Shown piece by piece: positions 1-64,000 of a stretch of 64,000 nt of DNA. Positions within the stretch are counted from its first letter, which is position 1, and the number at the start of each line of letters is the position of its first letter. Origin of the DNA: Prochlorococcus marinus str. MIT 0918 (GTDB taxonomy: Bacteria; Cyanobacteriota; Cyanobacteriia; PCC-6307; Cyanobiaceae); the NCBI RefSeq assembly GCF_027359415.1, contig NZ_CP114780.1, positions 868,001 through 932,000 on the forward strand, given 5' to 3'. The position numbers and the translations under genes are program-made. A model generated the notes under the pieces. It worked only from the letters and a program-made list of their open reading frames with translations, did no database searches and was not told where the DNA came from.

Positions 1-410
1 ATGCTTCTTTCCTTAGGTCCATCTAATTCAACCATAATTATATCTTGGTATTTCCCTAGCTGCAGCTTTCCATCTTTGAAAGGAACACTTACATGATTAC
101 CTAACAACAAAGCTCTTAGATGAGAGTGAGCATTTTTAGGCTCATCTGCTGGAATATTCTCTCTAAGGTGTAAATCATCATGTTTATAACCTTGAGCTAT
201 AGGTGCCATCTCTTCTAACCATTTACCAAGATCTAATATCAACCTTTCTTCCATCTCATTAACAATCATCCCAACGGTTGAATGCTGACAAAATGCACAA
301 ACAACACCTTCGAGCTGTTGAGAGGTATCTAAGAAGTTTTGAATCTTCTCAGTAACAGGGTGACAACTAAACATCGATGAAGATTGAACCTTTATGACAT
401 TAGTAAACAT
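1..410 (-). CDS. YjbQ/UPF0047 family protein (C-terminus cut by window edge)
   Basis: The reading frame starts at the ATG complementary to 408-410 and runs off the left edge, so only about 136 N-terminal residues are present. The protein has the pattern of the YjbQ (UPF0047, TIGR00149) family: a Cys-Gln-His-Ser-Thr stretch followed by Asn-Glu, then a His-Asp-Asp segment and a conserved His-Ser-His-Leu motif. Family members form trimers with a metal-binding site; thiamine-phosphate synthase activity has been reported for some, so the role here is uncertain. The family call is firm because the conserved histidines are all present. Confidence 0.85.
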   Translation of the reverse strand, partial: MFTNVIKVQSSSMFSCHPVTEKIQNFLDTSQQLEGVVCAFCQHSTVGMIVNEMEERLILDLGKWLEEMAPIAQGYKHDDLHLRENIPADEPKNAHSHLRALLLGNHVSVPFKDGKLQLGKYQDIIMVELDGPKERS

Positions 411-593
411 TTTGATGAAAAGTCTTCATCCAGTAAAGCTCAAAACAGATCCATTGGCTGTTTTTTTAATAGACTTCAATCTAATTAGCAAAGTCTTAGA
501 AGGAATCAATAACTAAAGTTAAGATCTAAAATCAATAGATGGTTCAACAACTATCTCTAGAGGGAAGGTTAATTCTCTAAGAGCTCGCATTAA

Positions 594-1328
594 CTACCCC
601 CTATCTAAAATTAATTTGTAATGCCTAGTTTTTAATGGTTGAGAGGCCAACCTCTCTCCTGGAGCAGGATAAATGGCCTGCCATTGTTCCCCACAAATTT
701 TATAGTCAGAGAAATCTTCAGAAATAGCAAATGATGAATTACATAATTGGTATTTAGACAAGGTTTCTACCTGTTTAACTCTTGAAACGTCTAAAGAATG
801 AAAAACCTGTAAAACCAATTCATCTACAAAAAAAACCGATGCATTATCTAAGGATTGATTACGACCTATTACTTTTGTTTCAAGGAACTCTTGATCTTCA
901 AATTTTGCTAACTGCCGATTGGGAGAGATTGGATCATCTTTTACATACAAAATTTTGTCCCCTAAAATTGCTTTTCCTAAAGACATCGCATTAAAAGAAC
1001 GTTCCCCAACTAACTCTTGAGAATTATTTATTTGAAATTTAGCTTGATATTCAATGGGCTGAGTTTCTGTTTGGTTGACATCTATACTTTTTACTATCCA
1101 AAAGCCATTAAACCAGGGTGGATAAACAATATCTTTTTTCAAAGCTGAGCGTTTAAAAGGTCCAGGGAGCTTCCATTCGGGCCATTCACTTTGTCGAGTT
1201 ACTAAAGATATATTGTGAGAATCTTCTATCAAAGCATCAACAGGAGCAGTTATAAAGAAGTTAAATGTACATAGAAGCGAAAGGATAATTACCTTTAAAA
1301 CCAACTTATATAAAAAAGAGATCTTCAT
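594..1328 (-). CDS. conserved cyanobacterial lumen/exported protein (DUF6816-like)
   Basis: A 244-residue protein with a clear N-terminal signal: a basic start (MKISFLYK) followed by a hydrophobic stretch to about residue 32, ending near Ala-Leu. The mature part has a Pro-Pro-Trp-Phe-Asn-Gly-Phe-Trp motif near residue 70, typical of a plant/cyanobacterial family of small beta-rich lumen proteins. I recognise it as DUF6816-like but cannot verify that. No catalytic motif is visible. It lies alone between the YjbQ gene and a decayed gene on the same strand. Function unknown; thylakoid-lumen location is inferred from the signal peptide and lineage. Confidence 0.75.
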   Translation of the reverse strand: MKISFLYKLVLKVIILSLLCTFNFFITAPVDALIEDSHNISLVTRQSEWPEWKLPGPFKRSALKKDIVYPPWFNGFWIVKSIDVNQTETQPIEYQAKFQINNSQELVGERSFNAMSLGKAILGDKILYVKDDPISPNRQLAKFEDQEFLETKVIGRNQSLDNASVFFVDELVLQVFHSLDVSRVKQVETLSKYQLCNSSFAISEDFSDYKICGEQWQAIYPAPGERLASQPLKTRHYKLILDRG

Positions 1329-1640
1329 ATATATAGTCCTACTGCTTAATTAGAATTAGCATCAAATATAGAAATAAAAACTAATGGTTTGGCTAAGAAT
1401 AAATAAAAAGCATAAATTATCTATTCTTTATTCTCCGAATCGTTCTTAGATGAATCAATCATCTTAAAAATCTAACTATTTGGGTAGCCGTCTTCTAAAA
1501 CAAGGCTTTGTAGTAAGAGTTTCTTGCCCTCCATACTTGTCTTATCTCTACAAACTGCTCATCAGAAAATTGAAACTCGCTTATAGCAAACAAAAAGTAC
1601 AACGAGAGAGTCTCTCCAGAAAAAATTCATTCGAAAATTC

Positions 1641-2122
1641 TCAAAGAAACGAAGGGTTTAACAATGATGGTCGACAAGAAAGCCAAAAAAGTTCTCTGTC
1701 GCTTCTAACTACCGTTATTACATCTTCTCCAGTATGCCAAATCCATTGTTCTTGAAGAGATCTCCCGTCAACATCTATGCTTGTCCCCACTGGAGCTCCA
1801 TAACGATGCCTTAAGCCAGCCAATACTTCTGTCATATTTTTATATTCCATTTCATAAGCAAGTTGTTGTAATCCATCCTCCTCTTCAATGCGAACACGAA
1901 GATTATTCACAGGCAAACCACTAAAATTGACGTCTCTAACTTCAAAAACATCTCTGCTTACCTCTTTCTCTATAAGTGATAAGGAGGCTCCAAGATGTCT
2001 CTCTACACTTGCGTGATCATTCCCTAAGACAAGCCTTCCACGCAGGCTATCGCTGGTTTAGGGGTGAATTGAATAAGAAAAAGAAGAATACTTAGAAAAA
2101 CTAATCTAAAAATGTTAACCAT
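1641..2122 (-). pseudogene. decayed copy of the secreted protein encoded at 63040-63522
   Basis: Read from an ATG at 2122, the minus strand gives a signal peptide and Ala-Cys-Val-Glu-Gly-Leu-Ser, as in the intact paralogue near the right edge. The next Trp codon has become a TAG stop, and a one-base loss shortly after shifts the frame. The remaining sequence then matches the paralogue to the end (Leu-Pro-Val-Asn, Tyr-Glu-Met, Ile-Trp-His-Thr-Gly-Glu-Asp-Val-Ile-Thr, Pro-Ser-Leu-Leu-Asn-Pro-Ser-Phe-Leu). The 91-codon open stretch at 1641-1916 is only the surviving 3' part. Two independent lesions support a true pseudogene. Confidence 0.85.
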
Positions 2123-2189
2123 CTAATGTATTGAAGCCTTACAAATCAACTCTAGGAAATCTTTTACTAAAATAATTTATTGTATGAAC

Positions 2190-2213
2190 CTTCGCACTAA
2201 AAAGCGTGCGAAG
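2190..2213. terminator. hairpin, possible terminator
   Basis: A perfect 8-bp inverted repeat (CTTCGCAC / GTGCGAAG) encloses an 8-base loop and is followed on the plus strand by ATGTTTT. It lies in the 416-base gap between the decayed gene and the aminotransferase; nothing else was recognised in that gap. The T tract is weak, so this may be a terminator or another RNA structure. Confidence 0.4.
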
Positions 2214-2538
2214 ATGTTTTCAAGAAAAACTCACAAGTCTAGTAGCAAGGAAGCATCCTTAAACTTTAAGTTTCTTTCAACTTCTGCTCTGATAATCGAT
2301 TAAAGAAGTGAGAGATAAAAGAAACATTCTGTCACACCAATTCATTTAATACTTTCCTTCTAATTCCTCTTTAATAAGAAATCGAAAACCTTAATAGAAA
2401 TAACATTCTAATAGTAATAATAGCAATAGAAGGTACGTTAATAATCACAACAGAATAATTCCCTCCAAGATAATCTCTTTACTCTTAGCGCCTATCTCTT
2501 GTACTACGTCCTTTAATTCCTCGCAATAGCGAGATGTT

Positions 2539-3753
2539 ATGTTCCTTGTAAAAGGCAAGGAAATGAATATTTCACAAATTTCATGGGAAGCTGAATTAGA
2601 TGTAGATCTGATCAATGCTTCACTACAAGAAGCACTAAAGACTAAAAAACTTTTTAGGTATCAATTTAAAGATTCAAATAGCCCTGTAAATCAACTAGAA
2701 ACTCTTATTTGTAAGTATACAAAATCCAAATTTTCTCTTGGTGTTTCATCTGCGACCAATGCGATTTTTTTAGCACTGAAATCCGTTGGAGTTAACTCTA
2801 ATTCTAAAGTACTTATACCAGCATTCACATTTACTGCAGTGCCAAGCTCCGTTATTCAATGTGGGGCAGAGCCTGTTCTTGTAGACATCACAAAAGAATA
2901 TGTAATTGATCTAAATGACCTCGAATTAAAAATATTATCTTCAGGAGCAAAGTATCTTTTGTTATCTCATATGCGAGGACACTTATGTGATATGAATAAA
3001 GTAATGAAAATCTGTAAGAATCATTCAATAACCTTAGTTGAAGATGCTGCTCATGCATTAGGGGTTAAATGGAATGGAAAACATGCTGGAACATTTGGAA
3101 TAGCTGGAATTTATTCACTGCAATCATATAAAGTTATTAATTCTGGAGAGGGAGGGATTCTAGTAACTAATGATCCTAATGTTTTTTGGAAATCAGTTTT
3201 CATGTCTGGTTCATATGAAAACAACTATATACTCCACTCTTCTAAGGATATAGATATTGCTGATCAATATAAAAACAAACTTCCAGTATTTAATGTGCGA
3301 ATGAATAACTTAACAGCATCTTTAGCTATTCCACAAATACAAATTATAGAGTCGAGAATAGATCATATAAATCAAAATTATAATATTTTTAAAAAAGCAC
3401 TTTCTAATAATAGTTTAATTTCCTTTCCATTAGATTTCCCTGAAATAAGACCAGTCCGAGATTCTGCTCAATTTCGAATAAAAATTAATTCAAATGATAG
3501 GATAAAGCTGAAACAAAAACTAGTCAAATCTGGAATACCAATAAGTTATTTTGGGGGCACTAACAATACCAATGCTCGTTTATATCAAAATTGGAAATTT
3601 ATAGATACAAGCAATTCTAACTTACCCAATACAATAAATAATTTATCAGAAGTTTATGATCTTCGATTGCCGATTCACTTCTCAAGAGAAGCTATTCAAA
3701 CTATTGCAAGGACAATATTAGATCAAATAAATCTTAGCAACTATCCCATATAA
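2539..3753 (+). CDS. DegT/DnrJ/EryC1/StrS family PLP-dependent aminotransferase
   Basis: A 404-residue fold-type I aminotransferase of the kind that makes amino sugars for surface polysaccharides. Visible motifs are the Ser-Ala-Thr-Asn-Ala-Ile phosphate-binding segment (about residue 72), Pro-Ala-Phe-Thr-Phe-Thr-Ala, Val-Glu-Asp-Ala-Ala-His-Ala-Leu-Gly with the PLP-stacking Asp, and Ser-Tyr-Lys-Val-Ile-Asn-Ser-Gly-Glu-Gly-Gly with the presumed Schiff-base lysine. A second in-frame ATG at 2563 (MNISQ) is a plausible start, although its AAGGA lies too close to be a good ribosome site. No sugar-biosynthesis genes flank it, so the substrate is unknown. Confidence 0.88.
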   Translation: MFLVKGKEMNISQISWEAELDVDLINASLQEALKTKKLFRYQFKDSNSPVNQLETLICKYTKSKFSLGVSSATNAIFLALKSVGVNSNSKVLIPAFTFTAVPSSVIQCGAEPVLVDITKEYVIDLNDLELKILSSGAKYLLLSHMRGHLCDMNKVMKICKNHSITLVEDAAHALGVKWNGKHAGTFGIAGIYSLQSYKVINSGEGGILVTNDPNVFWKSVFMSGSYENNYILHSSKDIDIADQYKNKLPVFNVRMNNLTASLAIPQIQIIESRIDHINQNYNIFKKALSNNSLISFPLDFPEIRPVRDSAQFRIKINSNDRIKLKQKLVKSGIPISYFGGTNNTNARLYQNWKFIDTSNSNLPNTINNLSEVYDLRLPIHFSREAIQTIARTILDQINLSNYPI

Positions 3754-3818
3754 AAGAACTCTTTTGAATTAATGAGAAATTTTAAAAGCATTATGTTTTC
3801 AGTTGTTATAATAAAACA

Positions 3819-4100
3819 ATGATGATCTTAATAATTACATTCATTTTTGGTTCGATTATAGGTTGGTTATTGGCTGCTCTACGTCAATCACACATTGAGA
3901 AACAAACCGCAAAAAGAAAATTCAGTGATGAGATAGAACTAAGAGCCACTCCTGATACATATCTTTCGGAATTTGATCTTATAAGAAAGCGCTATTACGA
4001 AGCCAAATTTAAAAAGATGACAGAACCCATGCTTAATCGAAAGGGTATACCCATGACAGAAGAAGAAATTCGATTAAGGAAAGCATCTCAAAAGCAATAG
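3819..4100 (+). CDS. small membrane-anchored hypothetical protein
   Basis: 93 residues. One N-terminal transmembrane segment (about residues 2-20, ILIITFIFG...GWLLAAL) is followed by a charged cytoplasmic tail rich in Lys, Arg and Glu, ending in a helix with EEEIRLRKA. It starts at the first of two ATG codons and lies 65 bases after the aminotransferase on the same strand. No enzyme motif was recognised. Confidence 0.65.
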   Translation: MMILIITFIFGSIIGWLLAALRQSHIEKQTAKRKFSDEIELRATPDTYLSEFDLIRKRYYEAKFKKMTEPMLNRKGIPMTEEEIRLRKASQKQ

Positions 4101-4136
4101 AAATTGCTATCCAACAAGCTTGCACCGAGGAAAATA

Positions 4137-4436
4137 TCAACCAAAAAAGAAATCTACTTCCTTAGACTTTAAACCTTCCCAACCAGCGTCGATAAGCCGC
4201 TGATTAAGAATGTCTTTATCAAAATGTTTAGCTCCAGAACGTACAATTCGATTACGCATTGATTTTTTAACTCCACTTCTTTTTCTAGCTCCTTCTTTTT
4301 CCATTACTTCTCGGTAAAGACTGAGCATCTCCAAAGGAATCGGAGTTCCGTCAAGATCTAGTCCTGACCTAATAGCTTTATCAATTGCATCAGGTCCTGA
4401 AAAATCCATTGCTAAAAGCGATCGGGTCATAATCAT
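4137..4436 (-). CDS. hypothetical protein, conserved-looking
   Basis: A 99-residue soluble protein with a basic middle (GARKRSGVKKSMRNRIVRSG) and a Phe-rich C-terminal end (VDFFFG). It is convergent with the preceding small membrane protein, with a 36-base gap. An ATG at 4436 and another two codons later are equally possible starts. No domain recognised; considered real from its composition and isolation. Confidence 0.6.
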   Translation of the reverse strand: MIMTRSLLAMDFSGPDAIDKAIRSGLDLDGTPIPLEMLSLYREVMEKEGARKRSGVKKSMRNRIVRSGAKHFDKDILNQRLIDAGWEGLKSKEVDFFFG

Positions 4437-4705
4437 AGGTTCAAATGGATTATGTCCAGAAAAATACTTTGTAGAAAATTATATTGATATAACCGCACCA
4501 AGTCCTTAGTAATAAAAGTAGAAACCTTTAATACCAATTAATCTCATAAGATCTCTAAAGCCAATACCAAAAAGCTAATTTGATTCATGTGGATCCTGCT
4601 CTCAAAACAAATGGTAGGCATAAGCCCATTTAGCAATAATTTTATTTTTAAGTGAAGGGTTTTTCGATTTCCCTTACGAGCTACACCATTTAGCTGACAA
4701 AACAG

Positions 4706-5917
4706 TTGAGCAGCTTGCATACAACACAACCTCCCTTCTCAAAACAAAATAGTTTTAGGAATATTAAGTTCTCTGGCCTCAATGGAAAGGCTCTTGCCAT
4801 AGATATGACTGATATCCCAAAAATGAAAGATATTACGGATGTCGTGCCTGCCCACTGTTTCTCACGTCAGACATCAACTTCCTTGGCTTACCTTTTTCAA
4901 TCATTAATAATCCAAGGAATTGTTATCGCTATAGGGCTAGCGATTCCATTAAATCAAGCAATGATACCTATTTGGATTCTCTATGCCTTGATTTCAGGTA
5001 CTACAGCAATGGGATTCTGGGTTATTGCCCACGAATGTGGACACGGAGCCTTCTCGAACAATAGGACGTTGGAAACAGGTATTGGTTATGTGCTCCATTC
5101 ATTGTTGCTTGTTCCCTACTTTTCTTGGCAACGGTCTCATGCCATACATCATCGCTTTACTAATCACATAAGTGATGGTGAGACTCACGTGCCAATGGTG
5201 ATAGGAGGCAATGGCATTAATGAGAAAACTGGAGGGGAAAGCGAATTAGCCCTTTCAAATGCCCTAGGGAAAAACGCATATGGCCTTATGCAACTTATTT
5301 TACATCTTGGCGTTGGTTGGCCTGCCTATTTGCTGACTGGCAGTACAGGAGGCCCTAAATACGGCATTACGAACCACTTTTGGCCAAAGAAACCTTTCTC
5401 TAGAAAATTATGGTCTACCAATTGGGAAAAAAAGGTTTGGATATCTGATATTGGAGTAGCATTGGTCTTAACAGTACTTTTTATATTGATAATTCAATAT
5501 GGGATAGCACCTTTAATAGCAATGTATATAGGTCCGTTATTAGTAGTGAATTGTTGGCTAGTGCTATATACCTGGCTTCATCATACTGATACAGATGTTC
5601 CACATTTATCTAACTCAAATTTCACTTTCTTGAGAGGTGCATTCCTATCAATTGATAGACCTTATGGAAAACTCCTGAATTTCCTACATCATCACATTGG
5701 CTCAAGTCACGTAATTCATCACATATCTCCGACAATTCCTCATTACCACGCTATAGAAGCAACTATTGCTATTAAAAAAGCTTTCCCTAAGGCCTATCTT
5801 TATAATCCAACTCCAATACATAAGGCCCTCTGGAATATTGCTTGCAATTGTATTGCTGTTCAGTCAGAAAAAAATGAAGGTCAATATATTTGGAAGAATT
5901 CGTACACAAAGCATTAA
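4706..5917 (+). CDS. fatty-acid desaturase, FAD2/Delta12-like
   Basis: A 403-residue integral membrane di-iron desaturase. The three histidine boxes are visible: HECGH near residue 110, HAIHH near 145 and HVIHH near 335. The context of the boxes (PYFSW before box 2; HHISPTIPHYHAIEAT around box 3) resembles plant ER-type FAD2 more than classical cyanobacterial DesA. Four or more hydrophobic segments are present. It probably introduces a Delta12 double bond into membrane lipid acyl chains using ferredoxin electrons. The start is a TTG at 4706; an ATG at 4805 would drop a variable N-terminus without touching the boxes. Confidence 0.88.
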   Translation: MSSLHTTQPPFSKQNSFRNIKFSGLNGKALAIDMTDIPKMKDITDVVPAHCFSRQTSTSLAYLFQSLIIQGIVIAIGLAIPLNQAMIPIWILYALISGTTAMGFWVIAHECGHGAFSNNRTLETGIGYVLHSLLLVPYFSWQRSHAIHHRFTNHISDGETHVPMVIGGNGINEKTGGESELALSNALGKNAYGLMQLILHLGVGWPAYLLTGSTGGPKYGITNHFWPKKPFSRKLWSTNWEKKVWISDIGVALVLTVLFILIIQYGIAPLIAMYIGPLLVVNCWLVLYTWLHHTDTDVPHLSNSNFTFLRGAFLSIDRPYGKLLNFLHHHIGSSHVIHHISPTIPHYHAIEATIAIKKAFPKAYLYNPTPIHKALWNIACNCIAVQSEKNEGQYIWKNSYTKH

Positions 5918-6072
5918 AGAATAACCTCATCCAAACAATATTTTTATTAAATCATTCTTCTATAATTTCAAAACTTCATAAGAACTGTAAAAAGCAATTA
6001 TGAGAAGATTTTATTGTAATCCTATAAAAATTTCTTCTATGGCTATTTAAAAACATCACTACTTTTAACTAC

Positions 6073-6939
6073 TCATATAAATACTATACCGACACCACAA
6101 ATTGTTGTGGCAGTTAATACTAAAGTTTTCCAATTAAGCACCTCACCTTCTGCTCTTGCAAAAAAAAGTGCAATTACAGGTGAAGTGCTTAAAAGAGTCC
6201 ACCCTAATCCAATAGGCAGTAATTTAAAGACATTCTGTTGTAACAATATCCCTATATTTGTACCTAAAAATGTTGCATATAAAAGCCTAGACTTGTTTTG
6301 TAAAGGTATTCTTTTAATTGAACCAATCAAGTCATTTCTTATAAAAGGAAAGAGGGCAACAATACTTCCAAGCAAACGAATTTCCGTAGTCTGAAATGGA
6401 GTTAAATCAGAGTTTTTCAACACAAACCTTGATAAAGAAGCTGCAATTACTGCACATAATACAGAAAGGATTGCAAAAGCAAACCCTTCTTTTTTATCTT
6501 TTTTAGATGTTATGTATTTATTGTTTTTTGTTTTTTGTAATGCTACTCCTACCAAAGAAATGCTTACTATAAAGACCCCTATCCACATCTTTAAAGAAAG
6601 CATTTCTTGCAAAAGAAATGACCCTACTATCGCTGCAATGATTGGAGAAAGCGCTTCAACTGTAAGAGTACGACGTGTACCTAATTTCGATAAAGATATT
6701 ATGTAAAAAGTATCCCCTATAGCAATTCCTATAATCCCACTTAATAAAAGAATCAATATTTCTATAAAACCAGGTTGAAAATCAAAAGTTAATATAACTG
6801 GTGAAAATATAATAAGCGCAATTATATTTTTTGTTATGTTTATCTGTGAAGCGGATAAATATTTAGTTTGGTATCTCCATAAATAACATGCATATGTCCA
6901 GGAGAAAGCAGCTCCTAAAGCAAAAACAATTCCAATCAA
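6073..6939 (-). CDS. EamA/DMT-superfamily transporter
   Basis: A 288-residue very hydrophobic protein with about ten transmembrane helices in two repeated halves, each beginning with the Gly/Ala-Ala-Phe/Ser-Trp pattern of EamA domains (residues 1-140 and about 150-288). Family members export metabolites or drugs; the substrate cannot be told from sequence. It starts at the ATG complementary to 6937-6939. A small secreted-protein gene ends 3 bases upstream on the same strand, so the two may be co-transcribed. Confidence 0.85.
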   Translation of the reverse strand: MIGIVFALGAAFSWTYACYLWRYQTKYLSASQINITKNIIALIIFSPVILTFDFQPGFIEILILLLSGIIGIAIGDTFYIISLSKLGTRRTLTVEALSPIIAAIVGSFLLQEMLSLKMWIGVFIVSISLVGVALQKTKNNKYITSKKDKKEGFAFAILSVLCAVIAASLSRFVLKNSDLTPFQTTEIRLLGSIVALFPFIRNDLIGSIKRIPLQNKSRLLYATFLGTNIGILLQQNVFKLLPIGLGWTLLSTSPVIALFFARAEGEVLNWKTLVLTATTICGVGIVFI

Positions 6940-6942
6940 AAC

Positions 6943-7092
6943 TTACTGATCTGAATCTTCTACTTGCTCAGTCTTCTGCTCCTTTGCATTCTCTTTAGAA
7001 TGAGGGCAATCACCATCTCCTCCCCAACCCCAAGCAAGTAAAGGAGCAGTACTAATAGAAAGCGCAAGTACTAATGTAAAAAAAAATTTCAC
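6943..7092 (-). CDS. 49-residue secreted microprotein
   Basis: Starts at GTG (7092), followed by KFFFTLVLALSISTAPLLA, a textbook signal peptide with cleavage near Ala-Trp. The mature part is about 28 residues: a WGWGGDGDCPH segment and then a highly charged Lys/Glu tail. The single Cys next to Asp and His could bind a metal, but that is speculation. The stop lies 3 bases before the EamA start, suggesting a shared transcript. Confidence 0.65.
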   Translation of the reverse strand: MKFFFTLVLALSISTAPLLAWGWGGDGDCPHSKENAKEQKTEQVEDSDQ

Positions 7093-7205
7093 TGTGAATT
7101 TGACTTTAGAAACATCTTAAAGAGTTTAAAGAAAAATCGAGAATCCACTTTATTGATTTTACAAATCCCATTAATTTAAATACTTCGTCAGCAAAAAACT
7201 AGCCG

Positions 7206-7361
7206 CTAGCCTGTATATGAGCATCTGAGATTACTCTTGAATAAAAAGCGTTGGGATGGTGCATCCAGAAAGGGCAATAACAAAATAGCGAAGGCCAAAG
7301 TAAATAGAGTCAACATTGTTACACTAATCCAGTCTCCTAGATATCTATTTGTATTAGACAT
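7206..7361 (-). CDS. 51-residue membrane microprotein
   Basis: Starts at ATG 7361 (MSNTNRYLGDW), has one strong transmembrane helix (about residues 14-30, MLTLFTLAFAILLLPFL) and a short basic tail. It follows the pattern of single-helix thylakoid-associated microproteins common in this lineage. No known family assigned. Confidence 0.5.
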   Translation of the reverse strand: MSNTNRYLGDWISVTMLTLFTLAFAILLLPFLDAPSQRFLFKSNLRCSYTG

Positions 7362-7479
7362 GGAAAATATTACACCTACACAAAGGTATATAATTAATTC
7401 TTAAGAGTTATTGTTATTATCATACCACCAACCTGATCATCTTCAGCCGAAAGAAAAAACAAATATCACACAATCCATA

Positions 7480-7625
7480 AAAACTTACTTTACAAAGAAA
7501 ATTTATCTTGCCATAACTCTTGGCATGGTTTTAGTTCAAAAGATTCTGAAGAAGTTGCATATTACCAACAATTCTAGAAAGAGATTCACAGAGCTAGAAG
7601 AGCAACTTTTTTGTGGGGCAAACTA
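7480..7625 (+). pseudogene. relic of the GYG..PEEVAYYKQIKEE microprotein family
   Basis: Nucleotides here align with the intact gene at 27395-27559: AAAATTTATC, then GGTTTTAGTTCAAAAGATTC and GAAGAAGTTGCATATTAC. The N-terminal part (KIYLAITLG) is in one frame. The continuation (HGFSSKDSEEVAYYQQF) is in another, so about one base has been lost at the GGCATGG region, and a stop follows. An overlapping 73-codon frame at 7411-7632 is not believed to be a protein. The downstream motif AAGAGATAATA is also shared with the other copies. Confidence 0.65.
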
Positions 7626-7729
7626 TGGCTAATTATATTATGAACGCATACTTTTCTTGATTTAAGAGATAATAGAAGAAACAAGCCTCCCCGACCGGAG
7701 ATTTATAGAGATTTTGCTCAATCCTACAA

Positions 7730-7849
7730 ATGTATCATCAAGAAAACAAGTCGCCTCAAAACAAAGAAGAAATTAATGAGAAGCACATAGATTCTCTATT
7801 GAACTATGAGTGTGAAGAAGATGATGATGGCACTGATTGGGAAACATAA
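7730..7849 (+). CDS. 39-residue acidic microprotein
   Basis: An ATG-to-TAA frame encoding a hydrophilic peptide with a strongly acidic C-terminus (CEEDDDGTDWET). It follows the decayed microprotein after about 100 bases. There is no homologue in the window, though a 56-residue acidic microprotein at 55346-55516 has a similar flavour. Coding status rests only on composition and plausible codon use. Confidence 0.4.
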   Translation: MYHQENKSPQNKEEINEKHIDSLLNYECEEDDDGTDWET

Positions 7850-8027
7850 AAACAAATATTTGATTCACAATTCCCTAACTAATAAACCTACAATGGTTAA
7901 CGTTATCAATAAACTAATTGCTCTTATATACCCTCTAAGACTCTTTCATATCGATTTATAGCGTCACTATCCACCCTAACGAGATCCCTCTAGCTTTAAT
8001 TAGCAAGAGCATCTTGGTTTTATTTGG

Positions 8028-8145
8028 TTAAGAAAGGGTGTGTTCCTCCTGAACATTTGTTTCGTCTATTTTTTCGAATGCACCTTTAATTGACATCCAC
8101 ACATTATCATTCTTCTTCTGAAGTTTTCAATACAAGTGTTTCCAT
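8028..8145 (-). pseudogene. decayed paralogue of the MEKSKWKPSEEE microprotein (27981-28145)
   Basis: The minus strand from ATG 8145 reads METLVLKTSEEE, then two stops, then VWM-S-I-K-G-A-F-E-K and ETN-V-Q-E-E-H. These match MEKSKWKPSEEE, VWMQVKGACEK and ETNAENEH of the intact 54-residue gene. The middle has lost bases and the C-terminus is truncated. It therefore looks like a dead duplicate. Confidence 0.65.
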
Positions 8146-8267
8146 TTGAGAGATATAAAGGCAACAAAAAACACTAATCAAAGCTTTACACACTTTGCTC
8201 AAATACAATTATCCACTAAAGAATTAACGATAGAAATAAAAAATCTACTCTCTAATACAGTATTAAT

Positions 8268-9014
8268 CTAATAATTCTTGGCAGCATTTGATTGCTGTCT
8301 AACAAGTTCAAAGAACTCCTGCTTCAAGCTTAAATCATGACGAAAATCTCCTCTAACAACTGAGTTGATCATGCTAGTGTCTGGCTCTTTCACACCTCTC
8401 CATTTCATACAATAATGTTGGGCCTTAACAATAATTCCTAAGCCTTTAGGTTCACAAAGGCGTTCTATTTCATCCGCAAGGATCATTACAGCTTCTTCTT
8501 GAATATGAGGCCTAGAAAAAACCCAATCCGCTACTCTTGCAAACTTTGAAAGACCAATCACTTTTTCACCTGGTTTAATCCCAATCCAACAATCACCTAA
8601 AATTGGTACTAAATGATGAGAACATGCAGATCGAACTGTAATCGGGCCAACCGTATATATTTCATCTAAATTCTTATCATTTGGAAAACTGGTAACTTTA
8701 GGTTGTTGATAAAATCTACCCTTAAAAACTTCATTGATATACATTCTTGATACTCTTTCTGCCGTTTCTTGAGTATTATGATCATTATCAATATCAATCA
8801 ATAAAGTTTTAAGTAAATCTCTAATTCGAGTTGCAACCTCTTTCTCTAGAGTATCTAGTTCACCTGGTAAAATGTAATCAGAAATATTGTCATTTGCATG
8901 AAACCTCGCACCATTAGACTTTATACGCTCACGAATTATTTCTGATACTAATTTACAGGAGATCTTTTCTTGTAGATCATCTTTAATATTCTCATTCGAT
9001 GCTGTAGAAGTCAT
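8268..9014 (-). CDS. folE: GTP cyclohydrolase I
   Basis: 248 residues. Catalyses GTP to 7,8-dihydroneopterin triphosphate, the first step of folate and pterin synthesis. The C-terminal catalytic domain has the zinc ligands Cys131, His134 and Cys202 (SACSHHL and HYCM), the VIGLSKFARV segment and a final RGDFRHD-type tail. Residues 1-90 form a longer, less conserved N-terminal region. The start is the ATG complementary to 9012-9014. It stands alone, followed downstream by a 120-base spacer to the decayed microprotein. Confidence 0.97.
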   Translation of the reverse strand: MTSTASNENIKDDLQEKISCKLVSEIIRERIKSNGARFHANDNISDYILPGELDTLEKEVATRIRDLLKTLLIDIDNDHNTQETAERVSRMYINEVFKGRFYQQPKVTSFPNDKNLDEIYTVGPITVRSACSHHLVPILGDCWIGIKPGEKVIGLSKFARVADWVFSRPHIQEEAVMILADEIERLCEPKGLGIIVKAQHYCMKWRGVKEPDTSMINSVVRGDFRHDLSLKQEFFELVRQQSNAAKNY

Positions 9015-9161
9015 AAATTCTAGGTTAAAAGAACAAAAAACAGATAACCTTAATTCGAGATTTATGACCCTATCATACTAGGCTCGCATTTGCTATAGGG
9101 AAATCACTTATTTCACAGGCCTAATTAAGATCGGACCGCCCACAAATGCTCTTTAATTAAT

Positions 9162-9332
9162 CTACAACTGAGTTCTTCTCTCAACTAATGGTGGTTGGTC
9201 TTTCTGAGAACGCATTTTTAATAAAAGTGGAATACAAAAAACCATTACTGATCCAAAGTAATAATGAGTAGACAAAATCAGATTAGAGAGAGCAATAGGA
9301 AGAAATTGTTCTTTTGATCGATCTGGCTGCAA
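9162..9332 (-). CDS. 56-residue membrane microprotein
   Basis: Read from a TTG at 9332, just after an in-frame stop: MQPDRSKEQF, then a transmembrane stretch with an S-T-H-Y-Y-F-G core and VMVFCIPLLL, ending in a charged QKDQPPLVERRTQL tail. The frame is open to TAG at 9162 and has the composition of a conserved small membrane protein. The gaps on either side (9015-9161, 9333-9542) show nothing else. Confidence 0.5.
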   Translation of the reverse strand: MQPDRSKEQFLPIALSNLILSTHYYFGSVMVFCIPLLLKMRSQKDQPPLVERRTQL

Positions 9333-9542
9333 ATTTTTTTACGGCATCAACTGATCAAGATTCTATGTAAGAGATAATGCAAGCAAGAGATTCCTGATCG
9401 AAATTTCCATTAAACCACTCTTTTCAGCGAGATGAGTTGCTATGATTGAAATTAACTACAGGCAAATGCAACGAGTGCATGCTTTTCTAGCAATGAATTA
9501 CTAAAGATATCTAAAGCTTGTTCACCTTTTATCAAACTTGCA

Positions 9543-11324
9543 TTGAAAACGCACACAAAATTAGAGCTGGTTCTCCTTTTTACGCTTCCTCTACCGCTCA
9601 TTGCACAAGTTAACTGGAATGCACCAGAGAGTATTGATGTAAAAAATGTCAAAGTATCAACTGCAAGCGGGCAGGCTGTAGTTGTAACTGCCAATCAATT
9701 CGCCAGCAATGCAGCCCTTAAGGCCTTGGAGAAAGGTGGTACCGCCATGGATGCGGTTATCTCCGCTCAGACAGTACTTGCTGTCGTTGAGCCACAAAGC
9801 TCAGGTTTAGGTGGTGGGTCTTTTCTTTTGTATTGGGATCAAGCAAAAAAAGTTTTATTCGCTCTTGATGGAAGAGAGGCTGCCTCAGCTCAAGTCGAAG
9901 AAGACATGTGGATGACATCTGATAAGAAAACAGTCCCATGGCTGCAGGCTACAAAAAGTCTCTCCGCAATAGGAGTCCCAGGGACAACAGCATTACTCTG
10001 GGAAGGACACCAACAATTTGGGCGTTTACCATGGGAAGTTAATTTCCAAACAAGTATTCAGATTGCCAAGGAGGGATTCATTCCAAGTCCTCGCTTACTG
10101 AGATCAATCTCTTTGGCAAAGGCATTAGGAATCAAGCATAGTCATGCTTTTAAATCTCTTTATCTCCCTAATGGCTCTCTCCCAACACAAACGATTCCAT
10201 TTCGCAACCATGCATTAGCATCAACCTTAAGCCGCCTTGCAAAGGGAGGCATAAAAGAATTTTATCGTGGAGAAGTAGCCAATAGACTTATATCTGACCT
10301 CAAACTCCAACAGAAAAACAAGAAATCAGAACAGACAATCACTCATCAAGATTTAGCAAAGTATAAAGTCCAAAAACGTACTCCTATATGTCGTAAATAC
10401 AGATCTTGGGAAATTTGTTCTTTCCCCCCTCCAAGTGGAGGAGGTGTCGCTGTATTACAAGCTCTTGGAACATATGAGATCCTCTCTAAAGAAAGCAGGT
10501 CAAAAGAAACGGTAAACCGTTGGCATTTTCTAGCCGAGTCTTTAAGGTTTGCAGATGCTGATCGTTCTCATTGGATAGGAGACCCAATTGATTTACCAGT
10601 ACCTCTCAAGGGATTATTAGCAGACAACTATATAAAGGCAAGGGCAAACGTTATCCAAAGAGAATCTACAACATTTCGTCCTTCCCCAGGGGAACCAAAA
10701 GGTAGTGAATCATTGGATTTAGCAAGTCAACCACGGACTGCTGGTGGAGGAACGACTCACATGGTAGTAGTTGATATGGATGGGAACGTCGCCTCCTACA
10801 CAAGCTCAGTTGAAACCGTCTTCGGAAGCAGGTATTTATCTGGGGGTATGATCTTAAACAACCAACTTACAGACTTCTCATTCTTATCAAATATCTCAGG
10901 GAAACCAATTGCCAATCGAATTCGCCCCAACAAGCGTCCTATGAGTTCTATGTCTCCAGTTATAGTATTTCGTAATAATAGTCCGGTTTTGGCCATTGGG
11001 TCACCAGGTGGCTGGCTGATCCCCCATTACATAACAAATGCATTAATTAGCGCACTAGATTTACAACTTTCCCCAAAAGAAGTAGTTAGCCAAAAGTTGT
11101 TATCTGTCCGGCCTAATTACACTGTGCTTGAAAAAAATGGTAACTGGTCAAAAAACCATAACAATATCCATGAAGGTCTAAAAAATCTTGGCCACACAAT
11201 TAAATATAATAATTTTAGCAGTGGGCTAGCTATAATCAAATGGCATAAAGGAAGATGGCATGGTGCAGCTGATCCAAGAAGAGAAGGGAAAGCACTCAGC
11301 TTGCAATTCAAGAAAAAGCCTTGA
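9543..11324 (+). CDS. ggt: gamma-glutamyltranspeptidase (glutathione hydrolase)
   Basis: A 593-residue precursor of an N-terminal nucleophile hydrolase that cleaves gamma-glutamyl bonds such as those of glutathione. A signal peptide spans residues 1-21 (ELVLLFTLPLPLIAQ), so it should act in the periplasm. The large-subunit region contains EPQSSGLGGGSF and LDGREAA. The self-processing site is GGGTTHMVVVD, where the second threonine (about residue 404) becomes the small-subunit N-terminus. GSPGGW near the C-terminus is the oxyanion region. The start is TTG at 9543. Confidence 0.95.
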   Translation: MKTHTKLELVLLFTLPLPLIAQVNWNAPESIDVKNVKVSTASGQAVVVTANQFASNAALKALEKGGTAMDAVISAQTVLAVVEPQSSGLGGGSFLLYWDQAKKVLFALDGREAASAQVEEDMWMTSDKKTVPWLQATKSLSAIGVPGTTALLWEGHQQFGRLPWEVNFQTSIQIAKEGFIPSPRLLRSISLAKALGIKHSHAFKSLYLPNGSLPTQTIPFRNHALASTLSRLAKGGIKEFYRGEVANRLISDLKLQQKNKKSEQTITHQDLAKYKVQKRTPICRKYRSWEICSFPPPSGGGVAVLQALGTYEILSKESRSKETVNRWHFLAESLRFADADRSHWIGDPIDLPVPLKGLLADNYIKARANVIQRESTTFRPSPGEPKGSESLDLASQPRTAGGGTTHMVVVDMDGNVASYTSSVETVFGSRYLSGGMILNNQLTDFSFLSNISGKPIANRIRPNKRPMSSMSPVIVFRNNSPVLAIGSPGGWLIPHYITNALISALDLQLSPKEVVSQKLLSVRPNYTVLEKNGNWSKNHNNIHEGLKNLGHTIKYNNFSSGLAIIKWHKGRWHGAADPRREGKALSLQFKKKP

Positions 11325-11431
11325 AATCGGAATTTTACGAGTCTCTTGTAAAACCTCCATTGTTGGCTGAAAGTAGAATTTTTATTAGCCCTAGTCACTA
11401 GCTAATAAAGAGTTAAAACCTTTGATACTAT

Positions 11432-13174
11432 TTGACAGAAAGAAATCACCAAAACTCATACCAAGAAGAGTTAAATCATATGGAAAACCTATTCGAACCA
11501 TCAACAACAAAAACTTTCACTGAGTTTTCACAAAGAGCTGACTATTCACTCATGGATTCACTCCTAGCAGACCCTAAAGCAACCGACCATGGACAAGATC
11601 ACCACCCTCGCCAAGTATTCTCCGGTCATTATGTACCAGTAACTCCCACTGCAATTCCGTCCCCAGAATACATCTCACACAGCAAATCCTTATTCAACGA
11701 ACTGGGACTTAGCCATGAGCTTGCCCTTGACGAACAATTCCGCCGTCTCTTTTCAGGCGATATCACCGTGGCACAAAATCCAATGCGTCCAGTTGGGTGG
11801 GCGACTGGTTATGCGCTATCGATCTATGGCACAGAATATATAGAGCAATGTCCTTTTGGAACTGGCAACGGTTACGGTGATGGCCGAGCAATTTCTGTTT
11901 TCGAAGGCCTCTTTAATGGAAAACGCTGGGAGATGCAACTTAAAGGCGGAGGGCCGACACCCTACTGCCGTGGAGCCGATGGACGGGCCGTTCTTCGTTC
12001 CAGTGTGCGCGAGTTTCTTGCTCAAGACTATATGCAAGCCCTAGGTGTTCCTACTACACGCTCTCTGACGCTATATGTCTCCCGATCCGAAACTGTACGC
12101 AGACCTTGGTACTCACAAACCTCTAATTCAATCGACCCCGACATCCTCGTGGACAACCCTGCAGCGATCACAACACGCGTGGCACCATCTTTTCTACGTG
12201 TCGGTCAGATTGAGCTATTCGCTCGTCGAATACGCAGTAAGACACATCATAATGCGCTGAACGAGCTGATGATGATCGTGAAGCACCTGATCAAACGGAA
12301 CTACGAGCAAGAGATTGATCCAAGTCTTACCTTTAGTGATCAAGTGGTAGAACTAGCCCAATTATTTCGTGAACGACTTATTTCACTCGTAGCCAATTGG
12401 ATACGTATTGGCTACTGCCAGGGTAATTTTAACAGTGATAATTGCGCCGCTGGTGGCTTCACGCTGGACTACGGCCCCTTTGGGTTCTGCGAACTCTTCG
12501 ACCCTAAGTTTCAACCCTGGACAGGAGGCGGTGAGCATTTCGCATTCTTCAATCAACCGGCTGCTGCCGAAGCCAATTATCAGATGTTCTGGGCATCTAT
12601 CCGCCCCTTGCTCAGCCATGACAATGAAGCTATGGGGAGACTAGATCAACTTCGAGATGGCTTCGCAGAAGCTATGAGTCAGAAGATGGAGGCTATGTGG
12701 GCAAACAAACTCGGACTAATCAACCATGACACAACTCTAGTGAACGAGTTGCTACAGCTAATGATTCTATCAAAGGTGGACTACACAATCTTTTTCCGAA
12801 AGCTGTCTCACATTCCAAACCAATTCACAGCCTTGAAAGAAAGTTTCTACCTTCCCTGCTCAGAGCAAGTTGAGGCACAGTGGAATAGCTGGCTACAACG
12901 GTGGCGGGATCGCCTCAAAACCTGCGGTGATCTCAAAGTGATATCTTCAAAGATGAAACGCATCAACCCCAAATACACCTGGCGTGAATGGCTTATCGTA
13001 CCAGCTTATAAGAAGGCTGAGGAAGGTGATTATAGTCTTATCAAAGAACTACAGGATGTATTCAAAAACCCCTATGACGAACAATCATCAGAACTGGATA
13101 AGAAGTACAATCGCCTAAAGCCCAAGGAATTCTTCAATACTGGAGGCGTATCCCACTACAGCTGTTCATCTTGA
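11432..13174 (+). CDS. selO: SelO/YdiU family protein adenylyltransferase (pseudokinase fold)
   Basis: A 580-residue SelO (YdiU) protein, a pseudokinase-fold enzyme known to transfer AMP to Ser/Thr/Tyr of target proteins in redox homeostasis. Visible are [10 protein letters not shown], the ATP-binding [23 protein letters not shown] segment (split here as QLKGGG and [16 protein letters not shown]), the DN/DYGPFGF metal region, and the C-terminal SCSS that replaces the CxxU of selenoprotein homologues. The start is TTG 11432; ATG 11480 is an alternative. Its G+C is visibly higher than that of all neighbours (near half), suggesting acquisition by transfer. Confidence 0.93.
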
Positions 13175-13283
13175 CATCACTAAAAAGTCATAGACTAAAT
13201 CCATCTTTTACCCCAAGTCATTATATCTCTATCTAAAATAAATACATAATAGACACAAGTGTTATTTTGTTGATTAGCATTTG

Positions 13284-13421
13284 TTAAATCATAAGTGATT
13301 TTGGATCTATAAAGCCACCAATTATTCCGATCATCATCACAAAAGCTGCAATAACAATTAAGGCAACAGGCCAAATAAATCTAAGTTGAAGTTGATCCAT
13401 AACAAAAATCTTTTTATCCAT
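13284..13421 (-). CDS. 45-residue membrane microprotein
   Basis: The frame from ATG 13421 reads MDKKIFVMDQLQLRFIWP, then a hydrophobic helix (VALIVIAAFVMMIGIIGGF) and IDPKSLMI. A second ATG (MDQLQLRF) would give a shorter form. A single-pass membrane peptide of unknown function. It is convergent with selO. Confidence 0.5.
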   Translation of the reverse strand: MDKKIFVMDQLQLRFIWPVALIVIAAFVMMIGIIGGFIDPKSLMI

Positions 13422-13769
13422 TATGCCGCTTTAATTCATATCATTTTGTTTTTCGTCTATTCTTGATCAACAATGTACCATTCTCATTGGTTATAAATAA
13501 AAAAAATAACTTCAGTATCGAACTGCCACATACATGTCATGTGATCAAATTAAATTGTTATAGACAATTTGTGAGGCATTAAGCATTCAATTGAGTATTT
13601 TTAAGTGGTCGAGGAAAAGATTTGTGCTGATCATTGCAAAAGCCAGTAGTCATCTCATTCACACAACCTAATTTCAAGTGTCTCTTTCATATGACTACAA
13701 TTATCTATTGGCTAATGAGCAATGAAAAGCTATGGATACCAAGGGATTAGAACAAATCCCTAAAACCTT

Positions 13770-14009
13770 TTGAACATTATTCCCTCTTTTCAACAACTAC
13801 AAACAATGCGCACAAAAATGTCCCCTAGAAGAGCTTTGCTTACTGCAGCAATAATGTCCATTGCTCCAACGATTCTCTTCACTATTTTCTCTGAAAAGTA
13901 TTCAGTTTCTGGAGTTCTCATTGCATCTATTCTCATTAATTGGCCAGTAATTCGGTGGCTTGATGATCGTCAGTGGTATAGAGAATGGATAAGAAAGGAA
14001 TCTAAATAA
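13770..14009 (+). CDS. small two-helix membrane protein
   Basis: 79 residues from a TTG, or 67 from the ATG at 13806 (MRTKMSPRRALL), which I think is likelier because the N-terminal part is unremarkable. There are two hydrophobic segments (AAIMSIAPTILFTIF and VSGVLIASILINWPVI), then a Trp/Arg-rich tail DDRQWYREWIRKESK. Hypothetical. The 348-base gap upstream (13422-13769) contains nothing recognised. Confidence 0.55.
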   Translation: MNIIPSFQQLQTMRTKMSPRRALLTAAIMSIAPTILFTIFSEKYSVSGVLIASILINWPVIRWLDDRQWYREWIRKESK

Positions 14010-14135
14010 TAAAATTGACCCCTAAATTTTCTTAAAAATGAGTGCTATAAGTAGATCTAACATGGGCTAATTAAAGTAACAATAGAGTTATAACAAAGGA
14101 CTAAGGGAATTAAGGAATCTCTTCAATAATGACTT

Positions 14136-14282
14136 TTAGCTTTGCTCAAACTTATCTTGTTGTGTTTTCTCTTCTATTTTGTCTAAACAGCTAGAACAAA
14201 AATATGTCCTTTTTTTTCTCAAATAGGGCTTTGCTGATCTTTCTATACTCATATGACAAAGAATGCATTTAAAGATTGGCAT
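14136..14282 (-). CDS. 48-residue zinc-ribbon-like microprotein
   Basis: From ATG 14282 the peptide begins MPIFKCILCHMS, continues with a basic patch (KPYLRKKRTYF), and has a second Cys pair in FCSSCLDK, followed by a Lys/Glu/Gln tail. Two CxxC pairs about 24 residues apart are the layout of a treble-clef or zinc-ribbon knuckle. This frame explains the region better than the overlapping plus-strand frame at 14253-14441. Confidence 0.6.
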   Translation of the reverse strand: MPIFKCILCHMSIERSAKPYLRKKRTYFCSSCLDKIEEKTQQDKFEQS

Positions 14283-14459
14283 TTTTTATATGATCTCCAC
14301 AAATATTCACTACATCACTACCAGCCATATAACCTTAACTTGAAAGTAATTGAGCATTCTTTTTTTCATAAAAACATCCATATCTGCGCCCTATTCCATT
14401 TAGAATCCAAAGATAAAAGAAAAAATCACTGGGGTTCATAAGCTTCCTATAATAATTTT

Positions 14460-14783
14460 ATGACTTACGTGGTGTTATATCTTGCTTGCATAGTGTGTAT
14501 TTGGTGGGCTTATCGTGTTGGCTGGCTAGAAGCTCTTAAGACAATTATCGGTATATTAGTTCCATCAGCATTGATCATTTTGTTCAATTTGAAAGCTGGT
14601 CGATTGCTTTTTAAAAGTCCTATAGTTGGAATTATAAGTATTCTACCAACTGCTTTTTTTATATACCGAGGCTCTCTCCCTTTGGTAACTACAATCAATA
14701 GTTGGATTGATAGAAAAACTAATGACTTTGCTGAATCTCAAGATGTAGTTGATGTAGAAGTTATTTCCAAAGAGGATTCTTAA
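14460..14783 (+). CDS. three-helix membrane protein, hypothetical
   Basis: 107 residues. Hydrophobic segments lie at about 3-18, 26-43 and 52-68, followed by a soluble acidic tail (VVDVEVISKEDS). It starts at ATG 14460 and ends 82 bases before an intrinsic terminator that probably serves it. No family recognised. Confidence 0.6.
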   Translation: MTYVVLYLACIVCIWWAYRVGWLEALKTIIGILVPSALIILFNLKAGRLLFKSPIVGIISILPTAFFIYRGSLPLVTTINSWIDRKTNDFAESQDVVDVEVISKEDS

Positions 14784-14864
14784 CGTGAAATTAAGCAAAA
14801 GAACTATGAAATCTATTAATTCACAAATAAATGAATACGCATTACTCAATGCCGACTCCTTTCA

Positions 14865-14892
14865 AAGCCCTGATAAAACAGGGCTTTTTTTT
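14865..14892 (+). terminator. rho-independent terminator
   Basis: Stem AGCCCTG / CAGGGCT with a six-base ATAAAA loop, followed directly by eight T residues. Placed after the gene at 14460-14783. The flanking A tract means it could also act on the converging minus-strand gene. Confidence 0.85.
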
Positions 14893-14908
14893 AATGTAAA
14901 AGAGAACT

Positions 14909-15211
14909 TTATGCAACTACTTTCTTAGCAGTATCTTTAAGTGCATCAACCGCTTTCTCTACCGTTTCTTTAACAGGGTTATTAGTAGATGGAGCAAGGG
15001 CTTGCAACTCACTCTTAAGACATTTCTCTCGTTCAAGCAAATGTCTTTTTTGCTTCTCATAAGCATCCTCTAATCTTTTTCGTTGATCCACTACTGAATC
15101 AATTTCTTCTTGGTGTTGTTGAAGTTTTAATTGAGCCATCTCGCTATCAGAGATCACATAAATAGGGTGATAGAAAGATGGAGCAAGAGAGAAGCGAGTA
15201 ACTGAATACAT
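14909..15211 (-). CDS. coiled-coil protein with YVISDS motif, paralogue of 32822-33118
   Basis: 100 residues when started at ATG 15211 (MYSVTRFSLAPS). The paralogue at 32822 also begins with Met-Tyr, so the upstream in-frame ATG at 15238 is less likely. The common core is [Y/V][V/I][V/I]SDS followed by a long heptad-rich helix with QEE-[I/L]-D and RKRLE, then a variable Ala/Lys tail. Probably an elongated structural or membrane-adjacent protein; function unknown. The 300-base gap to sdhB shows nothing clear apart from an ACCGAA/TTCGGT hairpin. Confidence 0.65.
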   Translation of the reverse strand: MYSVTRFSLAPSFYHPIYVISDSEMAQLKLQQHQEEIDSVVDQRKRLEDAYEKQKRHLLEREKCLKSELQALAPSTNNPVKETVEKAVDALKDTAKKVVA

Positions 15212-15524
15212 AGCTACAAATGCAAAGTACAAATTCACTATGAACCAAATAGTAGGTTTAGATGGTGATACAAACCGTAGGGAAATATGCGGTATCTACA
15301 CCGAACTTCGGTCTCTACTACAACCCACCCCCGTAATAACCGACACAAATAAATGGATATCTCAGAATCTAATATTGAGAAGGTATCTCAAAGATTAAAA
15401 ATTCTTGTTAAAAATTTTCCACATTGGTCCTAATCCACGAACCTTTAGTCGAATCAACTAACTACTTATCTTAATTATTCAATTTAAAACAATTTCTTAA
15501 CTGCAATCCCCACATAGCCAATCA

Positions 15525-16262
15525 CTAGTCATCTTCACGGTTCATCCAACTTATCCAATTTGCTGAAATCTCTTTTGGACAAGCAGCCTCACAATCAAGA
15601 TTGTTACTACAACTCCCAAATCCCTCAGAAAGCATTTGGTGTTTCATTTGTGAAGCACGTTTCGACCTAAGTAACTGACCTTGAGGTAATTGACCTAAAT
15701 GCGCAAGCTTGGCCGCAACAAAGAGACTTGCTGAAGCATTTCTACAACTGGCTATACAAGCTCCACATCCGATACAGGTTGCCGTTTGAAATGAAGAGAA
15801 AGCATCAGTTTGATTAACTTTAAAAAAGTTTGCATCTGGAGCCTTCCCAACATCATCAGAGCAAAAACCACCAGACATGATCAACCTATCAAGAGAAGAT
15901 CGATCTACTACAAGGTCCTGAATTACTGGAAAGGTTTTTGTTTGCAATGGTTCAAGAGTTAGTGTCGTATGGTCTTTAAAGTTTCGTAAATATAGTTGGC
16001 AAATAGTAGTTGCATCTTTGGGGCCATGAGGCTGACCATTTACAAGGAACCCACAACTTCCACAGATTCCTTCCCTACAATCATGGTCAAAATTTATTGG
16101 TCTATCACCATTGAGAATTAACTCTTCGTTAAGCTTGTCGAGAGCTTCTAATAAAGACAAATTAGTCGATAGATCTTTAAGGGTATATTCAACAAATTGC
16201 CCTTTACTTAATTGAGATTTCTGACGCCAAATACGAAAAACAAGCGAGATTTTTTTCATCAC
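15525..16262 (-). CDS. sdhB: succinate dehydrogenase/fumarate reductase iron-sulfur subunit
   Basis: A 245-residue Fe-S subunit carrying electrons from the flavoprotein to the membrane anchor. The plant-type [2Fe-2S] motif CREGICGSCG...C is near residue 62. The ferredoxin-like half has CIGCGACIASC and a second cluster motif CSNNLDCEAACP. The gene overlaps sdhA by four bases (ATGA), indicating translational coupling. It is the last gene of sdhCAB. Confidence 0.95.
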   Translation of the reverse strand: MMKKISLVFRIWRQKSQLSKGQFVEYTLKDLSTNLSLLEALDKLNEELILNGDRPINFDHDCREGICGSCGFLVNGQPHGPKDATTICQLYLRNFKDHTTLTLEPLQTKTFPVIQDLVVDRSSLDRLIMSGGFCSDDVGKAPDANFFKVNQTDAFSSFQTATCIGCGACIASCRNASASLFVAAKLAHLGQLPQGQLLRSKRASQMKHQMLSEGFGSCSNNLDCEAACPKEISANWISWMNREDD

Positions 16263-18181
16263 TGATAACTACGTTTATTTGGTTTAAGAAGACTGAAGGA
16301 CAAATTTTCTAAATGCTTTATGGGCTCCGAGCCTGGAACATATTCCCAAGCAGCAATATGTGCATAATTCTCATCATCTCTCATAGTTTCGCCTTCTGGA
16401 GTTTGATATTCTTCACGAAAATGGGCCCCACAAGACTCTTTCCTGGAAAGCGCATCAGAGAGCATTAACTGAGCTAGTTCAAGAAAGTCAGCAACCCTCA
16501 AAGCCTTTTCAAGTTCTGGGTTTGGACAATTAATTTCAATGGGGATTCTAACTTGATGATGAAACTTTTGCTTTAATAACTTGATTTCTTCCAAGCCTGC
16601 AAGCAAACCACTCTCATTTCTAGTAATTCCACATCTATTAATCATTATTTCACCCAGTGCACGATGAAAAATATCCACAGGAATTTCCCCTTGGACATTA
16701 ATTAAATCATCTATTCGCTTTTTGGTGTTTTCCAAAGCATCTTGACATGCCTGATCCATTTCATGTGAAGAGATTGAGAAAGTGTGACCTTCCAACCATG
16801 AATGAATGGAGCAAGGACCAATGAAATATCCATCAGCTAAACACTGCAATAGAGCATTAGCACCTAAACGATTCGCACCATGAACAGTGCAATTTGCTTC
16901 GCCCAATACAAACAATCCTGGGAGAGTACTCATTAAGTTGTAATCAACCCACAATCCTCCCATTGTGTAATGAGGTGCAGGATAAATACGCATAGGCATT
17001 GTCATTGGATCTTCTCCAACTATTCGCTCATACATCTCAATCAAGTTGCCATACTTTGCTTTAATTTCTTGAGCCCCTTTTTTTTGAATTGCATCGCGCA
17101 AATCAAGGTATACTGAACGCCCATCATTCCCTACACCAAAACCTTGATCACAAAGCTCTTTAGCTCTCCTAGATGCAACATCTCTAGGTACCAAGTTTCC
17201 ATAACTTGGATATAAACGCTCTAGGAAGTAATCTCTCTCCGATTCAGAAATCTCAGAAGGGTCCCTTATATCATGACTACGCCTAGGGAGCCAAATTCTT
17301 CCATCATTCCGCAAACTCTCACTCATTAAAGTTAATTTACTCTGATATTCTCCCCCTACTGGAATGCATGTAGGGTGAATTTGTGTAAGAGATGGGTTAG
17401 CAAAAAATGCTCCTTGTTTATGAGCTCTCCAAACAGCACTGGCATTAGATTTAATTGAATTTGTAGAAAGAAAATAAACATTACTATATCCACCTGTTGC
17501 AAGAATTACAGCATGAGCCTGAAAAACCTCAAGCTGACCATTAAGCAGATTACGAGTAACTACTCCTCTAATAACGCCATTGAGGTTGATAAATTCAATT
17601 ACATCTCTCCTAGGTAAGAGTTCTACTCTTCGGCTCCCTACCTGACGCATAAGTGACTGGTAAGCACCATAAAGAAGTTGCTGCCCTGTTTGCCCACGTG
17701 CATAGAATGTTCTACTGACAAGTGCACCCCCAAAACGACGGGTCGAGAGCAATCCATCATAATCTCGAGCAAAAGGTACTCCTTGATTTACACATTGATC
17801 AATAATTGAACTACTTATTTCTGCAAGTCGTCGGCAACTTGCCTCTCGTGCTCTAAAATCACCTCCACGAACAGTGTCTACAAATAGTTCATTTACTCCA
17901 TCACAATCATCCTCTCTGATTTTCTTTGCAGCATTGATTCCTCCTTGCGCAGCAACAGAATGAGCACGACGAGGACTATCGTTATAGGTAATAAGCTTTA
18001 CTGGAAATCCTTGTTCGGCGAGAGTCGCCGCAGCCGAGGCCCCCGCAAGCCCACCACCAACAACAACAATTTGCAGTTTATTCTTATTCCCTAAAGAAAT
18101 ATATGGAAGACTTTTTTGAATTCTTTCCCATGCACCATCTATGTTCCCTAAAGGTATGCATGGGTCAAGGAAATAACTCAT
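16259..18181 (-). CDS. sdhA: succinate dehydrogenase/fumarate reductase flavoprotein subunit
   Basis: 640 residues. Oxidises succinate to fumarate with covalently bound FAD. Visible are the Rossmann GGGLAGASAA near residue 41, the His attachment context AHSVAAQGGINAA, the substrate-binding QIHPTCIP region, HYTMGG, and the C-terminal RADF-like arm. It overlaps sdhC by one base (TAATG) and sdhB by four bases. The subunit pattern is that of the B-type enzymes that use a single diheme anchor. Confidence 0.96.
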   Translation of the reverse strand: MSYFLDPCIPLGNIDGAWERIQKSLPYISLGNKNKLQIVVVGGGLAGASAAATLAEQGFPVKLITYNDSPRRAHSVAAQGGINAAKKIREDDCDGVNELFVDTVRGGDFRAREASCRRLAEISSSIIDQCVNQGVPFARDYDGLLSTRRFGGALVSRTFYARGQTGQQLLYGAYQSLMRQVGSRRVELLPRRDVIEFINLNGVIRGVVTRNLLNGQLEVFQAHAVILATGGYSNVYFLSTNSIKSNASAVWRAHKQGAFFANPSLTQIHPTCIPVGGEYQSKLTLMSESLRNDGRIWLPRRSHDIRDPSEISESERDYFLERLYPSYGNLVPRDVASRRAKELCDQGFGVGNDGRSVYLDLRDAIQKKGAQEIKAKYGNLIEMYERIVGEDPMTMPMRIYPAPHYTMGGLWVDYNLMSTLPGLFVLGEANCTVHGANRLGANALLQCLADGYFIGPCSIHSWLEGHTFSISSHEMDQACQDALENTKKRIDDLINVQGEIPVDIFHRALGEIMINRCGITRNESGLLAGLEEIKLLKQKFHHQVRIPIEINCPNPELEKALRVADFLELAQLMLSDALSRKESCGAHFREEYQTPEGETMRDDENYAHIAAWEYVPGSEPIKHLENLSFSLLKPNKRSYQ

Positions 18182-18795
18182 TAATAATTAATCATTGATC
18201 TGCCAATTAAAGCTGTTACTAAAATAAACCCACCACTAATTATCACAGACAAGCCACGCCCAAGAGCTCTTATTAATGAAGAATTTAAAGGAGTTAAAAG
18301 TCCAAGACTTCGCTGAGATGATTCAATTCCATGGAAAAGATGTAAAAGTAAAGCTAATGAACTCAAGATATAAAAACTAGAAGTTACAGGAGAGGAAAGG
18401 AATAATTGCAATGTAACGAGTTCAGATCCATCAGCTGGACGAGGGAATCTAAGTTGTCCAAGATGAATAAAAAGGAAATATAATAATACAACTCCGCCAA
18501 TTGGTTGGCTTCGCGCAGCAAAAATAGCTAGAAAATTTTTTCTCCTAGACACTAAGTTTGAGTTGCTTCCATTTTGGGAATTACTTATAACCTTAACAAG
18601 GGTTAAAAATATGTGAGTCAAAGCAATTGCAACCAAACAAAGCTCGCACATAATTACCCAAGAAGCTGAATGCAATGCTGTCGCATAAAGCTCAAAGGGA
18701 ATTGGGGCTATTATAGCTATAAACAATCCAAGCAAATGAATAACTAAAAAAAAGAGTAAAAGCAAACCAGAACTAGCAAGAAAAATCCTCCTCAA
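18181..18795 (-). CDS. sdhC: succinate dehydrogenase cytochrome b anchor (single-subunit, B-type)
   Basis: A 204-residue membrane protein with five hydrophobic helices and histidines at helix positions (FLVIHLLGLF, TALHSASW, ALTHIFLT, FLFIHLG, LHLFHGIES) that can ligate two b haems. This is the single-polypeptide SdhC arrangement of Bacillus/epsilon-type complexes. It is the first gene of a tightly overlapping sdhCAB operon. The 180 bases upstream hold no other gene, so the promoter should be there. Confidence 0.88.
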   Translation of the reverse strand: MRRIFLASSGLLLLFFLVIHLLGLFIAIIAPIPFELYATALHSASWVIMCELCLVAIALTHIFLTLVKVISNSQNGSNSNLVSRRKNFLAIFAARSQPIGGVVLLYFLFIHLGQLRFPRPADGSELVTLQLFLSSPVTSSFYILSSLALLLHLFHGIESSQRSLGLLTPLNSSLIRALGRGLSVIISGGFILVTALIGRSMINY

Positions 18796-18975
18796 ACTCT
18801 TCTCAAAAGTATCTACTAAAAATCTTAGATAACAACTTCCTAAAAAAACTATTGCTTAGTATTTATTTTTGCAAAATTACTAATTATTTGTGCTGATTAA
18901 TCACTGATCGACTGCTCTTTCCATCAGCTTCTAAGACCTGGTTGCGACAGGTAAAACCCTATTAGAAAACTAGCA

Positions 18976-19137
18976 TCACTCCAAAAACGAAGTCACCATA
19001 GTTACTTCAACAGCTTTATCAGGTAAACATTCCGTTGGATAAGAAATCACATTCTTAGCAGTGAAACCTACGCCGATTGCAACTAATCCAATTACAAACA
19101 TCCATTTAGATCTTTCAGAAGTAAGAGAATTTTTCAC
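18976..19137 (-). CDS. 53-residue membrane/secreted microprotein
   Basis: Starts at GTG 19137 (KNSLTSERSKW), followed by a hydrophobic segment (MFVIGLVAIGVGFTA), then NVISYPTECLPDKAVEVTMV. An uncleaved signal anchor with one extracytoplasmic Cys is likely. Unknown function; the codon pattern and signal make it plausible. Nothing recognised in 19138-19422. Confidence 0.5.
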   Translation of the reverse strand: MKNSLTSERSKWMFVIGLVAIGVGFTAKNVISYPTECLPDKAVEVTMVTSFLE

Positions 19138-19422
19138 AGCGTAAATAATCGAAAAAACAAATTTTGTTGTTGGTTCTCCATGACCACTAAAGCATTTTCA
19201 ACAACTTGCTGTCTTTTAATCATGCAAGAACTTAAAAAAAAGCATCCTAATGCTGTCTAAAAAGTGCATCAGCGGAGATTTAATCAACTCGTCCTTAATA
19301 TATATCCTGCAATCATGTTCAATAGATAAAAAACTTTTAGTAGTGGAAGCTGAATAGATTCTCTCCGACAAATAAATGTTTAGGAACCTATGCCACCCTG
19401 TTGATTAAAATAATTGAATGAA

Positions 19423-19704
19423 ATGGCAACACCAACTTTCATGAAAGTTTTCCACATTACGTTAAAGCCTGAATGTGGGGATCAATATTGTGAAGTTTAT
19501 ATGCGAGTGACTAAGGGATCGATACATCGCTTAAACAGGAGAAGATAGTTTTTTCTTTGTGGAGCTTGGAGAAAATAAAAAGCACTCGTTACTGAAAGGC
19601 CAAAGAGGCTTGCTCACTTAGATGAAGTATGAGGGTTTATAAAAGAATTATCACCTGAACTTGGGATTAGTGATCCTGTCTGTCCTAGACATTGCTTCCT
19701 ATGA
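19423..19704 (+). pseudogene. decayed small gene
   Basis: Starts MATPTFMKVFHITLKPECGDQYCEVYMRV and stops after 41 codons; the first half contains a Cys-rich motif. Further on, a different frame reads through two in-frame stops and ends with GFIKELSPELGISDPVCPR, which looks like the C-terminus of a genuine small protein. A frameshift plus two nonsense codons best explains the pattern. The family was not identified. Confidence 0.45.
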
Positions 19705-19732
19705 AGATGATCAACGTAAATAGAAAGATAAG

Positions 19733-20074
19733 TTATTTTCCCATAGCTCTTCTTAATTTTGTTGCTTCATCCATACCTTCCATGATCGTGAAGGTTGCAT
19801 TCTCTGTTGCCGCTTTACGTATTTTACTAAGCTCTTGATATTCCACTGATTCATAAGCCTCAACCGCTGCACGCATCGAAGGGAATTCACAAATAACCGC
19901 GAGGTTTGCTCCCTCCGTTTGTTCTTTACCTTGTGGCTGCATATCTTTTGCGAAGACATTACCCTCAACTGTTTTTAACCAGGGTCCTACCTTTTCTACG
20001 TATTGATCAAAAAGTTCATGGTTGATAACTGTTGAGGTTGAGATCCAATAACCTTTTGCACCTTTTTTGTCCAT
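19733..20074 (-). CDS. DUF1330 family protein
   Basis: A 113-residue alpha/beta ferredoxin-like-fold protein of the DUF1330 type. It contains GYWISTSTVIN near the start, the (A)VICEFPSMRAAVEAYES segment and a YQEL..IRKAATENATFTIMEG C-terminal half, which is the usual layout for the family. Biochemical role unknown; related dimeric alpha-beta barrel proteins bind small molecules. It stands alone. Confidence 0.85.
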   Translation of the reverse strand: MDKKGAKGYWISTSTVINHELFDQYVEKVGPWLKTVEGNVFAKDMQPQGKEQTEGANLAVICEFPSMRAAVEAYESVEYQELSKIRKAATENATFTIMEGMDEATKLRRAMGK

Positions 20075-20453
20075 AAGATTTAAGTGATTTCAAAAGAAGA
20101 GCATTTGTCCTCCATTGACACTAAAGCATTAAAAAAGCTCAAGGATCAGCAGAAATTTATATTTTGGGAATTTTTGAGGAGGAACTCGTTTCACTATCTC
20201 TTTAGATCCTAGTCGAGGCATCAAGATTTGAACTTGCCACCTAGTGATCAAAAAAAAAATATAACTCAGCAAGCATAAAACAGAAGCCTTGCCCCTCTCC
20301 TGGCAAGACTTTAACCACTACAAAGATGCCTACAAAGTTCTAAAGGAGGTCTATAGAAACATTGACTTTTGAGATGGTAATTAGTAAGACCACACTTACT
20401 ATGAAATCGTAGAGATCACGCATTAAACCAAACTCCTTCTTTTTTCTAACTGA

Positions 20454-20882
20454 ATGGACTTAATTATAAATTCACTTTTAATTATTCCATCAAAAGAACT
20501 AAAGTGGCGCTTTTCTAGATCATCAGGTCCTGGAGGGCAAGGGGTAAATACCACTGATAGTCGTGTTGAGCTTATTTTCGATATAAAAAACTCCTCAATC
20601 ATTAGTCCCTTTCAAAAGATTAGATTGCTTGAGCAACTGCAGAATCGAATTAGAAATGGTTGCGTAAATATCGTTGCTACAGAAGAACGATCCCAATATC
20701 ACAACCGCAAATTAGCATTAGTCCGTTTAACAAACCTTTTACAAGAGGGATTGAAAGCACCCCCAAAATCAAGGGCAGCAACTAAGCCCACCCGTGCCTC
20801 ACAAAATCGTCGTCTTACCACGAAGAAACATCGCGGTGAGTTGAAGAAAAAACGTCAACGAAAATCTTCCATAGATGACTAA
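20454..20882 (+). CDS. arfB: alternative ribosome-rescue factor, peptidyl-tRNA hydrolase
   Basis: A 142-residue YaeJ/ArfB-type protein: a release-factor catalytic domain without codon-recognition domains. The GGQ motif is in SGPGGQGVNTTDSRVEL near residue 27, and the C-terminal tail is very basic (KKHRGELKKKRQRK), as required for inserting into the empty mRNA channel of stalled ribosomes. Length and layout match the family. The 379-base gap before it (20075-20453) contains only a tRNA T-arm-like remnant near 20230 that I do not call. Confidence 0.93.
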   Translation: MDLIINSLLIIPSKELKWRFSRSSGPGGQGVNTTDSRVELIFDIKNSSIISPFQKIRLLEQLQNRIRNGCVNIVATEERSQYHNRKLALVRLTNLLQEGLKAPPKSRAATKPTRASQNRRLTTKKHRGELKKKRQRKSSIDD

Positions 20883-21073
20883 ACGGAACTACTGATTAAT
20901 CAAGCATTAGCTTAATCTCTATATATGGGAAAACCATGTAACAACAACTAAATTGAGATTTTTTTATCAACGTCTCTTTAATAAGCAATTATTATTAATG
21001 GCAATAGAAATTAGAGAGGGAAGCAATTACTTTAACTACTTCAAAACAACTTATTCGATAGATTAAGTAAAAG

Positions 21074-21709
21074 CTAATTTGCTAAAAGCTTATTGACTAT
21101 AGTTCTATTTATAATTCCATAAGGGTGATATAAATGCATATTCAACCTATTATTTATTCCCAATGAAGAGCTTATATATTTTATTTTTTTGACTTTTGAA
21201 AACTGAATATTTTCATATAAAGAAATCTTAGCATTTTCAAACTCTATAACTGACTCTGCTTGTGCTGGAGATATCGTACTAGATGTATTCTTAATAGCAT
21301 CAAGTGCTAATAAACTAGTTCCACCTACTGCTAAGAGTGAAATAGCTCCTAATTTAATTAACCTCTTAGTCCTAGATGTTGGCTTTGATTGATTTAAATC
21401 TCCTTGAATCAGAGACAAGGCATCAACAACAAAATTTTCAAGTGGATTATATGTTGCTCTATTTTTGATTTCTTCCTTCTGTATAGAAGGTGAAAGTATT
21501 GTCAATTCATTCTCTTCAACGGTGTTTAATAATGTCTGCTTTGAAAGGTATTCGTCATATTTACTTAATGAGTAAATAGAAACTCCAAGAATCATAGGGA
21601 AAAAGAATAGACTTATAAACCCATAGCTAATTGCTGGATAAGAGCCAACTGTGGTCTCTACTCCCAAGGGAAGAAAAAAGCTAACCATTAAATAATTAAA
21701 TTTGAACAA
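21074..21709 (-). CDS. membrane hypothetical protein
   Basis: 211 residues. There is a hydrophobic N-terminal region (about 25-48, GFISLFFFPMILGVSIY), a charged middle, another transmembrane segment near 118-133 (LGAISLLAVGGTSLLAL), then Pro-Ala-Gln-Ala-Glu and a basic C-terminus. The Ala-Gln-Ala after the second helix resembles a signal cleavage site. Possibly a two-part membrane protein; no family recognised. Confidence 0.6.
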   Translation of the reverse strand: MFKFNYLMVSFFLPLGVETTVGSYPAISYGFISLFFFPMILGVSIYSLSKYDEYLSKQTLLNTVEENELTILSPSIQKEEIKNRATYNPLENFVVDALSLIQGDLNQSKPTSRTKRLIKLGAISLLAVGGTSLLALDAIKNTSSTISPAQAESVIEFENAKISLYENIQFSKVKKIKYISSSLGINNRLNMHLYHPYGIINRTIVNKLLAN

Positions 21710-21946
21710 CTAAACCATTCCTATCAGCAAAGGTCCATGAGTATTTATTCCTTTTTGGTAAGAACTGTTATAAAGGTTGTCCTTATATACGTATTCAACC
21801 CTTCTTTTTAGGTTATACCAAGAGTGGCCAGATAAAGGCATTTAAAATGAAGAAGGCTCCGCATCTGCAAACTAGTACCCCAGGGTCTCTCCCTTGCAAT
21901 GTCTAAAAAAAATAGATATATATAGGAAGCTGATACTATTTAAATA

Positions 21947-22336
21947 ATGTTCACTCTAATTACTGTATCTTTCTCTTTGTTTTTTATTGGTATAACTGTA
22001 TGGACGATCATCACTTACTTAGTTAAAGAAGATTCCCAAAAGGTTATTAAAGAAGAACTTAAGAACTTGTTTGATATTTGTAAGATGTTCTTTCTATCTC
22101 TAAAGAGCCTAATAGGAGTATTAGCAAAGTATTCCTTTTCTTCTAATTCAGGCGAAACAGCTTCTGCTGAGTCAAATGGATTAGATGAACAGCTATTAAA
22201 GTTTGTTCAAGCAGTTGAACCAGTTGAATCGCCATCATTTGAATTGTCAGTTCAAGAAGATGAGGACACTGCTCTTTCTTCATTCAGTCCAGAATTGATT
22301 GAAGTAATTAATGAAGAAGAAGAAAAAGTTGCTTAA
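21947..22336 (+). CDS. single-pass membrane protein with acidic tail
   Basis: 129 residues. An N-terminal transmembrane helix (about 2-24, LITVSFSLFFIGITVWTII) is followed by a Lys-rich segment and then a very acidic, low-complexity C-terminal half (VQEDEDTAL, INEEEEKVA). Hypothetical. It is followed by about 850 bases with no recognised gene (22337-23184). Confidence 0.6.
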   Translation: MFTLITVSFSLFFIGITVWTIITYLVKEDSQKVIKEELKNLFDICKMFFLSLKSLIGVLAKYSFSSNSGETASAESNGLDEQLLKFVQAVEPVESPSFELSVQEDEDTALSSFSPELIEVINEEEEKVA

Positions 22337-22858
22337 TTTAAGTGATCGCACTCCTAGAAATGGAGCTTGGACTATTTAAAACAAAAACATATTTGCTACA
22401 TATAGAAAAAACTAAAATTTTAAGCTTAACAATTTTCCAACCTATGTTTTTTACTGAGATCCCATACAAAAAAGATTTTAACCAGTGTCCATAGAGAGCC
22501 AACTATAAACCATGCCTATTGATCTCAGTGATCTTTGGAAACTCATACTAGCAACTACTTGCTAACCAATTTTTCAACTAAAGTTGGGGAGAGGTATTAA
22601 ATAAAACGATAACTAAGAATGAATCTTGATTAGAACTTTCAAACCTCAATAAATTAAAAATGCTGGATATATCTATCTATGCCTAACTTCAGTCATAACG
22701 AATTCTTAGCATTGAAAGCAACTGATTATGATTGTTGCAAAAATGACAAGTCGTTAACCTTTCCATAGAAAAAAGAGACAGATCATGAGATTGGGTGAGA
22801 AATAACAACTAAATCTTTTCTATGATTCAAGACTTCGTTTTCCTCAGGATTATCATGG

Positions 22859-22922
22859 TTTTCCACAGTTATTCCACCGACTAGTATCAAGATTAGTTTA
22901 CTTAACTAGCCCCTGTGGATAA
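22859..22922. other. pair of DnaA-box-like sites
   Basis: TTTTCCACA at 22859-22867 (the cyanobacterial DnaA-box form) and TGTGGATAA at 22914-22922 (exact inverse of TTATCCACA) face each other 46 bases apart in a long non-coding gap. dnaA and dnaN are not nearby. They may be chance or DnaA-titration sites; this is not called an origin. Confidence 0.3.
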
Positions 22923-23184
22923 GTAACAATTAATAAAAAGCTTACTGGCAGACTCTGGCCACAAAACGATATAATTTGTTTAAGAAATTTTTGAACCCGA
23001 GATAATCCTTATAGAGACACATTCTCAAGATAAGACGACTTAATAACGGAGAGTATAAAAACTCTCTTGACTAGCCATAAAAAACAAGTCGATAGTAAAG
23101 ACAGTTCGAGAAGAATGATCAAGAATGGACCACAAAACTTTCAATCCGAAACAACACTTATCACCCCTTAATAGGGATTTGAAA

Positions 23185-23403
23185 ATGAGTTCTGTGGTTA
23201 GTTTTATATCCGATGTCCCTGCACCCATAAAGGCTTCTATGGAAGCTTTTATAAAAAGCCATCCAAACTGGGATCAACATAGGTTTATTCAAGCTGCTAT
23301 AGCAAAATTCCTAATTCAAAATGGAATCAACTCGAGCTCGATTACACGTCTATATATCGAAAATGTTTTTCCTCAAAAACTTTCTAAGAGAGAAATGCTG
23401 TGA
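23185..23403 (+). CDS. DUF2811 family protein (copy 1)
   Basis: 72 residues from ATG 23185 (MSSVVSFISDVP). The pattern is eip/vP...M..fIksHPNWDQhRFiqAAiAkFLiQNG...Y.e.vFp, which I recognise as the cyanobacterial DUF2811 family. Function unknown; the predicted fold is small and helical. It ends overlapping the start of a tandem paralogue (ATGCTGTGA), so the two are translationally coupled. Confidence 0.75.
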   Translation: MSSVVSFISDVPAPIKASMEAFIKSHPNWDQHRFIQAAIAKFLIQNGINSSSITRLYIENVFPQKLSKREML

Positions 23404-23576
23404 AATTAGAAACGGAAATATCAGAAGTTCTTTATGAAAAGATGAAGGCCTTCATCAAATCAAATCCAAAATGGACTCAAGACAGCTTTATGAGTTCATC
23501 TCTAGCTAATTTTTTGTTCCAAAATGGATGTAAAAATGAGGATGTTAAAGAGAAATTCCTTCAAGACTTATTTTAA
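23400..23576 (+). CDS. DUF2811 family protein (copy 2)
   Basis: 58 residues from GTG 23400 (KLETEISEVLYEKM). It shares AFIKS-P-W-Q-F-S-LA-FL-QNG with the upstream copy and ends FLQDLF. The start overlaps the stop of copy 1 by four bases. A tandem duplication that has diverged strongly. Confidence 0.7.
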   Translation: MKLETEISEVLYEKMKAFIKSNPKWTQDSFMSSSLANFLFQNGCKNEDVKEKFLQDLF

Positions 23577-23735
23577 GGCTCTGTCAATCGAAAGAAGCAG
23601 AGAAAAATATGCTGCTAATTCTAAATTCAAGAAGACTTGCTTGCAGAATTGCTCTGTCGAATCATTGGAAAATTCTAGTAGATTTGTGTAAGACTTATTC
23701 AAATAACTCACGAGCAACCCCTAGGAAGAAACCTA

Positions 23736-23957
23736 TCAACACTTGGGCAAGTTTGATACCTCTTCGTTCCTTTGAACTGAAGGATTCTTATAACAACATC
23801 GCTCAATGATGGGAGATATGCCTTCCTCTAATTCTTTTAGTAGCTCATTTTTGAATACCTCTCTATTCTCAAGCGTTGGTGGTTCGTACCCTGATTCTTG
23901 AGCATCTACTAAAAGAGCCAAAATAGTTCTATGAAAAAGAGGATGACGTAAAGACAT
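23736..23957 (-). CDS. hypothetical protein
   Basis: 73 residues from ATG 23957 (MSLRHPLFHRTILALLVDA), with an acidic middle and the Cys pair IIERCCYKNPS near the end. An upstream GTG at 23975 is possible but would overlap the preceding gene. Its start lies two bases after the stop of the gene at 23960-24184, so the pair is probably an operon. No family recognised. Confidence 0.5.
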   Translation of the reverse strand: MSLRHPLFHRTILALLVDAQESGYEPPTLENREVFKNELLKELEEGISPIIERCCYKNPSVQRNEEVSNLPKC

Positions 23958-23959
23958 TT

Positions 23960-24184
23960 CTAGCAACAACCACAACTGCTATCGGAATCATTTTTACTTT
24001 CAAGTGCTGTGTTTTCGAATGCATCTGCAACATCCCTAAGCATTACAGCAATAAATTCAGAAGGACATTTAAGTTGATTAATATAGCCTGCACATTGCTG
24101 AGCTATGCCCTGCATAGCAGGAAGAATTATTCTGTCGACCTGCTCATCTGTTGGTTGCCAAATCTCTTCGCACTTATCAGTCAT
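23960..24184 (-). CDS. small soluble protein with terminal Cys cluster
   Basis: 74 residues. It begins MTDKCEEIWQPTDEQVDRI and ends in SDSSCGCC. The central helix contains GIAQQCAGYINQLKCPSEF. The N-terminal shape (TDEQ...I...) recalls the microprotein at 25077-25250. The terminal Cys-Gly-Cys-Cys could bind a metal or thiol, but this is only an observation. Probably the first gene of a two-gene unit. Confidence 0.6.
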   Translation of the reverse strand: MTDKCEEIWQPTDEQVDRIILPAMQGIAQQCAGYINQLKCPSEFIAVMLRDVADAFENTALESKNDSDSSCGCC

Positions 24185-24373
24185 TAAACAAAAAGCATTC
24201 AGAAATCCATCATGCCGCTTTTCTGTTGTATTTCTCTTAGCATTCAGTGTTTGCAGATATAGAGAAACTGTAAAGGATTTTTCAACTAAATAAATTGATA
24301 AATAAAATTAGTTTGTGGCGTTACATAAATCATAGAAACCTAATGATCCACTATAATTTAAAGAGAATCAATC

Positions 24374-24937
24374 ATGAAAATGGGGCCAAAAAGAACTCAG
24401 TTGAATATCAATATCGACCCAGAATTGTTGCTCAAACTTAAGTCTGAAGCAATTAAGAATGGACAAACATTAACGAAATATGTCACTGATCAACTAGCAA
24501 ACCATCAACACAAAAAAGATTCGGATTACCTTCTTGAGCAAAGGCTATTAAAGATAGAACAAAAGCTTGGTTTAGTTAAGAGTTCGACTATCAAACAAAA
24601 CGAAGATATAGGAGTTATTTTTACCGATGAAGGCGCAAAGTTATATGGCGAGATAGCTAAGGAAATATTTGATTCACACATTCAATCAAAAGGACTTTCT
24701 TTGAGCTCTGCATTAAAAGACCTAGCTCGTCATCTCAATAACTACAAACATAGTGACCCTGAACTAGTATTTCAGATCCTATTAGGTAATCATGTATTAA
24801 CAGGCTTAGAAATGACAAAAGCCTATAGGAAGGGATCTTGTGGCATGAGAACTGCTCTATGTGATTGGACCAATGACAATTTAGAACCTTTAAATGAGGC
24901 TTTTCTAAACGCAGTTATAACGAAAAATCTTAAATAA
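24374..24937 (+). CDS. ribbon-helix-helix-like DNA-binding protein
   Basis: 187 residues. Residues 6-45 (RTQLNINIDPELLLKLKSEAI...TLTKYVTDQL) have the beta-strand and two-helix pattern of Arc/CopG-type RHH proteins. A coiled-coil linker (EQRLLKIEQKLG) and a helical C-terminal domain of unknown type follow. Likely a regulator; the target is unknown. It stands alone, with about 190 empty bases upstream. Confidence 0.65.
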   Translation: MKMGPKRTQLNINIDPELLLKLKSEAIKNGQTLTKYVTDQLANHQHKKDSDYLLEQRLLKIEQKLGLVKSSTIKQNEDIGVIFTDEGAKLYGEIAKEIFDSHIQSKGLSLSSALKDLARHLNNYKHSDPELVFQILLGNHVLTGLEMTKAYRKGSCGMRTALCDWTNDNLEPLNEAFLNAVITKNLK

Positions 24938-25076
24938 GTAATCGATGAATCTTGGACTTCTTCAAATGAATCAAATTTTAGTCCAAATAGGCTGCCTAAT
25001 AGAGAATAGAAAGCCCATATCATACAGATTGAGAAAAGGATCAACTTCTTGCAAATAAAAATCTTTTATGGGAAGA

Positions 25077-25250
25077 ATGAGTAACTTCCAATTCACAGAT
25101 GAGCAATTTTTAGAGATCAGAGAAATCTGGCGAGATATCAACTCCCAATGCAAAACCATTCAAGACCAGACTGGTTGTCCAAATAGTGAAATAGTTAAAA
25201 TGATTGATTCAGCTAAGAGTTACTGGGAAAATAAAAGCTCCTCCAGATAA
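25077..25250 (+). CDS. 57-residue helical microprotein
   Basis: Started at ATG 25077 (MSNFQFTDEQFLEIREIW), preceded closely by GGGAAG; an ATG three codons earlier is also possible. Ends SAKSYWENKSSSR. The layout (TDEQ.., W..., QTGC-SEIVKMI) parallels the microprotein at 27981-28145, suggesting a loose family. No function known. Confidence 0.5.
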   Translation: MSNFQFTDEQFLEIREIWRDINSQCKTIQDQTGCPNSEIVKMIDSAKSYWENKSSSR

Positions 25251-25374
25251 AAGAGTGATTTGTTTAGCCAGAGATGATCAAGATGCTTTGGATCTGACTT
25301 AAACGTTTTCTTCTCTTTAATTTATTTGCCAATTGGTATGTTTTTATTAGTGTCGAGAAAAAGTTTTATAACCA

Positions 25375-25467
25375 ATGGGAAAAGTAACCAAAAGAGTGGA
25401 AGAGCTTGAGAGGAGAGCCCAGCATTTAGAAGTAGTGCTGCAACACCAAGCAAAGAAAAGCAAATAA
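25375..25467 (+). CDS. possible 30-residue coiled-coil peptide
   Basis: ATG-to-TAA frame, MGKVTKRVEELERRA then a Lys-rich end. It is charged with heptad spacing, but so short that it may be chance. Confidence 0.3.
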   Translation: MGKVTKRVEELERRAQHLEVVLQHQAKKSK

Positions 25468-25482
25468 GTTCCGTACTCATTG

Positions 25483-25668
25483 CTATCCAATACCTGGGAT
25501 ATCAAAAGGAAGCTTATCTCCTGCTGATACTAAAAATTTTTGAACAAATGGTATACGTAATAAGAGTAAAGGAAGGACAATGTTCAATACGATCCAACCC
25601 CCTCCAATAATTGGTGCCCATTTGCCAAATTTTTTGAGAAAGCCTTTTTGTTCTTTTCCCTCTGCCAT
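25483..25668 (-). CDS. 61-residue single-pass membrane protein
   Basis: From ATG 25668 (MAEGKEQKGFLKKFGKW), with a transmembrane stretch (GGGWIVLNIVLPLLLL) and a tail LPFDIPGIG. An ATG three codons upstream is possible. Typical of conserved membrane microproteins; function unknown. Confidence 0.55.
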   Translation of the reverse strand: MAEGKEQKGFLKKFGKWAPIIGGGWIVLNIVLPLLLLRIPFVQKFLVSAGDKLPFDIPGIG

Positions 25669-25784
25669 GGATTTCAAAAGAGTTAGAGCGTTGATTCTTT
25701 CTAGCCATCTTTATTAACACTAACTACTGCCTAATGAAGAGTTAACTTGTACCCATGGGCTAACTGTTTAGTGAAGATCAAGAT

Positions 25785-25855
25785 TAACCCAAAATTTATC
25801 TAAACCTTATCTGACTTATTTCACTTAACTTTTGGTCGTAATTATTCAAAGTCAC
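25785..25855 (+). repeat. repeat family B, diverged copy
   Basis: Contains AACCCAAAATTTATCTAAACC followed by CTGACTTATTTCACTTAACTTTTGGTCGTAATT. This aligns with the repeats at 36200, 61446 and 63680 (CTCACTTATTTCTCTTTACTTTTGGTC...AAT). It overlaps the 3' end of the small gene at 25842-26015. Confidence 0.5.
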
Positions 25856-26015
25856 CCAAGACTTTTGGGTCCCTAAAATGATGTGCTCTTTGATCATCAA
25901 CATCTGCCATGACATCAACATCTGGCATAGCATCAACATCCTCTTGTCTCTTCTCAAGACTGTCAGCAATAGTCCTTAAAACGCCCGCAATTAAAGATAG
26001 TAAGGATGATTTCAT
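25842..26015 (-). CDS. 57-residue protein with Asp-Val-Asp repeats
   Basis: From ATG 26015: MKSSLLSLIAGVLRTIADSL, then an imperfect repeat DVDAM-PDVDVM-ADVDD, then QRAHHFRDPKVLGDFE. The DNA shows the matching tandem element CATCAACATCTG. It starts 6 bases after the hupE stop on the same strand, so it is probably in the same riboswitch-controlled transcript. The Asp and His side chains could bind a cation, which is speculative but fits a metal-transport operon. Confidence 0.55.
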   Translation of the reverse strand: MKSSLLSLIAGVLRTIADSLEKRQEDVDAMPDVDVMADVDDQRAHHFRDPKVLGDFE

Positions 26016-26020
26016 TTTCA

Positions 26021-26653
26021 CTAATCAACTAGAGCAGCCCAAGAGAAAGCTGAGCCTATTCCAATCCAGGCTCCGGCAGTCAAGAGTAGTCCGTTAGCCC
26101 CTAACCAATTAATGATTCTTTGAGACATTGCCGTCACTAGTAATAATAAGCCTGCTTGGGCAAAAAGAAGACCTAACAAATAACCTATGAGAGGTGTAGA
26201 TTCTGCTCCAACAATTGTGCTTCCAAGTAAATAGCCATGTAAAGCAAACATAGGCAAGAGCCATTTTGAACTCAACCGATTTAAAACAATTAATCCTTCT
26301 ATGGCTAAAGATAATGAAACAAGTGCTTCTGCCCAGGGGGCCAGTAAATCAGGCAACGGTTGCAACTGTACCAATGCACTTCCTGCCAAGCCAACCGCCA
26401 AAAGTGGCAGGACCCATTTCTTGGTTCTTTTGAGTCCTATCAGGGCGATGCCCAGCATGAAAAGAAGATGATCAGGTCCTAGCAATGGGTGTCCAACTCC
26501 GCTAAGCAAAGCTTGCCAAACTGACAAATCAGAATTCTCGCCCATACCAAAGGGATGATGAGCCAAGGCTGGTTTTATAAAACCAAGTAATAAAAGGAGA
26601 AAGAATACTCCTAGAGAATCCAGGAGTTTGGATCCCAAAACAGGAAGCTTCAT
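26021..26653 (-). CDS. HupE/UreJ family metal (probably cobalt) transporter
   Basis: 210 residues from ATG 26653 (MKLPVLGSK). A signal-like helix is followed by AHHPFGMG, then the family signature HPLLGPDHLLFMLGIALIGL with paired histidines and Asp, and about six transmembrane helices. HupE/UreJ proteins move nickel or cobalt. The cobalamin riboswitch directly upstream argues for cobalt. An in-frame extension upstream of 26653 runs into the riboswitch and is not used. Confidence 0.88.
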   Translation of the reverse strand: MKLPVLGSKLLDSLGVFFLLLLLGFIKPALAHHPFGMGENSDLSVWQALLSGVGHPLLGPDHLLFMLGIALIGLKRTKKWVLPLLAVGLAGSALVQLQPLPDLLAPWAEALVSLSLAIEGLIVLNRLSSKWLLPMFALHGYLLGSTIVGAESTPLIGYLLGLLFAQAGLLLLVTAMSQRIINWLGANGLLLTAGAWIGIGSAFSWAALVD

Positions 26654-26679
26654 GAATCGATCCTCGTCGAATAGTGAAT

Positions 26680-26805
26680 AAAGGCAGGTGTTCTGACTGA
26701 TATCGCAAAAAGTCGATACTTCACAGCTGCGGGACAGCAACGGACTCTCACCGTATTTTCCCTGTTACCTCCAATGGCTGATCTCCATTGGAACCTTTTA
26801 AATCT
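26680..26805 (-). promoter_or_regulatory. cobalamin (B12) riboswitch
   Basis: Read on the minus strand, the region has the conserved cobalamin-aptamer elements in order: GGTGAGAGTCCG, then GCTGTCCCGCAGCTGTGAA, and finally the B12 box AGTCAGAACACCTGCC, which ends about 30 bases before the hupE ATG. A hairpin (CCAATGGAGATCAGCCATTGG) lies at its 5' end. Binding of adenosylcobalamin would repress the HupE gene. Confidence 0.95.
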
Positions 26806-27208
26806 ATGTTGGCAGAAAACTTATAAATGTGATTCTTTATTGACAAACTTAGATCATTTATTCTGAGACCAGTTCCCTCAAAGGGAACTGGTTCAAATCT
26901 TCAAAAAGGAACAATTAATAGATTTTCAAAGACAATTAAAAAGGAGAATGATTCAAAGGCGAGTAATTAACTAAAAGACATCTCCTTTTAAGTAGATATT
27001 TTTTATTAAGATCAAATTATACTTAAAGATGGGATGGCCACATTGAACAGGTGGGTTTTTCGTATTCAAATCAAATACTATAGAGTCAAAAGTAAAAGCA
27101 TTAAAACTACATATGTCCAATCAATGGTAAAAGAATTGAAAAGATATATGCCATTAAAGGCAATTCTTCTTGAACCATTATTAAATAAAGTAATCAGTGA
27201 CATTGCTA

Positions 27209-27394
27209 ATGAATCTCTTTCTAGTGCTATTCGTTCCTCTATTAATTCTTGGATTCATCTACACCCTGATCATCGACAACAAACGTCTTTCTCCATGGAT
27301 AGAACGACTATCTCATAACAGTGGAACGATTTGGACCTATGGAATTATTACGATCACGATTCTATCAATCCTGAAGTACTGGAGTAATAGTTAA
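27209..27394 (+). CDS. two-helix membrane microprotein
   Basis: 61 residues from ATG 27209 (MNLFLVLFVPLLILGFIY). There are two hydrophobic segments with a basic loop (DNKRLSPWIERL) between, ending KYWSNS. The stop is directly followed by the ATG of the next gene (TAAATG), which supports this frame over the overlapping basic 94-codon frame at 27034-27318. A GTG at 27197 is an alternative start. Confidence 0.55.
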   Translation: MNLFLVLFVPLLILGFIYTLIIDNKRLSPWIERLSHNSGTIWTYGIITITILSILKYWSNS

Positions 27395-27559
27395 ATGACT
27401 CTTAGTCCTCATAGAAAACACAAAATTTATATCGCAGCAGCTATGGGATATGGGGTTGGTTCAGACGATCCAGAAGAAGTTGCCTATTACAAGCAAATCA
27501 AAGAAGAAATGAAAAAAGAAAGGGGAAAAAGGAACATGGGAATCTCAAGAACGGATTAA
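27395..27559 (+). CDS. GYG..DPEEVAYYKQIKEE microprotein (intact copy)
   Basis: 54 residues: MTLSPHRKHKIYIAAAMGYGVG, then a DPEEVAYYKQIKEEMK helix, ending GISRTD. It has two relatives in the window: a shorter copy at 37863-37979 and a frameshifted relic near 7490. The DNA just downstream (AAGAGATAATAAAAAT; GCTGAGATATTAGCCATAG) is also shared with the 37.9-kb copy, so a block of about 250 bp was duplicated. Function unknown. Confidence 0.65.
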   Translation: MTLSPHRKHKIYIAAAMGYGVGSDDPEEVAYYKQIKEEMKKERGKRNMGISRTD

Positions 27560-27714
27560 TACACTTAAACTAATTATCTTCTTCTAAGAGATAATAAAAA
27601 TATCAGTGGAGGGAGGGGTGAAGTTCTACTAGCTGAGATATTAGCCATAGTTTTATTTAAACTTCTAGGTTACTTCAAATAATGGATATTTTCTATTAGA
27701 AAAGCTAAAGACAT

Positions 27715-27894
27715 TTAATGCTTTAAAGGAATAGAAAACCAAACCTTTTCCTTTAGCTCATCATCTGCAAACCATTCCTTGTACTCACTTGAAAAGGCAA
27801 TCCTATCTTCCCCCTCTAAATAATTCAACCGAGCTAGAGCATGATCTAACGCCACCTGTAAGGATTTCATTGCTTGACTCTCTCGAGAAGACAT
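27715..27894 (-). CDS. 59-residue soluble microprotein
   Basis: From ATG 27894: MSSRESQAMKSLQVALDHALARLNYLEG, ending VWFSIPLKH. Amphipathic helices, hydrophilic overall. A longer start at 27945 is possible. No family recognised. Confidence 0.5.
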   Translation of the reverse strand: MSSRESQAMKSLQVALDHALARLNYLEGEDRIAFSSEYKEWFADDELKEKVWFSIPLKH

Positions 27895-27980
27895 AAAGAC
27901 TCCTTTGATTAATAGAATGTTATCTCGACCAGGAAGAAAAAGCACTTAAATTAATATCCTTCTTTTCAATTACAAGCGTT

Positions 27981-28145
27981 TCATGAGTAATAACGGTCAA
28001 CCATTTCTTGAAGCATCTTACGGATGTGCTCATTTTCAGCATTGGTTTCTTCTTTTAATTTCTCGCATGCACCTTTAACTTGCATCCAAACAGCTTCCAT
28101 AACTTCTCGTTCTTCTTCTGAAGGTTTCCACTTAGACTTTTCCAT
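27981..28145 (-). CDS. MEKSKWKPSEEE microprotein
   Basis: 54 residues from ATG 28145: MEKSKWKPSEEEREVMEAV, WMQVKGACEKLKEETNAENE, ending MVDRYYS. Fully helical and charged. A decayed paralogue lies at 8028-8145, which shows the family duplicates. An extension to ATG 28166 adds an unrelated hydrophobic stub. Confidence 0.6.
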   Translation of the reverse strand: MEKSKWKPSEEEREVMEAVWMQVKGACEKLKEETNAENEHIRKMLQEMVDRYYS

Positions 28146-28393
28146 ATAAAAGATCATAGAACCCAAGTAAGTTCTGAGATCGAAGATTTACCCAAATCCC
28201 TACACTAACTATCTAAACCATTGATACCAATACACATGAAATTCTTTTGAATTAAAAGCAATCAATTCAACAAAATACATCAAATCAGATTAATGCATCA
28301 ATAATGGTCGATGTTTTAAGAGACTATGCAGAAAGGTTGGATGGGTAATAAAAAGCCTGCCCCCTTCTCCTGCCTTGTATTCAATAAAAAATA

Positions 28394-29053
28394 ATGCCAG
28401 ATAAGCCTTCGAAATGGATTACCTCCCTCCGCGAAGAAATTCGACAGCAATGTGGCGAGGGATGGATGGTCCGCGGCATAGGGAAAGGTCATGTTCAAAA
28501 GGTTCAGCTGACAGTTCGTTTTGAGGATGGCAACCGAACCAGCATTGTTCTTGGGCCAAAGGCGAAGAGCGATCCAGATTTTGTTCCATGGGTAGGAACA
28601 AGTGCTGAATGGATCTTAAAAATCTCCACAGACATTTCGCTAATAATGAAATCTCAAGGGAAGGGCTTAGCTGAAGCATATAAAATAGTAAAACAAAAAA
28701 ACGAGTCTAGATTGAATTGTGCACTTGACTGGGAACAACTAGCCAGAAGATTTAAATCACATAAAACAAGTAATGGGAAGAAAGGATTACGAGTTTGGAA
28801 CCGAAACTACCGAACTCCTATTTCCCGCACATTGCTTATCCTTAGTGGAGAAACTGCTCTATCAAGTGGCTACTCGGTTTTAAAAACCCTTGTTGAACGT
28901 CATGGAGGAGAGCCTGGCTCAGCAAGCCGACGACTCCGGATCCAATACGCAGCGGAATTCCTACGCTTTGCCTTTAAGAATGGGGCTAATAGAAGTTGGC
29001 TACCACCAGAGGATCTGAATACATTTATTGGAGAGAAGGCAACTAATAAATAA
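28394..29053 (+). CDS. truncated tyrosine recombinase (N-terminal DNA-binding half only)
   Basis: 219 residues. The N-terminal part (KWITSLREEIRQQCGEGW, VRFEDGNRTSIVLG) resembles the arm-binding domain of picocyanobacterial phage-type integrases. The second part (RTPISRTLLILSG, GGEPGSASRRLRIQYAAEFLRFA) resembles their helical core-binding domain. The catalytic domain with Arg...His-x-x-Arg...Tyr is absent: the frame ends at EKATNK and meets a terminator. It is either a remnant integrase or a free-standing DNA-binding protein such as an excision factor. Confidence 0.6.
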   Translation: MPDKPSKWITSLREEIRQQCGEGWMVRGIGKGHVQKVQLTVRFEDGNRTSIVLGPKAKSDPDFVPWVGTSAEWILKISTDISLIMKSQGKGLAEAYKIVKQKNESRLNCALDWEQLARRFKSHKTSNGKKGLRVWNRNYRTPISRTLLILSGETALSSGYSVLKTLVERHGGEPGSASRRLRIQYAAEFLRFAFKNGANRSWLPPEDLNTFIGEKATNK

Positions 29054-29060
29054 AAACAAA

Positions 29061-29092
29061 AAAGGGAGTGCGTTGAAAGACACACTCCCTTT
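29061..29092. terminator. bidirectional intrinsic terminator
   Basis: Perfect 10-bp stem AAAGGGAGTG / CACTCCCTTT with a 12-base loop, A-rich on the left and T-containing on the right. It lies between the convergent integrase-like gene and the beta-barrel gene, so it can terminate both. Confidence 0.85.
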
Positions 29093-29120
29093 ATCATCAA
29101 AGAGATTAGTTAACTTGCTA

Positions 29121-29840
29121 TCACAAACGATGACGGAAACCAATTTGTGTTTTCCATGCGCCTGTTGAATCAACGTCTAGTTTCGCATTATTCCCTAAGT
29201 CAAAAGTTTGATCTCCTACACCTACCCATCCAGTCTCTATAAATACATCAACTGCGTCAGAAACATTTACGTTCAGTCCTCCAAGGAATTCATAAGTAAA
29301 TGCAGTATCATCGCTATCGTTGGTACTAACACTAACAGTTGTACCGCTTACATCAACTGATGCAGTTATGCCATCCAAGTTAGTCTTAACTAGACCAGCT
29401 CTTGCACCTAAATATGGTGAGAATTTATTTCCTTCTTTATTGATGTCATAAAATCCACCTACTTTCAAGGAATGGTTCTCAAGATTTGTAGATAGAGGGG
29501 CTGTAACCGTAACACCACCTTCCATTATCTTAACGCTTTCAGTAGTAAACGATGAATACCCATAAGTACCTTCAACTCTCCAACTTCCAAAATCATAACC
29601 AACGCCTAAATTTCCTGAAAACCCTAGATCGTATTTCATATTACCGTTAACATCAGTATACCCAGTTTCTTTCGACTTTAGATTTGACTCGCTTACCTTT
29701 TCAAACCCACTACCAATAGTCATATACCAATTTGAATGCTCATCACCTGCCTGAACAGGTTTGAAGCTATCAGCCAAAATTGGAGTAGCTATAGAGCCCA
29801 AAGCAAGTCCTACAGTTAGAAGTTTTCTTCTAAAAGACAT
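29121..29840 (-). CDS. outer-membrane beta-barrel protein
   Basis: 239 residues from ATG 29840 (MSFRRKLLTVGLALGS), with a signal peptide cleaved near the Asp-Ser after residue 24. The mature chain alternates hydrophobic and polar residues with many Gly and aromatic residues (NLGVGYDFGSWRVEGTYGYS, FSPYLGARAG, FETGWVGVG-type strands) and ends IGFRHRL, a C-terminal strand of the OmpA/OMP_b-brl kind. Likely an eight-stranded small barrel in the outer membrane. Confidence 0.82.
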   Translation of the reverse strand: MSFRRKLLTVGLALGSIATPILADSFKPVQAGDEHSNWYMTIGSGFEKVSESNLKSKETGYTDVNGNMKYDLGFSGNLGVGYDFGSWRVEGTYGYSSFTTESVKIMEGGVTVTAPLSTNLENHSLKVGGFYDINKEGNKFSPYLGARAGLVKTNLDGITASVDVSGTTVSVSTNDSDDTAFTYEFLGGLNVNVSDAVDVFIETGWVGVGDQTFDLGNNAKLDVDSTGAWKTQIGFRHRL

Positions 29841-30035
29841 TTGTTCCTCACAAAACAAAAAATACAATCAAAAACTATCATTTGATACCTAGACAATCTA
29901 GTTTGTATAGACAGTAATGTTTTTGGCTTTCTTGGATATCATTAGCTTTCTGACTAAAAACAACTAGAAATGAATAGCATGAAAATTCAATTTAGTAAAT
30001 CACAAAGCATTCCTTAGAAGTAAAGTAGAAGCTTC

Positions 30036-30110
30036 TATCCACACATCGCAATATCACTGAGAACCCATGGCACAACAGGAACCACGCTACTGGCTAATGA
30101 AGTGTGAGCT
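30036..30110 (+). repeat. EVE-start repeat, copy R1
   Basis: CTATCCACACATCGCAATATC, then an ATG at 30067 encoding MAQQEPRYWLMKCE. The upstream leader found in the later copies is not recognisable. The P450 gene starts about 80 bases downstream, on the same strand. Confidence 0.85.
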
Positions 30111-30190
30111 GCTTTCATACAAAGGGGTCTCGAGTTCTGATCAAAACCCATTTGACCTTTTGGACCATTTGCTCATCAGATAAGAATTTA

Positions 30191-31483
30191 ATGACTGTCT
30201 CTAAATCACGTGCTCTACCAACTACTGGTGCCCTAACTGGAATTCTTGAGGCCCTAGCATTCTTCCGCGATCCTAGCTTCGCCAAAAGTCGATTTGATCG
30301 TCTTGGCAATGTCTTTGAGACATCAATGCTTGGGCAACCAATGGTGTTCATTCAGGGAGACAAAGCTATTACTGATTTGTTATCTCAACCAGAGGCGATT
30401 GAAGTTTGGTGGCCAAAGAGTGTTCAACAACTTTTGGGTAGCCATTCACTGGCAAACCGCAATGGAGCAGCTCATAAAGCAAGGAGAAGGGTAGTAGCTC
30501 AATTATTTTCCTCTTCAGCACTTCAACGTTATAGCCCTGGCATTATCGACTTAATTGACAAGCTTTGCAAAGAACTAAAAACAGCAAAAACTCCTCTCCC
30601 TTTAGCCGAGGGAATGCGACGTTTTGCTTTTTCCGTTATCGCTACAACTGTTCTTGGACTAGAGGGCAATGATCGTGAAAAATTATTTTCTGATTTTGAG
30701 ATCTGGACCAAAGCTCTCTTCTCAATTCCAATCTCTGTTCCAGGAAGTCCCTTTGCTAAAGCTCTAAAGGCAAGAAAACGTTTACTTAAAAAACTTCAAG
30801 AAATCCTTAGTCAACCTATTAATCGCAAAGGTGGATTGGATTTGCTAGCAGGAGGTCTAGATGAAGCTGGTATTGCTTTCTCAGATGAAGATTTGGGAGA
30901 GCAACTACTTCTACTTTTATTTGCGGGGTATGAAACCACAGCTTCTGCCCTGAGCTGCCTAATGCGAGAATTACTTCTCAATGCAAAAGTAAAAACATGG
31001 CTTCTTGAAGAGATAGATACTCTAAAATGGCCTCCAACTCCTGAGGAAGCACCTATAGTCTACGATCCTGTCAATGCTCCAAGACTCGATGCCCTCGTAA
31101 AGGAAGTAATGCGATTCACTCCACCAGTAGGTGGTTTTTTTCGCCGCACCAAGCAATCCTTGGTCTTAGATGACATTCTCGTTCCTAATAATCGTGTAGT
31201 ACAAGTAGCTTTAATTGCTTCTAACCGCCATGGGATTGGTGATCTAGATATATTTCGACCACAACGTCACCTTGAGAATGAATGTTCTTTAAAACTGATG
31301 CCTTTCGGTGGAGGCGAACGTGTCTGCCTAGGCAAATCTTTAGCTGAACTTGAGATCAGATTGATGGTGGTTGGGTTATTTCGTAAATTGCAACTTGACG
31401 TTATCCAGACTCAAGACTTCACCCTACGACAGATTCCAAGTCCATCCCCTCGTGATGGGTTGTTAGTAAAGGTAAAAGTGTAA
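30191..31483 (+). CDS. cytochrome P450 (CYP120-like)
   Basis: 430 residues from ATG 30191 (MTVSKSRALPTTGAL). An upstream in-frame GTG at 30104 lies inside the repeat and is not used. Diagnostic motifs: the I-helix AGYETTASAL oxygen-activation segment, ExxR as EVMR, and the haem loop FGGGERVCLG with the Cys ligand. The type resembles cyanobacterial CYP120 enzymes, which hydroxylate retinoid-like substrates. There is no membrane anchor, so it is probably soluble. Cargo-like position directly after repeat R1. Confidence 0.93.
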   Translation: MTVSKSRALPTTGALTGILEALAFFRDPSFAKSRFDRLGNVFETSMLGQPMVFIQGDKAITDLLSQPEAIEVWWPKSVQQLLGSHSLANRNGAAHKARRRVVAQLFSSSALQRYSPGIIDLIDKLCKELKTAKTPLPLAEGMRRFAFSVIATTVLGLEGNDREKLFSDFEIWTKALFSIPISVPGSPFAKALKARKRLLKKLQEILSQPINRKGGLDLLAGGLDEAGIAFSDEDLGEQLLLLLFAGYETTASALSCLMRELLLNAKVKTWLLEEIDTLKWPPTPEEAPIVYDPVNAPRLDALVKEVMRFTPPVGGFFRRTKQSLVLDDILVPNNRVVQVALIASNRHGIGDLDIFRPQRHLENECSLKLMPFGGGERVCLGKSLAELEIRLMVVGLFRKLQLDVIQTQDFTLRQIPSPSPRDGLLVKVKV

Positions 31484-31507
31484 AAACTCCTTTCGAAATC
31501 AATACTT

Positions 31508-32419
31508 CTAAGCCGTGATCTTTTTCTTGCCATTTAAAATACCACCAACTTTCAGTCTTCTGATTTTTCCATCTTCCCAAATCCAACAAACAGGGTCGGC
31601 TGCTTTTGCTTTCTGCAAGTCAGCTTGATGTCTCAAACTAACAGGCTGAAATTCCTTAGTTGAATCGAAATCGCTATCTCTAATCGCCTGATTCAATACA
31701 ATACTGCCTTCCGGCCCCGAAACAGATCGGTGATAAGTACCAATAGGTATCTGGAGAGCACCCATTTTTTGGTTGAGATAAATCACATGATGAGGCTCTT
31801 CCCATTCGGGATTGAGCAAAGTAAAAGTACGCTTCCCCGCTAAGACCAAATTGTGGTCAACCTGGTGATGATGCACATAATACTGCTCAATTTCATCGTC
31901 ATTTGGAGGAGAAATTGCCCTTCCATGATGAATGACTACATCAGATCCATTAGAGCCCTTGACTCCTGCATCAAAGAAAGTGACTTGAGGTGTTTCCCTA
32001 AACACATTCGTGGGAACAAAGTTTAGAGAAGTCTTTTTTTTACTTTTCGATTGATTCCACTGAACGTTAATTTGTATTGAGTCATCTAGATTTCTCAAAA
32101 CAGGACAGTCCTTCGTGGCCTTTTGAAGAACCTTTAATTGACCAGACTCTAAATCACTTGGCATCTCAATTTTTAGTAATAAAGATTCAATCTTGCGTGG
32201 ACCATGAGTTGTCATCTTCTTTTCAATTTCCACTGTTATCTCACCTAGTTCCCAACCTTTTTCTTTTGATGTAATTCCCATCACTGTAAGGAAACAAGTC
32301 CCTACTGCTGTCGCCAATAAATCAGTAGGAGCAAAATTTTCTCCTTTCCCCGCATGATCAACAGGTGCATCAGTTCTAAGTATTTGCCCAGAATGCACAT
32401 GCTGAGCTTCTGTATGCAA
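31508..32419 (-). CDS. OsmC-like peroxidase domain fused to a cupin-like domain
   Basis: 303 residues from TTG 32419. Residues 1-135 are OsmC/Ohr-like (TDAPVDHAGKGENFAPTDLLA, GTCFLTVMGI, KDCPVLRNL with the usual second Cys). Residues about 150-300 look like a small cupin or sugar-epimerase-like beta-barrel (YYVHHHQVDHNLVLAGKRTF). The expected N-terminal strand (CRYLGDL) is encoded upstream in frame but has no standard start; ATT at 32441-32443, five bases after the upstream gene's stop, would restore it. Convergent with the P450. Confidence 0.75.
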   Translation of the reverse strand: MHTEAQHVHSGQILRTDAPVDHAGKGENFAPTDLLATAVGTCFLTVMGITSKEKGWELGEITVEIEKKMTTHGPRKIESLLLKIEMPSDLESGQLKVLQKATKDCPVLRNLDDSIQINVQWNQSKSKKKTSLNFVPTNVFRETPQVTFFDAGVKGSNGSDVVIHHGRAISPPNDDEIEQYYVHHHQVDHNLVLAGKRTFTLLNPEWEEPHHVIYLNQKMGALQIPIGTYHRSVSGPEGSIVLNQAIRDSDFDSTKEFQPVSLRHQADLQKAKAADPVCWIWEDGKIRRLKVGGILNGKKKITA

Positions 32420-32448
32420 ATCCCCTAAATAACGACAAAGAATTCTGT

Positions 32449-32613
32449 CTACACTTCGTAGAGCTTACAAGTAGATTTAGAAGGATGAAGTTTGCATTCC
32501 TCTTCCCAAAATAAATCTTGCTTTTGTTGTGGTAATTCATAAGAGAAGTCATGAATATAATCAAGATCTCTCAATGGATTTGAAAAGACTGTAAAAGGAG
32601 TTCTTAGTTTCAT
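32449..32613 (-). CDS. 54-residue hypothetical protein
   Basis: From ATG 32613, preceded by a strong AGGAGG: MKLRTPFTVFSNPLRDLDYI, then ELPQQKQDLFWEEECK and a Cys-containing end (STCKLYEV). Soluble. Its stop precedes the proposed ATT start of the OsmC-cupin gene by five bases, so the two are probably co-transcribed. No family recognised. Confidence 0.65.
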   Translation of the reverse strand: MKLRTPFTVFSNPLRDLDYIHDFSYELPQQKQDLFWEEECKLHPSKSTCKLYEV

Positions 32614-32821
32614 AACCCTCCTGTTCGGTTAATTCATTTTTAACACATTCTTGTAAATTACATATAGGGCTTTTACGAAAGTATTTAGACTGTACGGTCC
32701 TCTCTAATCAAAGTGTTATTAACCGTCTTAAGTGATATTTACCGTATATATTTCTTCGGTTTACATGATTAGTGATTTCTAAAACTAGAGGCAAAATAAT
32801 ACTATTCCTGCACGGAACATC

Positions 32822-33118
32822 ATGTACACATCCTTGTTTGACACAGTTCTCTTCGACTCATTCTTTTCTCCTATGAGGACTGTTTATGTTGTCTCTGATA
32901 GTCAACTAGAGGAGATAAAACGTAAGCAAAGCCAAGAGGAACTCGACAATCTTGAAGCTTCACGCAAAAGACTTGAGGAGAACTATCAGTCACGTATCAA
33001 AATCATTGATGAACGTGAGCATGAACTTCACGAAGAACTCAAAGCGCTAGGACCAGCAGCAGAAAAAAAAACTAAGCCTGCTGCTGAAGAAACTGAAAAG
33101 TGCGCTGTTAAGGCTTAA
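32822..33118 (+). CDS. coiled-coil protein with YVVSDS motif, paralogue of 14909-15211
   Basis: 98 residues. MYTSLFDTVLF, then RTVYVVSDSQLEEIK, a long charged helix with heptads (QSQEELDNLEASRKRLEENY) and an Ala/Lys/Glu tail. Same layout as the paralogue 18 kb away but on the opposite strand. Followed by a strong terminator. Function unknown. Confidence 0.7.
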   Translation: MYTSLFDTVLFDSFFSPMRTVYVVSDSQLEEIKRKQSQEELDNLEASRKRLEENYQSRIKIIDEREHELHEELKALGPAAEKKTKPAAEETEKCAVKA

Positions 33119-33160
33119 GCCTTTTAACTAGCCGAGTGATAGGGGTCACTAAATAGGTAT

Positions 33161-33190
33161 AAAAGGGGCCTTGTCTGGCCCCTTTATTTT
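33161..33190 (+). terminator. rho-independent terminator
   Basis: AAAAGGGGCC / GGCCCCTTT stem with a short TTGTCT loop, followed by ATTTTT. Lies 43 bases after the coiled-coil gene. Confidence 0.88.
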
Positions 33191-33260
33191 TAAAATTTCA
33201 AATGAATTTCCTTAATGACAACCAAAAAAGGAAACACGTAAAGAAATTTTTAGACATGAC

Positions 33261-33290
33261 GAAGGGGGACGTATTTGGATGTCCCCCTTC
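33261..33290. other. perfect 10-bp hairpin of unknown role
   Basis: GAAGGGGGAC and GTCCCCCTTC form a perfect stem around a ten-base loop, without a T tract on either side. It lies 70 bases after a terminator and 70 bases before repeat R2, in a 400-base gene-free stretch. Confidence 0.6.
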
Positions 33291-33358
33291 GAGTCCAGCT
33301 CTTATTTTCTTAACCAACGAGCTAGGACTCCGTTCTCATTTCTAGCCAACTCCAAACA

Positions 33359-33432
33359 GCATCCACACATTGCAATATCGCTGAGAACCCATGGCATCAA
33401 AGGGACCTAACTACTGGCTAATGAAGTGTGCG
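33359..33432 (+). repeat. EVE-start repeat, copy R2
   Basis: CATCCACACATTGCAATATCG, then ATG at 33391 encoding MASKGPNYWLMKCA. Followed by cassette-specific sequence that reaches the 3' end of the convergent peroxiredoxin gene. Confidence 0.85.
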
Positions 33433-33518
33433 CAAAATTTCGACGACATAGGCACCCCCTCCACAAGCAAAGATTTCTATTCTCGACAGAATCGAGAAAG
33501 TACCTACTTATTTTCTGT

Positions 33519-33971
33519 TCACTGAATTTCTTCTAATATTTGTAAGGCAGTAGTTACATGCTTGGTACTATTTAAGAGGTCATTGAAAACATGACGAATG
33601 ACTCCAGTGGAATCAACCAAATAAGTTACTCTCCCATCTAATAAACCAAGTACCTTAGGGACACCAAACTTGTTTCTCAATGAATTATTTTCATCGCATA
33701 AGAGAGGGAAAGGAAGTTTATTTTTCTCTGCAAATTTCTTATGGCTTAACTGATTATCATTACTAACTCCCCAAACAACAGCTCCAAATAATTTAAATAA
33801 GTCATACTTATCCCTAAAACCACACGCTTCAGCCGTACATCCAGGCGTATCATCTTTAGGATAGAAAAATAAAATAAGTTTTTTCCCTTTACATTGTTTA
33901 CTAGTTCTTGTTTTTCCATCTTGGTCAGACAAGGAAAAATCAGGTAGTTTATCACCTATTTTTAAAGACAT
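33519..33971 (-). CDS. peroxiredoxin of the BCP/PrxQ type
   Basis: A 150-residue thiol peroxidase that reduces H2O2 and alkyl hydroperoxides. The peroxidatic Cys is in DDTPGCTAEACGF and the resolving Cys is five residues later, the PrxQ arrangement. PDFSLSDQDGK and FFYPKD precede it. No transit or signal peptide is seen, so it is presumably cytosolic. First gene in a minus-strand group that continues into Hli proteins. Confidence 0.93.
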   Translation of the reverse strand: MSLKIGDKLPDFSLSDQDGKTRTSKQCKGKKLILFFYPKDDTPGCTAEACGFRDKYDLFKLFGAVVWGVSNDNQLSHKKFAEKNKLPFPLLCDENNSLRNKFGVPKVLGLLDGRVTYLVDSTGVIRHVFNDLLNSTKHVTTALQILEEIQ

Positions 33972-34017
33972 TCTCAGAATAATTAGGAATAAATTGTACT
34001 AAATTTTAAGAATCTGA

Positions 34018-34122
34018 TCAGTTACGAGAAGCAGCATCTCTAGATAAATCTCTCCAAAGCAAGATCCCGATATAAAACAAGCCAGACCAAGAGATAATAA
34101 AAAGTAAAGAAGAGAAATTCAT
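34018..34122 (-). CDS. 34-residue single-helix membrane peptide
   Basis: MNFSSLLFIISWSGLFYIGI and a basic tail (WRDLSRDAASRN). Its ATG overlaps the stop of the upstream peptide by four bases (ATGA), indicating a translationally coupled microprotein string. Confidence 0.55.
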   Translation of the reverse strand: MNFSSLLFIISWSGLFYIGILLWRDLSRDAASRN

Positions 34123-34226
34123 AGAGTCCCCATGAATCCAGCAGTAAAACCAATCAAACAAAAGAATCCAAATTCAACAAGATCACGAAATGGAGTGTTA
34201 ATTATATTGGAAATTGTCTGAGTCAT
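34119..34226 (-). CDS. 35-residue membrane peptide
   Basis: MTQTISNIINTPFRDLVEFG followed by FFCLIGFTAGFMGTL. One helix. Overlaps the next gene (34018-34122) by four bases. Part of the Hli-associated group. Confidence 0.55.
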   Translation of the reverse strand: MTQTISNIINTPFRDLVEFGFFCLIGFTAGFMGTL

Positions 34227-34286
34227 ATGCAAAGTTTGTAAAAGGTTAGGAAGGTCAATTCTTAGCCAATTCAAGTGGTGACTTCA

Positions 34287-34373
34287 TTAAATTAATTCAA
34301 ATATGTTTATTGAGAAAACCACAAGAATTGAACCAGCTAGAAAAGTTGTGAGGAGTAATTCTAAATTTCTCAT
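34287..34373 (-). CDS. 28-residue membrane peptide
   Basis: MRNLELLLTTFLAGSILVVF, then SINIFELI. A single hydrophobic helix with almost no tail. Accepted cautiously because it sits between two other coupled microprotein groups on the same strand. Confidence 0.4.
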   Translation of the reverse strand: MRNLELLLTTFLAGSILVVFSINIFELI

Positions 34374-34414
34374 GGGTAACTTTATTTATTTTCATCCAAA
34401 AATGCTTTGGATGA

Positions 34415-34534
34415 TTAATAAATTCCAGGAATAATCCAGCCAAACAAGCCATAATTAATGATTAGGGCAAACAAACCAATCATCGCGAGTCGACCATTAG
34501 TCCTTTCGGCAACATCCCAGTAGTTATTATTCAT
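34415..34534 (-). CDS. high-light-inducible (Hli/Scp) protein
   Basis: 39 residues: MNNNYWDVAERTNGRLAMIG, with the chlorophyll-binding ERxNGRLAMIG motif of single-helix CAB-like proteins, then YGLFGWIIPGIY. Acts in thylakoids, binding chlorophyll and carotenoid during stress and photosystem assembly. Its ATG overlaps the stop of the upstream hli gene (TAATG). Confidence 0.88.
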   Translation of the reverse strand: MNNNYWDVAERTNGRLAMIGLFALIINYGLFGWIIPGIY

Positions 34535-34758
34535 TAGAAGACTCCTGGGAGCACCTGTCCTGTGAATACATAGCTAACCATTAATGAAACAAAGCCAATC
34601 ATCGCCCACCTGCCATTAGTTTTTTCAGCTTCTTCTGGATAATTAGTGTAATTTTCCTCTAATTGCATTGGGGCCTCATAAGCAAACATATTTTGTTTGC
34701 CGTATTCGGTGACAACTAAACTTTTCTTAGCAGTGAGGGAAGGAGTTGAGGTAGTCAT
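34534..34758 (-). CDS. high-light-inducible (Hli/Scp) protein
   Basis: 74 residues with a longer N-terminal extension (about 45 residues, SLVVTEYGKQN) before the helix EAEKTNGRWAMIGFVSLMVS, ending TGQVLPGVF. The Glu and Asn/Arg chlorophyll ligands are present. Coupled to the next hli gene by a one-base overlap. Confidence 0.9.
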   Translation of the reverse strand: MTTSTPSLTAKKSLVVTEYGKQNMFAYEAPMQLEENYTNYPEEAEKTNGRWAMIGFVSLMVSYVFTGQVLPGVF

Positions 34759-34761
34759 TTC

Positions 34762-34869
34762 TTAAAAAATCCCAGGGATAATTTGACCTGTCGTGGCATA
34801 AGCTCCAAAAGCAGCAACGAATCCAAGCATTGCAGCCCAGCCATTAAATTTTTCTGCATCAGGTGTCAT
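34762..34869 (-). CDS. high-light-inducible (Hli/Scp) protein
   Basis: 35 residues: MTPDAEKFNGWAAMLGFVAA, then TTGQIIPGIF. The helix motif has EKFNGWAAMLGF, with Trp in place of Arg. Among the shortest members; three bases separate it from the downstream hli gene. Confidence 0.85.
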   Translation of the reverse strand: MTPDAEKFNGWAAMLGFVAAFGAYATTGQIIPGIF

Positions 34870-34916
34870 GGTGTAAAAAGTGATTGTGAATTAATGATTT
34901 TGAATTAGTGAATAAA

Positions 34917-35090
34917 TCAAAGCCGGCAGCCCAGGTGTAACTGACCAGAGTCCAAAAGATTACCTAGCTTTATAGCTGCAACCTGCTCACATCTGGAAAA
35001 CGTTAACTGGTTGCTAGTGATCCATTGCAATTCATCTAAAGTGATAACTCCAGATGAAATAGATGTAAGAAATAATTTGCCTATTCCCAT
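34917..35090 (-). CDS. 57-residue Hli-cluster-associated protein
   Basis: MGIGKLFLTSISSGVITLDE, then LQWITSNQ, FSRCEQVAAIKLGNLLDSG and an LGCRL end. A soluble helical microprotein lying between two hli genes on the same strand; I believe it is a conserved partner of such clusters in this genus, but its role is unknown. Confidence 0.6.
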   Translation of the reverse strand: MGIGKLFLTSISSGVITLDELQWITSNQLTFSRCEQVAAIKLGNLLDSGQLHLGCRL

Positions 35091-35183
35091 TTAAGACTTC
35101 TCCAAAAACTAATTTATAGAGATCTTTTTGTAAGCAGCCTGAACAAATTGCTGCAAAGGCTTAAAAGGATTAAGTTCCATTAC

Positions 35184-35327
35184 CTAAACAATCCCAGGAA
35201 TGATTTGACCTGTGGTTAGATAAGCTCCAATAGCTGCCCAAAAACCCATCATTGCAGCCCAACCATTAACGCGTTCTGCAATGAGCTTTTCTGGCTCAAC
35301 TGATGGCTTTTGTGATACTTTTTTCAT
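35184..35327 (-). CDS. high-light-inducible (Hli/Scp) protein
   Basis: 47 residues: a basic N-terminus (MKKVSQKPSVEPEKLIAERV), helix NGWAAMMGFWAAIGAYL, then TTGQIIPGIV. Closely related to the 35-residue copy at 34762-34869. Most upstream gene of the cluster; its promoter should be in 35328-35691, where I see no other gene. Confidence 0.88.
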   Translation of the reverse strand: MKKVSQKPSVEPEKLIAERVNGWAAMMGFWAAIGAYLTTGQIIPGIV

Positions 35328-35691
35328 TTAAAAAATTTACTTAAGAGAGAGGAGGCCGATACGACCAACTTGTTAAGAACTATAACAGATAATATTACGG
35401 AGTGTGAAGGTTCGGTTTCTACCCTTAGCCTATTAATAAGAAAATGCCCCAATAAAGCATTGCTATAAAAAAGAATTTTAGTAAAAAAATAAAATCCAAA
35501 AAGTCATTTATCTAATTTTTATACTATTCAATAGTAGTAATAAGATCAATTAAACATAATTTTATTAGCAAATTAGGCTTACTTAGTAATAGCTTTAATT
35601 AGTAATTAACTTCAAAAGCTAAAAAAAGTATTCTGAATTTAGCCACATTTTAAAAAATTACTGAATATGCTATAAATATTTTTTTATAGCA

Positions 35692-35865
35692 ATGGGCGAA
35701 CTTCAAACCTCATTCAATAGCTTTTCAATATGGCAAGCTATTCTTTGGTGTTACTATCCAATGGCTGTACTTGTAGCCTTAGAGCTTCTTACAAGAAGTA
35801 TTGACGACGATGATGATCAAGATGGAGGGAAGATGGTTCCAGCCTTGCAAAGTTACTCAGCCTAA
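35692..35865 (+). CDS. 57-residue membrane protein with DDDDDQDGGKM tail
   Basis: MGELQTSFNSFSIWQAILW, one transmembrane helix (YYPMAVLVALELL), then SIDDDDDQDGGKMVPAL. The 43-residue protein at 54367-54498 has the same layout, with DDDDQGGGKMMP. The conserved acidic-glycine-Lys-Met motif after the helix suggests a shared partner, perhaps a photosynthetic complex. Function unknown. Confidence 0.65.
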   Translation: MGELQTSFNSFSIWQAILWCYYPMAVLVALELLTRSIDDDDDQDGGKMVPALQSYSA

Positions 35866-36013
35866 GAGTTTCATTTGAGTGCTGTCAGTGCCCATCTCAA
35901 GACATTCATCAAATATACAGCTCAAAAATTAGGCGTATAGCTAGGCAATACTCGCTCACTTAAACGAGTTTGAATCACACCAAGCAGTCAGAAAGATCAA
36001 GTATATTTGAGAT

Positions 36014-36150
36014 GTTAGTTATTAATAATAGAAACTTGATTGAAATAGAATAAACAAATGAGGGTGAGAATATTAAGCCATCCACACATCGCAATATCTC
36101 TGAGAACCCGTGGCACAACAGGAACCTAGCTACTGGCTAATGGAAACATA
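36014..36150 (+). repeat. EVE-start repeat, copy R3 (with leader)
   Basis: Leader with GATTGAAATAGAATAAACAA and GAGGGTGAGAATATTAAG, then CCATCCACACATCGC. The start codon is GTG at 36110, encoding V/MAQQEPSYWLME. After CTGGCTAATGGAAACATAACC it continues directly into a repeat-B copy, as in R12. Confidence 0.85.
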
Positions 36151-36194
36151 ACCTATAGCCGTGGACTACGTTTTCAGCGAAGCGTCGAGATTTA

Positions 36195-36252
36195 CCCAAA
36201 CTTTAGCCAAACTTTCGCTCACTTATTTCTCTTTACTTTTGGTCAGTAATGT
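36195..36252 (+). repeat. repeat family B
   Basis: ACCCAAACTTTAGCCAAACTTT then CGCTCACTTATTTCTCTTTACTTTTGGTCAGTAAT. Near-identical to the stretch at 63685-63745 and partly to those at 61455 and 25800. Includes two direct copies of an eleven-base CCAAACTTT unit. Confidence 0.75.
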
Positions 36253-36261
36253 TTAAAAAGG

Positions 36262-36291
36262 AAAGCATAGAAAAGCATAGAAAAGCATAGA
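36262..36291 (+). repeat. three tandem copies of AAAGCATAGA
   Basis: The ten-base unit AAAGCATAGA is repeated three times without mismatch, just after the repeat-B copy and before the small gene's 3' end. A ten-base period is close to one helical turn. Confidence 0.9.
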
Positions 36292-36301
36292 TTTTATAAG
36301 C

Positions 36302-36466
36302 CTATAACTTAACTTTCCTAGAGGTAATAAAACCACTTTGAGAGCGAGAAACAAACCATAGAGGGAGTCCAATCACTAGTAGGCTCGCAATTAACAAAAT
36401 TGTATTTACAGTAGAACTACTTACACCTAATTCGGAATAAGCTAATGAGAAAAGGATTACTGCCAT
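36302..36466 (-). CDS. 54-residue membrane microprotein
   Basis: MAVILFSLAYSELGVSSST, a second hydrophobic segment (ILLIASLLVIGLPLWF), then a basic VSRSQSGFITSRKVKL tail. Two short helices. Unknown function. Confidence 0.55.
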   Translation of the reverse strand: MAVILFSLAYSELGVSSSTVNTILLIASLLVIGLPLWFVSRSQSGFITSRKVKL

Positions 36467-36627
36467 GGGGTTAACCTTTAAAATAGAACTTCTTCAGGAT
36501 ATATATCAAATCCATAATTTATAACGTTAATTTATAACTTGATTATGGAAGTAATGATACATCCAAGTAAAACATTTATCATTCAAATAGGAGAGCAGAG
36601 GAATAGTATCTTATTTGTTTTAAAAAT

Positions 36628-37230
36628 ATGAAAAACCATCAAAACAATGAGTCTTCTATCCCTCAAAAAGATATTAAAGAAACAGTTAACATAAAAGATA
36701 CAAAAGAGTCATCAATTGTAGAAGCTGCTTATATATCAGAGCCATACGAAGCAGTTCAACAACCCAATGAAAAGGTTTTAGTACCAACTACTAATTTGAT
36801 AGAAAAGTCCAAAAACAACAAAGCTGTAGGAAATGAGACTATAGTTTTAGATAAATTAAATAGTTTTAGTGCTATATTTAATGCTATAGAAGAAGGCTTT
36901 CCGCAGGAAAGTGATAAGAAACAGTTTAATTTCCCTCATCCAAAACATTGGATTGGTCCACGATATTTAGCAACTTGGGTTCTACCTATAGCTCTATTAA
37001 AGAAGGTTAGAGGAATAACAAGAGAATTATATAAAATTGCCACTCCACATCAAACATCAGACTTCACTGTTCACAAAGCAGAGACTATATATACCTCAAC
37101 CCAAAAAGCTCTTGGAAAGACTGATTCCATGAGATTCTTTGGAGCTCGTTTTCTTGCAATATGGGTATTACCTTTAGGTATTACTGCAATATTCATTCAA
37201 TATCTTTTAGTCAATCCTCTTATCAATTAA
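36628..37230 (+). CDS. hypothetical membrane protein with internal R-[YF]-LA-x-WVLP duplication
   Basis: 200 residues. The first 100 are hydrophilic and low-complexity. The second half has two related segments, GPRYLATWVLPIALLKKV (about 111) and GARFLAIWVLPLGITAIF (about 173), separated by a helical linker. This looks like an ancestral duplication of a short amphipathic or membrane element. No known domain. It precedes the PsbF-like gene by 200 bases on the same strand. Confidence 0.6.
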   Translation: MKNHQNNESSIPQKDIKETVNIKDTKESSIVEAAYISEPYEAVQQPNEKVLVPTTNLIEKSKNNKAVGNETIVLDKLNSFSAIFNAIEEGFPQESDKKQFNFPHPKHWIGPRYLATWVLPIALLKKVRGITRELYKIATPHQTSDFTVHKAETIYTSTQKALGKTDSMRFFGARFLAIWVLPLGITAIFIQYLLVNPLIN

Positions 37231-37429
37231 AAATACATGTAAATTCCAAACAATCATTTATACATATAAAAACAAAAAATTTTACTAATTAAGATATTGA
37301 TATTTACTATTTCGAAAAAAGAACATCACTAAGTAAAGATCTTTGCATTTAAATAAAAGATATGAGACATTGCCACCCAAACAAAGAGTGGAGAATAGGG
37401 AAATAATTCTTCTAAATTATTAATTAACA

Positions 37430-37717
37430 ATGATTCTAAAGTCTTTAATCGTATTAGCGCCTGTTCTAATAGCAATAGTATCAACTATATTCTGGCTCTT
37501 TTTTTGGGGGGTTTTTAAAACAGAGAACGGTATATCACTGGAAAACTATCAAGATTGGGAAGATAGTGGAATAATCCCAGAGAACAGACCAGCCGGAGGC
37601 TACCCAGTGTTTACAGTCAGAACACTTGCTGTAAATGCTTTAGGCATCCCAACTGTCTTTTTTCTAGGGGCGATATTTGCAATGCAATTCATCAGAAGAG
37701 GGTTGTTCAATGCCTAA
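37430..37717 (+). CDS. PsbF-like protein lacking the haem-ligating histidine
   Basis: 95 residues. Residues about 58-92 ([33 protein letters not shown]) match the cytochrome b559 beta subunit PsbF along its whole helix, where the family has YPIFTVRWLAVHTL and FFLGAIAAMQFIQR. The invariant Trp is Thr and the axial His is Asn, so it cannot ligate b559 haem in the normal way. A unique N-terminal helix ([19 protein letters not shown]) and an acidic loop precede it. psbE, psbL and psbJ are absent. Overlaps the next small gene by eight bases. Confidence 0.8.
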
Positions 37718-37832
37718 GCCAGATAGTCGTATGTTGATGAAAGACTCTGATCAGGTTGTCTTTTTTCTGATCTCAATGACAACATTCATGTGGATTGCTA
37801 TGGAACTTACAGGCTCCTATATATATAGATAA
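37710..37832 (+). CDS. 40-residue membrane peptide coupled to the PsbF-like gene
   Basis: [20 protein letters not shown], then [20 protein letters not shown]: a hydrophilic N-terminus followed by one helix. The ATG lies inside the last codons of the PsbF-like gene, so it should be translated by coupling. Size and topology resemble small photosystem II subunits, but it matches none I know. Confidence 0.6.
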
Positions 37833-37862
37833 CCTTGATCACTTATTTATATATCAGCAACT

Positions 37863-37979
37863 ATGGGATATGGTCTTTGTTCTCAAGATCCTAAAGAAGT
37901 TGCATATTACAAGCTGATCAAAGAAGAGATGAAACGGGATCGAGAAAACGGGAATCTAGGAATATCGAGAAAGGACTAA
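37863..37979 (+). CDS. GYG..DPKEVAYYKLIKEE microprotein (short copy)
   Basis: 38 residues: MGYGLCSQDPKEVAYYKLI, then KEEMKRDRENGNLGISRKD. Homologous to the 54-residue protein at 27395-27559 but starting at the internal MGYG; the in-frame upstream codons (Y-I-S-A-T) still match the paralogue although they lack a start. The downstream AAGAGATAATACAAAT and GCTGAGACAACAGTCATAG also match, as part of a duplicated block. Confidence 0.6.
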   Translation: MGYGLCSQDPKEVAYYKLIKEEMKRDRENGNLGISRKD

Positions 37980-38106
37980 TTATCTAAAAATCATTCTTTC
38001 CTTGATTTAAGAGATAATACAAATAGCGAAAAAGCTCGCTTGGCTGAGACAACAGTCATAGCCTTGTTCAAACTCTGTTCAAACTTTCACATTTAGCACC
38101 ACATCC

Positions 38107-38160
38107 CAGTCATACCATGGCAAAAGAAGAACCTAACTACTGGCTAATGAAGTGTGAACT
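38107..38160 (+). repeat. EVE-start repeat, copy R4 (variant leader)
   Basis: CAGTCATACC and ATG at 38117 encoding MAKEEPNYWLMKCEL. The ACACA-rich leader of other copies is missing, yet the coding part is kept, including EPNYWLMKCE. It ends at the 3' end of the minus-strand WD40 gene. Confidence 0.75.
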
Positions 38161-38168
38161 TAATGTTT

Positions 38169-39239
38169 TTAGAACCCTTGAGGGGAAGATTTAGTACGCA
38201 TTTTAAAATTCCAAACGTTAACGCCTCCTTTTGAATTTACTGCTGCCAAAGCACAATCATCAGGTCGCCAGGCAATTGCGGAGACAAGCTCTCCTGCGAA
38301 TGCTCCACCAAGTGGGTCACCATCACCATTTCTCTTGAGAAACCAAACAAGAACTGAACCATCTCTAGCTCCTGAAGCAAGAAGCATTCCCTGATTTGAA
38401 AAGGCAAGACTAGAAATCGATTCAGCATGGAGAGATAATTGTCCAGGGACAGTCCCTTCAGGGCCATTACCTTCAAAGCTCCAAACTGTTACAACATCAC
38501 TTCCCCCTGTAGCGAGGACTGTGCCACTCTGATCAAACGCTAACTGGCTTGGCTTACCCGGATACCCAGTCATTTCAGAGTCTTGATCAGTTGAGCGTCG
38601 CCAGAAATGAACAGAATTATCCTGACTACCGCAAACCACAACATCACCATTAGGACTAAGTACCATAGACACTAGTGAACCTTTCCATTCCAGCTTTTGA
38701 TTAACCTTGTCAGCAACTACGTCAAAAAAAGTCACTCGGCCATAGCATGCAGTTGCTAGTTCATTCGACTTTGACCAAGCGATCGAGCTAACAGTGCTTG
38801 GGTGTTCTCCTGATTTCCAATGCTCATGGCCATCAATCCCATATACATGCACTCTGCGAGAAAAGGCTACAGCCAAGAAACGTCCATCTGGTGACCATCT
38901 CAGGTGTTCGACCCAACCGTCTCCAAGCTCTATGACTTTAGTTGACTCCCCTTCTTCGCTATTCCAAATAAGAACACGTCCATCCTGTCCTGAAGTTGCA
39001 AAAATATCTCCATCTGGGTGTATAGATAATGCGAGTAGTCCTCCTTTATGGACCTCTTTTTTCTGCCAAAGGGGGCTTCCAGATTTACCCTCAAATAAAC
39101 AAAGTCCACCTGCAACATCACCTACTAAGAGTGCCTTGCCACCTAAGGTCCACCCACAAACTATGGCATAGTCTTCAACTTCAGCACTCCAGCCCTCGTG
39201 AAGCATCCCCTGGGGACTAAATCCTTCTACACCAGGCAC
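38169..39239 (-). CDS. WD40 beta-propeller protein
   Basis: 356 residues with about seven WD40 repeats; typical blade ends are GRVLIWN, NSVHFWRR, DVVTVWSF, GSVLVWFL and GGVNVWNF. The GTG start overlaps the 3' end of the CobW gene by 13 bases, so the two are co-translated and share the Zur-like box upstream of CobW. A role as scaffold or client-binding partner of the zinc chaperone is inferred from this linkage only. Confidence 0.88.
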   Translation of the reverse strand: MPGVEGFSPQGMLHEGWSAEVEDYAIVCGWTLGGKALLVGDVAGGLCLFEGKSGSPLWQKKEVHKGGLLALSIHPDGDIFATSGQDGRVLIWNSEEGESTKVIELGDGWVEHLRWSPDGRFLAVAFSRRVHVYGIDGHEHWKSGEHPSTVSSIAWSKSNELATACYGRVTFFDVVADKVNQKLEWKGSLVSMVLSPNGDVVVCGSQDNSVHFWRRSTDQDSEMTGYPGKPSQLAFDQSGTVLATGGSDVVTVWSFEGNGPEGTVPGQLSLHAESISSLAFSNQGMLLASGARDGSVLVWFLKRNGDGDPLGGAFAGELVSAIAWRPDDCALAAVNSKGGVNVWNFKMRTKSSPQGF

Positions 39240-40609
39240 TTATCAAACTCCCGACACATTTCTTTTTCATCAAGATTTCGACCGATAAACACTAATTGAT
39301 TATGGCGAGGTTCATTCCCCCACTCTTTATCTGGCTGAGCAGTGAAGAGCATGTGAACCCCTTGAAAAACCATTCGCCTGGATTCACCCGCGTAACTTAT
39401 AAACCCTTTTGTCCTAAATATATCTACACCTTTTTCTGACAGGAGTCGACTCAACCACTTATTAAGTTTTTCTGGATCGACATCACCTATTCGCTCAATA
39501 GCAATTGAGCCCACTTCATCATCATGTTCATGCTCTGCCACCCAAGTCCGCTCAGTTTCAAGTTGGACCAAAGCATCATTTTTTCCATCACTTTCAGTTG
39601 TAGTAATTAAAGTATCAATTCGGGATACTTTGATATCAAATTCTTCTGCTGTGTGCTGGGTGAAAAGCCCAATATGAGTAGGGTTATCAAGTTCCAAAAA
39701 GAAAGATTTACGCCCATTAGACTGAAGCTGAAGACTGACATGTTTTTCAATTGGGACTGTGCTTCCAGGATGAAGAAGTTCCGCAGAGTCAGCGTAAAGT
39801 CTTACGCAAGATTCAGCACCAGCATTAAGAGCTGCTTCGTCAATCCCCTGATCTTCCAGAACGACCAGCGACATCGTGGGATCAGGACCTTCTTCAAGGC
39901 TAAGTTCATAACGACCTTTCTCAAGAGAAAAAACACCTGTCCACTCGAATGGATATTCTGGCTCAAGGAAAGTGGGGCGACGCTTTAAAACCTGATCTAG
40001 ATCAAATGCACTAAGGTTTAACACAGTATCAATAGATACCTCCGCTTGCTTACTACGAACAACACGAGCCATCCGGTTCATATCGCGTAGCCGTGATTCA
40101 AGAATATCGAGAGATTCATCAGAGACTAAGTCCGTTTTGTTTAGGACAAGGACATCTGCGAAGGCAACCTGCTCAGAACTTTCATCACTGCGACCGAGTT
40201 GCTGATCAATATGAGCCGCATCAACGAGAGTAACAATGCCATCAAGAGAAAATTCATTACGGATTTCGTCATCCATAAAAAATGTCTGAGCAACAGGTCC
40301 AGGATCAGCAAGTCCTGTTGTCTCAACTAACACATAGTCGAATTTATCTCGTCGCTTCATGAGGTTGCCCAATACGCGAATCAGGTCTCCACGAACGGTG
40401 CAACAAATACAACCATTGGACATTTCAAAGACTTCCTCGTCAGCATTAATGACCAGACCCTGATCAATACCGACTTCACCATATTCATTTTCGATTACAG
40501 CTATTCGTTTGCCGTGTTCTTCACTCAGAATCCTATTAAGGAGGGTTGTTTTCCCAGATCCTAAAAAGCCCGTAAGGATTGTTACTGGTACCTTTTGTTC
40601 GAGATTCAT
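39227..40609 (-). CDS. COG0523/CobW-family GTPase zinc metallochaperone
   Basis: 460 residues. Walker A GFLGSGKTT (about 14-22), the metal-binding CxCC motif GCICC (Cys67-x-Cys69-Cys70), the guanine-specificity NKTD, and a C-terminal CobW_C domain followed by a His-rich stretch (EHEHDD). Proteins of this kind (ZNG1/ZagA/YeiR) deliver zinc to client enzymes under zinc shortage. A Zur-like box lies about 50 bases upstream. It forms an operon with the WD40 gene. Confidence 0.92.
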   Translation of the reverse strand: MNLEQKVPVTILTGFLGSGKTTLLNRILSEEHGKRIAVIENEYGEVGIDQGLVINADEEVFEMSNGCICCTVRGDLIRVLGNLMKRRDKFDYVLVETTGLADPGPVAQTFFMDDEIRNEFSLDGIVTLVDAAHIDQQLGRSDESSEQVAFADVLVLNKTDLVSDESLDILESRLRDMNRMARVVRSKQAEVSIDTVLNLSAFDLDQVLKRRPTFLEPEYPFEWTGVFSLEKGRYELSLEEGPDPTMSLVVLEDQGIDEAALNAGAESCVRLYADSAELLHPGSTVPIEKHVSLQLQSNGRKSFFLELDNPTHIGLFTQHTAEEFDIKVSRIDTLITTTESDGKNDALVQLETERTWVAEHEHDDEVGSIAIERIGDVDPEKLNKWLSRLLSEKGVDIFRTKGFISYAGESRRMVFQGVHMLFTAQPDKEWGNEPRHNQLVFIGRNLDEKEMCREFDKCLV

Positions 40610-40656
40610 TTTAATTTGCTATTTTCAAGCGAAAGAAATAGCAATAATTGATTATG

Positions 40657-40673
40657 AAAATGATAATCGTTTT
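40657..40673 (-). promoter_or_regulatory. Zur-like operator upstream of the CobW-WD40 operon
   Basis: AAAATGATAATCGTTTT (inverse AAAACGATTATCATTTT), imperfectly palindromic around GATAATC, 48-64 bases upstream of the CobW start. The site at 55543-55560 has the same AAAACGATTATCRTT core at nearly the same distance from another CobW-like gene. Fits the AT-rich Zur/Fur-type palindromes of cyanobacteria. Confidence 0.7.
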
Positions 40674-40856
40674 AGCTGGGTTTAGCAATTTCCCCATCTG
40701 AATTTCTACTGAACTAATAACAAGCAAATAAACAGTGATAATTTTTCTATGAGATGCGATCTGTAAATTCATTCACTTCTTATTCCTTTCAAATCCTAAT
40801 TAGATAGAGTAAAGAAAAGAGATAGAAGAATGAGGTTTCATTCCAACTCCATTCCA

Positions 40857-40916
40857 ACCATCGAGTATCGCTAAGACTACAAACTATGACTGAACCTAAC
40901 TACTGGCTAATGAACC
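40857..40916 (+). repeat. EVE-start repeat, copy R5 (left end of integrase unit)
   Basis: A shortened leader (ACCATCGAGTATCGCTAAG), then ATG at 40886 encoding MTEPNYWLMN, followed by element-specific sequence. It is the last repeat before the integrase gene. Confidence 0.75.
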
Positions 40917-40972
40917 ACGTACCAGACCTAATATAACAGTTATCACAAGGCTTTAAGAAAAAGACTAGAATC

Positions 40973-40994
40973 ATATCCACACACCATCCACACA
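40973..40994 (+). repeat. two 11-bp CCATCCACACA-type repeats before the integrase
   Basis: ATATCCACACA and CCATCCACACA are adjacent with an 11-base period, ending three bases before the integrase TTG start. The same pair occurs in repeats R6, R10 and R11, and an inverted pair lies near the other end of this unit. Candidate recombinase arm-binding or regulatory sites. Confidence 0.7.
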
Positions 40995-40997
40995 TTT

Positions 40998-42551
40998 TTG
41001 CCACAGATTCAACTTCAAGAGAGGGTCTTAAATGGTCGTGGGAGAGTTCTTCTTTACGGCTCAGGAACGAGTGCGGGAAAGTGGTATTACAAAGAGAAAG
41101 TGGAAGGACAAAGAAGGTATAAAGAGAAGCAATTATTTGGAGCGAGTTCTTTAGAACAAGCCATTGCAATGGCACCAGAAGCAGCCATTGCATTAGCAAA
41201 AGAACCTGAGAAGAAGACTAGTTACAGGTATGCCTCTGATCCTCTAACTCTGATTCAACGAGAAGAGAAACTGATCAAGCAAAAAGAGAAGCTAGCGAAA
41301 GAAGAACAGAAAAAGGAACGTCCAAAGATAGTGATTGAATCAGCAATGGATCAGTGGCTATCAGAACAAGAGAAACGCGTAGAAGCTGGAGCTTTTCAAC
41401 CAGCAAGCTTTAGCCATAAGTTCAATTGCTGTCGGCACATCAAGCTCTATTTAAAAAAGAAGAAGGTTGTCTTTACCACTCAAATCAATACAACAACATT
41501 TGATGATTACCCCGTCTATCGACTCAAGCAAACAGATAAAAGAATCGTGATCCATCGAGAGCTTGCAGTCTTAGGTGAATTTATAAAAAGCTATTTGGTT
41601 AAACATAAATACATCCCTGCTCATCTCTGGTTAGACGGACAATTCCTACCAAGAATCACAGTCAGAGATACAGATCGAAACGCTAATCCAGCCATCAATC
41701 AAGAAGATTGGAGAACCATTATTGATTACATCCGAGAAGAGTGGAGGCCAGTTGCTTATGAGAAAGATCAGTTCGGTAGGAGATCAGAGAAGTCGATCTA
41801 TTTCCGCAATATGTTTTGGCATTGGTTGTTAATTGCAAAGAGCACAGGTATGAGTCCAGAAGAGATCTGCAAGATGAAATGGAAGAGTGTCGAGATTATT
41901 GATGTCGGACGAATCAGTAAGTCAAAAGCGATAGAAGAGTATGAACAGATCCTTGATGAAATCAAAGAAGAAGGGAAAGAAGATGAGATCTATATCGAAC
42001 CACCTGACTTAGATATCAATCCTTCTGATTGGGTTCTCAATCACGATGCTTGGGGACGAGAAGAACGACTGATTTCTTTTATCACTACTGTTAGAGCAAA
42101 GACTTCCAGAGTTAGAGAGATCCCTTGCAATCTTGGATATGTCTTTAGGCGATGGAAGTACTTCTTAGAGAAGGAACTGAATCACAAGGTCAGAGGTGAT
42201 GACTATGTGTTTGCTCAGATCCACAACGAGATGAAGCAACCCAACCAAAGGAAGATCCAACAGCATTGGAGATGGACTGTTGATAAGTTGATGGATGAAG
42301 GGAAGTTAAAAGGTCATAAGTTCTCTGATCGTCCTTATACCTTGTATTCACTACGATCAACCTTCATTGAGAATCACTTAATGAAAGGGATTGACATCTT
42401 CTTGTTAGCTCGTATTTGTGGCAATAGCGTCAAGACAATCATGGACACCTACGAAAGAATAGACATAAGGAAAAGAACAAAGGAAATAACAGATATTGAG
42501 TACGGAAAGAAGACAACAAATGCAGCCGTTGTGCAGCTCTATGCAGAATAG
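40998..42551 (+). CDS. divergent tyrosine recombinase/integrase
   Basis: 517 residues from TTG 40998. N-terminal arm-type domain (about 1-75, GSGTSAGKWYYKEKVEG), a Lys/Glu coiled linker, a SAM-like core-binding domain (about 110-215) and a C-terminal catalytic domain. The latter keeps the Lys strand (VRAKTSRVREIP), Arg II in YSLRSTF (about 452) and the nucleophile context DTYERID (about 485). Positions normally Arg I, His and His/Trp appear as Ser (TGMSPEEICKMKW), Tyr (YSLRS) and Asn (CGNSVKT). Probably drives the repeat-flanked element. Confidence 0.8.
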   Translation: MPQIQLQERVLNGRGRVLLYGSGTSAGKWYYKEKVEGQRRYKEKQLFGASSLEQAIAMAPEAAIALAKEPEKKTSYRYASDPLTLIQREEKLIKQKEKLAKEEQKKERPKIVIESAMDQWLSEQEKRVEAGAFQPASFSHKFNCCRHIKLYLKKKKVVFTTQINTTTFDDYPVYRLKQTDKRIVIHRELAVLGEFIKSYLVKHKYIPAHLWLDGQFLPRITVRDTDRNANPAINQEDWRTIIDYIREEWRPVAYEKDQFGRRSEKSIYFRNMFWHWLLIAKSTGMSPEEICKMKWKSVEIIDVGRISKSKAIEEYEQILDEIKEEGKEDEIYIEPPDLDINPSDWVLNHDAWGREERLISFITTVRAKTSRVREIPCNLGYVFRRWKYFLEKELNHKVRGDDYVFAQIHNEMKQPNQRKIQQHWRWTVDKLMDEGKLKGHKFSDRPYTLYSLRSTFIENHLMKGIDIFLLARICGNSVKTIMDTYERIDIRKRTKEITDIEYGKKTTNAAVVQLYAE

Positions 42552-42674
42552 ATTCAAGCCGCTATCTCAATCGCTCTATGCGACGTTAGAAATCGCTTGG
42601 AAGGCCCAAAGAAGAATTAAACGACCACTGTTTACCTAAGCGACCTATCTCCTAACTGAAGGGATTCCGCAACC

Positions 42675-42965
42675 TTACTTGCTCACTATGGTGTCGCCCT
42701 TTAGAGAAGGAGAAGAAAAGCGAGGTCGCACGTATAAAGGGAGAGATAAAAGAGCAAGGACGCAGGTTAAAGGGGAGAGGAGATAGTCATTACCTATAAA
42801 CCCTTCTTGCAGAAACGATTTGCTTGGTGTCGCACGTAAAGGAGGAGAGATAAAACGAGTATCTCAGAAAAGTCTGTCAGAAGAAGGGGTCTGCTTGGTG
42901 CCGCACTTATACAGGGAGAGGGAAGAGATTCCTTAACAGCCACTCTATACAGGGAGACTGAAGAC
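42675..42965 (+). repeat. degenerate GGTGTCGCACGTAAAGGGAGAG repeats
   Basis: Six imperfect copies of a unit like GGTGTCGCACGTAAAGG then GGAGAGATAAAAG start near 42680, 42721, 42754, 42826, 42897 and 42943. Purine-rich on the plus strand, without a convincing open frame. Located just after the integrase, in a 630-base gene-free stretch (42552-43185) of the putative element; could be an origin, protein-binding iterons or a structured RNA. Confidence 0.6.
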
Positions 42966-43185
42966 AAACAAACATACCTACAACAATCTCCTTTACTGAT
43001 GTTCCGGTGAGCGGAGCGAACGAACATCACGAAAGCACCGTCTGTATCTCCCCAACACACAAACCCCCACACTCAATATCTAAAAGTTCAACCCTGATGA
43101 TTCCTCTGTCCCCTCATAGGACATTCCGCATCATCCTGGTTGAGACTGTATGGATAAATAGTTAGTTAATTAATTCACAGTCATC

Positions 43186-43356
43186 ATGAAACCTATTAAA
43201 CGTCTACCAAAACTCAATATACATACACCTCAAACGCCAGACTCAGATAAACCCTTAACTCCCGAAAGAGCTAAGGAAATTATTGATGAAGTTTGGAGTA
43301 AAAAGAGATTTGTAAATGGGTTTAGTTATCCCTCGTTGAAGTATGAACACTCATGA
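43186..43356 (+). CDS. 56-residue hypothetical protein of the element
   Basis: MKPIKRLPKLNIHTPQTPDS, then LTPERAKEIIDEVWSKKRF and YPSLKYEHS. Soluble, proline-rich start and one amphipathic helix. It lies between the repeat tract and the secreted-protein gene. No family recognised. Confidence 0.55.
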   Translation: MKPIKRLPKLNIHTPQTPDSDKPLTPERAKEIIDEVWSKKRFVNGFSYPSLKYEHS

Positions 43357-43412
43357 ATATCTAAAGATGATTCCTAGAGTTTTAGATGAGGTATTTTCCG
43401 GCCATTAGTGAA

Positions 43413-43955
43413 TTATCGATAATAAAAATACTGCAAGCTCTTGGTTTTATTTTTATCCCATCTAACAATAAGCTCAGATTTAAAACAAAATTTGCCGTAT
43501 TCAATACACCTTTCATTCTTAAACCTGCTATTACTTAATTTACCTTGTCCAGAATAGAGATACGATACTGTCTCGGTAAAAAATCCATCTTGTAATTCAG
43601 AAAATTTAAAATCAGAAGGCCATATGTATTCTGCACCAATAATATGGGAATCATCTATAGCAGTAAATAACAATTCCTCTAGAACATAAACTCTCGAACT
43701 CAAGCTATGTCTACACGATAAATAATGAAATTCTAAGGGTTCATTTTTCTTTAAATTTATCTTCCGAGATTTTTTTTTCAAATGTCTCTTTTTATGGGCA
43801 AGAGTTTTCTCAGTAAAACAAGCTTGTTCTGCCTCTTCATAAGTAGCAAAAGACAAAGAGCTCTTTTCTCTGTTCCCATTATTGATATTTGCATTCACAA
43901 TCAAAGCAACAGCTGCTGCTGGAATTAAGAACTTCCTGTACTTCTTGAACTCCAA
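43413..43955 (-). CDS. secreted protein with MEFKKYRKFLIPA leader (short member)
   Basis: 180 residues from TTG 43955, which directly follows an in-frame stop. The leader MEFKKYRKFLIPAAAVALI is shared, also at DNA level, with the protein at 46580-47674, whereas the bodies differ. After the leader comes SFATYEEAEQACF, reminiscent of DUF3721-like Glu-Ala-Glu segments, then a very basic stretch and a tail with several Cys. Probably exported; function unknown. Cargo of the element. Confidence 0.6.
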   Translation of the reverse strand: MEFKKYRKFLIPAAAVALIVNANINNGNREKSSLSFATYEEAEQACFTEKTLAHKKRHLKKKSRKINLKKNEPLEFHYLSCRHSLSSRVYVLEELLFTAIDDSHIIGAEYIWPSDFKFSELQDGFFTETVSYLYSGQGKLSNSRFKNERCIEYGKFCFKSELIVRWDKNKTKSLQYFYYR

Positions 43956-44016
43956 TTACTGAAAACTACTTCTAGAACCATTATCGTTCAAAAGTTAGTC
44001 TTTATCATGCAAACCA

Positions 44017-45042
44017 GTGCCAGATAAAAACAATGCAAAACAAAAAGAGTCATGGAAAGACTCACTCAATATTGCAGATGAGATAGGAAGAATTGGAGGA
44101 GGAGAAGGTTTAGGTGATTTCAACTTCAAGCGATTCTTTGGAGGGATTTATAAAGATCACTCAGAAGAGGAAGTCGAGCAAAGCTTAATTGTTGGGACAT
44201 CAACGACTACTCCATCGATTGAAAATATTTCTCTTGATTATCCTCAGCCTTGGCTGTTCTTTAGGTTGATCACTGGTTCAGTCATCCTTTTCTACAGCTT
44301 TATCGCAGTCTATGACCAATTTGAAAATGCCAATCTGCTGCCAGGCATTATCTTCACTGGTTCATTTGCCGTTCCTATATCGACTCTCTTTCTCTTCTTT
44401 GAACTGAACATCAGGCGTAATGTCCCAATCTGGCAAGTCATGCGACTTGTCTTAAGTGGAGGCTTGTTGTCTTTATTTATCGCACTGGTTCTTTTTCAGA
44501 ATGTCGCTGCCTTTGAAGGTCCTTCAGGTGCATGGGTTGCAGGATTATTAGAAGAACCAGCCAAGCTGATTGCTCTAGTCGTTCTGATCAAAGACAACAA
44601 GAAATATCCATACATCTTGAATGGCTTATTACTAGGAGCTGCGGTTGGTTGTGGATTTGCTGCCTTTGAATCAGCTGGTTATGCATTACGACTTGGGATG
44701 ACAGATATTGATTCATTGGTACAAATCATCCAACTAAGAGGAGTGCTTTCTCCCTTTGCTCATATTGTTTGGACTGCAATAGCAGGTGCTGCTTTATGGC
44801 GAGTGCAAAGAGGTGGTGAGTTCTCTTTTGGACTCTTATTTAAAAAAGAATTTTTTGCTCCCTTTTTGACAGTCGTTTTTTGCCATGCCATTTGGAACTC
44901 AGGTTCAATCATTCCTTTTTGGGGTAAGTTCATTATTTGTGGAGTAATTGCTTGGACTGTTGCGTTATCTCTTTTGAACCTAGGTATTAAACAAATTGCT
45001 GATGAAAAGGCTGGTAAAAAAGTATTCAGATGTACTAACTGA
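44017..45042 (+). CDS. PrsW-family intramembrane glutamic protease
   Basis: 341 residues from GTG 44017. A soluble N-terminus of about 85 residues is followed by about eight transmembrane helices. The PrsW/CPBP-like signature is present: LLEEPAKL (EExxK), GCGFAAFES (FxxxE), PFAHIVW (His) and CHAIWN (HxxxN). Family members cleave membrane-bound anti-sigma factors or act in regulated proteolysis. Unusual as a passenger of a small mobile element; it might process a membrane or secreted protein encoded nearby. Confidence 0.88.
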   Translation: MPDKNNAKQKESWKDSLNIADEIGRIGGGEGLGDFNFKRFFGGIYKDHSEEEVEQSLIVGTSTTTPSIENISLDYPQPWLFFRLITGSVILFYSFIAVYDQFENANLLPGIIFTGSFAVPISTLFLFFELNIRRNVPIWQVMRLVLSGGLLSLFIALVLFQNVAAFEGPSGAWVAGLLEEPAKLIALVVLIKDNKKYPYILNGLLLGAAVGCGFAAFESAGYALRLGMTDIDSLVQIIQLRGVLSPFAHIVWTAIAGAALWRVQRGGEFSFGLLFKKEFFAPFLTVVFCHAIWNSGSIIPFWGKFIICGVIAWTVALSLLNLGIKQIADEKAGKKVFRCTN

Positions 45043-45146
45043 CATTTATAAGAACTTCTGGGTTTAAAAGAATCTCATTTATTTGATTGGCCGATTTCCT
45101 TTCTACATGCAACCCTGTAATTAGTTCTAGTGAGTTCAAACAGAAC

Positions 45147-45329
45147 ATGTCAGACGAAGCAAAAGACAGACCAGAAAAGACAATTCGAGTCTCTGTAGAT
45201 CTTCCTGTCAGTCTGGTTGAAAGATTCGATGAGCTCAAGGAGCAATGGGGTCTACAGCACAGAGGAGCAGTTCTGGAGAGGCTTCTCGAGACTCTCTTCC
45301 AAGAAGATAAAGATAATCCAAAGAGTTAA
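45147..45329 (+). CDS. ribbon-helix-helix DNA-binding protein
   Basis: 60 residues from ATG 45147 (MSDEAKDRPEKTIRVSVDLP). The segment IRVSVDLPVSLVERFDELKEQW...RGAVLERLLETLF has the strand-helix-helix layout of CopG/Arc repressors. Located just upstream of the helicase gene, so it may control replication functions of the element. An upstream TTG at 45087 is less likely. Confidence 0.75.
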   Translation: MSDEAKDRPEKTIRVSVDLPVSLVERFDELKEQWGLQHRGAVLERLLETLFQEDKDNPKS

Positions 45330-45413
45330 CGTGGAATCTAGGCTTCAGTATTTCTACCCCCTAGCGAAGTCAAAATTTCATGGTTTAGATGATGGTCCAG
45401 CCAAAAATATTTG

Positions 45414-46343
45414 ATGAGTAATCAGCAAGAGAAGAAGACGCAGCTCGAGATCAAAGGGACTGAACAACTCAAGGACTCAGAAGAACTAAAAGCTGTAGCA
45501 AGCATCCTGACCACAACCTTCAACGAAATTGAAAACCGTTCATTAGGCGAATCTCCAAATAGTGTCCCAGTCAATTTCTACGACTTTGATGCATTAACAC
45601 AAGGACTGCAGAGAGGCTCTTTGACTGTTGTTGCTGGTAGGCCAGCGATGGGGAAATCTTCTTTCGTAATGAACATCTCTAAGAATGTAGCTCAAGTACA
45701 TAACCTCCCAGTTTGCTATTTCAGCTTGGAGCTGAGTAAGGAGCAAATAACTTATCGATTACTTTCAATGGAAATTGGAATTGAATCAGGGAGGTTACGC
45801 ACTGGTCGGATACATAAAGATGAATGGCCCACCCTTGGCAAAGGCATTGAAGGACTGGGTAAATTACCGGTCTTCATCTGCGACAAGGGTTCCATCACAG
45901 TCAAAGAGATATTGGATAAAAGCCAAAAGATTAAAGAAGAATGGGGTAATGGTGAACTTGGGTTAATCGCTGTCGACTATGTGCAAATGATGGATGGCCC
46001 GAATCAACAGTCCAGAGATGATGAGCTCTCAAAGATTATCCTGGATTTTAAAGAGATGGCCAAAGCCTTAAATGTACCTGTCATTTTAATGTCTCAACTT
46101 AGTCGGGATATTGAGTCTCGAATTAATAAGCGTCCAATGCTTTCTGATTTAAGAGAAACACAAGCATTAGAAAGTCATGCTGACTTAGTCGTAATGATCT
46201 ATCGAGATGAATATTATGACGCTGACACAGAAGACAGAGGGATTACAGAACTCATCACTTGCAAACATCGCAATGGTCCAGTCGGCACCGTGAAGCTGTT
46301 ATTTGAACCCGAGTTCACAAGGTTTAGAAATTTAGCGGCTTAA
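45414..46343 (+). CDS. DnaB-like replicative helicase, C-terminal (RecA-like) domain only
   Basis: 309 residues from ATG 45414. Walker A AGRPAMGKSSFVMNI (about 74-88), Walker B LIAVDYVQMM and the SQLSR and Arg-finger region (RDIESRINKRPMLSDLRE) match DnaB family 4 helicases. The N-terminal primase-interacting domain is missing (normal length about 450), as in phage and plasmid RepA/gp4-type helicases. It suggests the element can replicate, or helps phage or host replication. The next small gene overlaps its stop. Confidence 0.9.
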   Translation: MSNQQEKKTQLEIKGTEQLKDSEELKAVASILTTTFNEIENRSLGESPNSVPVNFYDFDALTQGLQRGSLTVVAGRPAMGKSSFVMNISKNVAQVHNLPVCYFSLELSKEQITYRLLSMEIGIESGRLRTGRIHKDEWPTLGKGIEGLGKLPVFICDKGSITVKEILDKSQKIKEEWGNGELGLIAVDYVQMMDGPNQQSRDDELSKIILDFKEMAKALNVPVILMSQLSRDIESRINKRPMLSDLRETQALESHADLVVMIYRDEYYDADTEDRGITELITCKHRNGPVGTVKLLFEPEFTRFRNLAA

Positions 46344-46522
46344 TGATGACTGACTCGAACTCTTCTCAAATCGTTCCTTCATTTGATCGCAAGAAAAATG
46401 AAAAGGCTGCTAAGCACAAAGTGCAATTATTCCCTATACATTTAAAAGGAAGCTGGGAACCGCAAGATGCTTGTGGAGGTCATCAATGGAATGCTGCTAT
46501 AAATAAATGGGTAATTAAATAA
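46343..46522 (+). CDS. 59-residue protein coupled to the helicase
   Basis: MMTDSNSSQIVPSFDRKKNE, then KAAKHKVQLFPIHLKGSWEP, ending HQWNAAINKWVIK. The start overlaps the helicase stop (TAATG); the second ATG is also possible. Hydrophilic with Cys-Gly-Gly-His near the end. Perhaps a helicase-loader or accessory factor, by position only. Confidence 0.6.
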   Translation: MMTDSNSSQIVPSFDRKKNEKAAKHKVQLFPIHLKGSWEPQDACGGHQWNAAINKWVIK

Positions 46523-46579
46523 TTAAAATTACCTTTCAAAGAATAAGATAAATAATTATTTTTAAGGAGCAATTTGTGC

Positions 46580-47674
46580 TTAAAAAACATAATATTTTTT
46601 AATCCTGCGAATAGTTTTTATTAATTCAATTTGAACATTAAAGAGTTCCTCAGGGATTGGTTGGTTAAGAGCTCTATCAACATCAAAATACTTCTCGTAG
46701 GGATTCCAATTTTTTTCAACACTGCTTCGCCAAACCCAAGCTTTAGTAAACTCTCTAATATGCTTATAATTACAATTGCTGTCCAGGAATTGCTGGCTAA
46801 CAGGAATTAGGGTTTTTTCATCTCTAAATTTGCGACAACTTCCTACATGATTGTATGCAATGTTTTTCAGCCTATTGTTGTATTCATCATATGATTTCTC
46901 TCTCCACCTGTATTCTCTTGTTAAAGAAATATATTTCTTGTTCAATGCTGGGTGGTAACAAGAATATCTCTCATATTGTATTTGTTCATCTTCTACATCG
47001 ATCTTGCGAGTCAATCTATCTCTATCATTCTCGCAATCTACAAAGGAATCATTATCAACATTGTTTATAATTTCTCTATTATCAGACAGTCTTTTATCAT
47101 ACTTACAATGTTTAAAAGCATTTACTTCTCTAACAGGTAAAACTTCCTTCAGGAATTTAAGCCGAGAATCGTAAAGCAAATTTGCTCGTTTCTTCTTTGA
47201 TTCTTCATCAAGATTAGAATACCACCTTTCATATCTTGCTAATATTGATTTCTTATTTGAAATAAAAGCATTAATTTCAATTAGAGCTTGGTTATTATAC
47301 TCGTTTGAACAAAACTCTTCTAAAGAAGTTATATCTTTACTAAGCCCAGAGTAAATCGACTTTAACAAAGTATCTTCAATCAAAGGTTTCTTATATTTCT
47401 TCACTCTTTCTTTATATGACTCCATAAGTGTAATTTTATTTTTCGAATATGGGCTCGCTGTTATTTCACACTCTAATTGATAGTTTCTAATATTATTTTT
47501 TAGCTTGTATTGACTCATTATATTCTCCTTTTCTTGCTTGCACTTGTCTATTGCATACGCTTCATCTCTATATTGACCAATAGATACTTTTGGCTTTCTA
47601 TTAATATTTGCATTAAGAAGCAAGCCAACCGCAACTGCTGGGATCAAGAACTTCCGGTACTTCTTGAATTCCAA
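46580..47674 (-). CDS. secreted protein with MEFKKYRKFLIPA leader (long member)
   Basis: 364 residues from TTG 47674, again just after an in-frame stop. The leader MEFKKYRKFLIPAVAVGLLL matches the gene at 43413-43955. The body is long, helical and charged, rich in Lys, Tyr, Arg and Glu, with scattered Cys (KCKQEKEN, HCKYDK, DCENDR, YSCYHP). No domain recognised. Convergent with the helicase pair and probably element cargo. Confidence 0.6.
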   Translation of the reverse strand: MEFKKYRKFLIPAVAVGLLLNANINRKPKVSIGQYRDEAYAIDKCKQEKENIMSQYKLKNNIRNYQLECEITASPYSKNKITLMESYKERVKKYKKPLIEDTLLKSIYSGLSKDITSLEEFCSNEYNNQALIEINAFISNKKSILARYERWYSNLDEESKKKRANLLYDSRLKFLKEVLPVREVNAFKHCKYDKRLSDNREIINNVDNDSFVDCENDRDRLTRKIDVEDEQIQYERYSCYHPALNKKYISLTREYRWREKSYDEYNNRLKNIAYNHVGSCRKFRDEKTLIPVSQQFLDSNCNYKHIREFTKAWVWRSSVEKNWNPYEKYFDVDRALNQPIPEELFNVQIELIKTIRRIKKYYVF

Positions 47675-47710
47675 TTCTTAAAAGCATTTCATCTTACATT
47701 TCTAGCTAAT

Positions 47711-47930
47711 CTCATTGAGCTCGGCTGCAAAAATAACAGAAATCTCGGACCTGCTATAACGACATACACTGGACGCATACTCCCCCATATGCCCCTCGAA
47801 GAAATAGAGATATGGATGAATTCTTCTAATCAGGGCTTAAATTTTAAAAGTCTTCAAGTCGATCCTTAACGTCACAGAGGAAACGAACCTTGAATACTCC
47901 TAAGAGAAACACGCACCACCTTGGGATCAC
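47711..47930 (+). repeat. repeat family C, copy 1
   Basis: About 210 bases homologous to 61850-62055. Shared stretches include TATAACGA, GCCCCTC/CCCCTCC, TTTTAAAAGTCTTCAAG, GATCCTTAACGTC, AGAGGAAACGAACCTTGA and ATACTCCT. One frame ends FKSLQVDP before a stop in copy 1 and FKSLQADP in copy 2, suggesting the 3' end of a lost gene plus its trailer. Confidence 0.7.
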
Positions 47931-47944
47931 TCCATGACTCAGCA

Positions 47945-47978
47945 TTGTGTGGATAGGCTTGAAAGATTGTGTGGATAG
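47945..47978 (+). repeat. two TTGTGTGGATAG repeats, 22-bp spacing
   Basis: The twelve-base unit TTGTGTGGATAG occurs at 47945-47956 and 47967-47978, a spacing of two helical turns. Each is the inverse of the CTATCCACAC-type units seen at the integrase side and in the EVE-start repeats. Candidate arm-type binding sites at the right end of the element. Confidence 0.75.
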
Positions 47979-48057
47979 AAAAAATACGAAAAACTCAGAT
48001 CTGTTGCCGTCACTAGATTTCTCAACAGAGGATTCTTATTGGTAATAGATATGTTTT

Positions 48058-48225
48058 CTGTCAGCTGTGATCTGTTGGTTATTAGTAATCAAAACTGGAT
48101 TGAAATAGAATAAAGAAATAGTGGTGAGAATATTAATCCATCCACACACCATCCACACATCGCGATATCGCTGAGATCCCATGGCACAACAAGAACCCAA
48201 CTACTGGCTAATGAAGTGTGAGCCT
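48058..48225 (+). repeat. EVE-start repeat, copy R6 (right end of integrase unit)
   Basis: Full copy: leader GTGATCTGTTGGTTATTAGT, GATTGAAATAGAATAAAG, GTGGTGAGAATATTAATCC, two CCATCCACACA units, CGCGATATCGCTGAG, then ATG 48181 encoding MAQQEPNYWLMKCEP and a stop. arsJ starts 25 bases further on. Confidence 0.92.
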
Positions 48226-48249
48226 TGAGTAATAGCAAGCACTTAAATA

Positions 48250-49509
48250 ATGAAATTATCATCTCTTCAGCAATACGGGATCGTTACTACAAATTATTGG
48301 GCGTTCACTCTGACAGATGGCGCACTTCGCATGTTGGTGGTTTTTCATTTTCACCAACTTGGCTATACAGCTTTAGAGATTGCATTTCTTTTTTTGTTTT
48401 ATGAGTTCTTTGGGGTCATTACTAATCTCTATGGCGGCTGGATTGGTGCTCGATATGGCCTACGACTAACTCTCTGGGCAGGCACACTTCTTCAAATCAG
48501 TGCTCTTTTGATGTTGGTTCCTGTTGCTTCAAGTTGGCCGAAATTTCTAAGCGTTAGTTATGTGATGGTTGCGCAAGCAATTAGTGGTATTGCTAAAGAC
48601 CTCAACAAAATGAGTGCAAAGAGTGCAATCAAAACAGTCGTACCTGAAACCCCTGAAGAAGAACAAAAAGGAAAAAAGAAGTTGTTCAAATGGGTTGCTC
48701 TTTTAACAGGATCAAAAAATGCCCTAAAGGGGGTTGGGTTTTTCCTAGGAGGGGCATTACTAACTGGATTTGGTTTTAATAATGCTGTTGGGCTAATGGC
48801 GATTGGCTTGGCGTTGTCATTTCTTATGACATTGATCTTGCCTGGTGATATTGGACGGATGAAGGAAAAACCAATATTTAAGGACCTTTTCTCAAAATCA
48901 AAAGGAATTAACACTCTCTCGACTGCACGTTTCTTTCTCTTTGGAGCTAGAGATGTGTGGTTTGTAGTCGCATTACCTGTTTTCCTTGAGACATCACTTG
49001 ATTGGAACTTCTCTGAGATTGGAGCTTTCCTAGGCCTATGGATTATTGGATACGGTTTTGTACAAGCATTGGCACCAAGTTTAAGAAATCTTTGGGGGAA
49101 GAAGTCGAGCCCAGGAATTTCAACGGTTCAATTTTGGAGTGCGTTGCTGATGGGGATACCTGGACTAATAGCCATTGCATTATGGAGACAGAATGATCCA
49201 AGCATTGCCATTACTGCTGGTTTAATTGCGTTCGGAATAGTTTTCGCAATGAATTCTTCTATTCATTCATACATGGTTTTGGCTTATACAGATGCTGAAA
49301 ATGTCAGCCTCAACGTTGGCTTCTATTACATGGCAAATGCGGCAGGCAGGCTTATTGGGACGCTTCTATCAGGAGTTTTATTTGTACTGGGAGATACTCC
49401 TTATTTAGGCATGCAGATTTGTTTGTGGTGTTCCAGCTTATTTATCCTCTTCTCATGGTTGAGCAGCCTTCAGCTTCCTTCACTAAAGAACTCCGGATGT
49501 CTTAATTAA
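48250..49509 (+). CDS. arsJ: organoarsenical efflux permease ArsJ (MFS)
   Basis: 419 residues with about twelve transmembrane helices. It carries the ArsJ hallmarks NYWAFTLTDGALRMLVVFHF, AFLFLFYEFFGVITNLYGGW, SGIAKDLNKMSAKSAIK and KWVALLTGSKNALKGVGFFL. ArsJ exports 1-arseno-3-phosphoglycerate made from arsenate by a GAPDH. The usual neighbouring GAPDH is absent here, so a chromosomal GAPDH would have to supply the substrate. It is the only gene between repeats R6 and R7. Confidence 0.93.
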   Translation: MKLSSLQQYGIVTTNYWAFTLTDGALRMLVVFHFHQLGYTALEIAFLFLFYEFFGVITNLYGGWIGARYGLRLTLWAGTLLQISALLMLVPVASSWPKFLSVSYVMVAQAISGIAKDLNKMSAKSAIKTVVPETPEEEQKGKKKLFKWVALLTGSKNALKGVGFFLGGALLTGFGFNNAVGLMAIGLALSFLMTLILPGDIGRMKEKPIFKDLFSKSKGINTLSTARFFLFGARDVWFVVALPVFLETSLDWNFSEIGAFLGLWIIGYGFVQALAPSLRNLWGKKSSPGISTVQFWSALLMGIPGLIAIALWRQNDPSIAITAGLIAFGIVFAMNSSIHSYMVLAYTDAENVSLNVGFYYMANAAGRLIGTLLSGVLFVLGDTPYLGMQICLWCSSLFILFSWLSSLQLPSLKNSGCLN

Positions 49510-49569
49510 ATAGTCTCACAACCCAAGAGATCACTTCTGCACTGTCGCAGGAAATATTTTGAATAATAT

Positions 49570-49742
49570 TTTCTATCAGTTGAGATCTGTTAGTTATTAG
49601 TAATCAAAACCTGATTGAAATAGAATAAAGAAATGAGGGTGAGAATGTTAAGTCATCCACACGCCATCCACACATCGCAATATCACTGAGATCCCATGGC
49701 ACAACAGGAAATTAACTACTGGCTAATGAAGTGTGAGCCTTA
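49570..49742 (+). repeat. EVE-start repeat, copy R7
   Basis: Full copy very close to R6: TTGAGATCTGTTAGTTATTAG, GATTGAAATAGAATAAAG, GAGGGTGAGAATGTTAAG, two CATCCACAC units, then ATG 49696 encoding MAQQEINYWLMKCEP. The remainder of the gap to 49941 holds no other recognised feature. Confidence 0.92.
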
Positions 49743-49941
49743 AGCAGTGAAACTACAGGAGGTCCCTAGACGAACTTTTTAACTGGATTAACAACTGTCT
49801 TTAATAAAGATATTCTCCTTTCCACTTCTTGTTGCTATTAATAAGAAAGACATAGATTTTCAGCATTCACTCTTCCTTTTCATATTAAGGGTTTTATTCC
49901 CTTAACCAAAAAGCAACGCCTATTTTCGAGGTATCTATAGC

Positions 49942-50262
49942 ATGACTTCACTTGTTAAAAAAGCGATTGAGTTCTTAAGTAAAAAAAAAGAAGGGCTTGT
50001 TGAACTGAGCTACCAGCCTAGAGTCCTTAAAGAAACAAAAGATCAGGAAAAAATTTGCTCATTAACTCGTGAATTGATAAATGCTCAATTTCAACTTTGC
50101 GATGATGAATTAACCAATAGGCTATGGGAGGAAGTAGCCAATCTCAATATTGATCCTGAACGTATAATCAATCTGATGTATAAATGCGATTCAAATGATG
50201 ATTTTGCGGCCATGGTTGATAAAGACTCTAAATATTTAGAAAGTTCTTTTGAAATGAAGTAA
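49942..50262 (+). CDS. 106-residue soluble hypothetical protein
   Basis: MTSLVKKAIEFLSKKKEGLV, then helices with CSLTRELINAQFQLCDDELTN, LWEEVANLNIDPERIINLMY. All-helical and acidic at the C-terminus. On the same strand upstream of nirA, but separated from it by the NtcA box region. Function unknown. Confidence 0.6.
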   Translation: MTSLVKKAIEFLSKKKEGLVELSYQPRVLKETKDQEKICSLTRELINAQFQLCDDELTNRLWEEVANLNIDPERIINLMYKCDSNDDFAAMVDKDSKYLESSFEMK

Positions 50263-50362
50263 GCAATTTAAACCATTTGGAATGAGAAGATATCTTTTTG
50301 TATCATCTAGTACAAACCTGAATCTTAAAAAATGTTTTTATTCTCAAAATTTATAATTAGCC

Positions 50363-50512
50363 ATGCTTAATAAAGAAATGAAGGATAATAAGAAGAGAAG
50401 TGTTTTCAAAAATACACTTGATCGAGATATTTATGCAATGAAAAAGGTATTAAAAATGCTACAAGAAGGTTTTTTTACTTGGATCGGAGAATTAGGGAGT
50501 AGCAAATATTAG
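50363..50512 (+). CDS. 49-residue basic protein
   Basis: MLNKEMKDNKKRSVFKNTLD, then RDIYAMKKVLKMLQEGFFTW, ending ELGSSKY. A basic amphipathic helix. Lies directly upstream of the NtcA-controlled nirA promoter region. Function unknown. Confidence 0.5.
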   Translation: MLNKEMKDNKKRSVFKNTLDRDIYAMKKVLKMLQEGFFTWIGELGSSKY

Positions 50513-50569
50513 TCCAGGACACAGGATTAGGAACTAAGTTTTAACTAATTGATCAGATGCAAAAGAAAA

Positions 50570-50583
50570 GTATCCATTAATAC
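50570..50583 (+). promoter_or_regulatory. NtcA-binding site upstream of nirA
   Basis: GTA-TCCATTAA-TAC is an exact GTA-N8-TAC NtcA box, about 140 bases before the nirA start. Possible -10 hexamers follow (GATAAT at 50594; TAAATT at 50611). NtcA activates nitrogen-assimilation genes under ammonium shortage, so nirA-focA would be NtcA-dependent. Confidence 0.8.
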
Positions 50584-50720
50584 ACTAATGAAAGATAATC
50601 ATTTGTTTGATAAATTGTGTAAATCGATACAACAAGAAATCCCAAAGAAAATATTAATAGTAACAACCTAATACAACAATGGCAATTCTAGTTATTCACC
50701 AAAATAGCTAATCTAAGCAA

Positions 50721-52325
50721 ATGAAAAGTTACTTAGAAGGTAAAAAATTAAATAAGATTGAAAGGAACAAAGCCGAGAAAGATGGCCTATTGATTGGTAA
50801 GGAAATAGAAGAATTTGCAAAAATTGGTTGGGAAAAAATAGATAAGACTGATTTAGAACTTAGATTGAAATGGTATGGTTTTTTTTGGCGCCCCAAAACA
50901 CCGGGAAAATTTATGCTGCGTCTTAGAATACCCAATGGAATCTTAACTGCTAAGCAATTAAGAATCATTGCTTCTATAGTTGCTAGGTATGGTGAAAATG
51001 GAAGTTGTGATATAACAACAAGACAAAATTTACAGCTCAGAGGTATATTAATTAATGATCTTCCAGAGATACTTAAAAGAATAAAAGAGTCTGGTCTTGA
51101 AACAATTCAATCTGGCTTCGATAATCCTAGAAATGTAACTGGTAATCCTTTAGCAGGGATAGACCCTTACGAAATTATAGATACTAGGCCTTTCACATTA
51201 AAATTAGAGAAATTCTTGACTAATGAAGGAAAGGGTAATTCTGAATTTTCTAATCTGCCTAGGAAATGGAACACAGCAGTTGCAGGTTCAAAAGATAATT
51301 TTCTTCTTCATAATGATATTATTTTTCATCCAATAGAAAAAGGAAATGAACTAGGCTTTGGCGTATGGGTAGGGGGAATACTTTCGTCGCAACTAAATGA
51401 CTATGCAATACCACTAAATGTATGGATAAAAAAAGATGATATATGTAATTTAACTGGTGTAATCATTTCCATATGGAGAGATAATGGTGAGAGGGAAAAA
51501 AGACAAAAAGGAAGGTTTAGATATTATTTAAATGAACTAGGTATATCAGAATTTAGAAACTTAGTTGAACAAAGATTTGGACCATTAGAGAATGACCCAG
51601 GCTCATCATTTTCAGAAAAACCGCGTTCGATATTTGGAATTCATCCTCAAAAGCAAAAGGATCTATATTACGCAGGAATTCATATTCCTGTAGGAAGGTT
51701 AAGCTCAGAAGATCTTCAAGATATAGCAACCACAAGCATAACTTTTGGGAGCGGAGAAGTACGCCTTACTGAAGATCAAAATATAATTATTATTGATATT
51801 AAAAAAGAAAATTTAAGTGATTTTAAAAATGATAATTTATTTAAAAAATTTAGTTTAAGTCCTAATCCAATTTCTGCTGGAACTGTTGCTTGTACTGGGA
51901 AAACATATTGTAGTTTTGCTCAAACAAATACTAAAGAAAATGCTAGCAAAATAGCGAAAGAACTAGAAGCAGAAATTCAATTACCGGAAGAGATAAAAAT
52001 TCATTGGACAGGTTGCCCAAATAGCTGTGGTCAAGCATATATGGGTGCAGTTGGATTGACTGGAACCAAAGCAAAGAATAGTTCAGGGGAAATAGTTGAT
52101 GCATTCAACATAACTATTGGTGGAGAGCAAGGTGCAAATAATAGAATTGGAGAATTGAAATATAAAGGTGTCATAGTTAATGATTTAAAAGATGTATTAA
52201 AAAACATTTTGATTGAAAACTACTCGGCAAAGATTAAAAAAGAAAAATCTCAAGAGACTATTAATTTTCTGAAATACCCTAAAGAGCTCATAGGAAAATT
52301 AAGAAAAAGCAGTCAATCTCCTTAG
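50721..52325 (+). CDS. nirA: ferredoxin-nitrite reductase
   Basis: 534 residues. Reduces nitrite to ammonium with six electrons from ferredoxin, using a [4Fe-4S]-sirohaem centre. The cluster ligands are seen as Cys-x5-Cys in ACTGKTYCSF (near 394) and Cys-x3-Cys in WTGCPNSCGQAYMGAVGL (near 435). FWRPKTPGKFMLRLRIPNG and ITTRQNLQLRGI are the conserved N-terminal sirohaem-domain motifs. First gene of a nitrite operon behind an NtcA box. Confidence 0.97.
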   Translation: MKSYLEGKKLNKIERNKAEKDGLLIGKEIEEFAKIGWEKIDKTDLELRLKWYGFFWRPKTPGKFMLRLRIPNGILTAKQLRIIASIVARYGENGSCDITTRQNLQLRGILINDLPEILKRIKESGLETIQSGFDNPRNVTGNPLAGIDPYEIIDTRPFTLKLEKFLTNEGKGNSEFSNLPRKWNTAVAGSKDNFLLHNDIIFHPIEKGNELGFGVWVGGILSSQLNDYAIPLNVWIKKDDICNLTGVIISIWRDNGEREKRQKGRFRYYLNELGISEFRNLVEQRFGPLENDPGSSFSEKPRSIFGIHPQKQKDLYYAGIHIPVGRLSSEDLQDIATTSITFGSGEVRLTEDQNIIIIDIKKENLSDFKNDNLFKKFSLSPNPISAGTVACTGKTYCSFAQTNTKENASKIAKELEAEIQLPEEIKIHWTGCPNSCGQAYMGAVGLTGTKAKNSSGEIVDAFNITIGGEQGANNRIGELKYKGVIVNDLKDVLKNILIENYSAKIKKEKSQETINFLKYPKELIGKLRKSSQSP

Positions 52326-52362
52326 TCTGCTTATCACCAAAAACAATTGTAATTACAAACCT

Positions 52363-52500
52363 ATGAAACAAAAATCCAATGGTCACTTCTCTAGATTTAT
52401 CAACTGGCTGATGAGGATGAGTGATGAACTTCCAGAGATTAATAGAGAAAAAGGAGGTCAAGATTTTTTCTCTAAAATAATGAATCGTATTAGCAATTAA
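52363..52500 (+). CDS. 45-residue microprotein between nirA and focA
   Basis: MKQKSNGHFSRFINWLMRMS, then DELPEINREKGGQDFFSKIM and NRISN. Amphipathic, with aromatic residues in the first half. Spacing of 37 bases after nirA and 32 before focA makes it a plausible operon member; function unknown. Confidence 0.6.
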   Translation: MKQKSNGHFSRFINWLMRMSDELPEINREKGGQDFFSKIMNRISN

Positions 52501-52532
52501 TAGATTTATTATCCCCAAATATATAGAAACTA

Positions 52533-53453
52533 ATGCAAAAAATGGAATCTAATTCTTCCCAAATGGACTATGTGCTACCGAATGAATTGGTAGATGGAAT
52601 GATTGCAGCTGGAGGTAAGAAATCTACTGTAAGCATTAAAAATCTAATGGTCAGAGGTTTTTATTCAGGAGCAATACTGGGTTTAGCAACTTGTTTGGCA
52701 ATTACAGTTGGGATTCAATCTGGCATGCCTTTCTTAGGTTCAGTTATTTTCCCATTTGGATTTGCCAGTATTGTTCTATTTGGTATGGAATTAGTAACTG
52801 GTAATTTTGCATTATTACCTATGGCGACTTGGGCAGGGAAGTCCTCATGGAGAAATACATTTAGAAATTGGACTTGGGTGTGGATAGGGAATTTTCTTGG
52901 AACATTTTTAGTAGCAGTTTTACTATCCATTAGTCTTACAAGTGGAGGTAATGTAGATCCTCTAGCGGCAGCTGAAGGAGGGAAGGGATGGGCTGTTGTA
53001 GCTGCAAAGATTATTGCTCTTAACAAAACAAATGTTCTTACCAAATATGAGGCTCTAGGTTCTACAGGATTTTTCCTCGCATTCTTAAGAGGCGTAATTG
53101 CAAACTGGCTTGTATGCCTTGGGGTAACAATGGCTCTTGTGAGCAAAAGTGTCCCAGGTAAACTTCTCGCTTGTTGGTTGCCAATTACAGCATTCCAAAC
53201 AATGGGAATGGAACACATAGTAGTCAATATGTTTTTACATACAGCTGGGCCACTAATGGGGTCTGGGATTCCATTCTACAAAGTTATTTTCTGGAACTTT
53301 TTACCTGTGACTTTGGGAAATGTTATTGGTGGGATGGTATTCATTGGAATGTTGTTTTACAGCACTCATCGCACAAAAATGTCTAATGTTTTGCCAACAG
53401 TTCATGATGAGAAATTAGAAAGAGAATTAGCTGCAGAGCTTGGTGCAAGATGA
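52533..53453 (+). CDS. focA: formate/nitrite transporter family channel (nitrite uptake)
   Basis: 306 residues with six transmembrane helices in the FNT aquaporin-like fold. FNT signatures are FYSGAILGLAT, FGMELVTGNF, NFLGTF and NWLVCLGV, with the pore His in GMEHIVVNMF. Linked to nirA, so nitrite import is the likely job in place of NrtP/NapA-type permeases. A second ATG at 52542 is an alternative start. The HEAT gene overlaps its stop by four bases. Confidence 0.93.
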   Translation: MQKMESNSSQMDYVLPNELVDGMIAAGGKKSTVSIKNLMVRGFYSGAILGLATCLAITVGIQSGMPFLGSVIFPFGFASIVLFGMELVTGNFALLPMATWAGKSSWRNTFRNWTWVWIGNFLGTFLVAVLLSISLTSGGNVDPLAAAEGGKGWAVVAAKIIALNKTNVLTKYEALGSTGFFLAFLRGVIANWLVCLGVTMALVSKSVPGKLLACWLPITAFQTMGMEHIVVNMFLHTAGPLMGSGIPFYKVIFWNFLPVTLGNVIGGMVFIGMLFYSTHRTKMSNVLPTVHDEKLERELAAELGAR

Positions 53454-54181
53454 TTAAAAGTTCACTGATTTGCAAAGAAGAAGTTCTACGAGAGAAAATT
53501 TATCTAACGAGAAAAAGCTCATCTCTTGACCCTTCATGGTTAGCTGATGCTTACTCCACTAGCCTTGCAGAAGATCTTCGCTATTCAATCTCAGAACGCC
53601 TAGGTTGGCTGGGAGAAAAAGGCTGGCAACACCTAAAAAGACTTATTGATCAAGAAGGTATTCAACCAGAATTCATTTATGCATCAGGGTTGTGCTATCA
53701 AACCGAAGCCAAAGATTGGTTATTTAGTCAACTCAATTGCAAAAATAAATTTCAAGTGGAAACTCTTCAGGCACTCAGTTGTTGGGGAGGCGATTTTTCA
53801 ATTCAACTATTAAAAAGTATCTTATCTGAAGAGTCTCAGGCTATTCGATTAGCAGGGTTGGAAATACTAAAGTTTAAAGCTCATCAAATCAACGATGAAT
53901 TGCTCATTGAGATTCTAAAAGAACCAATTAGCGACTTCCGTGAAGCAGTAGTTTTAAAAACTATTCGTATTCTTCAAAGAAGAGATGGAATAATAGTCTG
54001 TAATGAACTTGCAAAAATAGTGAAGCATAGCCATGAAAAAATTTCAGATGCAGCACTAATAGCATTAGGTTCTATTGCAAATACAAATAGCATTCAAGTC
54101 TTATTACAACTAAGCCAATCATTAGAAAATGGTCAAAAAAAAGAAATGACTTTAAAACAGCTATCTCAGCAATATAGATAA
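53450..54181 (+). CDS. HEAT-repeat protein of the nitrite operon
   Basis: 243 residues forming a helical-repeat solenoid of HEAT/PBS-lyase type (pairs such as QVETLQALSCWGGDFSIQLL, SQAIRLAGLEILKF, FREAVVLKTIRIL, SDAALIALGSIAN). Overlaps focA by ATGA, so it is translationally coupled. Such proteins act as chaperones or adaptors, and the position suggests assembly or regulation of NirA or FocA. Repeat R8 begins at its stop codon. Confidence 0.75.
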   Translation: MIKSSLICKEEVLREKIYLTRKSSSLDPSWLADAYSTSLAEDLRYSISERLGWLGEKGWQHLKRLIDQEGIQPEFIYASGLCYQTEAKDWLFSQLNCKNKFQVETLQALSCWGGDFSIQLLKSILSEESQAIRLAGLEILKFKAHQINDELLIEILKEPISDFREAVVLKTIRILQRRDGIIVCNELAKIVKHSHEKISDAALIALGSIANTNSIQVLLQLSQSLENGQKKEMTLKQLSQQYR

Positions 54182-54292
54182 AATAGAATAAAGAAATGAG
54201 GGTGAGAATATTAATCCATTCACACATTACAATATCGCTGAGATCCCATGGCATCACAGGAACTTAACTACTGGCTAATGAAGTATGAACTA
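54178..54292 (+). repeat. EVE-start repeat, copy R8
   Basis: AAATAGAATAAAGAAATGAGG and GTGAGAATATTAATCCATTC, a degenerate CACACATTACAATATCGCTG, then ATG 54248 encoding MASQELNYWLMKYEL. The leader begins exactly at the HEAT gene's stop, so the upstream part of the leader was replaced by cassette sequence. Confidence 0.9.
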
Positions 54293-54366
54293 GATGGTTG
54301 AAAATCAAGAAGGCATACGCAATATAGTTATAGCAATCTATTTCAGCTTTTAATAAAATAAATTTA

Positions 54367-54498
54367 TTACTTCTTTAGAAGTATTGGCATCATTTTCCCA
54401 CCACCTTGATCATCATCATCTTCAAATGAGAAAAAAATAACCACTATTGCAAAAATCGCTATAAATAATGAATAAGTGATAACTGCAAATTCACTCAT
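54367..54498 (-). CDS. 43-residue membrane protein with DDDDQGGGKMMP tail
   Basis: MSEFAVITYSLFIAIFAIVV, ending in FEDDDDQGGGKMMPILLKK. A single helix followed by the same acidic-Gly-Lys-Met motif as the protein at 35692-35865. Unknown, possibly thylakoid. Confidence 0.6.
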   Translation of the reverse strand: MSEFAVITYSLFIAIFAIVVIFFSFEDDDDQGGGKMMPILLKK

Positions 54499-54575
54499 TT
54501 GTTTTTATTTGGAATTTCGAAAGAGAATATCAGAATAAGAAAAAAGGAATGTATCTAATTTGACAACCACATTTT

Positions 54576-54800
54576 TTAGAGGGAGCTTACATTTGAGATA
54601 CGCTTACTCCTATACAATTCATGTATACCCTCTAACTGATTATAAACAGCAAGCAATTGAGAGCTGATATGATCAATATTTTCAATACCATTTAAGTCAA
54701 AAAGAATCCTTTCAATTCGATTCTTTGATTCCACTAAAATGTGGCATTGCCTCGTTCCTGATTCGTATAGCATTAATTTAACTGATAATTTTAAGAGCAT
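54576..54800 (-). CDS. 74-residue hypothetical protein
   Basis: From ATG 54800 (MLLKLSVKLMLYESGTRQC), continuing HILVESKNRIERILFDLNGI and a helical end. An ATG at 54824 is an alternative start. Soluble alpha/beta composition; no family recognised. Starts 16 bases after the stop of the Hli-like gene on the same strand. Confidence 0.5.
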   Translation of the reverse strand: MLLKLSVKLMLYESGTRQCHILVESKNRIERILFDLNGIENIDHISSQLLAVYNQLEGIHELYRSKRISNVSSL

Positions 54801-54816
54801 TTTTACGAAGTAAAGA

Positions 54817-54909
54817 CTATACAAATGAAGTCAATGTCATTATAATAACTCCAATCATAGCTAGTCTGCCATTAAGGATTTCGGCTTTCTTAAGATCACA
54901 GAAAGACAT
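54817..54909 (-). CDS. short Hli-like protein
   Basis: 30 residues: MSFCDLKKAEILNGRLAMIG, then VIIMTLTSFV. Contains the AEILNGRLAMIG chlorophyll-binding core but a very short C-terminal part without a GQI.PG motif, so it is a minimal or truncated Hli. The remaining gap to 55183 contains nothing recognised. Confidence 0.6.
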   Translation of the reverse strand: MSFCDLKKAEILNGRLAMIGVIIMTLTSFV

Positions 54910-55183
54910 ATCTCAGAAATTAAAAGTATTTGTTGATGAATAATATACTAACAAGAAAAAGAAAGTGTATGTATCTATTTATGCTTTTCTCAAAAAACAT
55001 CGATGCCAATTAAAATTACTATAATATTTAGTATTCCTCAATACATAATTACGATAAAATTCCCGTATTCAATCTAAATAAATTAGCATTTAAAAATAAA
55101 GACTATCAAAAAAACTTTTTGTCAAATTAGATACATCTATAAAACAATAAAGCTATAGCTTAATTTCAACCAAAATAATTACT

Positions 55184-55342
55184 ATGGCTATGGAAACCAA
55201 AAGTTTGAGACAACAGGATCTAATAAGAAAAGCAATTATTAAAGAATTTCAAAAATGCCATCCATCCGGAATTGCTGTTCAAAAGAAAGCTTATAAGCCT
55301 TCCTTAAAAGTCAATCAATCACACTACCAGACATCTCTTTAA
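55184..55342 (+). CDS. 52-residue basic protein
   Basis: MAMETKSLRQQDLIRKAIIK, then EFQKCHPSGIAVQKKAYKPS. Strongly basic and soluble. Its stop is three bases before the next small gene, so the two are likely co-transcribed with each other. Function unknown. Confidence 0.5.
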   Translation: MAMETKSLRQQDLIRKAIIKEFQKCHPSGIAVQKKAYKPSLKVNQSHYQTSL

Positions 55343-55345
55343 ACA

Positions 55346-55516
55346 ATGGATAATAATCAAGACTTTCATGGAACGAGCCCTGACCTTTACGAAGAGATAT
55401 TAGCTTACGAATCACTAGACCCATATGAAGGTCTTTTGAATCGCTCCAAGAGCACTAGAGCATATCTAAAAAACAGCGCTAAGGAAGTTTCACGCCAAGA
55501 GCATTCTAAATACTAA
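55346..55516 (+). CDS. 56-residue acidic/polar protein
   Basis: MDNNQDFHGTSPDLYEEILA, then YESLDPYEGLLNRSKSTRAY, ending QEHSKY. Tyr-rich and hydrophilic. Directly follows the basic microprotein (three-base gap), forming a basic/acidic pair; an interaction can only be guessed. Confidence 0.5.
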   Translation: MDNNQDFHGTSPDLYEEILAYESLDPYEGLLNRSKSTRAYLKNSAKEVSRQEHSKY

Positions 55517-55542
55517 TCTGCCTATTGTCGTGATTACAAAAT

Positions 55543-55560
55543 GAAAACGATTATCGTTCT
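55543..55560 (+). promoter_or_regulatory. Zur-like operator upstream of the CobW-like/phosphatase operon
   Basis: GAAAACGATTATCGTTCT, sharing AAAACGATTATCRTT with the inverse of 40657-40673 and lying 43-60 bases before the gene start, almost the same distance as at the other CobW gene. Confidence 0.7.
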
Positions 55561-55602
55561 TATCTTTTGATAAGGTCGACAATGTTTGGTCTTGCGTAAA
55601 AG

Positions 55603-56388
55603 ATGGGACAAAAATGGTTAATTTCAGGCTCGCCAGGGTGCGGGAAGACGACCTGGATACTTAACAAGATCCAAAGCAATCAAGGTGCTTGCGGATATTT
55701 ACGCCTAACTGAACAAGCCAACAATAATAAAGAAAAGTCACCTGAATCTCTAATTGATTACACATTCTTGAAAGATCAAGCTCCTCATCTACAAGACTTG
55801 TCGGACTGTTCTGATACCTCTATGTCACAACAGAAAGACTTCTTAATTTTGATTGAGCTTTCACAATCTCAATCACCTGAAAGCTTAGAACCAGCAGAGC
55901 TAAATCCTTACGTCAAGAGTCAACTTGAGGCTTTAGGGCTACAACCTGATAGGCAACTACACTTTGGTCGAGACTCAGAATTACCTAATAATGACACGTT
56001 GGTTTTCAAAAAACTTGAATCTTGGAGTCTCAACCTTGCCAAAAGAGTCTGGGATCCACAGAGCCTAAATACCTTTTGGTTTGAGCTCGTGAATGGAGCT
56101 TATGGAGATGTCTATAGAGCCAAGGCTCTCATGAACTTGCCCGATGGACAGTCTATTTTCTTCAATTGGATTGTGAGTCAAAAAGGGTCACAGTTTCTTC
56201 CACTAAAAACAGTTTCTCCCCCTAATGGCAGGCCTCAACGACCATCAGGGATTGTCATACAAGGGAAAGGACTTGATTGCATAAACATTCAGTCAACGAT
56301 CAACCTCTGCCTGCTAAACGATTCCTTACTCGAAATGCATCAAATGCCTCTTCGAGATCGACAACCAGAAGCCCTTCACGCAAGCTAA
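55603..56388 (+). CDS. CobW/COG0523-derived P-loop protein lacking the CxCC motif
   Basis: 261 residues. Walker A SGSPGCGKTTW (about 7-17) begins a shortened GTPase domain with little else conserved; neither CxCC nor NKxD is visible. The C-terminal part (FWFELVNGAYGDVYRAKALM, DGQSIFFNWIVSQKGSQF) resembles the CobW_C domain. Probably a degenerate relative of the zinc chaperone at 39227. It has the same type of operator upstream and is followed five bases later by a phosphatase-like gene. Confidence 0.75.
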   Translation: MGQKWLISGSPGCGKTTWILNKIQSNQGACGYLRLTEQANNNKEKSPESLIDYTFLKDQAPHLQDLSDCSDTSMSQQKDFLILIELSQSQSPESLEPAELNPYVKSQLEALGLQPDRQLHFGRDSELPNNDTLVFKKLESWSLNLAKRVWDPQSLNTFWFELVNGAYGDVYRAKALMNLPDGQSIFFNWIVSQKGSQFLPLKTVSPPNGRPQRPSGIVIQGKGLDCINIQSTINLCLLNDSLLEMHQMPLRDRQPEALHAS

Positions 56389-56393
56389 TCATC

Positions 56394-57209
56394 ATGAAAC
56401 ATGCAGTGATCTCCTGCCTACATGCCAACCTCGCTGCAGTGAAGGCGGTGTTAAATGATATTGATCAAAATGGAATTAGCGATATCACCTGTCTTGGTGA
56501 TCTAGTAGGCTATGGACCACAACCGAATGAAGTAGTAGATCTAGTACGAGAACGTGCTATTGCTAGCTGTCAAGGTTGCTGGGATGAAGATATTATTGAG
56601 GGTCTTAATGCATGCGAATGCAGCTACCCATCTCAACTAGCGGAAAAGCGTGGACATCTAGCTCATGAGTGGACAGCAGAACAATTAACAGATGTCAATA
56701 AAGATTTTCTAGCAAGTTTGCCAACATCAATACGTAGAGATCGCATCCTGTTTGTTCATGGCAGTCCCAATAGCCAACATGAGTATCTTCTACCTGACAT
56801 GAATGCATTTGCAGCACTTGAAAGAGTTGACAAAGCCGGAGCTGATACTTTGTTTTGCGGACACACTCATCAACCTTATGTACGTGAACTAAGAAATGGA
56901 TCAATTCGAGTGCGGCTACAAAACACGTCTAATAACAATGCAGAAGAAAAAGAAATAAATTTCCCGATGCGAAAAATCGTCAATGCAGGATCAGTCGGCG
57001 AGCCTCGTCATGGGAGCACTAATGCCACCTATGTAATCCATGATGATGTTACTGGTGAAGTTGAAATCAAAGAGGTAGCCTATGATATTAGGCAAACTTG
57101 CCAAGCCATTATTGATGCTGGATTGCCACCAATATTTGCATGGCGACTAAGCCATGGCTTTGAATTTGCTGAGCAAGCCGAAGATGCTAGTCATGTTTGC
57201 GAACGATGA
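56394..57209 (+). CDS. metallophosphoesterase-like protein with altered metal ligands
   Basis: 271 residues from ATG 56394 (MKHAVISCLHANLAAVKAVL). Overall YfcE/ApaH-like calcineurin fold: CLGDLVGYGP supplies GD, FVHGSPN the HG, and FCGHTHQPY the GHTH. The first ligand motif is CLH instead of DxH, and GNHD appears as GCWD. So an Asp is replaced by Cys and the Asn-His pair by Cys-Trp, consistent with a changed metal site. Coupled to the upstream CobW-like gene and overlapping the next gene by four bases. Confidence 0.8.
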   Translation: MKHAVISCLHANLAAVKAVLNDIDQNGISDITCLGDLVGYGPQPNEVVDLVRERAIASCQGCWDEDIIEGLNACECSYPSQLAEKRGHLAHEWTAEQLTDVNKDFLASLPTSIRRDRILFVHGSPNSQHEYLLPDMNAFAALERVDKAGADTLFCGHTHQPYVRELRNGSIRVRLQNTSNNNAEEKEINFPMRKIVNAGSVGEPRHGSTNATYVIHDDVTGEVEIKEVAYDIRQTCQAIIDAGLPPIFAWRLSHGFEFAEQAEDASHVCER

Positions 57210-57919
57210 TTGAGCGCTGGGCACTAGTGAGTGGTCTAAAAGGTGACCTAGAAACCTACGAGCTGATTCAAAGTGAATTAAAGAAAGCTCGCGGAGTTAC
57301 GGCCTTATTTGTCCTGGGAGATATGATCGGGCCAGAACGCAACTGTGATGCATTATTAAATCGACTACAAACCCCCCGACGTGATGAGTTACAACCTCAA
57401 TGCATATATGGCTGGTGGGAAGAGCAACTACTCGCAGAACAAGGATTACGTGGCGAGCAAAAGGCCGATGCCTTACGACTAAATCAAGGAGAAGAAGCAG
57501 TAACGGCCTTATTGAATGCTGTTGATAACTATCACCTCAAGTGGCTAGCATCACTTCAATTTGGCTTCATTGAATTAGACTGCGGCTTAATCCATGGAAG
57601 CTCCGCAGATGTAGGAGATAACCTTACACCTGAAACATCTCCGCTCATTCTTATTGATCGCCTCACTCGACTTGATGTAAATAGATTATTCACAGCACAC
57701 AGTACCAAACAATTTCATCTTGAACTCACAGGGGGAGGGCTCGATTCACAGGTAAAAGACCTGAATGGCGTAAATCAACATCAGCAGAAAGTATCTAAAC
57801 AAAGCATCATTGGAATTGGAGCAGGAGCGAATTACACCATCTATGACGTTGGTAGCGATAAAACACACTTTCTGACCGTTGGTGGTCAATACAATACAAA
57901 AGGAAAAGGTTTCGCATAA
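57206..57919 (+). CDS. degenerate metallophosphoesterase paralogue
   Basis: 237 residues from ATG 57206, overlapping the upstream stop (ATGA). It follows the same fold as its neighbour but has lost most catalytic residues: VSGLKGD for DxHGN, LFVLGDMIGP retained, YGWWEE for GNHD, LIHGSS retained, and FTAHST for GHTH. Likely a non-catalytic partner or regulatory subunit of the preceding protein. Confidence 0.72.
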   Translation: MIERWALVSGLKGDLETYELIQSELKKARGVTALFVLGDMIGPERNCDALLNRLQTPRRDELQPQCIYGWWEEQLLAEQGLRGEQKADALRLNQGEEAVTALLNAVDNYHLKWLASLQFGFIELDCGLIHGSSADVGDNLTPETSPLILIDRLTRLDVNRLFTAHSTKQFHLELTGGGLDSQVKDLNGVNQHQQKVSKQSIIGIGAGANYTIYDVGSDKTHFLTVGGQYNTKGKGFA

Positions 57920-57949
57920 CAAGCATTCTTAGAAGTAATTCTCATTTGA

Positions 57950-58115
57950 TTCAAATACTTATTAGATAGAGTAAAGAAATAGGGGTGAGAATGTTAAGCC
58001 ATCCACACATCGCAATATCGCTGACATCCCATGGCATCACAGGAACCTTGCTACTGGATAACGAAGAGTGAGCCAGTTCTCATACCAATGCATTCCAACG
58101 AAATGAGGACTGACC
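57950..58115 (+). repeat. EVE-start repeat, copy R9 (longer 3' similarity)
   Basis: Leader TTAGATAGAGTAAAGAAATAG, GGGTGAGAATGTTAAG, CCATCCACACATCGC, then ATG 58031 encoding MASQEPCYWITKSEPVLIPM. After the Glu-Pro codons it stays similar to R10 for about 50 bases (CATACCAA, CCAACGAAATGAGGACT), so R9 and R10 share a flanking segment. Confidence 0.9.
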
Positions 58116-58282
58116 ATACCAGAAAGAAATTAAGAGCTTAAAAAACAAAATTCGATGTTTGGTGCATAGATTATTTCGTCTGTAGCTACAGTGAATGCTT
58201 TCCGTCTTTTCTCTTTAATGATTCCTATTGGTTTAAAATCTATCATGAGTTGGTAAAATATCAAATATTATGCCAAGAAAGA

Positions 58283-58798
58283 ATGACTGCCTTGTTTTCC
58301 AAGATATGTGGTTCTTTAGCGGCAGGATTACTACTGGCCGATAGTCCAATTCAAATAAAATTTATAAATAATGCATCTACGTTAGACAACGCAATGCAAA
58401 CTTATTTTGCTAATCCTGCTGATCAAGCCTCATATAACAAAGCCTTAAAAGCAAGCTATGGAATCATTCAAGAGAATTCTAGAAATTCATTATGTTCAGT
58501 ACATGTTTTTGGTATAACTCAAATTTTACAAGGAATGCCGATTTTTATTAATGCATCAAACAAAAACATTCTAATGTTGAAGTCTTCGAAGGAAGAATCA
58601 ATTGCACAAACTGGTCTAGGCAGTTCAAAAAAATGGGATGAAATCATCTCAGCTTCTCAGATAGAGTTTCAAAAAGGGATGGCATTTAGAGGAGAGATGA
58701 TCGGAAATTACATGCAGATTGTTCATCAAAGCTGCAACGGGGGATTGTGGAGCAAGTTTACGCCTAATATAGGAAAGGCCTTGAAATTGGGAAGGTAA
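58283..58798 (+). CDS. secreted hypothetical protein
   Basis: 171 residues from ATG 58283 (MTALFSKICGSLAAGLLLAD), an export signal. An upstream start at 58250 adds eleven residues before the signal. The mature part has helices (NAMQTYFANPADQASYNKAL) and two Cys (NSLCSVHVFG, HQSCNGGLW). Its 3' end overlaps the convergent next gene by 35 bases. Function unknown. Confidence 0.6.
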   Translation: MTALFSKICGSLAAGLLLADSPIQIKFINNASTLDNAMQTYFANPADQASYNKALKASYGIIQENSRNSLCSVHVFGITQILQGMPIFINASNKNILMLKSSKEESIAQTGLGSSKKWDEIISASQIEFQKGMAFRGEMIGNYMQIVHQSCNGGLWSKFTPNIGKALKLGR

Positions 58799-59348
58799 GA
58801 CAACTTGATGGCATATAAAAATTACACCTCGCATTATAGCTGTATAAAGATGAATACCTTAAGTTGATAGCTATGTTATTTGAAGCATCAATAGCTTTCT
58901 TTTGATTAAATACTTCCATAGGGCGATTAGTCTCTGTACTCCAAGATAATCCTGTGATACTTGATAGATAAGCTGTAAACCTGTCTGATGGCTTTTTATT
59001 CTTAAATAATATTGACTTGTAAAGTGAAATGCCATCTTCATTTAGATAATTGATAGTGAAGATATATTCATGTGATGATTGAAAAAGAAAAACAGGGCTT
59101 ATCAGAGCTCTTCCTAAAGCAGTTCTTGAACCTTTACCGCCTCGCCTCCATGAAGTGATATTTCTGATTGGCGTTAATTTAATTTGACCTTTTTCGTCAA
59201 TTCGTAATGTTTGGGGATTAAGATAGACCTTACACTTCTTCTTACTAGGAAGACATATTGCATCAAACTTCTGCTCGCTCGATTCAGCATAAGATAGAGG
59301 AAGAAGCCCAATTAAAAGAACTGGGAGAGCAATTAATGTATTTCTCAT
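58764..59348 (-). CDS. secreted protein, Cys-pair family member 1
   Basis: 194 residues. Signal peptide MRNTLIALPVLLIGLLPLSYA. The mature start FDAICLPSKKKCKVYLNPQT has a Cys pair followed by alternating beta residues, like the proteins at 59456 and 60923 (C-x(5-9)-C-x-V). The rest is beta-rich (HEYIFTINYLNEDG) with a C-terminal Cys pair. A diverging family of exported proteins of unknown function. Confidence 0.6.
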   Translation of the reverse strand: MRNTLIALPVLLIGLLPLSYAESSEQKFDAICLPSKKKCKVYLNPQTLRIDEKGQIKLTPIRNITSWRRGGKGSRTALGRALISPVFLFQSSHEYIFTINYLNEDGISLYKSILFKNKKPSDRFTAYLSSITGLSWSTETNRPMEVFNQKKAIDASNNIAINLRYSSLYSYNARCNFYMPSSCLTFPISRPFLY

Positions 59349-59455
59349 AGACTGAATATTAAGTCAAAAGCTTTTAAAAAGTGCTATTATAACTGCAAAA
59401 GTTTGGATTGCCTTTTAATGAGATATTTAAATCTTACTAAAACTTAAAAAGACTT

Positions 59456-59899
59456 ATGAAAGGAAAGATTATTCTTTCATTTTGCTTTGCCATTTTTATG
59501 GCAATCAACCCTATCATAAATGGGCAATCAGCAAGAGCTTCCGAAAGATTCAATGATGTCTACTGTCAATCAGACTTTGAAGACAAAGATGTCTGTAATG
59601 TATCATTTCACCGAAAATTTCTATCCGCTAAATTGATAAAATCTGGGGTTAATATACGAATTCCCTATTCTTCAATCTATAGATGGTCTTATGAAAATTC
59701 TACTTTAAGAAAGCGCAAAGGAATATTTACTACTAGGTTAGAACATATCCATTTGTTCACTATATTACACCGTGATATTGATCTTGGGACTAGAGAAGTG
59801 TTAATAATTGATTTTGATAATATTGACTACGTACCACCTATGAAGTCATTACTAGACGACATCTTGCCGCAATCTGACTTCACGGATTCTCGTAATTAA
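59456..59899 (+). CDS. secreted protein, Cys-pair family member 2
   Basis: 147 residues. Signal MKGKIILSFCFAIFMAIN, Ala-Arg-Ala-Ser cleavage region, then YCQSDFEDKDVCNVSFHRKF, the family Cys pair, and IPYSSIYRWSYEN. Overlaps the convergent CsgG-like gene by 20 bases. Confidence 0.6.
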   Translation: MKGKIILSFCFAIFMAINPIINGQSARASERFNDVYCQSDFEDKDVCNVSFHRKFLSAKLIKSGVNIRIPYSSIYRWSYENSTLRKRKGIFTTRLEHIHLFTILHRDIDLGTREVLIIDFDNIDYVPPMKSLLDDILPQSDFTDSRN

Positions 59900-60788
59900 T
59901 TTTAGCGTCAATAAAGTCTACCATTTTATCAATGGTGTCATATATTGCGATTTTTAATTTACTCTCATTGCAGATATCTTTGTTTTTAATATCCGACTCG
60001 CATGAAAAGGCTGATTCATCAGAAAATACCCGAGAACCAACTACATTATCGATCCGAACTGCACGTTCTTTAGTTACATCTACTGATCTCCCATTAAATG
60101 TTCTGCTAGCCAAGAAGTCCTGTTCAGCAATGCTGATTATGTCAATTTTAATTGACACATCTCCATACACGTTAAGTTGAGTTTTATCAGAGCTGCAGCC
60201 AAGTACAGGTAGACATCTTCCTTTCTTTGTGTCAACCCTTGAAGACGTAAGGAGTTTCAATACAACTGGTCTCACAATATAATCAGCTTTTAATTTTTCT
60301 CCTGCACTTATCATTTCAGTGATATAAAGATCACTTGTTAGGTCTTGCTTCATCCCTGGCGCTATCATAAAGGCATATGGAGAACTAGACTGTGTTGTAT
60401 TAGATAAGCCATAAACTTCTTGTTCAAGTGCTTTGCTCACTTTAAACCAAGGGACAGTCTTAACTCCTGTATTGCGCAAGGCCTGGTTTAATATTTCTGT
60501 AGAGAAATCTTTAAATGCCTCCCCCTGCATCCCTTTATGGCCAGACTTGTCTACTACAGGCATCAAAATTATTGGGCGGATTCTATTGATCTTGTTACCG
60601 CGAGGGATTCTAGTAATAGGAGGTGTTGAGGGCGAGGAGTTTTTTCTTTGTTTTATACAGTAATCACTTTTTCGCCACGTTGGAGACTCACAATCAATCT
60701 CAACACTTCTAGAATAATTAATATCAACTGCAAAACATGAAGACAGAAGCGTTGTAATGATTATGGATTTCCTAAAAATATGATTCAT
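59880..60788 (-). CDS. secreted CsgG/LpoB-like protein
   Basis: 302 residues. Signal peptide MNHIFRKSIIITTLLSSCF. After a Pro/Arg-rich linker comes RPIILMPVVDKSG, FSTEILNQALRNTGVKTVPW, FKVSKALEQEVYG. This fits the start of CsgG/curli-assembly and LpoB-like alpha/beta domains (Ala/Leu-Pro-Phe/Val-x-Asp, then a helix, then Val-x-Glu-Arg). A middle beta region (DYIVRPVVLKLL, VYGDVSIKIDIIS) agrees. No lipobox Cys is clear. Envelope role inferred. Confidence 0.6.
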   Translation of the reverse strand: MNHIFRKSIIITTLLSSCFAVDINYSRSVEIDCESPTWRKSDYCIKQRKNSSPSTPPITRIPRGNKINRIRPIILMPVVDKSGHKGMQGEAFKDFSTEILNQALRNTGVKTVPWFKVSKALEQEVYGLSNTTQSSSPYAFMIAPGMKQDLTSDLYITEMISAGEKLKADYIVRPVVLKLLTSSRVDTKKGRCLPVLGCSSDKTQLNVYGDVSIKIDIISIAEQDFLASRTFNGRSVDVTKERAVRIDNVVGSRVFSDESAFSCESDIKNKDICNESKLKIAIYDTIDKMVDFIDAKINYENP

Positions 60789-60922
60789 TTTCTCAATGGA
60801 AGAATTAGGTTTTGTATATTTATCCTTATTGCAATTAGAGATTTTTTCTTCACTGCAACTAATTGCATCATCTTATTTGATAAATGTTATCATAATAGTA
60901 TATAGATAGGAAGAGGGTAATA

Positions 60923-61441
60923 ATGAATAAGCTTCATACTGTTGTAGCAACTGTTCTTGCCTCATTAAGTATTGGGAGTTTACATACCAATGCCAATGAA
61001 GTTGACGCCTCAAGGCATAAGGCCTTATGTAGTTCTTATAGTTCATTCACCCCTTGCGAAGTATTTGTTTATAAAAAGTTTCGAATAACCGCTAACTTGC
61101 CAAGAGATTATTTAGATATAAAGAAAGATTCAATTTTGCAAATGGATATTTGTGACCCTGATGCTCGATGTAAATCTTTAGCCTCCAAAAATTTAAAGTA
61201 TATTTGGCATGATTATTTCCTATCGCCATTTAGCTCTGTCGTTGATTATAAAATACGTTATATTTCTGACTCAGATAGACCCAGAACAGCCATAATTAGA
61301 TATATCAACCGCAGAGCGGCTTCTAGCTTTGGCAAGGCTTTATTAGCTTCTATAGAGAACCTAGAGTCTCATGAAGGGAAGTTTACTCCCATAGATAAAG
61401 ACAAAAACATCAAAGAGACCTTAAGACCTTTTAATTGGTAA
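60923..61441 (+). CDS. secreted protein, Cys-pair family member 3
   Basis: 172 residues. Signal MNKLHTVVATVLASLSIGS, then ALCSSYSSFTPCEVFVYKKF, the same Cys-pair/beta start as members 1 and 2, and later DICDPDARCKSL, a further Cys pair. A repeat-B copy follows its stop codon directly. Confidence 0.6.
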   Translation: MNKLHTVVATVLASLSIGSLHTNANEVDASRHKALCSSYSSFTPCEVFVYKKFRITANLPRDYLDIKKDSILQMDICDPDARCKSLASKNLKYIWHDYFLSPFSSVVDYKIRYISDSDRPRTAIIRYINRRAASSFGKALLASIENLESHEGKFTPIDKDKNIKETLRPFNW

Positions 61442-61445
61442 CTTT

Positions 61446-61505
61446 TTATAGAGTCACTTAGACTTTCTCTCACTTATTTCTCTTAACTTTGGTCAGCAAT
61501 CTTTA
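61446..61505 (+). repeat. repeat family B
   Basis: CACTTAGACTTTCTCTCACTT, ATTTCTCTTAACTTTGGTCAG, CAATCTTT. Aligns with copies at 36195 and 63685. Begins right after the stop of the preceding gene. Confidence 0.65.
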
Positions 61506-61516
61506 TGTGTGAGGAG

Positions 61517-61735
61517 CTAAAGACCAATTGTGTAATGTAGATAGGCATTAGTCTCTGTTTTTGACAGATAAGGAAGCTCTTGATATTGAAGAGTTCCTGA
61601 GATTCTTTGATTGGCACTACTAGCAAAAACACTCTTCTTATCTACTTCTTCGTATTGAATAATCTGAATTTGATCAGGTCCTATTCTTTTGACATGAGTC
61701 CTTCTATCAGCATTTTGAATACCTAAAATAATCAC
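61517..61735 (-). CDS. possible 72-residue protein
   Basis: MIILGIQNADRRTHVKRIGP, then DQIQIIQYEEVDKKSVFASS and a polar end. An in-frame stop lies ten codons before this start. Overlapping upstream codons in another frame (MDRQVAFKTGAFAVTQEIWK) could be the true N-terminus of a frameshifted gene. Weak support. Confidence 0.3.
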   Translation of the reverse strand: MIILGIQNADRRTHVKRIGPDQIQIIQYEEVDKKSVFASSANQRISGTLQYQELPYLSKTETNAYLHYTIGL

Positions 61736-61849
61736 TAGCTTTCTTCCATATCTCTTGAGTTACTGCAAAGGCACCAGTCTTAAAAGCAACTTGTCTATCC
61801 ATAACTTTTCAATAGTGGATTCCAGTTTTAGCGGCTCAATAAGTTAATA

Positions 61850-62055
61850 GCAAATAACAAAAATTTCTGAACTCATATAACGATATAGGCGAGACTTAGA
61901 TGCCCCCCTATACCCCTCCAAAAAGTAGATATAGGGGTGCACGATGATTTCCGTATGACTTAATTTTCAAAAGTCTTCAAGCTGATCCTTAACGTCGCAG
62001 AGAAAAGAAACCTTGAATACTCCTCATAGAAAAGCGAACCACCTTTCTATAACTA
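61850..62055 (+). repeat. repeat family C, copy 2
   Basis: Homologous to 47711-47930, with the same order of matches ending FKSLQADP-stop, TTAACGTCGCAGAG, AAACCTTGAATACTCCTC. Contains stops in the frame that is open in copy 1, so it is more decayed. The rest of the gap 61736-62551 holds only this and repeat R10. Confidence 0.7.
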
Positions 62056-62299
62056 GATAGTTCCTCAAAGTTGGAATCGATTCACAAAAAGGTTGGAATG
62101 AGTGGCAACCTCAATTCTTTAAATCTACTGGTATTACTAGTTTTCTTATTTAGCACTGATCAATTCTAATTTGAGATTTTTTTCCATCTAGATATCCTAG
62201 AAATTCTCCTTCTCTCTGTCTTGAAGTATTGAGAATTTCAAAAGGCCCCGTTAGGTATCGATCGATTGCTCTTTAAACAAGCAAAGGTTCATCAACAGA

Positions 62300-62515
62300 A
62301 CAGAAATATGATCTGTTAGCTATTAGTAATAGAAACTTGATTGAAATAGAATAAAGAAATAGGGGTGAGATTATTAATCCATCCACACACCATCCACACA
62401 TCGCAATATCGCTGAAAACCCATGGCACAACAGGAACCTAACTACTGGCTAATGAAGAGTGAGCCGGCAGTCATACCAAGGGGTTCTAACGAAGTGAGAC
62501 TAGCCATACTAGCAA
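62300..62515 (+). repeat. EVE-start repeat, copy R10 (closest to EVE consensus)
   Basis: Full leader (ATGATCTGTTAGCTATTAGT, GATTGAAATAGAATAAAG), two CCATCCACACA units at 62379-62400, then ATG 62422 encoding MAQQEPNYWLMKSEP. NYWLMKSEP is the exact conserved start of EVE-domain (THYN1-like) proteins. Similarity to R9 continues for about 50 bases. Confidence 0.93.
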
Positions 62516-62551
62516 AATACTAGCAAGTCAGATATTGGAATTTAGAGGTAA

Positions 62552-62797
62552 CTATTTGTTCTTTGGTTGTTCTTCTAGGTACCACTGCATAGAACAAGGC
62601 ATCCACTTTTTACCCATCTTATGAGAACCTTCACATCCAATTTTCTTTGCTGCTTTCTCCGCCTCTACCTTGGTATTAAATACCCTTCCCATCCCAATTG
62701 CTTGATCTTGAACTGCAATGGCACATAGAGACATTGAAACAGATAGGAAACATACAACCTGAGGGATCAAAATTTTTTGATAGTGGTTGTTTCTCAT
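62552..62797 (-). CDS. secreted DUF3721 protein
   Basis: 81 residues. An N-terminal signal (KILIPQVVCFLSVSMSLCAI) is followed by VFNTKVEAEKAAKKIGCEGS, HKMGKKWMPC, the DUF3721 pattern EAE.AAK..GC.G.HKMG.KWMPC. Two conserved Cys may form a disulphide or metal site. Unknown role; common as small exported proteins in marine picocyanobacteria. Lies alone between R10 and R11. Confidence 0.82.
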   Translation of the reverse strand: MRNNHYQKILIPQVVCFLSVSMSLCAIAVQDQAIGMGRVFNTKVEAEKAAKKIGCEGSHKMGKKWMPCSMQWYLEEQPKNK

Positions 62798-62814
62798 AAA
62801 TTAAGGTTGCTGTG

Positions 62815-62975
62815 ATTAGTTTATTCTTTATTAGTACTAGAAACCTGATTGAAATAGAATAAAGAAATAGGGGTGAGAATGTTAAGCCATCCACACACCA
62901 TCCACACATCGCAATATTGCTGAGATCCCATGGCACAACAGGAACCTAACTACTGGCTAATGAAATACGAGCCCT
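62815..62975 (+). repeat. EVE-start repeat, copy R11
   Basis: TTTATTAGTACTAGAAACC, GATTGAAATAGAATAAAG, GGGGTGAGAATGTTAAG, two CCATCCACACA units at 62887-62908, then ATG 62930 encoding MAQQEPNYWLMKYEP. Only about 240 bases separate the flanking genes, so the repeat fills the whole gap. Confidence 0.93.
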
Positions 62976-63039
62976 AAGTTATAGAAACACATTAAAAGGC
63001 ACTAAAACAATAATCGGTTCCAAAATATTCCCACATTAA

Positions 63040-63522
63040 TCAAAGAAAAGAAGGGTCTAATAATGATGGTCTATATGAAAGTAAAAAGGGCCTCTCTTCG
63101 TTTTTAACCGCAGTGATCACATCTTCTCCAGTATGCCAAATCCATTGTTGTTGAGGAGACCTTCCATCAATATCAACGCTTGTTCCAACTGGAGGACCAA
63201 AACGGTGTCTTAATCCAGCCAATACTTCAGTCATATTTTCATAATCCATTTCGTAAGCAAGCTGTTTCAACCCATGATCATCCTCAACACGAACACGAAG
63301 TCTATTTACAGGTAACCCACTTATCTGAAAATCTCTGACTTCAAAAAGGTCCTTACTTGCTTCTTCCTGTACAGGGTTTAATGACGCACCTAAATGTCTT
63401 TCTACACTTTGGAGATCCATCCCCCATGACAACCCTTCGACACAAGCATTTACAGGCATAGCATTGAGCTGAATCAACACAAGAAGAAAAACTAAACAAA
63501 TTATTTTAAAAAACCTTGCCAT
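63040..63522 (-). CDS. secreted hypothetical protein (intact paralogue of 1641-2122)
   Basis: 160 residues. Signal peptide MARFFKIICLVFLLVLIQLN, cleaved near Pro-Val-Asn-Ala. The mature part begins CVEGLSWGMDLQSVERHLGA, with beta segments (LRVRVEDDHGLKQLAYEMDY) and QWIWHTGEDVITAV near the end. A decayed copy lies at the left end of the window. Family not recognised; probably periplasmic. Confidence 0.7.
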   Translation of the reverse strand: MARFFKIICLVFLLVLIQLNAMPVNACVEGLSWGMDLQSVERHLGASLNPVQEEASKDLFEVRDFQISGLPVNRLRVRVEDDHGLKQLAYEMDYENMTEVLAGLRHRFGPPVGTSVDIDGRSPQQQWIWHTGEDVITAVKNEERPFLLSYRPSLLDPSFL

Positions 63523-63619
63523 TTAAATGCTTTGATCTTCCTAATTGAAAAGTAGAGGTTTACTTCCACGAGGTACATCTTTTGTGCGGGATTGAACTAA
63601 AAGAAAGATAAGATCTCCT

Positions 63620-63750
63620 AACTGACTGGCTAATGAAAACATAACCTTTAAGCATGGACTAGCTTTTCAGCGAACCAGAAATATTTACCCAAACTTTACC
63701 CAAACTTTCTCTCACTTATTTCTCTTTACTTTTCGTCGACAATCTCTTAA
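63620..63750 (+). repeat. partial EVE-start repeat (R12) joined to repeat B
   Basis: Only the end GACTGGCTAATGAAAACATAACC of the EVE-start core remains, then GCATGGACTAGCTTTTCAGC, two ACCCAAACTTT units and CTCACTTATTTCTCTTTACTTTTCGTC. The join and order match R3 plus repeat B at 36140-36252 closely. Confidence 0.75.
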
Positions 63751-63798
63751 AAGTTCTCGCTCTAGGGAGAACCTTGAATTTTTAATTTGGATTATCGG

Positions 63799-63909
63799 CT
63801 AATTCAGGAAAAAGAACGGTAACACCGATAATGCGATACCTGATATAACCAAGAGAATTACAAACAAATATCTAGGTTCTATTTTTTCTTTATCCGATTC
63901 TTCAGTCAT
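63799..63909 (-). CDS. 36-residue single-helix membrane peptide
   Basis: MTEESDKEKIEPRYLFVILL, then VISGIALSVLPFFFLN. A charged N-terminus and one helix. Its ATG directly follows the stop of the upstream gene (TAAATG), so it belongs to an operon entering from the right edge. Confidence 0.6.
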   Translation of the reverse strand: MTEESDKEKIEPRYLFVILLVISGIALSVLPFFFLN

Positions 63910-64000
63910 TTATTTGAATCTCCTGCCTTCTACTCGATCAATATAATCTAATGACTTTTTGACATATTCTATTCTCTTTTCACTCGCTCGAAGAGTACGA
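63910..64000 (-). CDS. C-terminal end of a gene cut by the window edge
   Basis: An open minus-strand frame entering at 64000 ends ...RASEKRIEYVKKSLDYIDR, VEGRRFK, stop at 63910. Basic helical C-terminus; too short to identify. Immediately followed by the small membrane peptide. Confidence 0.5.
   Translation of the reverse strand, partial: RTLRASEKRIEYVKKSLDYIDRVEGRRFK

Follow-up and report, generated by a model that had tools for sequence, protein, structure and literature searches.

In Anabaena, a Zur-controlled operon contains thrS2 and a COG0523 gene, and Zur binds upstream of all4725 (PMC4787780, PMC10957091), and in Synechococcus PCC 7002 hemB-II and folE-II belong to a Zur-controlled cluster (PMC4628125). 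The three genes described here (P0003, P0001 and P0002, hereafter the trio) sit in such low-zinc clusters (hemB-II, thrS2, COG0523, folE-II) in many cyanobacteria, but in the papers that we found the metallophosphoesterase (MPE) pair among them is not described as part of the Anabaena or PCC 7002 cluster. A further related protein is the MPE Car1 of Rufibacter tibetensis, which is reported to be an arsenate reductase requiring Cys74 and Cys76 and has a Paraclostridium homologue located in an ars operon (PMC12124457).

The window, i.e. the whole stretch of 64,000 nucleotides that was analysed, is part of a closed 1.79-Mb genome (G000) and contains the following features:

55603-56388, + strand: P0003, a 261-aa P-loop NTPase with a CobW_C-like C-terminal domain, the trio's first gene
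56394-57209, + strand: P0001, a 271-aa MPE-fold protein with C8, C62, C74-x-C76 and H267-x-C269
57206-57919, + strand: P0002, a 237-aa paralogue of P0001 with an MPE fold without metal site
55540-55564, + strand: predicted Zur box, AATGAAAACGATTATCGTTCTTATC region, with its core TGAAAACGATTATCGTT at 55542-55558, upstream of the P0003 operon
39227-40609, - strand: canonical COG0523 (CobW/G3E) gene with a GCICC motif (PF02492 match at 3.1e-62), within the window
40655-40673, - strand: Zur-type box TGAAAATGATAATCGTTTT, a near-palindrome given in + strand letters, upstream of the COG0523 gene

P0001 and P0002 had been predicted to be fused by an ATGA overlap; the overlap is present (57206-57209), but the genes overlap without being fused, and the arrangement is not general, the two genes being elsewhere spaced, kilobases apart or on separate contigs.

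Metal-site residues of P0001 and its relatives

P0001 matches PF12850 at 5.2e-22, and its fold is close to those of the Sphaerobacter MPE 3rqz (Z 29.3), the degenerate MPE-fold proteins 1nnw/2gju of Pyrococcus (Z 28.3-28.7) and SapH, or Spr1479 (3qfm; Z 27.0). Relative to the canonical ligand set (DxH, GD, GN, H, GHxH), P0001 has Cys at 2/7 ligand positions and the other 5/7 remain. The DxH motif has become CLH (MKHAVISCLHANL, i.e. C8-x-H10) and the GN[H]D motif has become GCWD (QGCWDED, i.e. G61-C62-W63-D64), and D36 (LGDL), H122 (FVHGSP), H157 and H159 (FCGHTHQP) are unchanged, so that the motifs listed in the original prediction, both the altered ones and the preserved GD, HG and GHTH, are all borne out by the sequence. 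Unlike P0001, SapH and 3rqz have canonical Asp/Asn metal ligands, no matched CxC and no known link to zinc starvation; the Pyrococcus proteins, of which 1nnw, too, deviates from the ligand motifs of MPEs when aligned, lack the Cys substitution and have no known partner operon. We know of no MPE with Cys at these two ligand positions.

The conservation of C8 and C62 is far beyond chance. C8, C62, C74, C76, C155, C236 and C269 show no variation among 67 distinct P0001 orthologues of Prochlorococcus, Synechococcus and Cyanobium. Across the phylum, every aligned orthologue retains C8, C62, C74, C76 and C155; C33 and C59 are not fixed phylum-wide. Both substituted residues are kept in 30/30 members of a further orthologue set, which overlaps partly with the wider one, and D8/N62 take the place of Cys only in an outgroup (L148) and in non-cyanobacterial relatives. 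Relatives with 34-36% identity carry Asp and Asn at the two sites. Thus the free variation among homologues that had been named beforehand as evidence against a retuned site is not what we observe, since C8 and C62 never vary in the cyanobacterial orthologues examined. P0001 also carries two features that the original prediction does not mention, the invariant C74-x-C76 motif and a conserved C-terminal tail with H267-x-C269. In the predicted model (pLDDT 84.9 overall), values are ~63 for the C74/C76 loop and <50 for the tail, which is predicted to be disordered.

When a plasmid collection was searched by tblastn, the nearest non-cyanobacterial relatives of P0001 proved to be MPEs encoded in the ars operons of Bacteroidota, Rubrobacter and Paraclostridium. 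In the ars-operon MPEs from plasmids of Rubrobacter, Pedobacter, Adhaeribacter, Paraclostridium and Hymenobacter (L238, L239, L240, L242 and L243), a CGC aligns exactly on C74-x-C76. Because of this alignment, and because Car1 is reported to need both cysteines, P0001 is on sequence grounds a member of a thiol-bearing MPE branch, to which it adds Cys at ligands 8 and 62. Car1-type MPEs belong to the same MPE subfamily (~33-36% identity) and share with P0001 the CxC at C74/C76, GD, H122 and GHTH; however, the homologues in ars operons have kept DxH and GNYD where P0001 has C8 and C62, and P0001 goes beyond the Car1 type in its conserved HxC tail, its invariant pseudo-paralogue and its zinc-gene context. 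The Pedobacter ars operon holds a tandem MPE pair of its own, one of the CGC type and one of the plain GNHD type, parallel to the cyanobacterial tandem pair.

It is possible, if rather doubtful, that P0001 is itself a redox MPE of the Car1 type, in which C74-x-C76 would reduce an oxyanion or a disulphide bound to a metal site tuned by Cys; the enzyme would be produced when zinc is scarce, and P0002 would be its inert partner subunit. The exact match of the ars-operon CGC to this motif, together with the reported dependence of Car1 on Cys74 and Cys76 (PMC12124457), agrees with such a role, and the MPE core (D36, H122, H157, H159) is intact. Against this, P0001 does not retain the DxH and GNYD of its Car1-like relatives, the neighbourhoods examined hold zinc genes around the trio and no ars context, and a redox enzyme would leave both the Cys ligand substitution and the P-loop partner unexplained.

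SapH, too, has Trp where the GNHD motif has His (GNWED in 3qfm; the Trp follows the GN that corresponds to the GC of P0001). Since SapH is deposited as an Ap4A hydrolase, loss of this His alone is no sign of inactivity, and a reading of H63 to W as the mark of a dead enzyme was rejected. P0001 might be a phosphatase or nucleotide hydrolase of altered type, replacing a zinc enzyme or removing a signalling nucleotide during zinc starvation, given that 3rqz and SapH are its closest solved folds and that the fold and 5/7 ligands remain. We consider this unlikely, however, as Cys is fixed at two of the ligand positions and the neighbouring genes give no clue to a substrate beyond zinc enzymes.

The paralogue P0002 and the distribution of the pair

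A Pfam search with P0002 gave no match. Profile-profile comparison with P0001 (hhalign) gave E=2.7e-32 over 229 columns, and the AlphaFold model (pLDDT 90.9) has 3rqz as its top Foldseek match (6e-10). In the profile alignment to P0001, P0002 keeps 2/7 ligands, D39 and H130, and the positions of C8, H10, C62, H157 and H159 are taken by G10, K12, W70, H165 and T167, with H165 being Arg in nearly all relatives. The description of the second protein as one that has lost nearly all ligands and kept the fold is therefore correct. In the phylogeny, P0002 forms a separate clade with a support of 100/100; the same tree does not resolve P0001 as a single clade against Car1-like proteins.

P0001 was present in 67 of the 292 cyanobacterial genomes sampled and absent from the other 225, and P0002 was found in 67/67 of the genomes with P0001, as would be expected of the pseudo-enzyme partner originally proposed. 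P0002 or a remnant of it occurs without P0001 in six of the 292 genomes, mostly as fragments or with stops. Both genes are present even where they lie several kb apart (L132, L050, L030) or on separate contigs (G070, G078). The trio ranges from ocean Prochlorococcus to freshwater relatives of Nostoc (Nostocales), and matches to P0001 in Prochlorococcus single-cell genomes reach 97%. In the marine Synechococcus-type loci L132 (8031-15368), L050 (6813-11989) and L030 (2952-8720), the gap between P0001 and P0002 is several kb of poorly recognisable sequence, whose contents vary among the three.

The lost site of P0002 and the 225/292 genomes without P0001 could be taken to mean that the two proteins are unremarkable MPE paralogues that have diverged and whose metal sites have drifted and do not matter. 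This is highly improbable in view of the invariance of the substituted positions across the phylum and of the 67/67 co-occurrence of the pair, which speak for strong purifying selection.

P0003, zinc genes and the predicted Zur box

P0003 has the Walker A sequence GSPGCGKT, with G9, G12, G14, K15 and T16 invariant in 24 sequences. The 'CobW-like' label originally given to this gene holds in part: a CobW_C match is present, albeit weak in P0003 (E=0.005, below the cut-off), and 22/24 family members match this domain, at best with 9.5e-7, but the CobW GTPase domain PF02492 has no match in P0003 and was found in 1/24 homologues, at 0.006. With hhalign, the alignment of P0003 to canonical COG0523 covered 60 P-loop columns and no more. 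On the grounds of this short alignment and of the single PF02492 match, we do not class P0003 as a CobW gene proper. The COG0523/G3E GTPases found in Zur regulons (YciC/ZagA type; Anabaena all4722) resemble P0003 in its P-loop and, as far as its weak match goes, in a CobW_C-like layout, and share with the trio the low-zinc clusters and the Zur-type box, but P0003 differs from them in its short N-terminal domain, in being missed by the CobW GTPase model and in lacking the CxCC and [NT]KxD strings, neither of which occurs in its sequence. P0003 adjoins P0001 in 19/20 non-marine loci and in the intact loci of the marine group.

The link of the trio to zinc starvation is well supported. At least one low-zinc gene lies near the trio in 17/20 non-marine loci (regions of 10-18 kb), with folE in 14, COG0523 in 11, hemB in 10, thrS in 6, hisI in 4 and znuA in 3 of the 20, compared to a chance level of ~0.4% for a given single-copy gene within 18 kb of a 5-Mb genome. 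The order is znuA-znuC-hemB-thrS-COG0523-hisI-trio on plasmid A of Trichormus variabilis ATCC 29413 and thrS-COG0523-folE-trio, with znu close by, in Dolichospermum DET69, and folE and hemB adjoin the trio in Picosynechococcus PCC 7117. Ten freshwater loci of the Cyanobium/Synechococcus type have a canonical COG0523 gene whose end shares 4 bp with P0003, and 5/10 of them also contain znuA ~4 kb further on. Marine loci mostly have no zinc genes beside the trio, the box aside (folE in 1/15). These zinc-starvation neighbours throughout the phylum, together with the Zur-type box upstream, strongly support the low-zinc part of the original prediction.

A FAD/NAD(P)-binding gene resembling lysine/ornithine monooxygenases recurs beside the trio in 9/20 non-marine loci (L119, L120, L125, L126, L128 and others). 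G0132 of PCC 7002, which is Zur-controlled and described as a FAD-dependent oxidoreductase (PMC4628125), may be its counterpart. No match for the trio to defence systems was returned by PADLOC, and a search of phages and viral contigs yielded distant MPEs only.

Upstream boxes were scored against the RegPrecise consensus for the Zur box of cyanobacteria (16 specified positions), taken from PMC9337993. The AATGAAAACGATTATCGTTCTTATC box upstream of P0003 agrees at 14/16 positions, as does the TGAAAATGATAATCGTTTT box at 40655 upstream of the COG0523 gene of the window, and the same box type (14/16) is found in this genome between znuA and znuC, adjoining a gene of the FUR family, probably zur. 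Since the box type is common to both, the COG0523 gene (39227-40609) likely belongs to the same Zur regulon as the trio. The Zur-type box is conserved upstream of orthologous operons: at least 12/16 consensus positions were present in 78/92 distinct picocyanobacterial loci vs 43/597 upstream regions of control ORFs, the main exceptions being Cyanobium-type loci with COG0523 directly upstream of the trio. We therefore predict the trio to be in the Zur regulon. A 17-mer with exactly three matches in the genome was composed after the three sites had been seen, so that this count, unlike the consensus test, is not independent. A genome scan with a wide 13-bp box and 2 mismatches gave background level, and a second match to a strict pattern, at C1:986405, was dropped as it lies inside a coding gene.

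Within the window, a WD40-repeat-like ORF (38169-39239, - strand) and the canonical COG0523 gene are probably one operon, because the start of the former overlaps the 3' end of the latter. The COG0523 start, with its Zur-type box, has an integrase-like ORF of 517 aa (40998-42551, + strand) ~390 bp away; an integrase-like gene likewise adjoins bmtA, which is Zur-activated, in WH8102 (PMC9337993). Next to znuA of this genome (L197:3570-3956, - strand) there is a 128-codon COG0523 piece, whose first ~70 residues hardly differ from those of the COG0523 protein of the window and which is a recent duplication or gene-conversion remnant. The ZnuA frame there (L197:4336-5940, - strand; 534 codons) matches PF01297 in two parts, is overlapped by a frame rich in short repeats and probably carries a His-rich insert.

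Expression data are available from PCC 7002, where both a zur mutation and TPEN induce the P-loop gene G0131, the P0003 orthologue by gene order, together with hemB-II and folE-II (PMC4628125). G0129 (a 'phosphoesterase') and G0130, located between folE-II and G0131, showed no increase in the zur mutant (PMC4628125). By the gene order of PCC 7117 these two are putatively P0002 and P0001, an assignment to the MPE pair that is at odds with the statement that G0130 has no homologues (PMC4628125). As neither responded to the zur mutation, Zur may not control the MPE genes in PCC 7002.

The original prediction had also raised a metal sensor, an idea that gains no support from the context. A version in which P0001 senses zinc and regulates P0003 or another partner post-translationally would suit the thiolate-rich site and the inert partner; we regard it as very unlikely nonetheless, since zinc is already sensed by Zur, a DNA-binding or signalling domain is lacking and no specific feature indicates sensing.

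A candidate zinc-handling complex and its meaning for low-zinc life

We propose that the trio encodes a Zur-controlled zinc-handling complex consisting of an NTPase, a thiolate-rich MPE-fold carrier and an inert partner, a reading that we find plausible, though it falls somewhat short of probable. It is the most economical one because a CobW-like P-loop partner and an inert twin accompany P0001. For the trio, we infer the binding of Zur to the box and of Zn to P0001, the formation of a complex, the direction of transfer and the NTPase step. When zinc in the cell falls, Zur would leave its predicted box at ~55542 and the operon would be made. By homology, the two-metal site of P0001 would comprise M1 (C8, H10, D36, H159) and M2 (D36, C62, H122, H157); being soft, such a Cys/His site would suit Zn(II). 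P0001 would not act as an ordinary phosphatase, but would bind Zn(II) tightly and hand it over via the mobile thiols of the C74-x-C76 loop and the HxC tail, P0002 would serve as its metal-free, obligatory structural partner, and P0003 would gate capture or release of zinc through an NTPase step, much as G3E GTPases act for their metallocentres. Capture and hand-over are suggested by the conserved mobile thiols near a tight site, and the low pLDDT of the C74/C76 loop and of the conserved HxC tail is as expected of mobile metal-handling segments.

Several observations speak against a carrier: the redox role of C74-x-C76 in Car1, which favours a redox enzyme, the H-to-W change that SapH shares, so that P0001 may be catalytic, and the absence of G3E signatures from P0003. 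The unchanged G0129 and G0130 in the zur mutant of PCC 7002 and the scarcity of zinc genes beside the trio in marine loci count against it too. Zur-regulated paralogues can lose Zn ligands, as reported for DksA and discussed for HemB2 (PMC2770081). Because several such paralogues lose Zn ligands and P0001 has instead acquired thiols, it is better explained as a carrier or scavenger of zinc than as a zinc-sparing enzyme, and the earlier suggestion of a client specialised for low zinc fits badly. Taken further, and only tentatively, the trio could be a zinc-allocation machine, in which a thiolate-liganded two-zinc MPE carrier equipped with CxC loop and HxC tail, its inert copy and a divergent CobW-type NTPase gate would direct scarce zinc in cyanobacteria from oligotrophic Prochlorococcus to Nostocales.

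The trio is built from known kinds, namely the MPE fold and COG0523-type zinc modules, and represents no new class. We found no papers naming its genes with zinc or COG0523, and we predict it to be a conserved component of the Zur low-zinc response for which we found no description. The MPE fold seems to have been recruited for thiol chemistry at least twice, for arsenate in Car1 and in a zinc context in the P0001 family, and P0001 and P0002 form a natural pair with new ligands in one copy and none in the other. For ocean picocyanobacteria, which grow at very low zinc, the trio, carrying only the label 'metallophosphoesterase' in public annotation, offers a concrete, conserved and testable candidate module for zinc allocation inside the cell. 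It looks like an undescribed part of cyanobacterial life on very little zinc.
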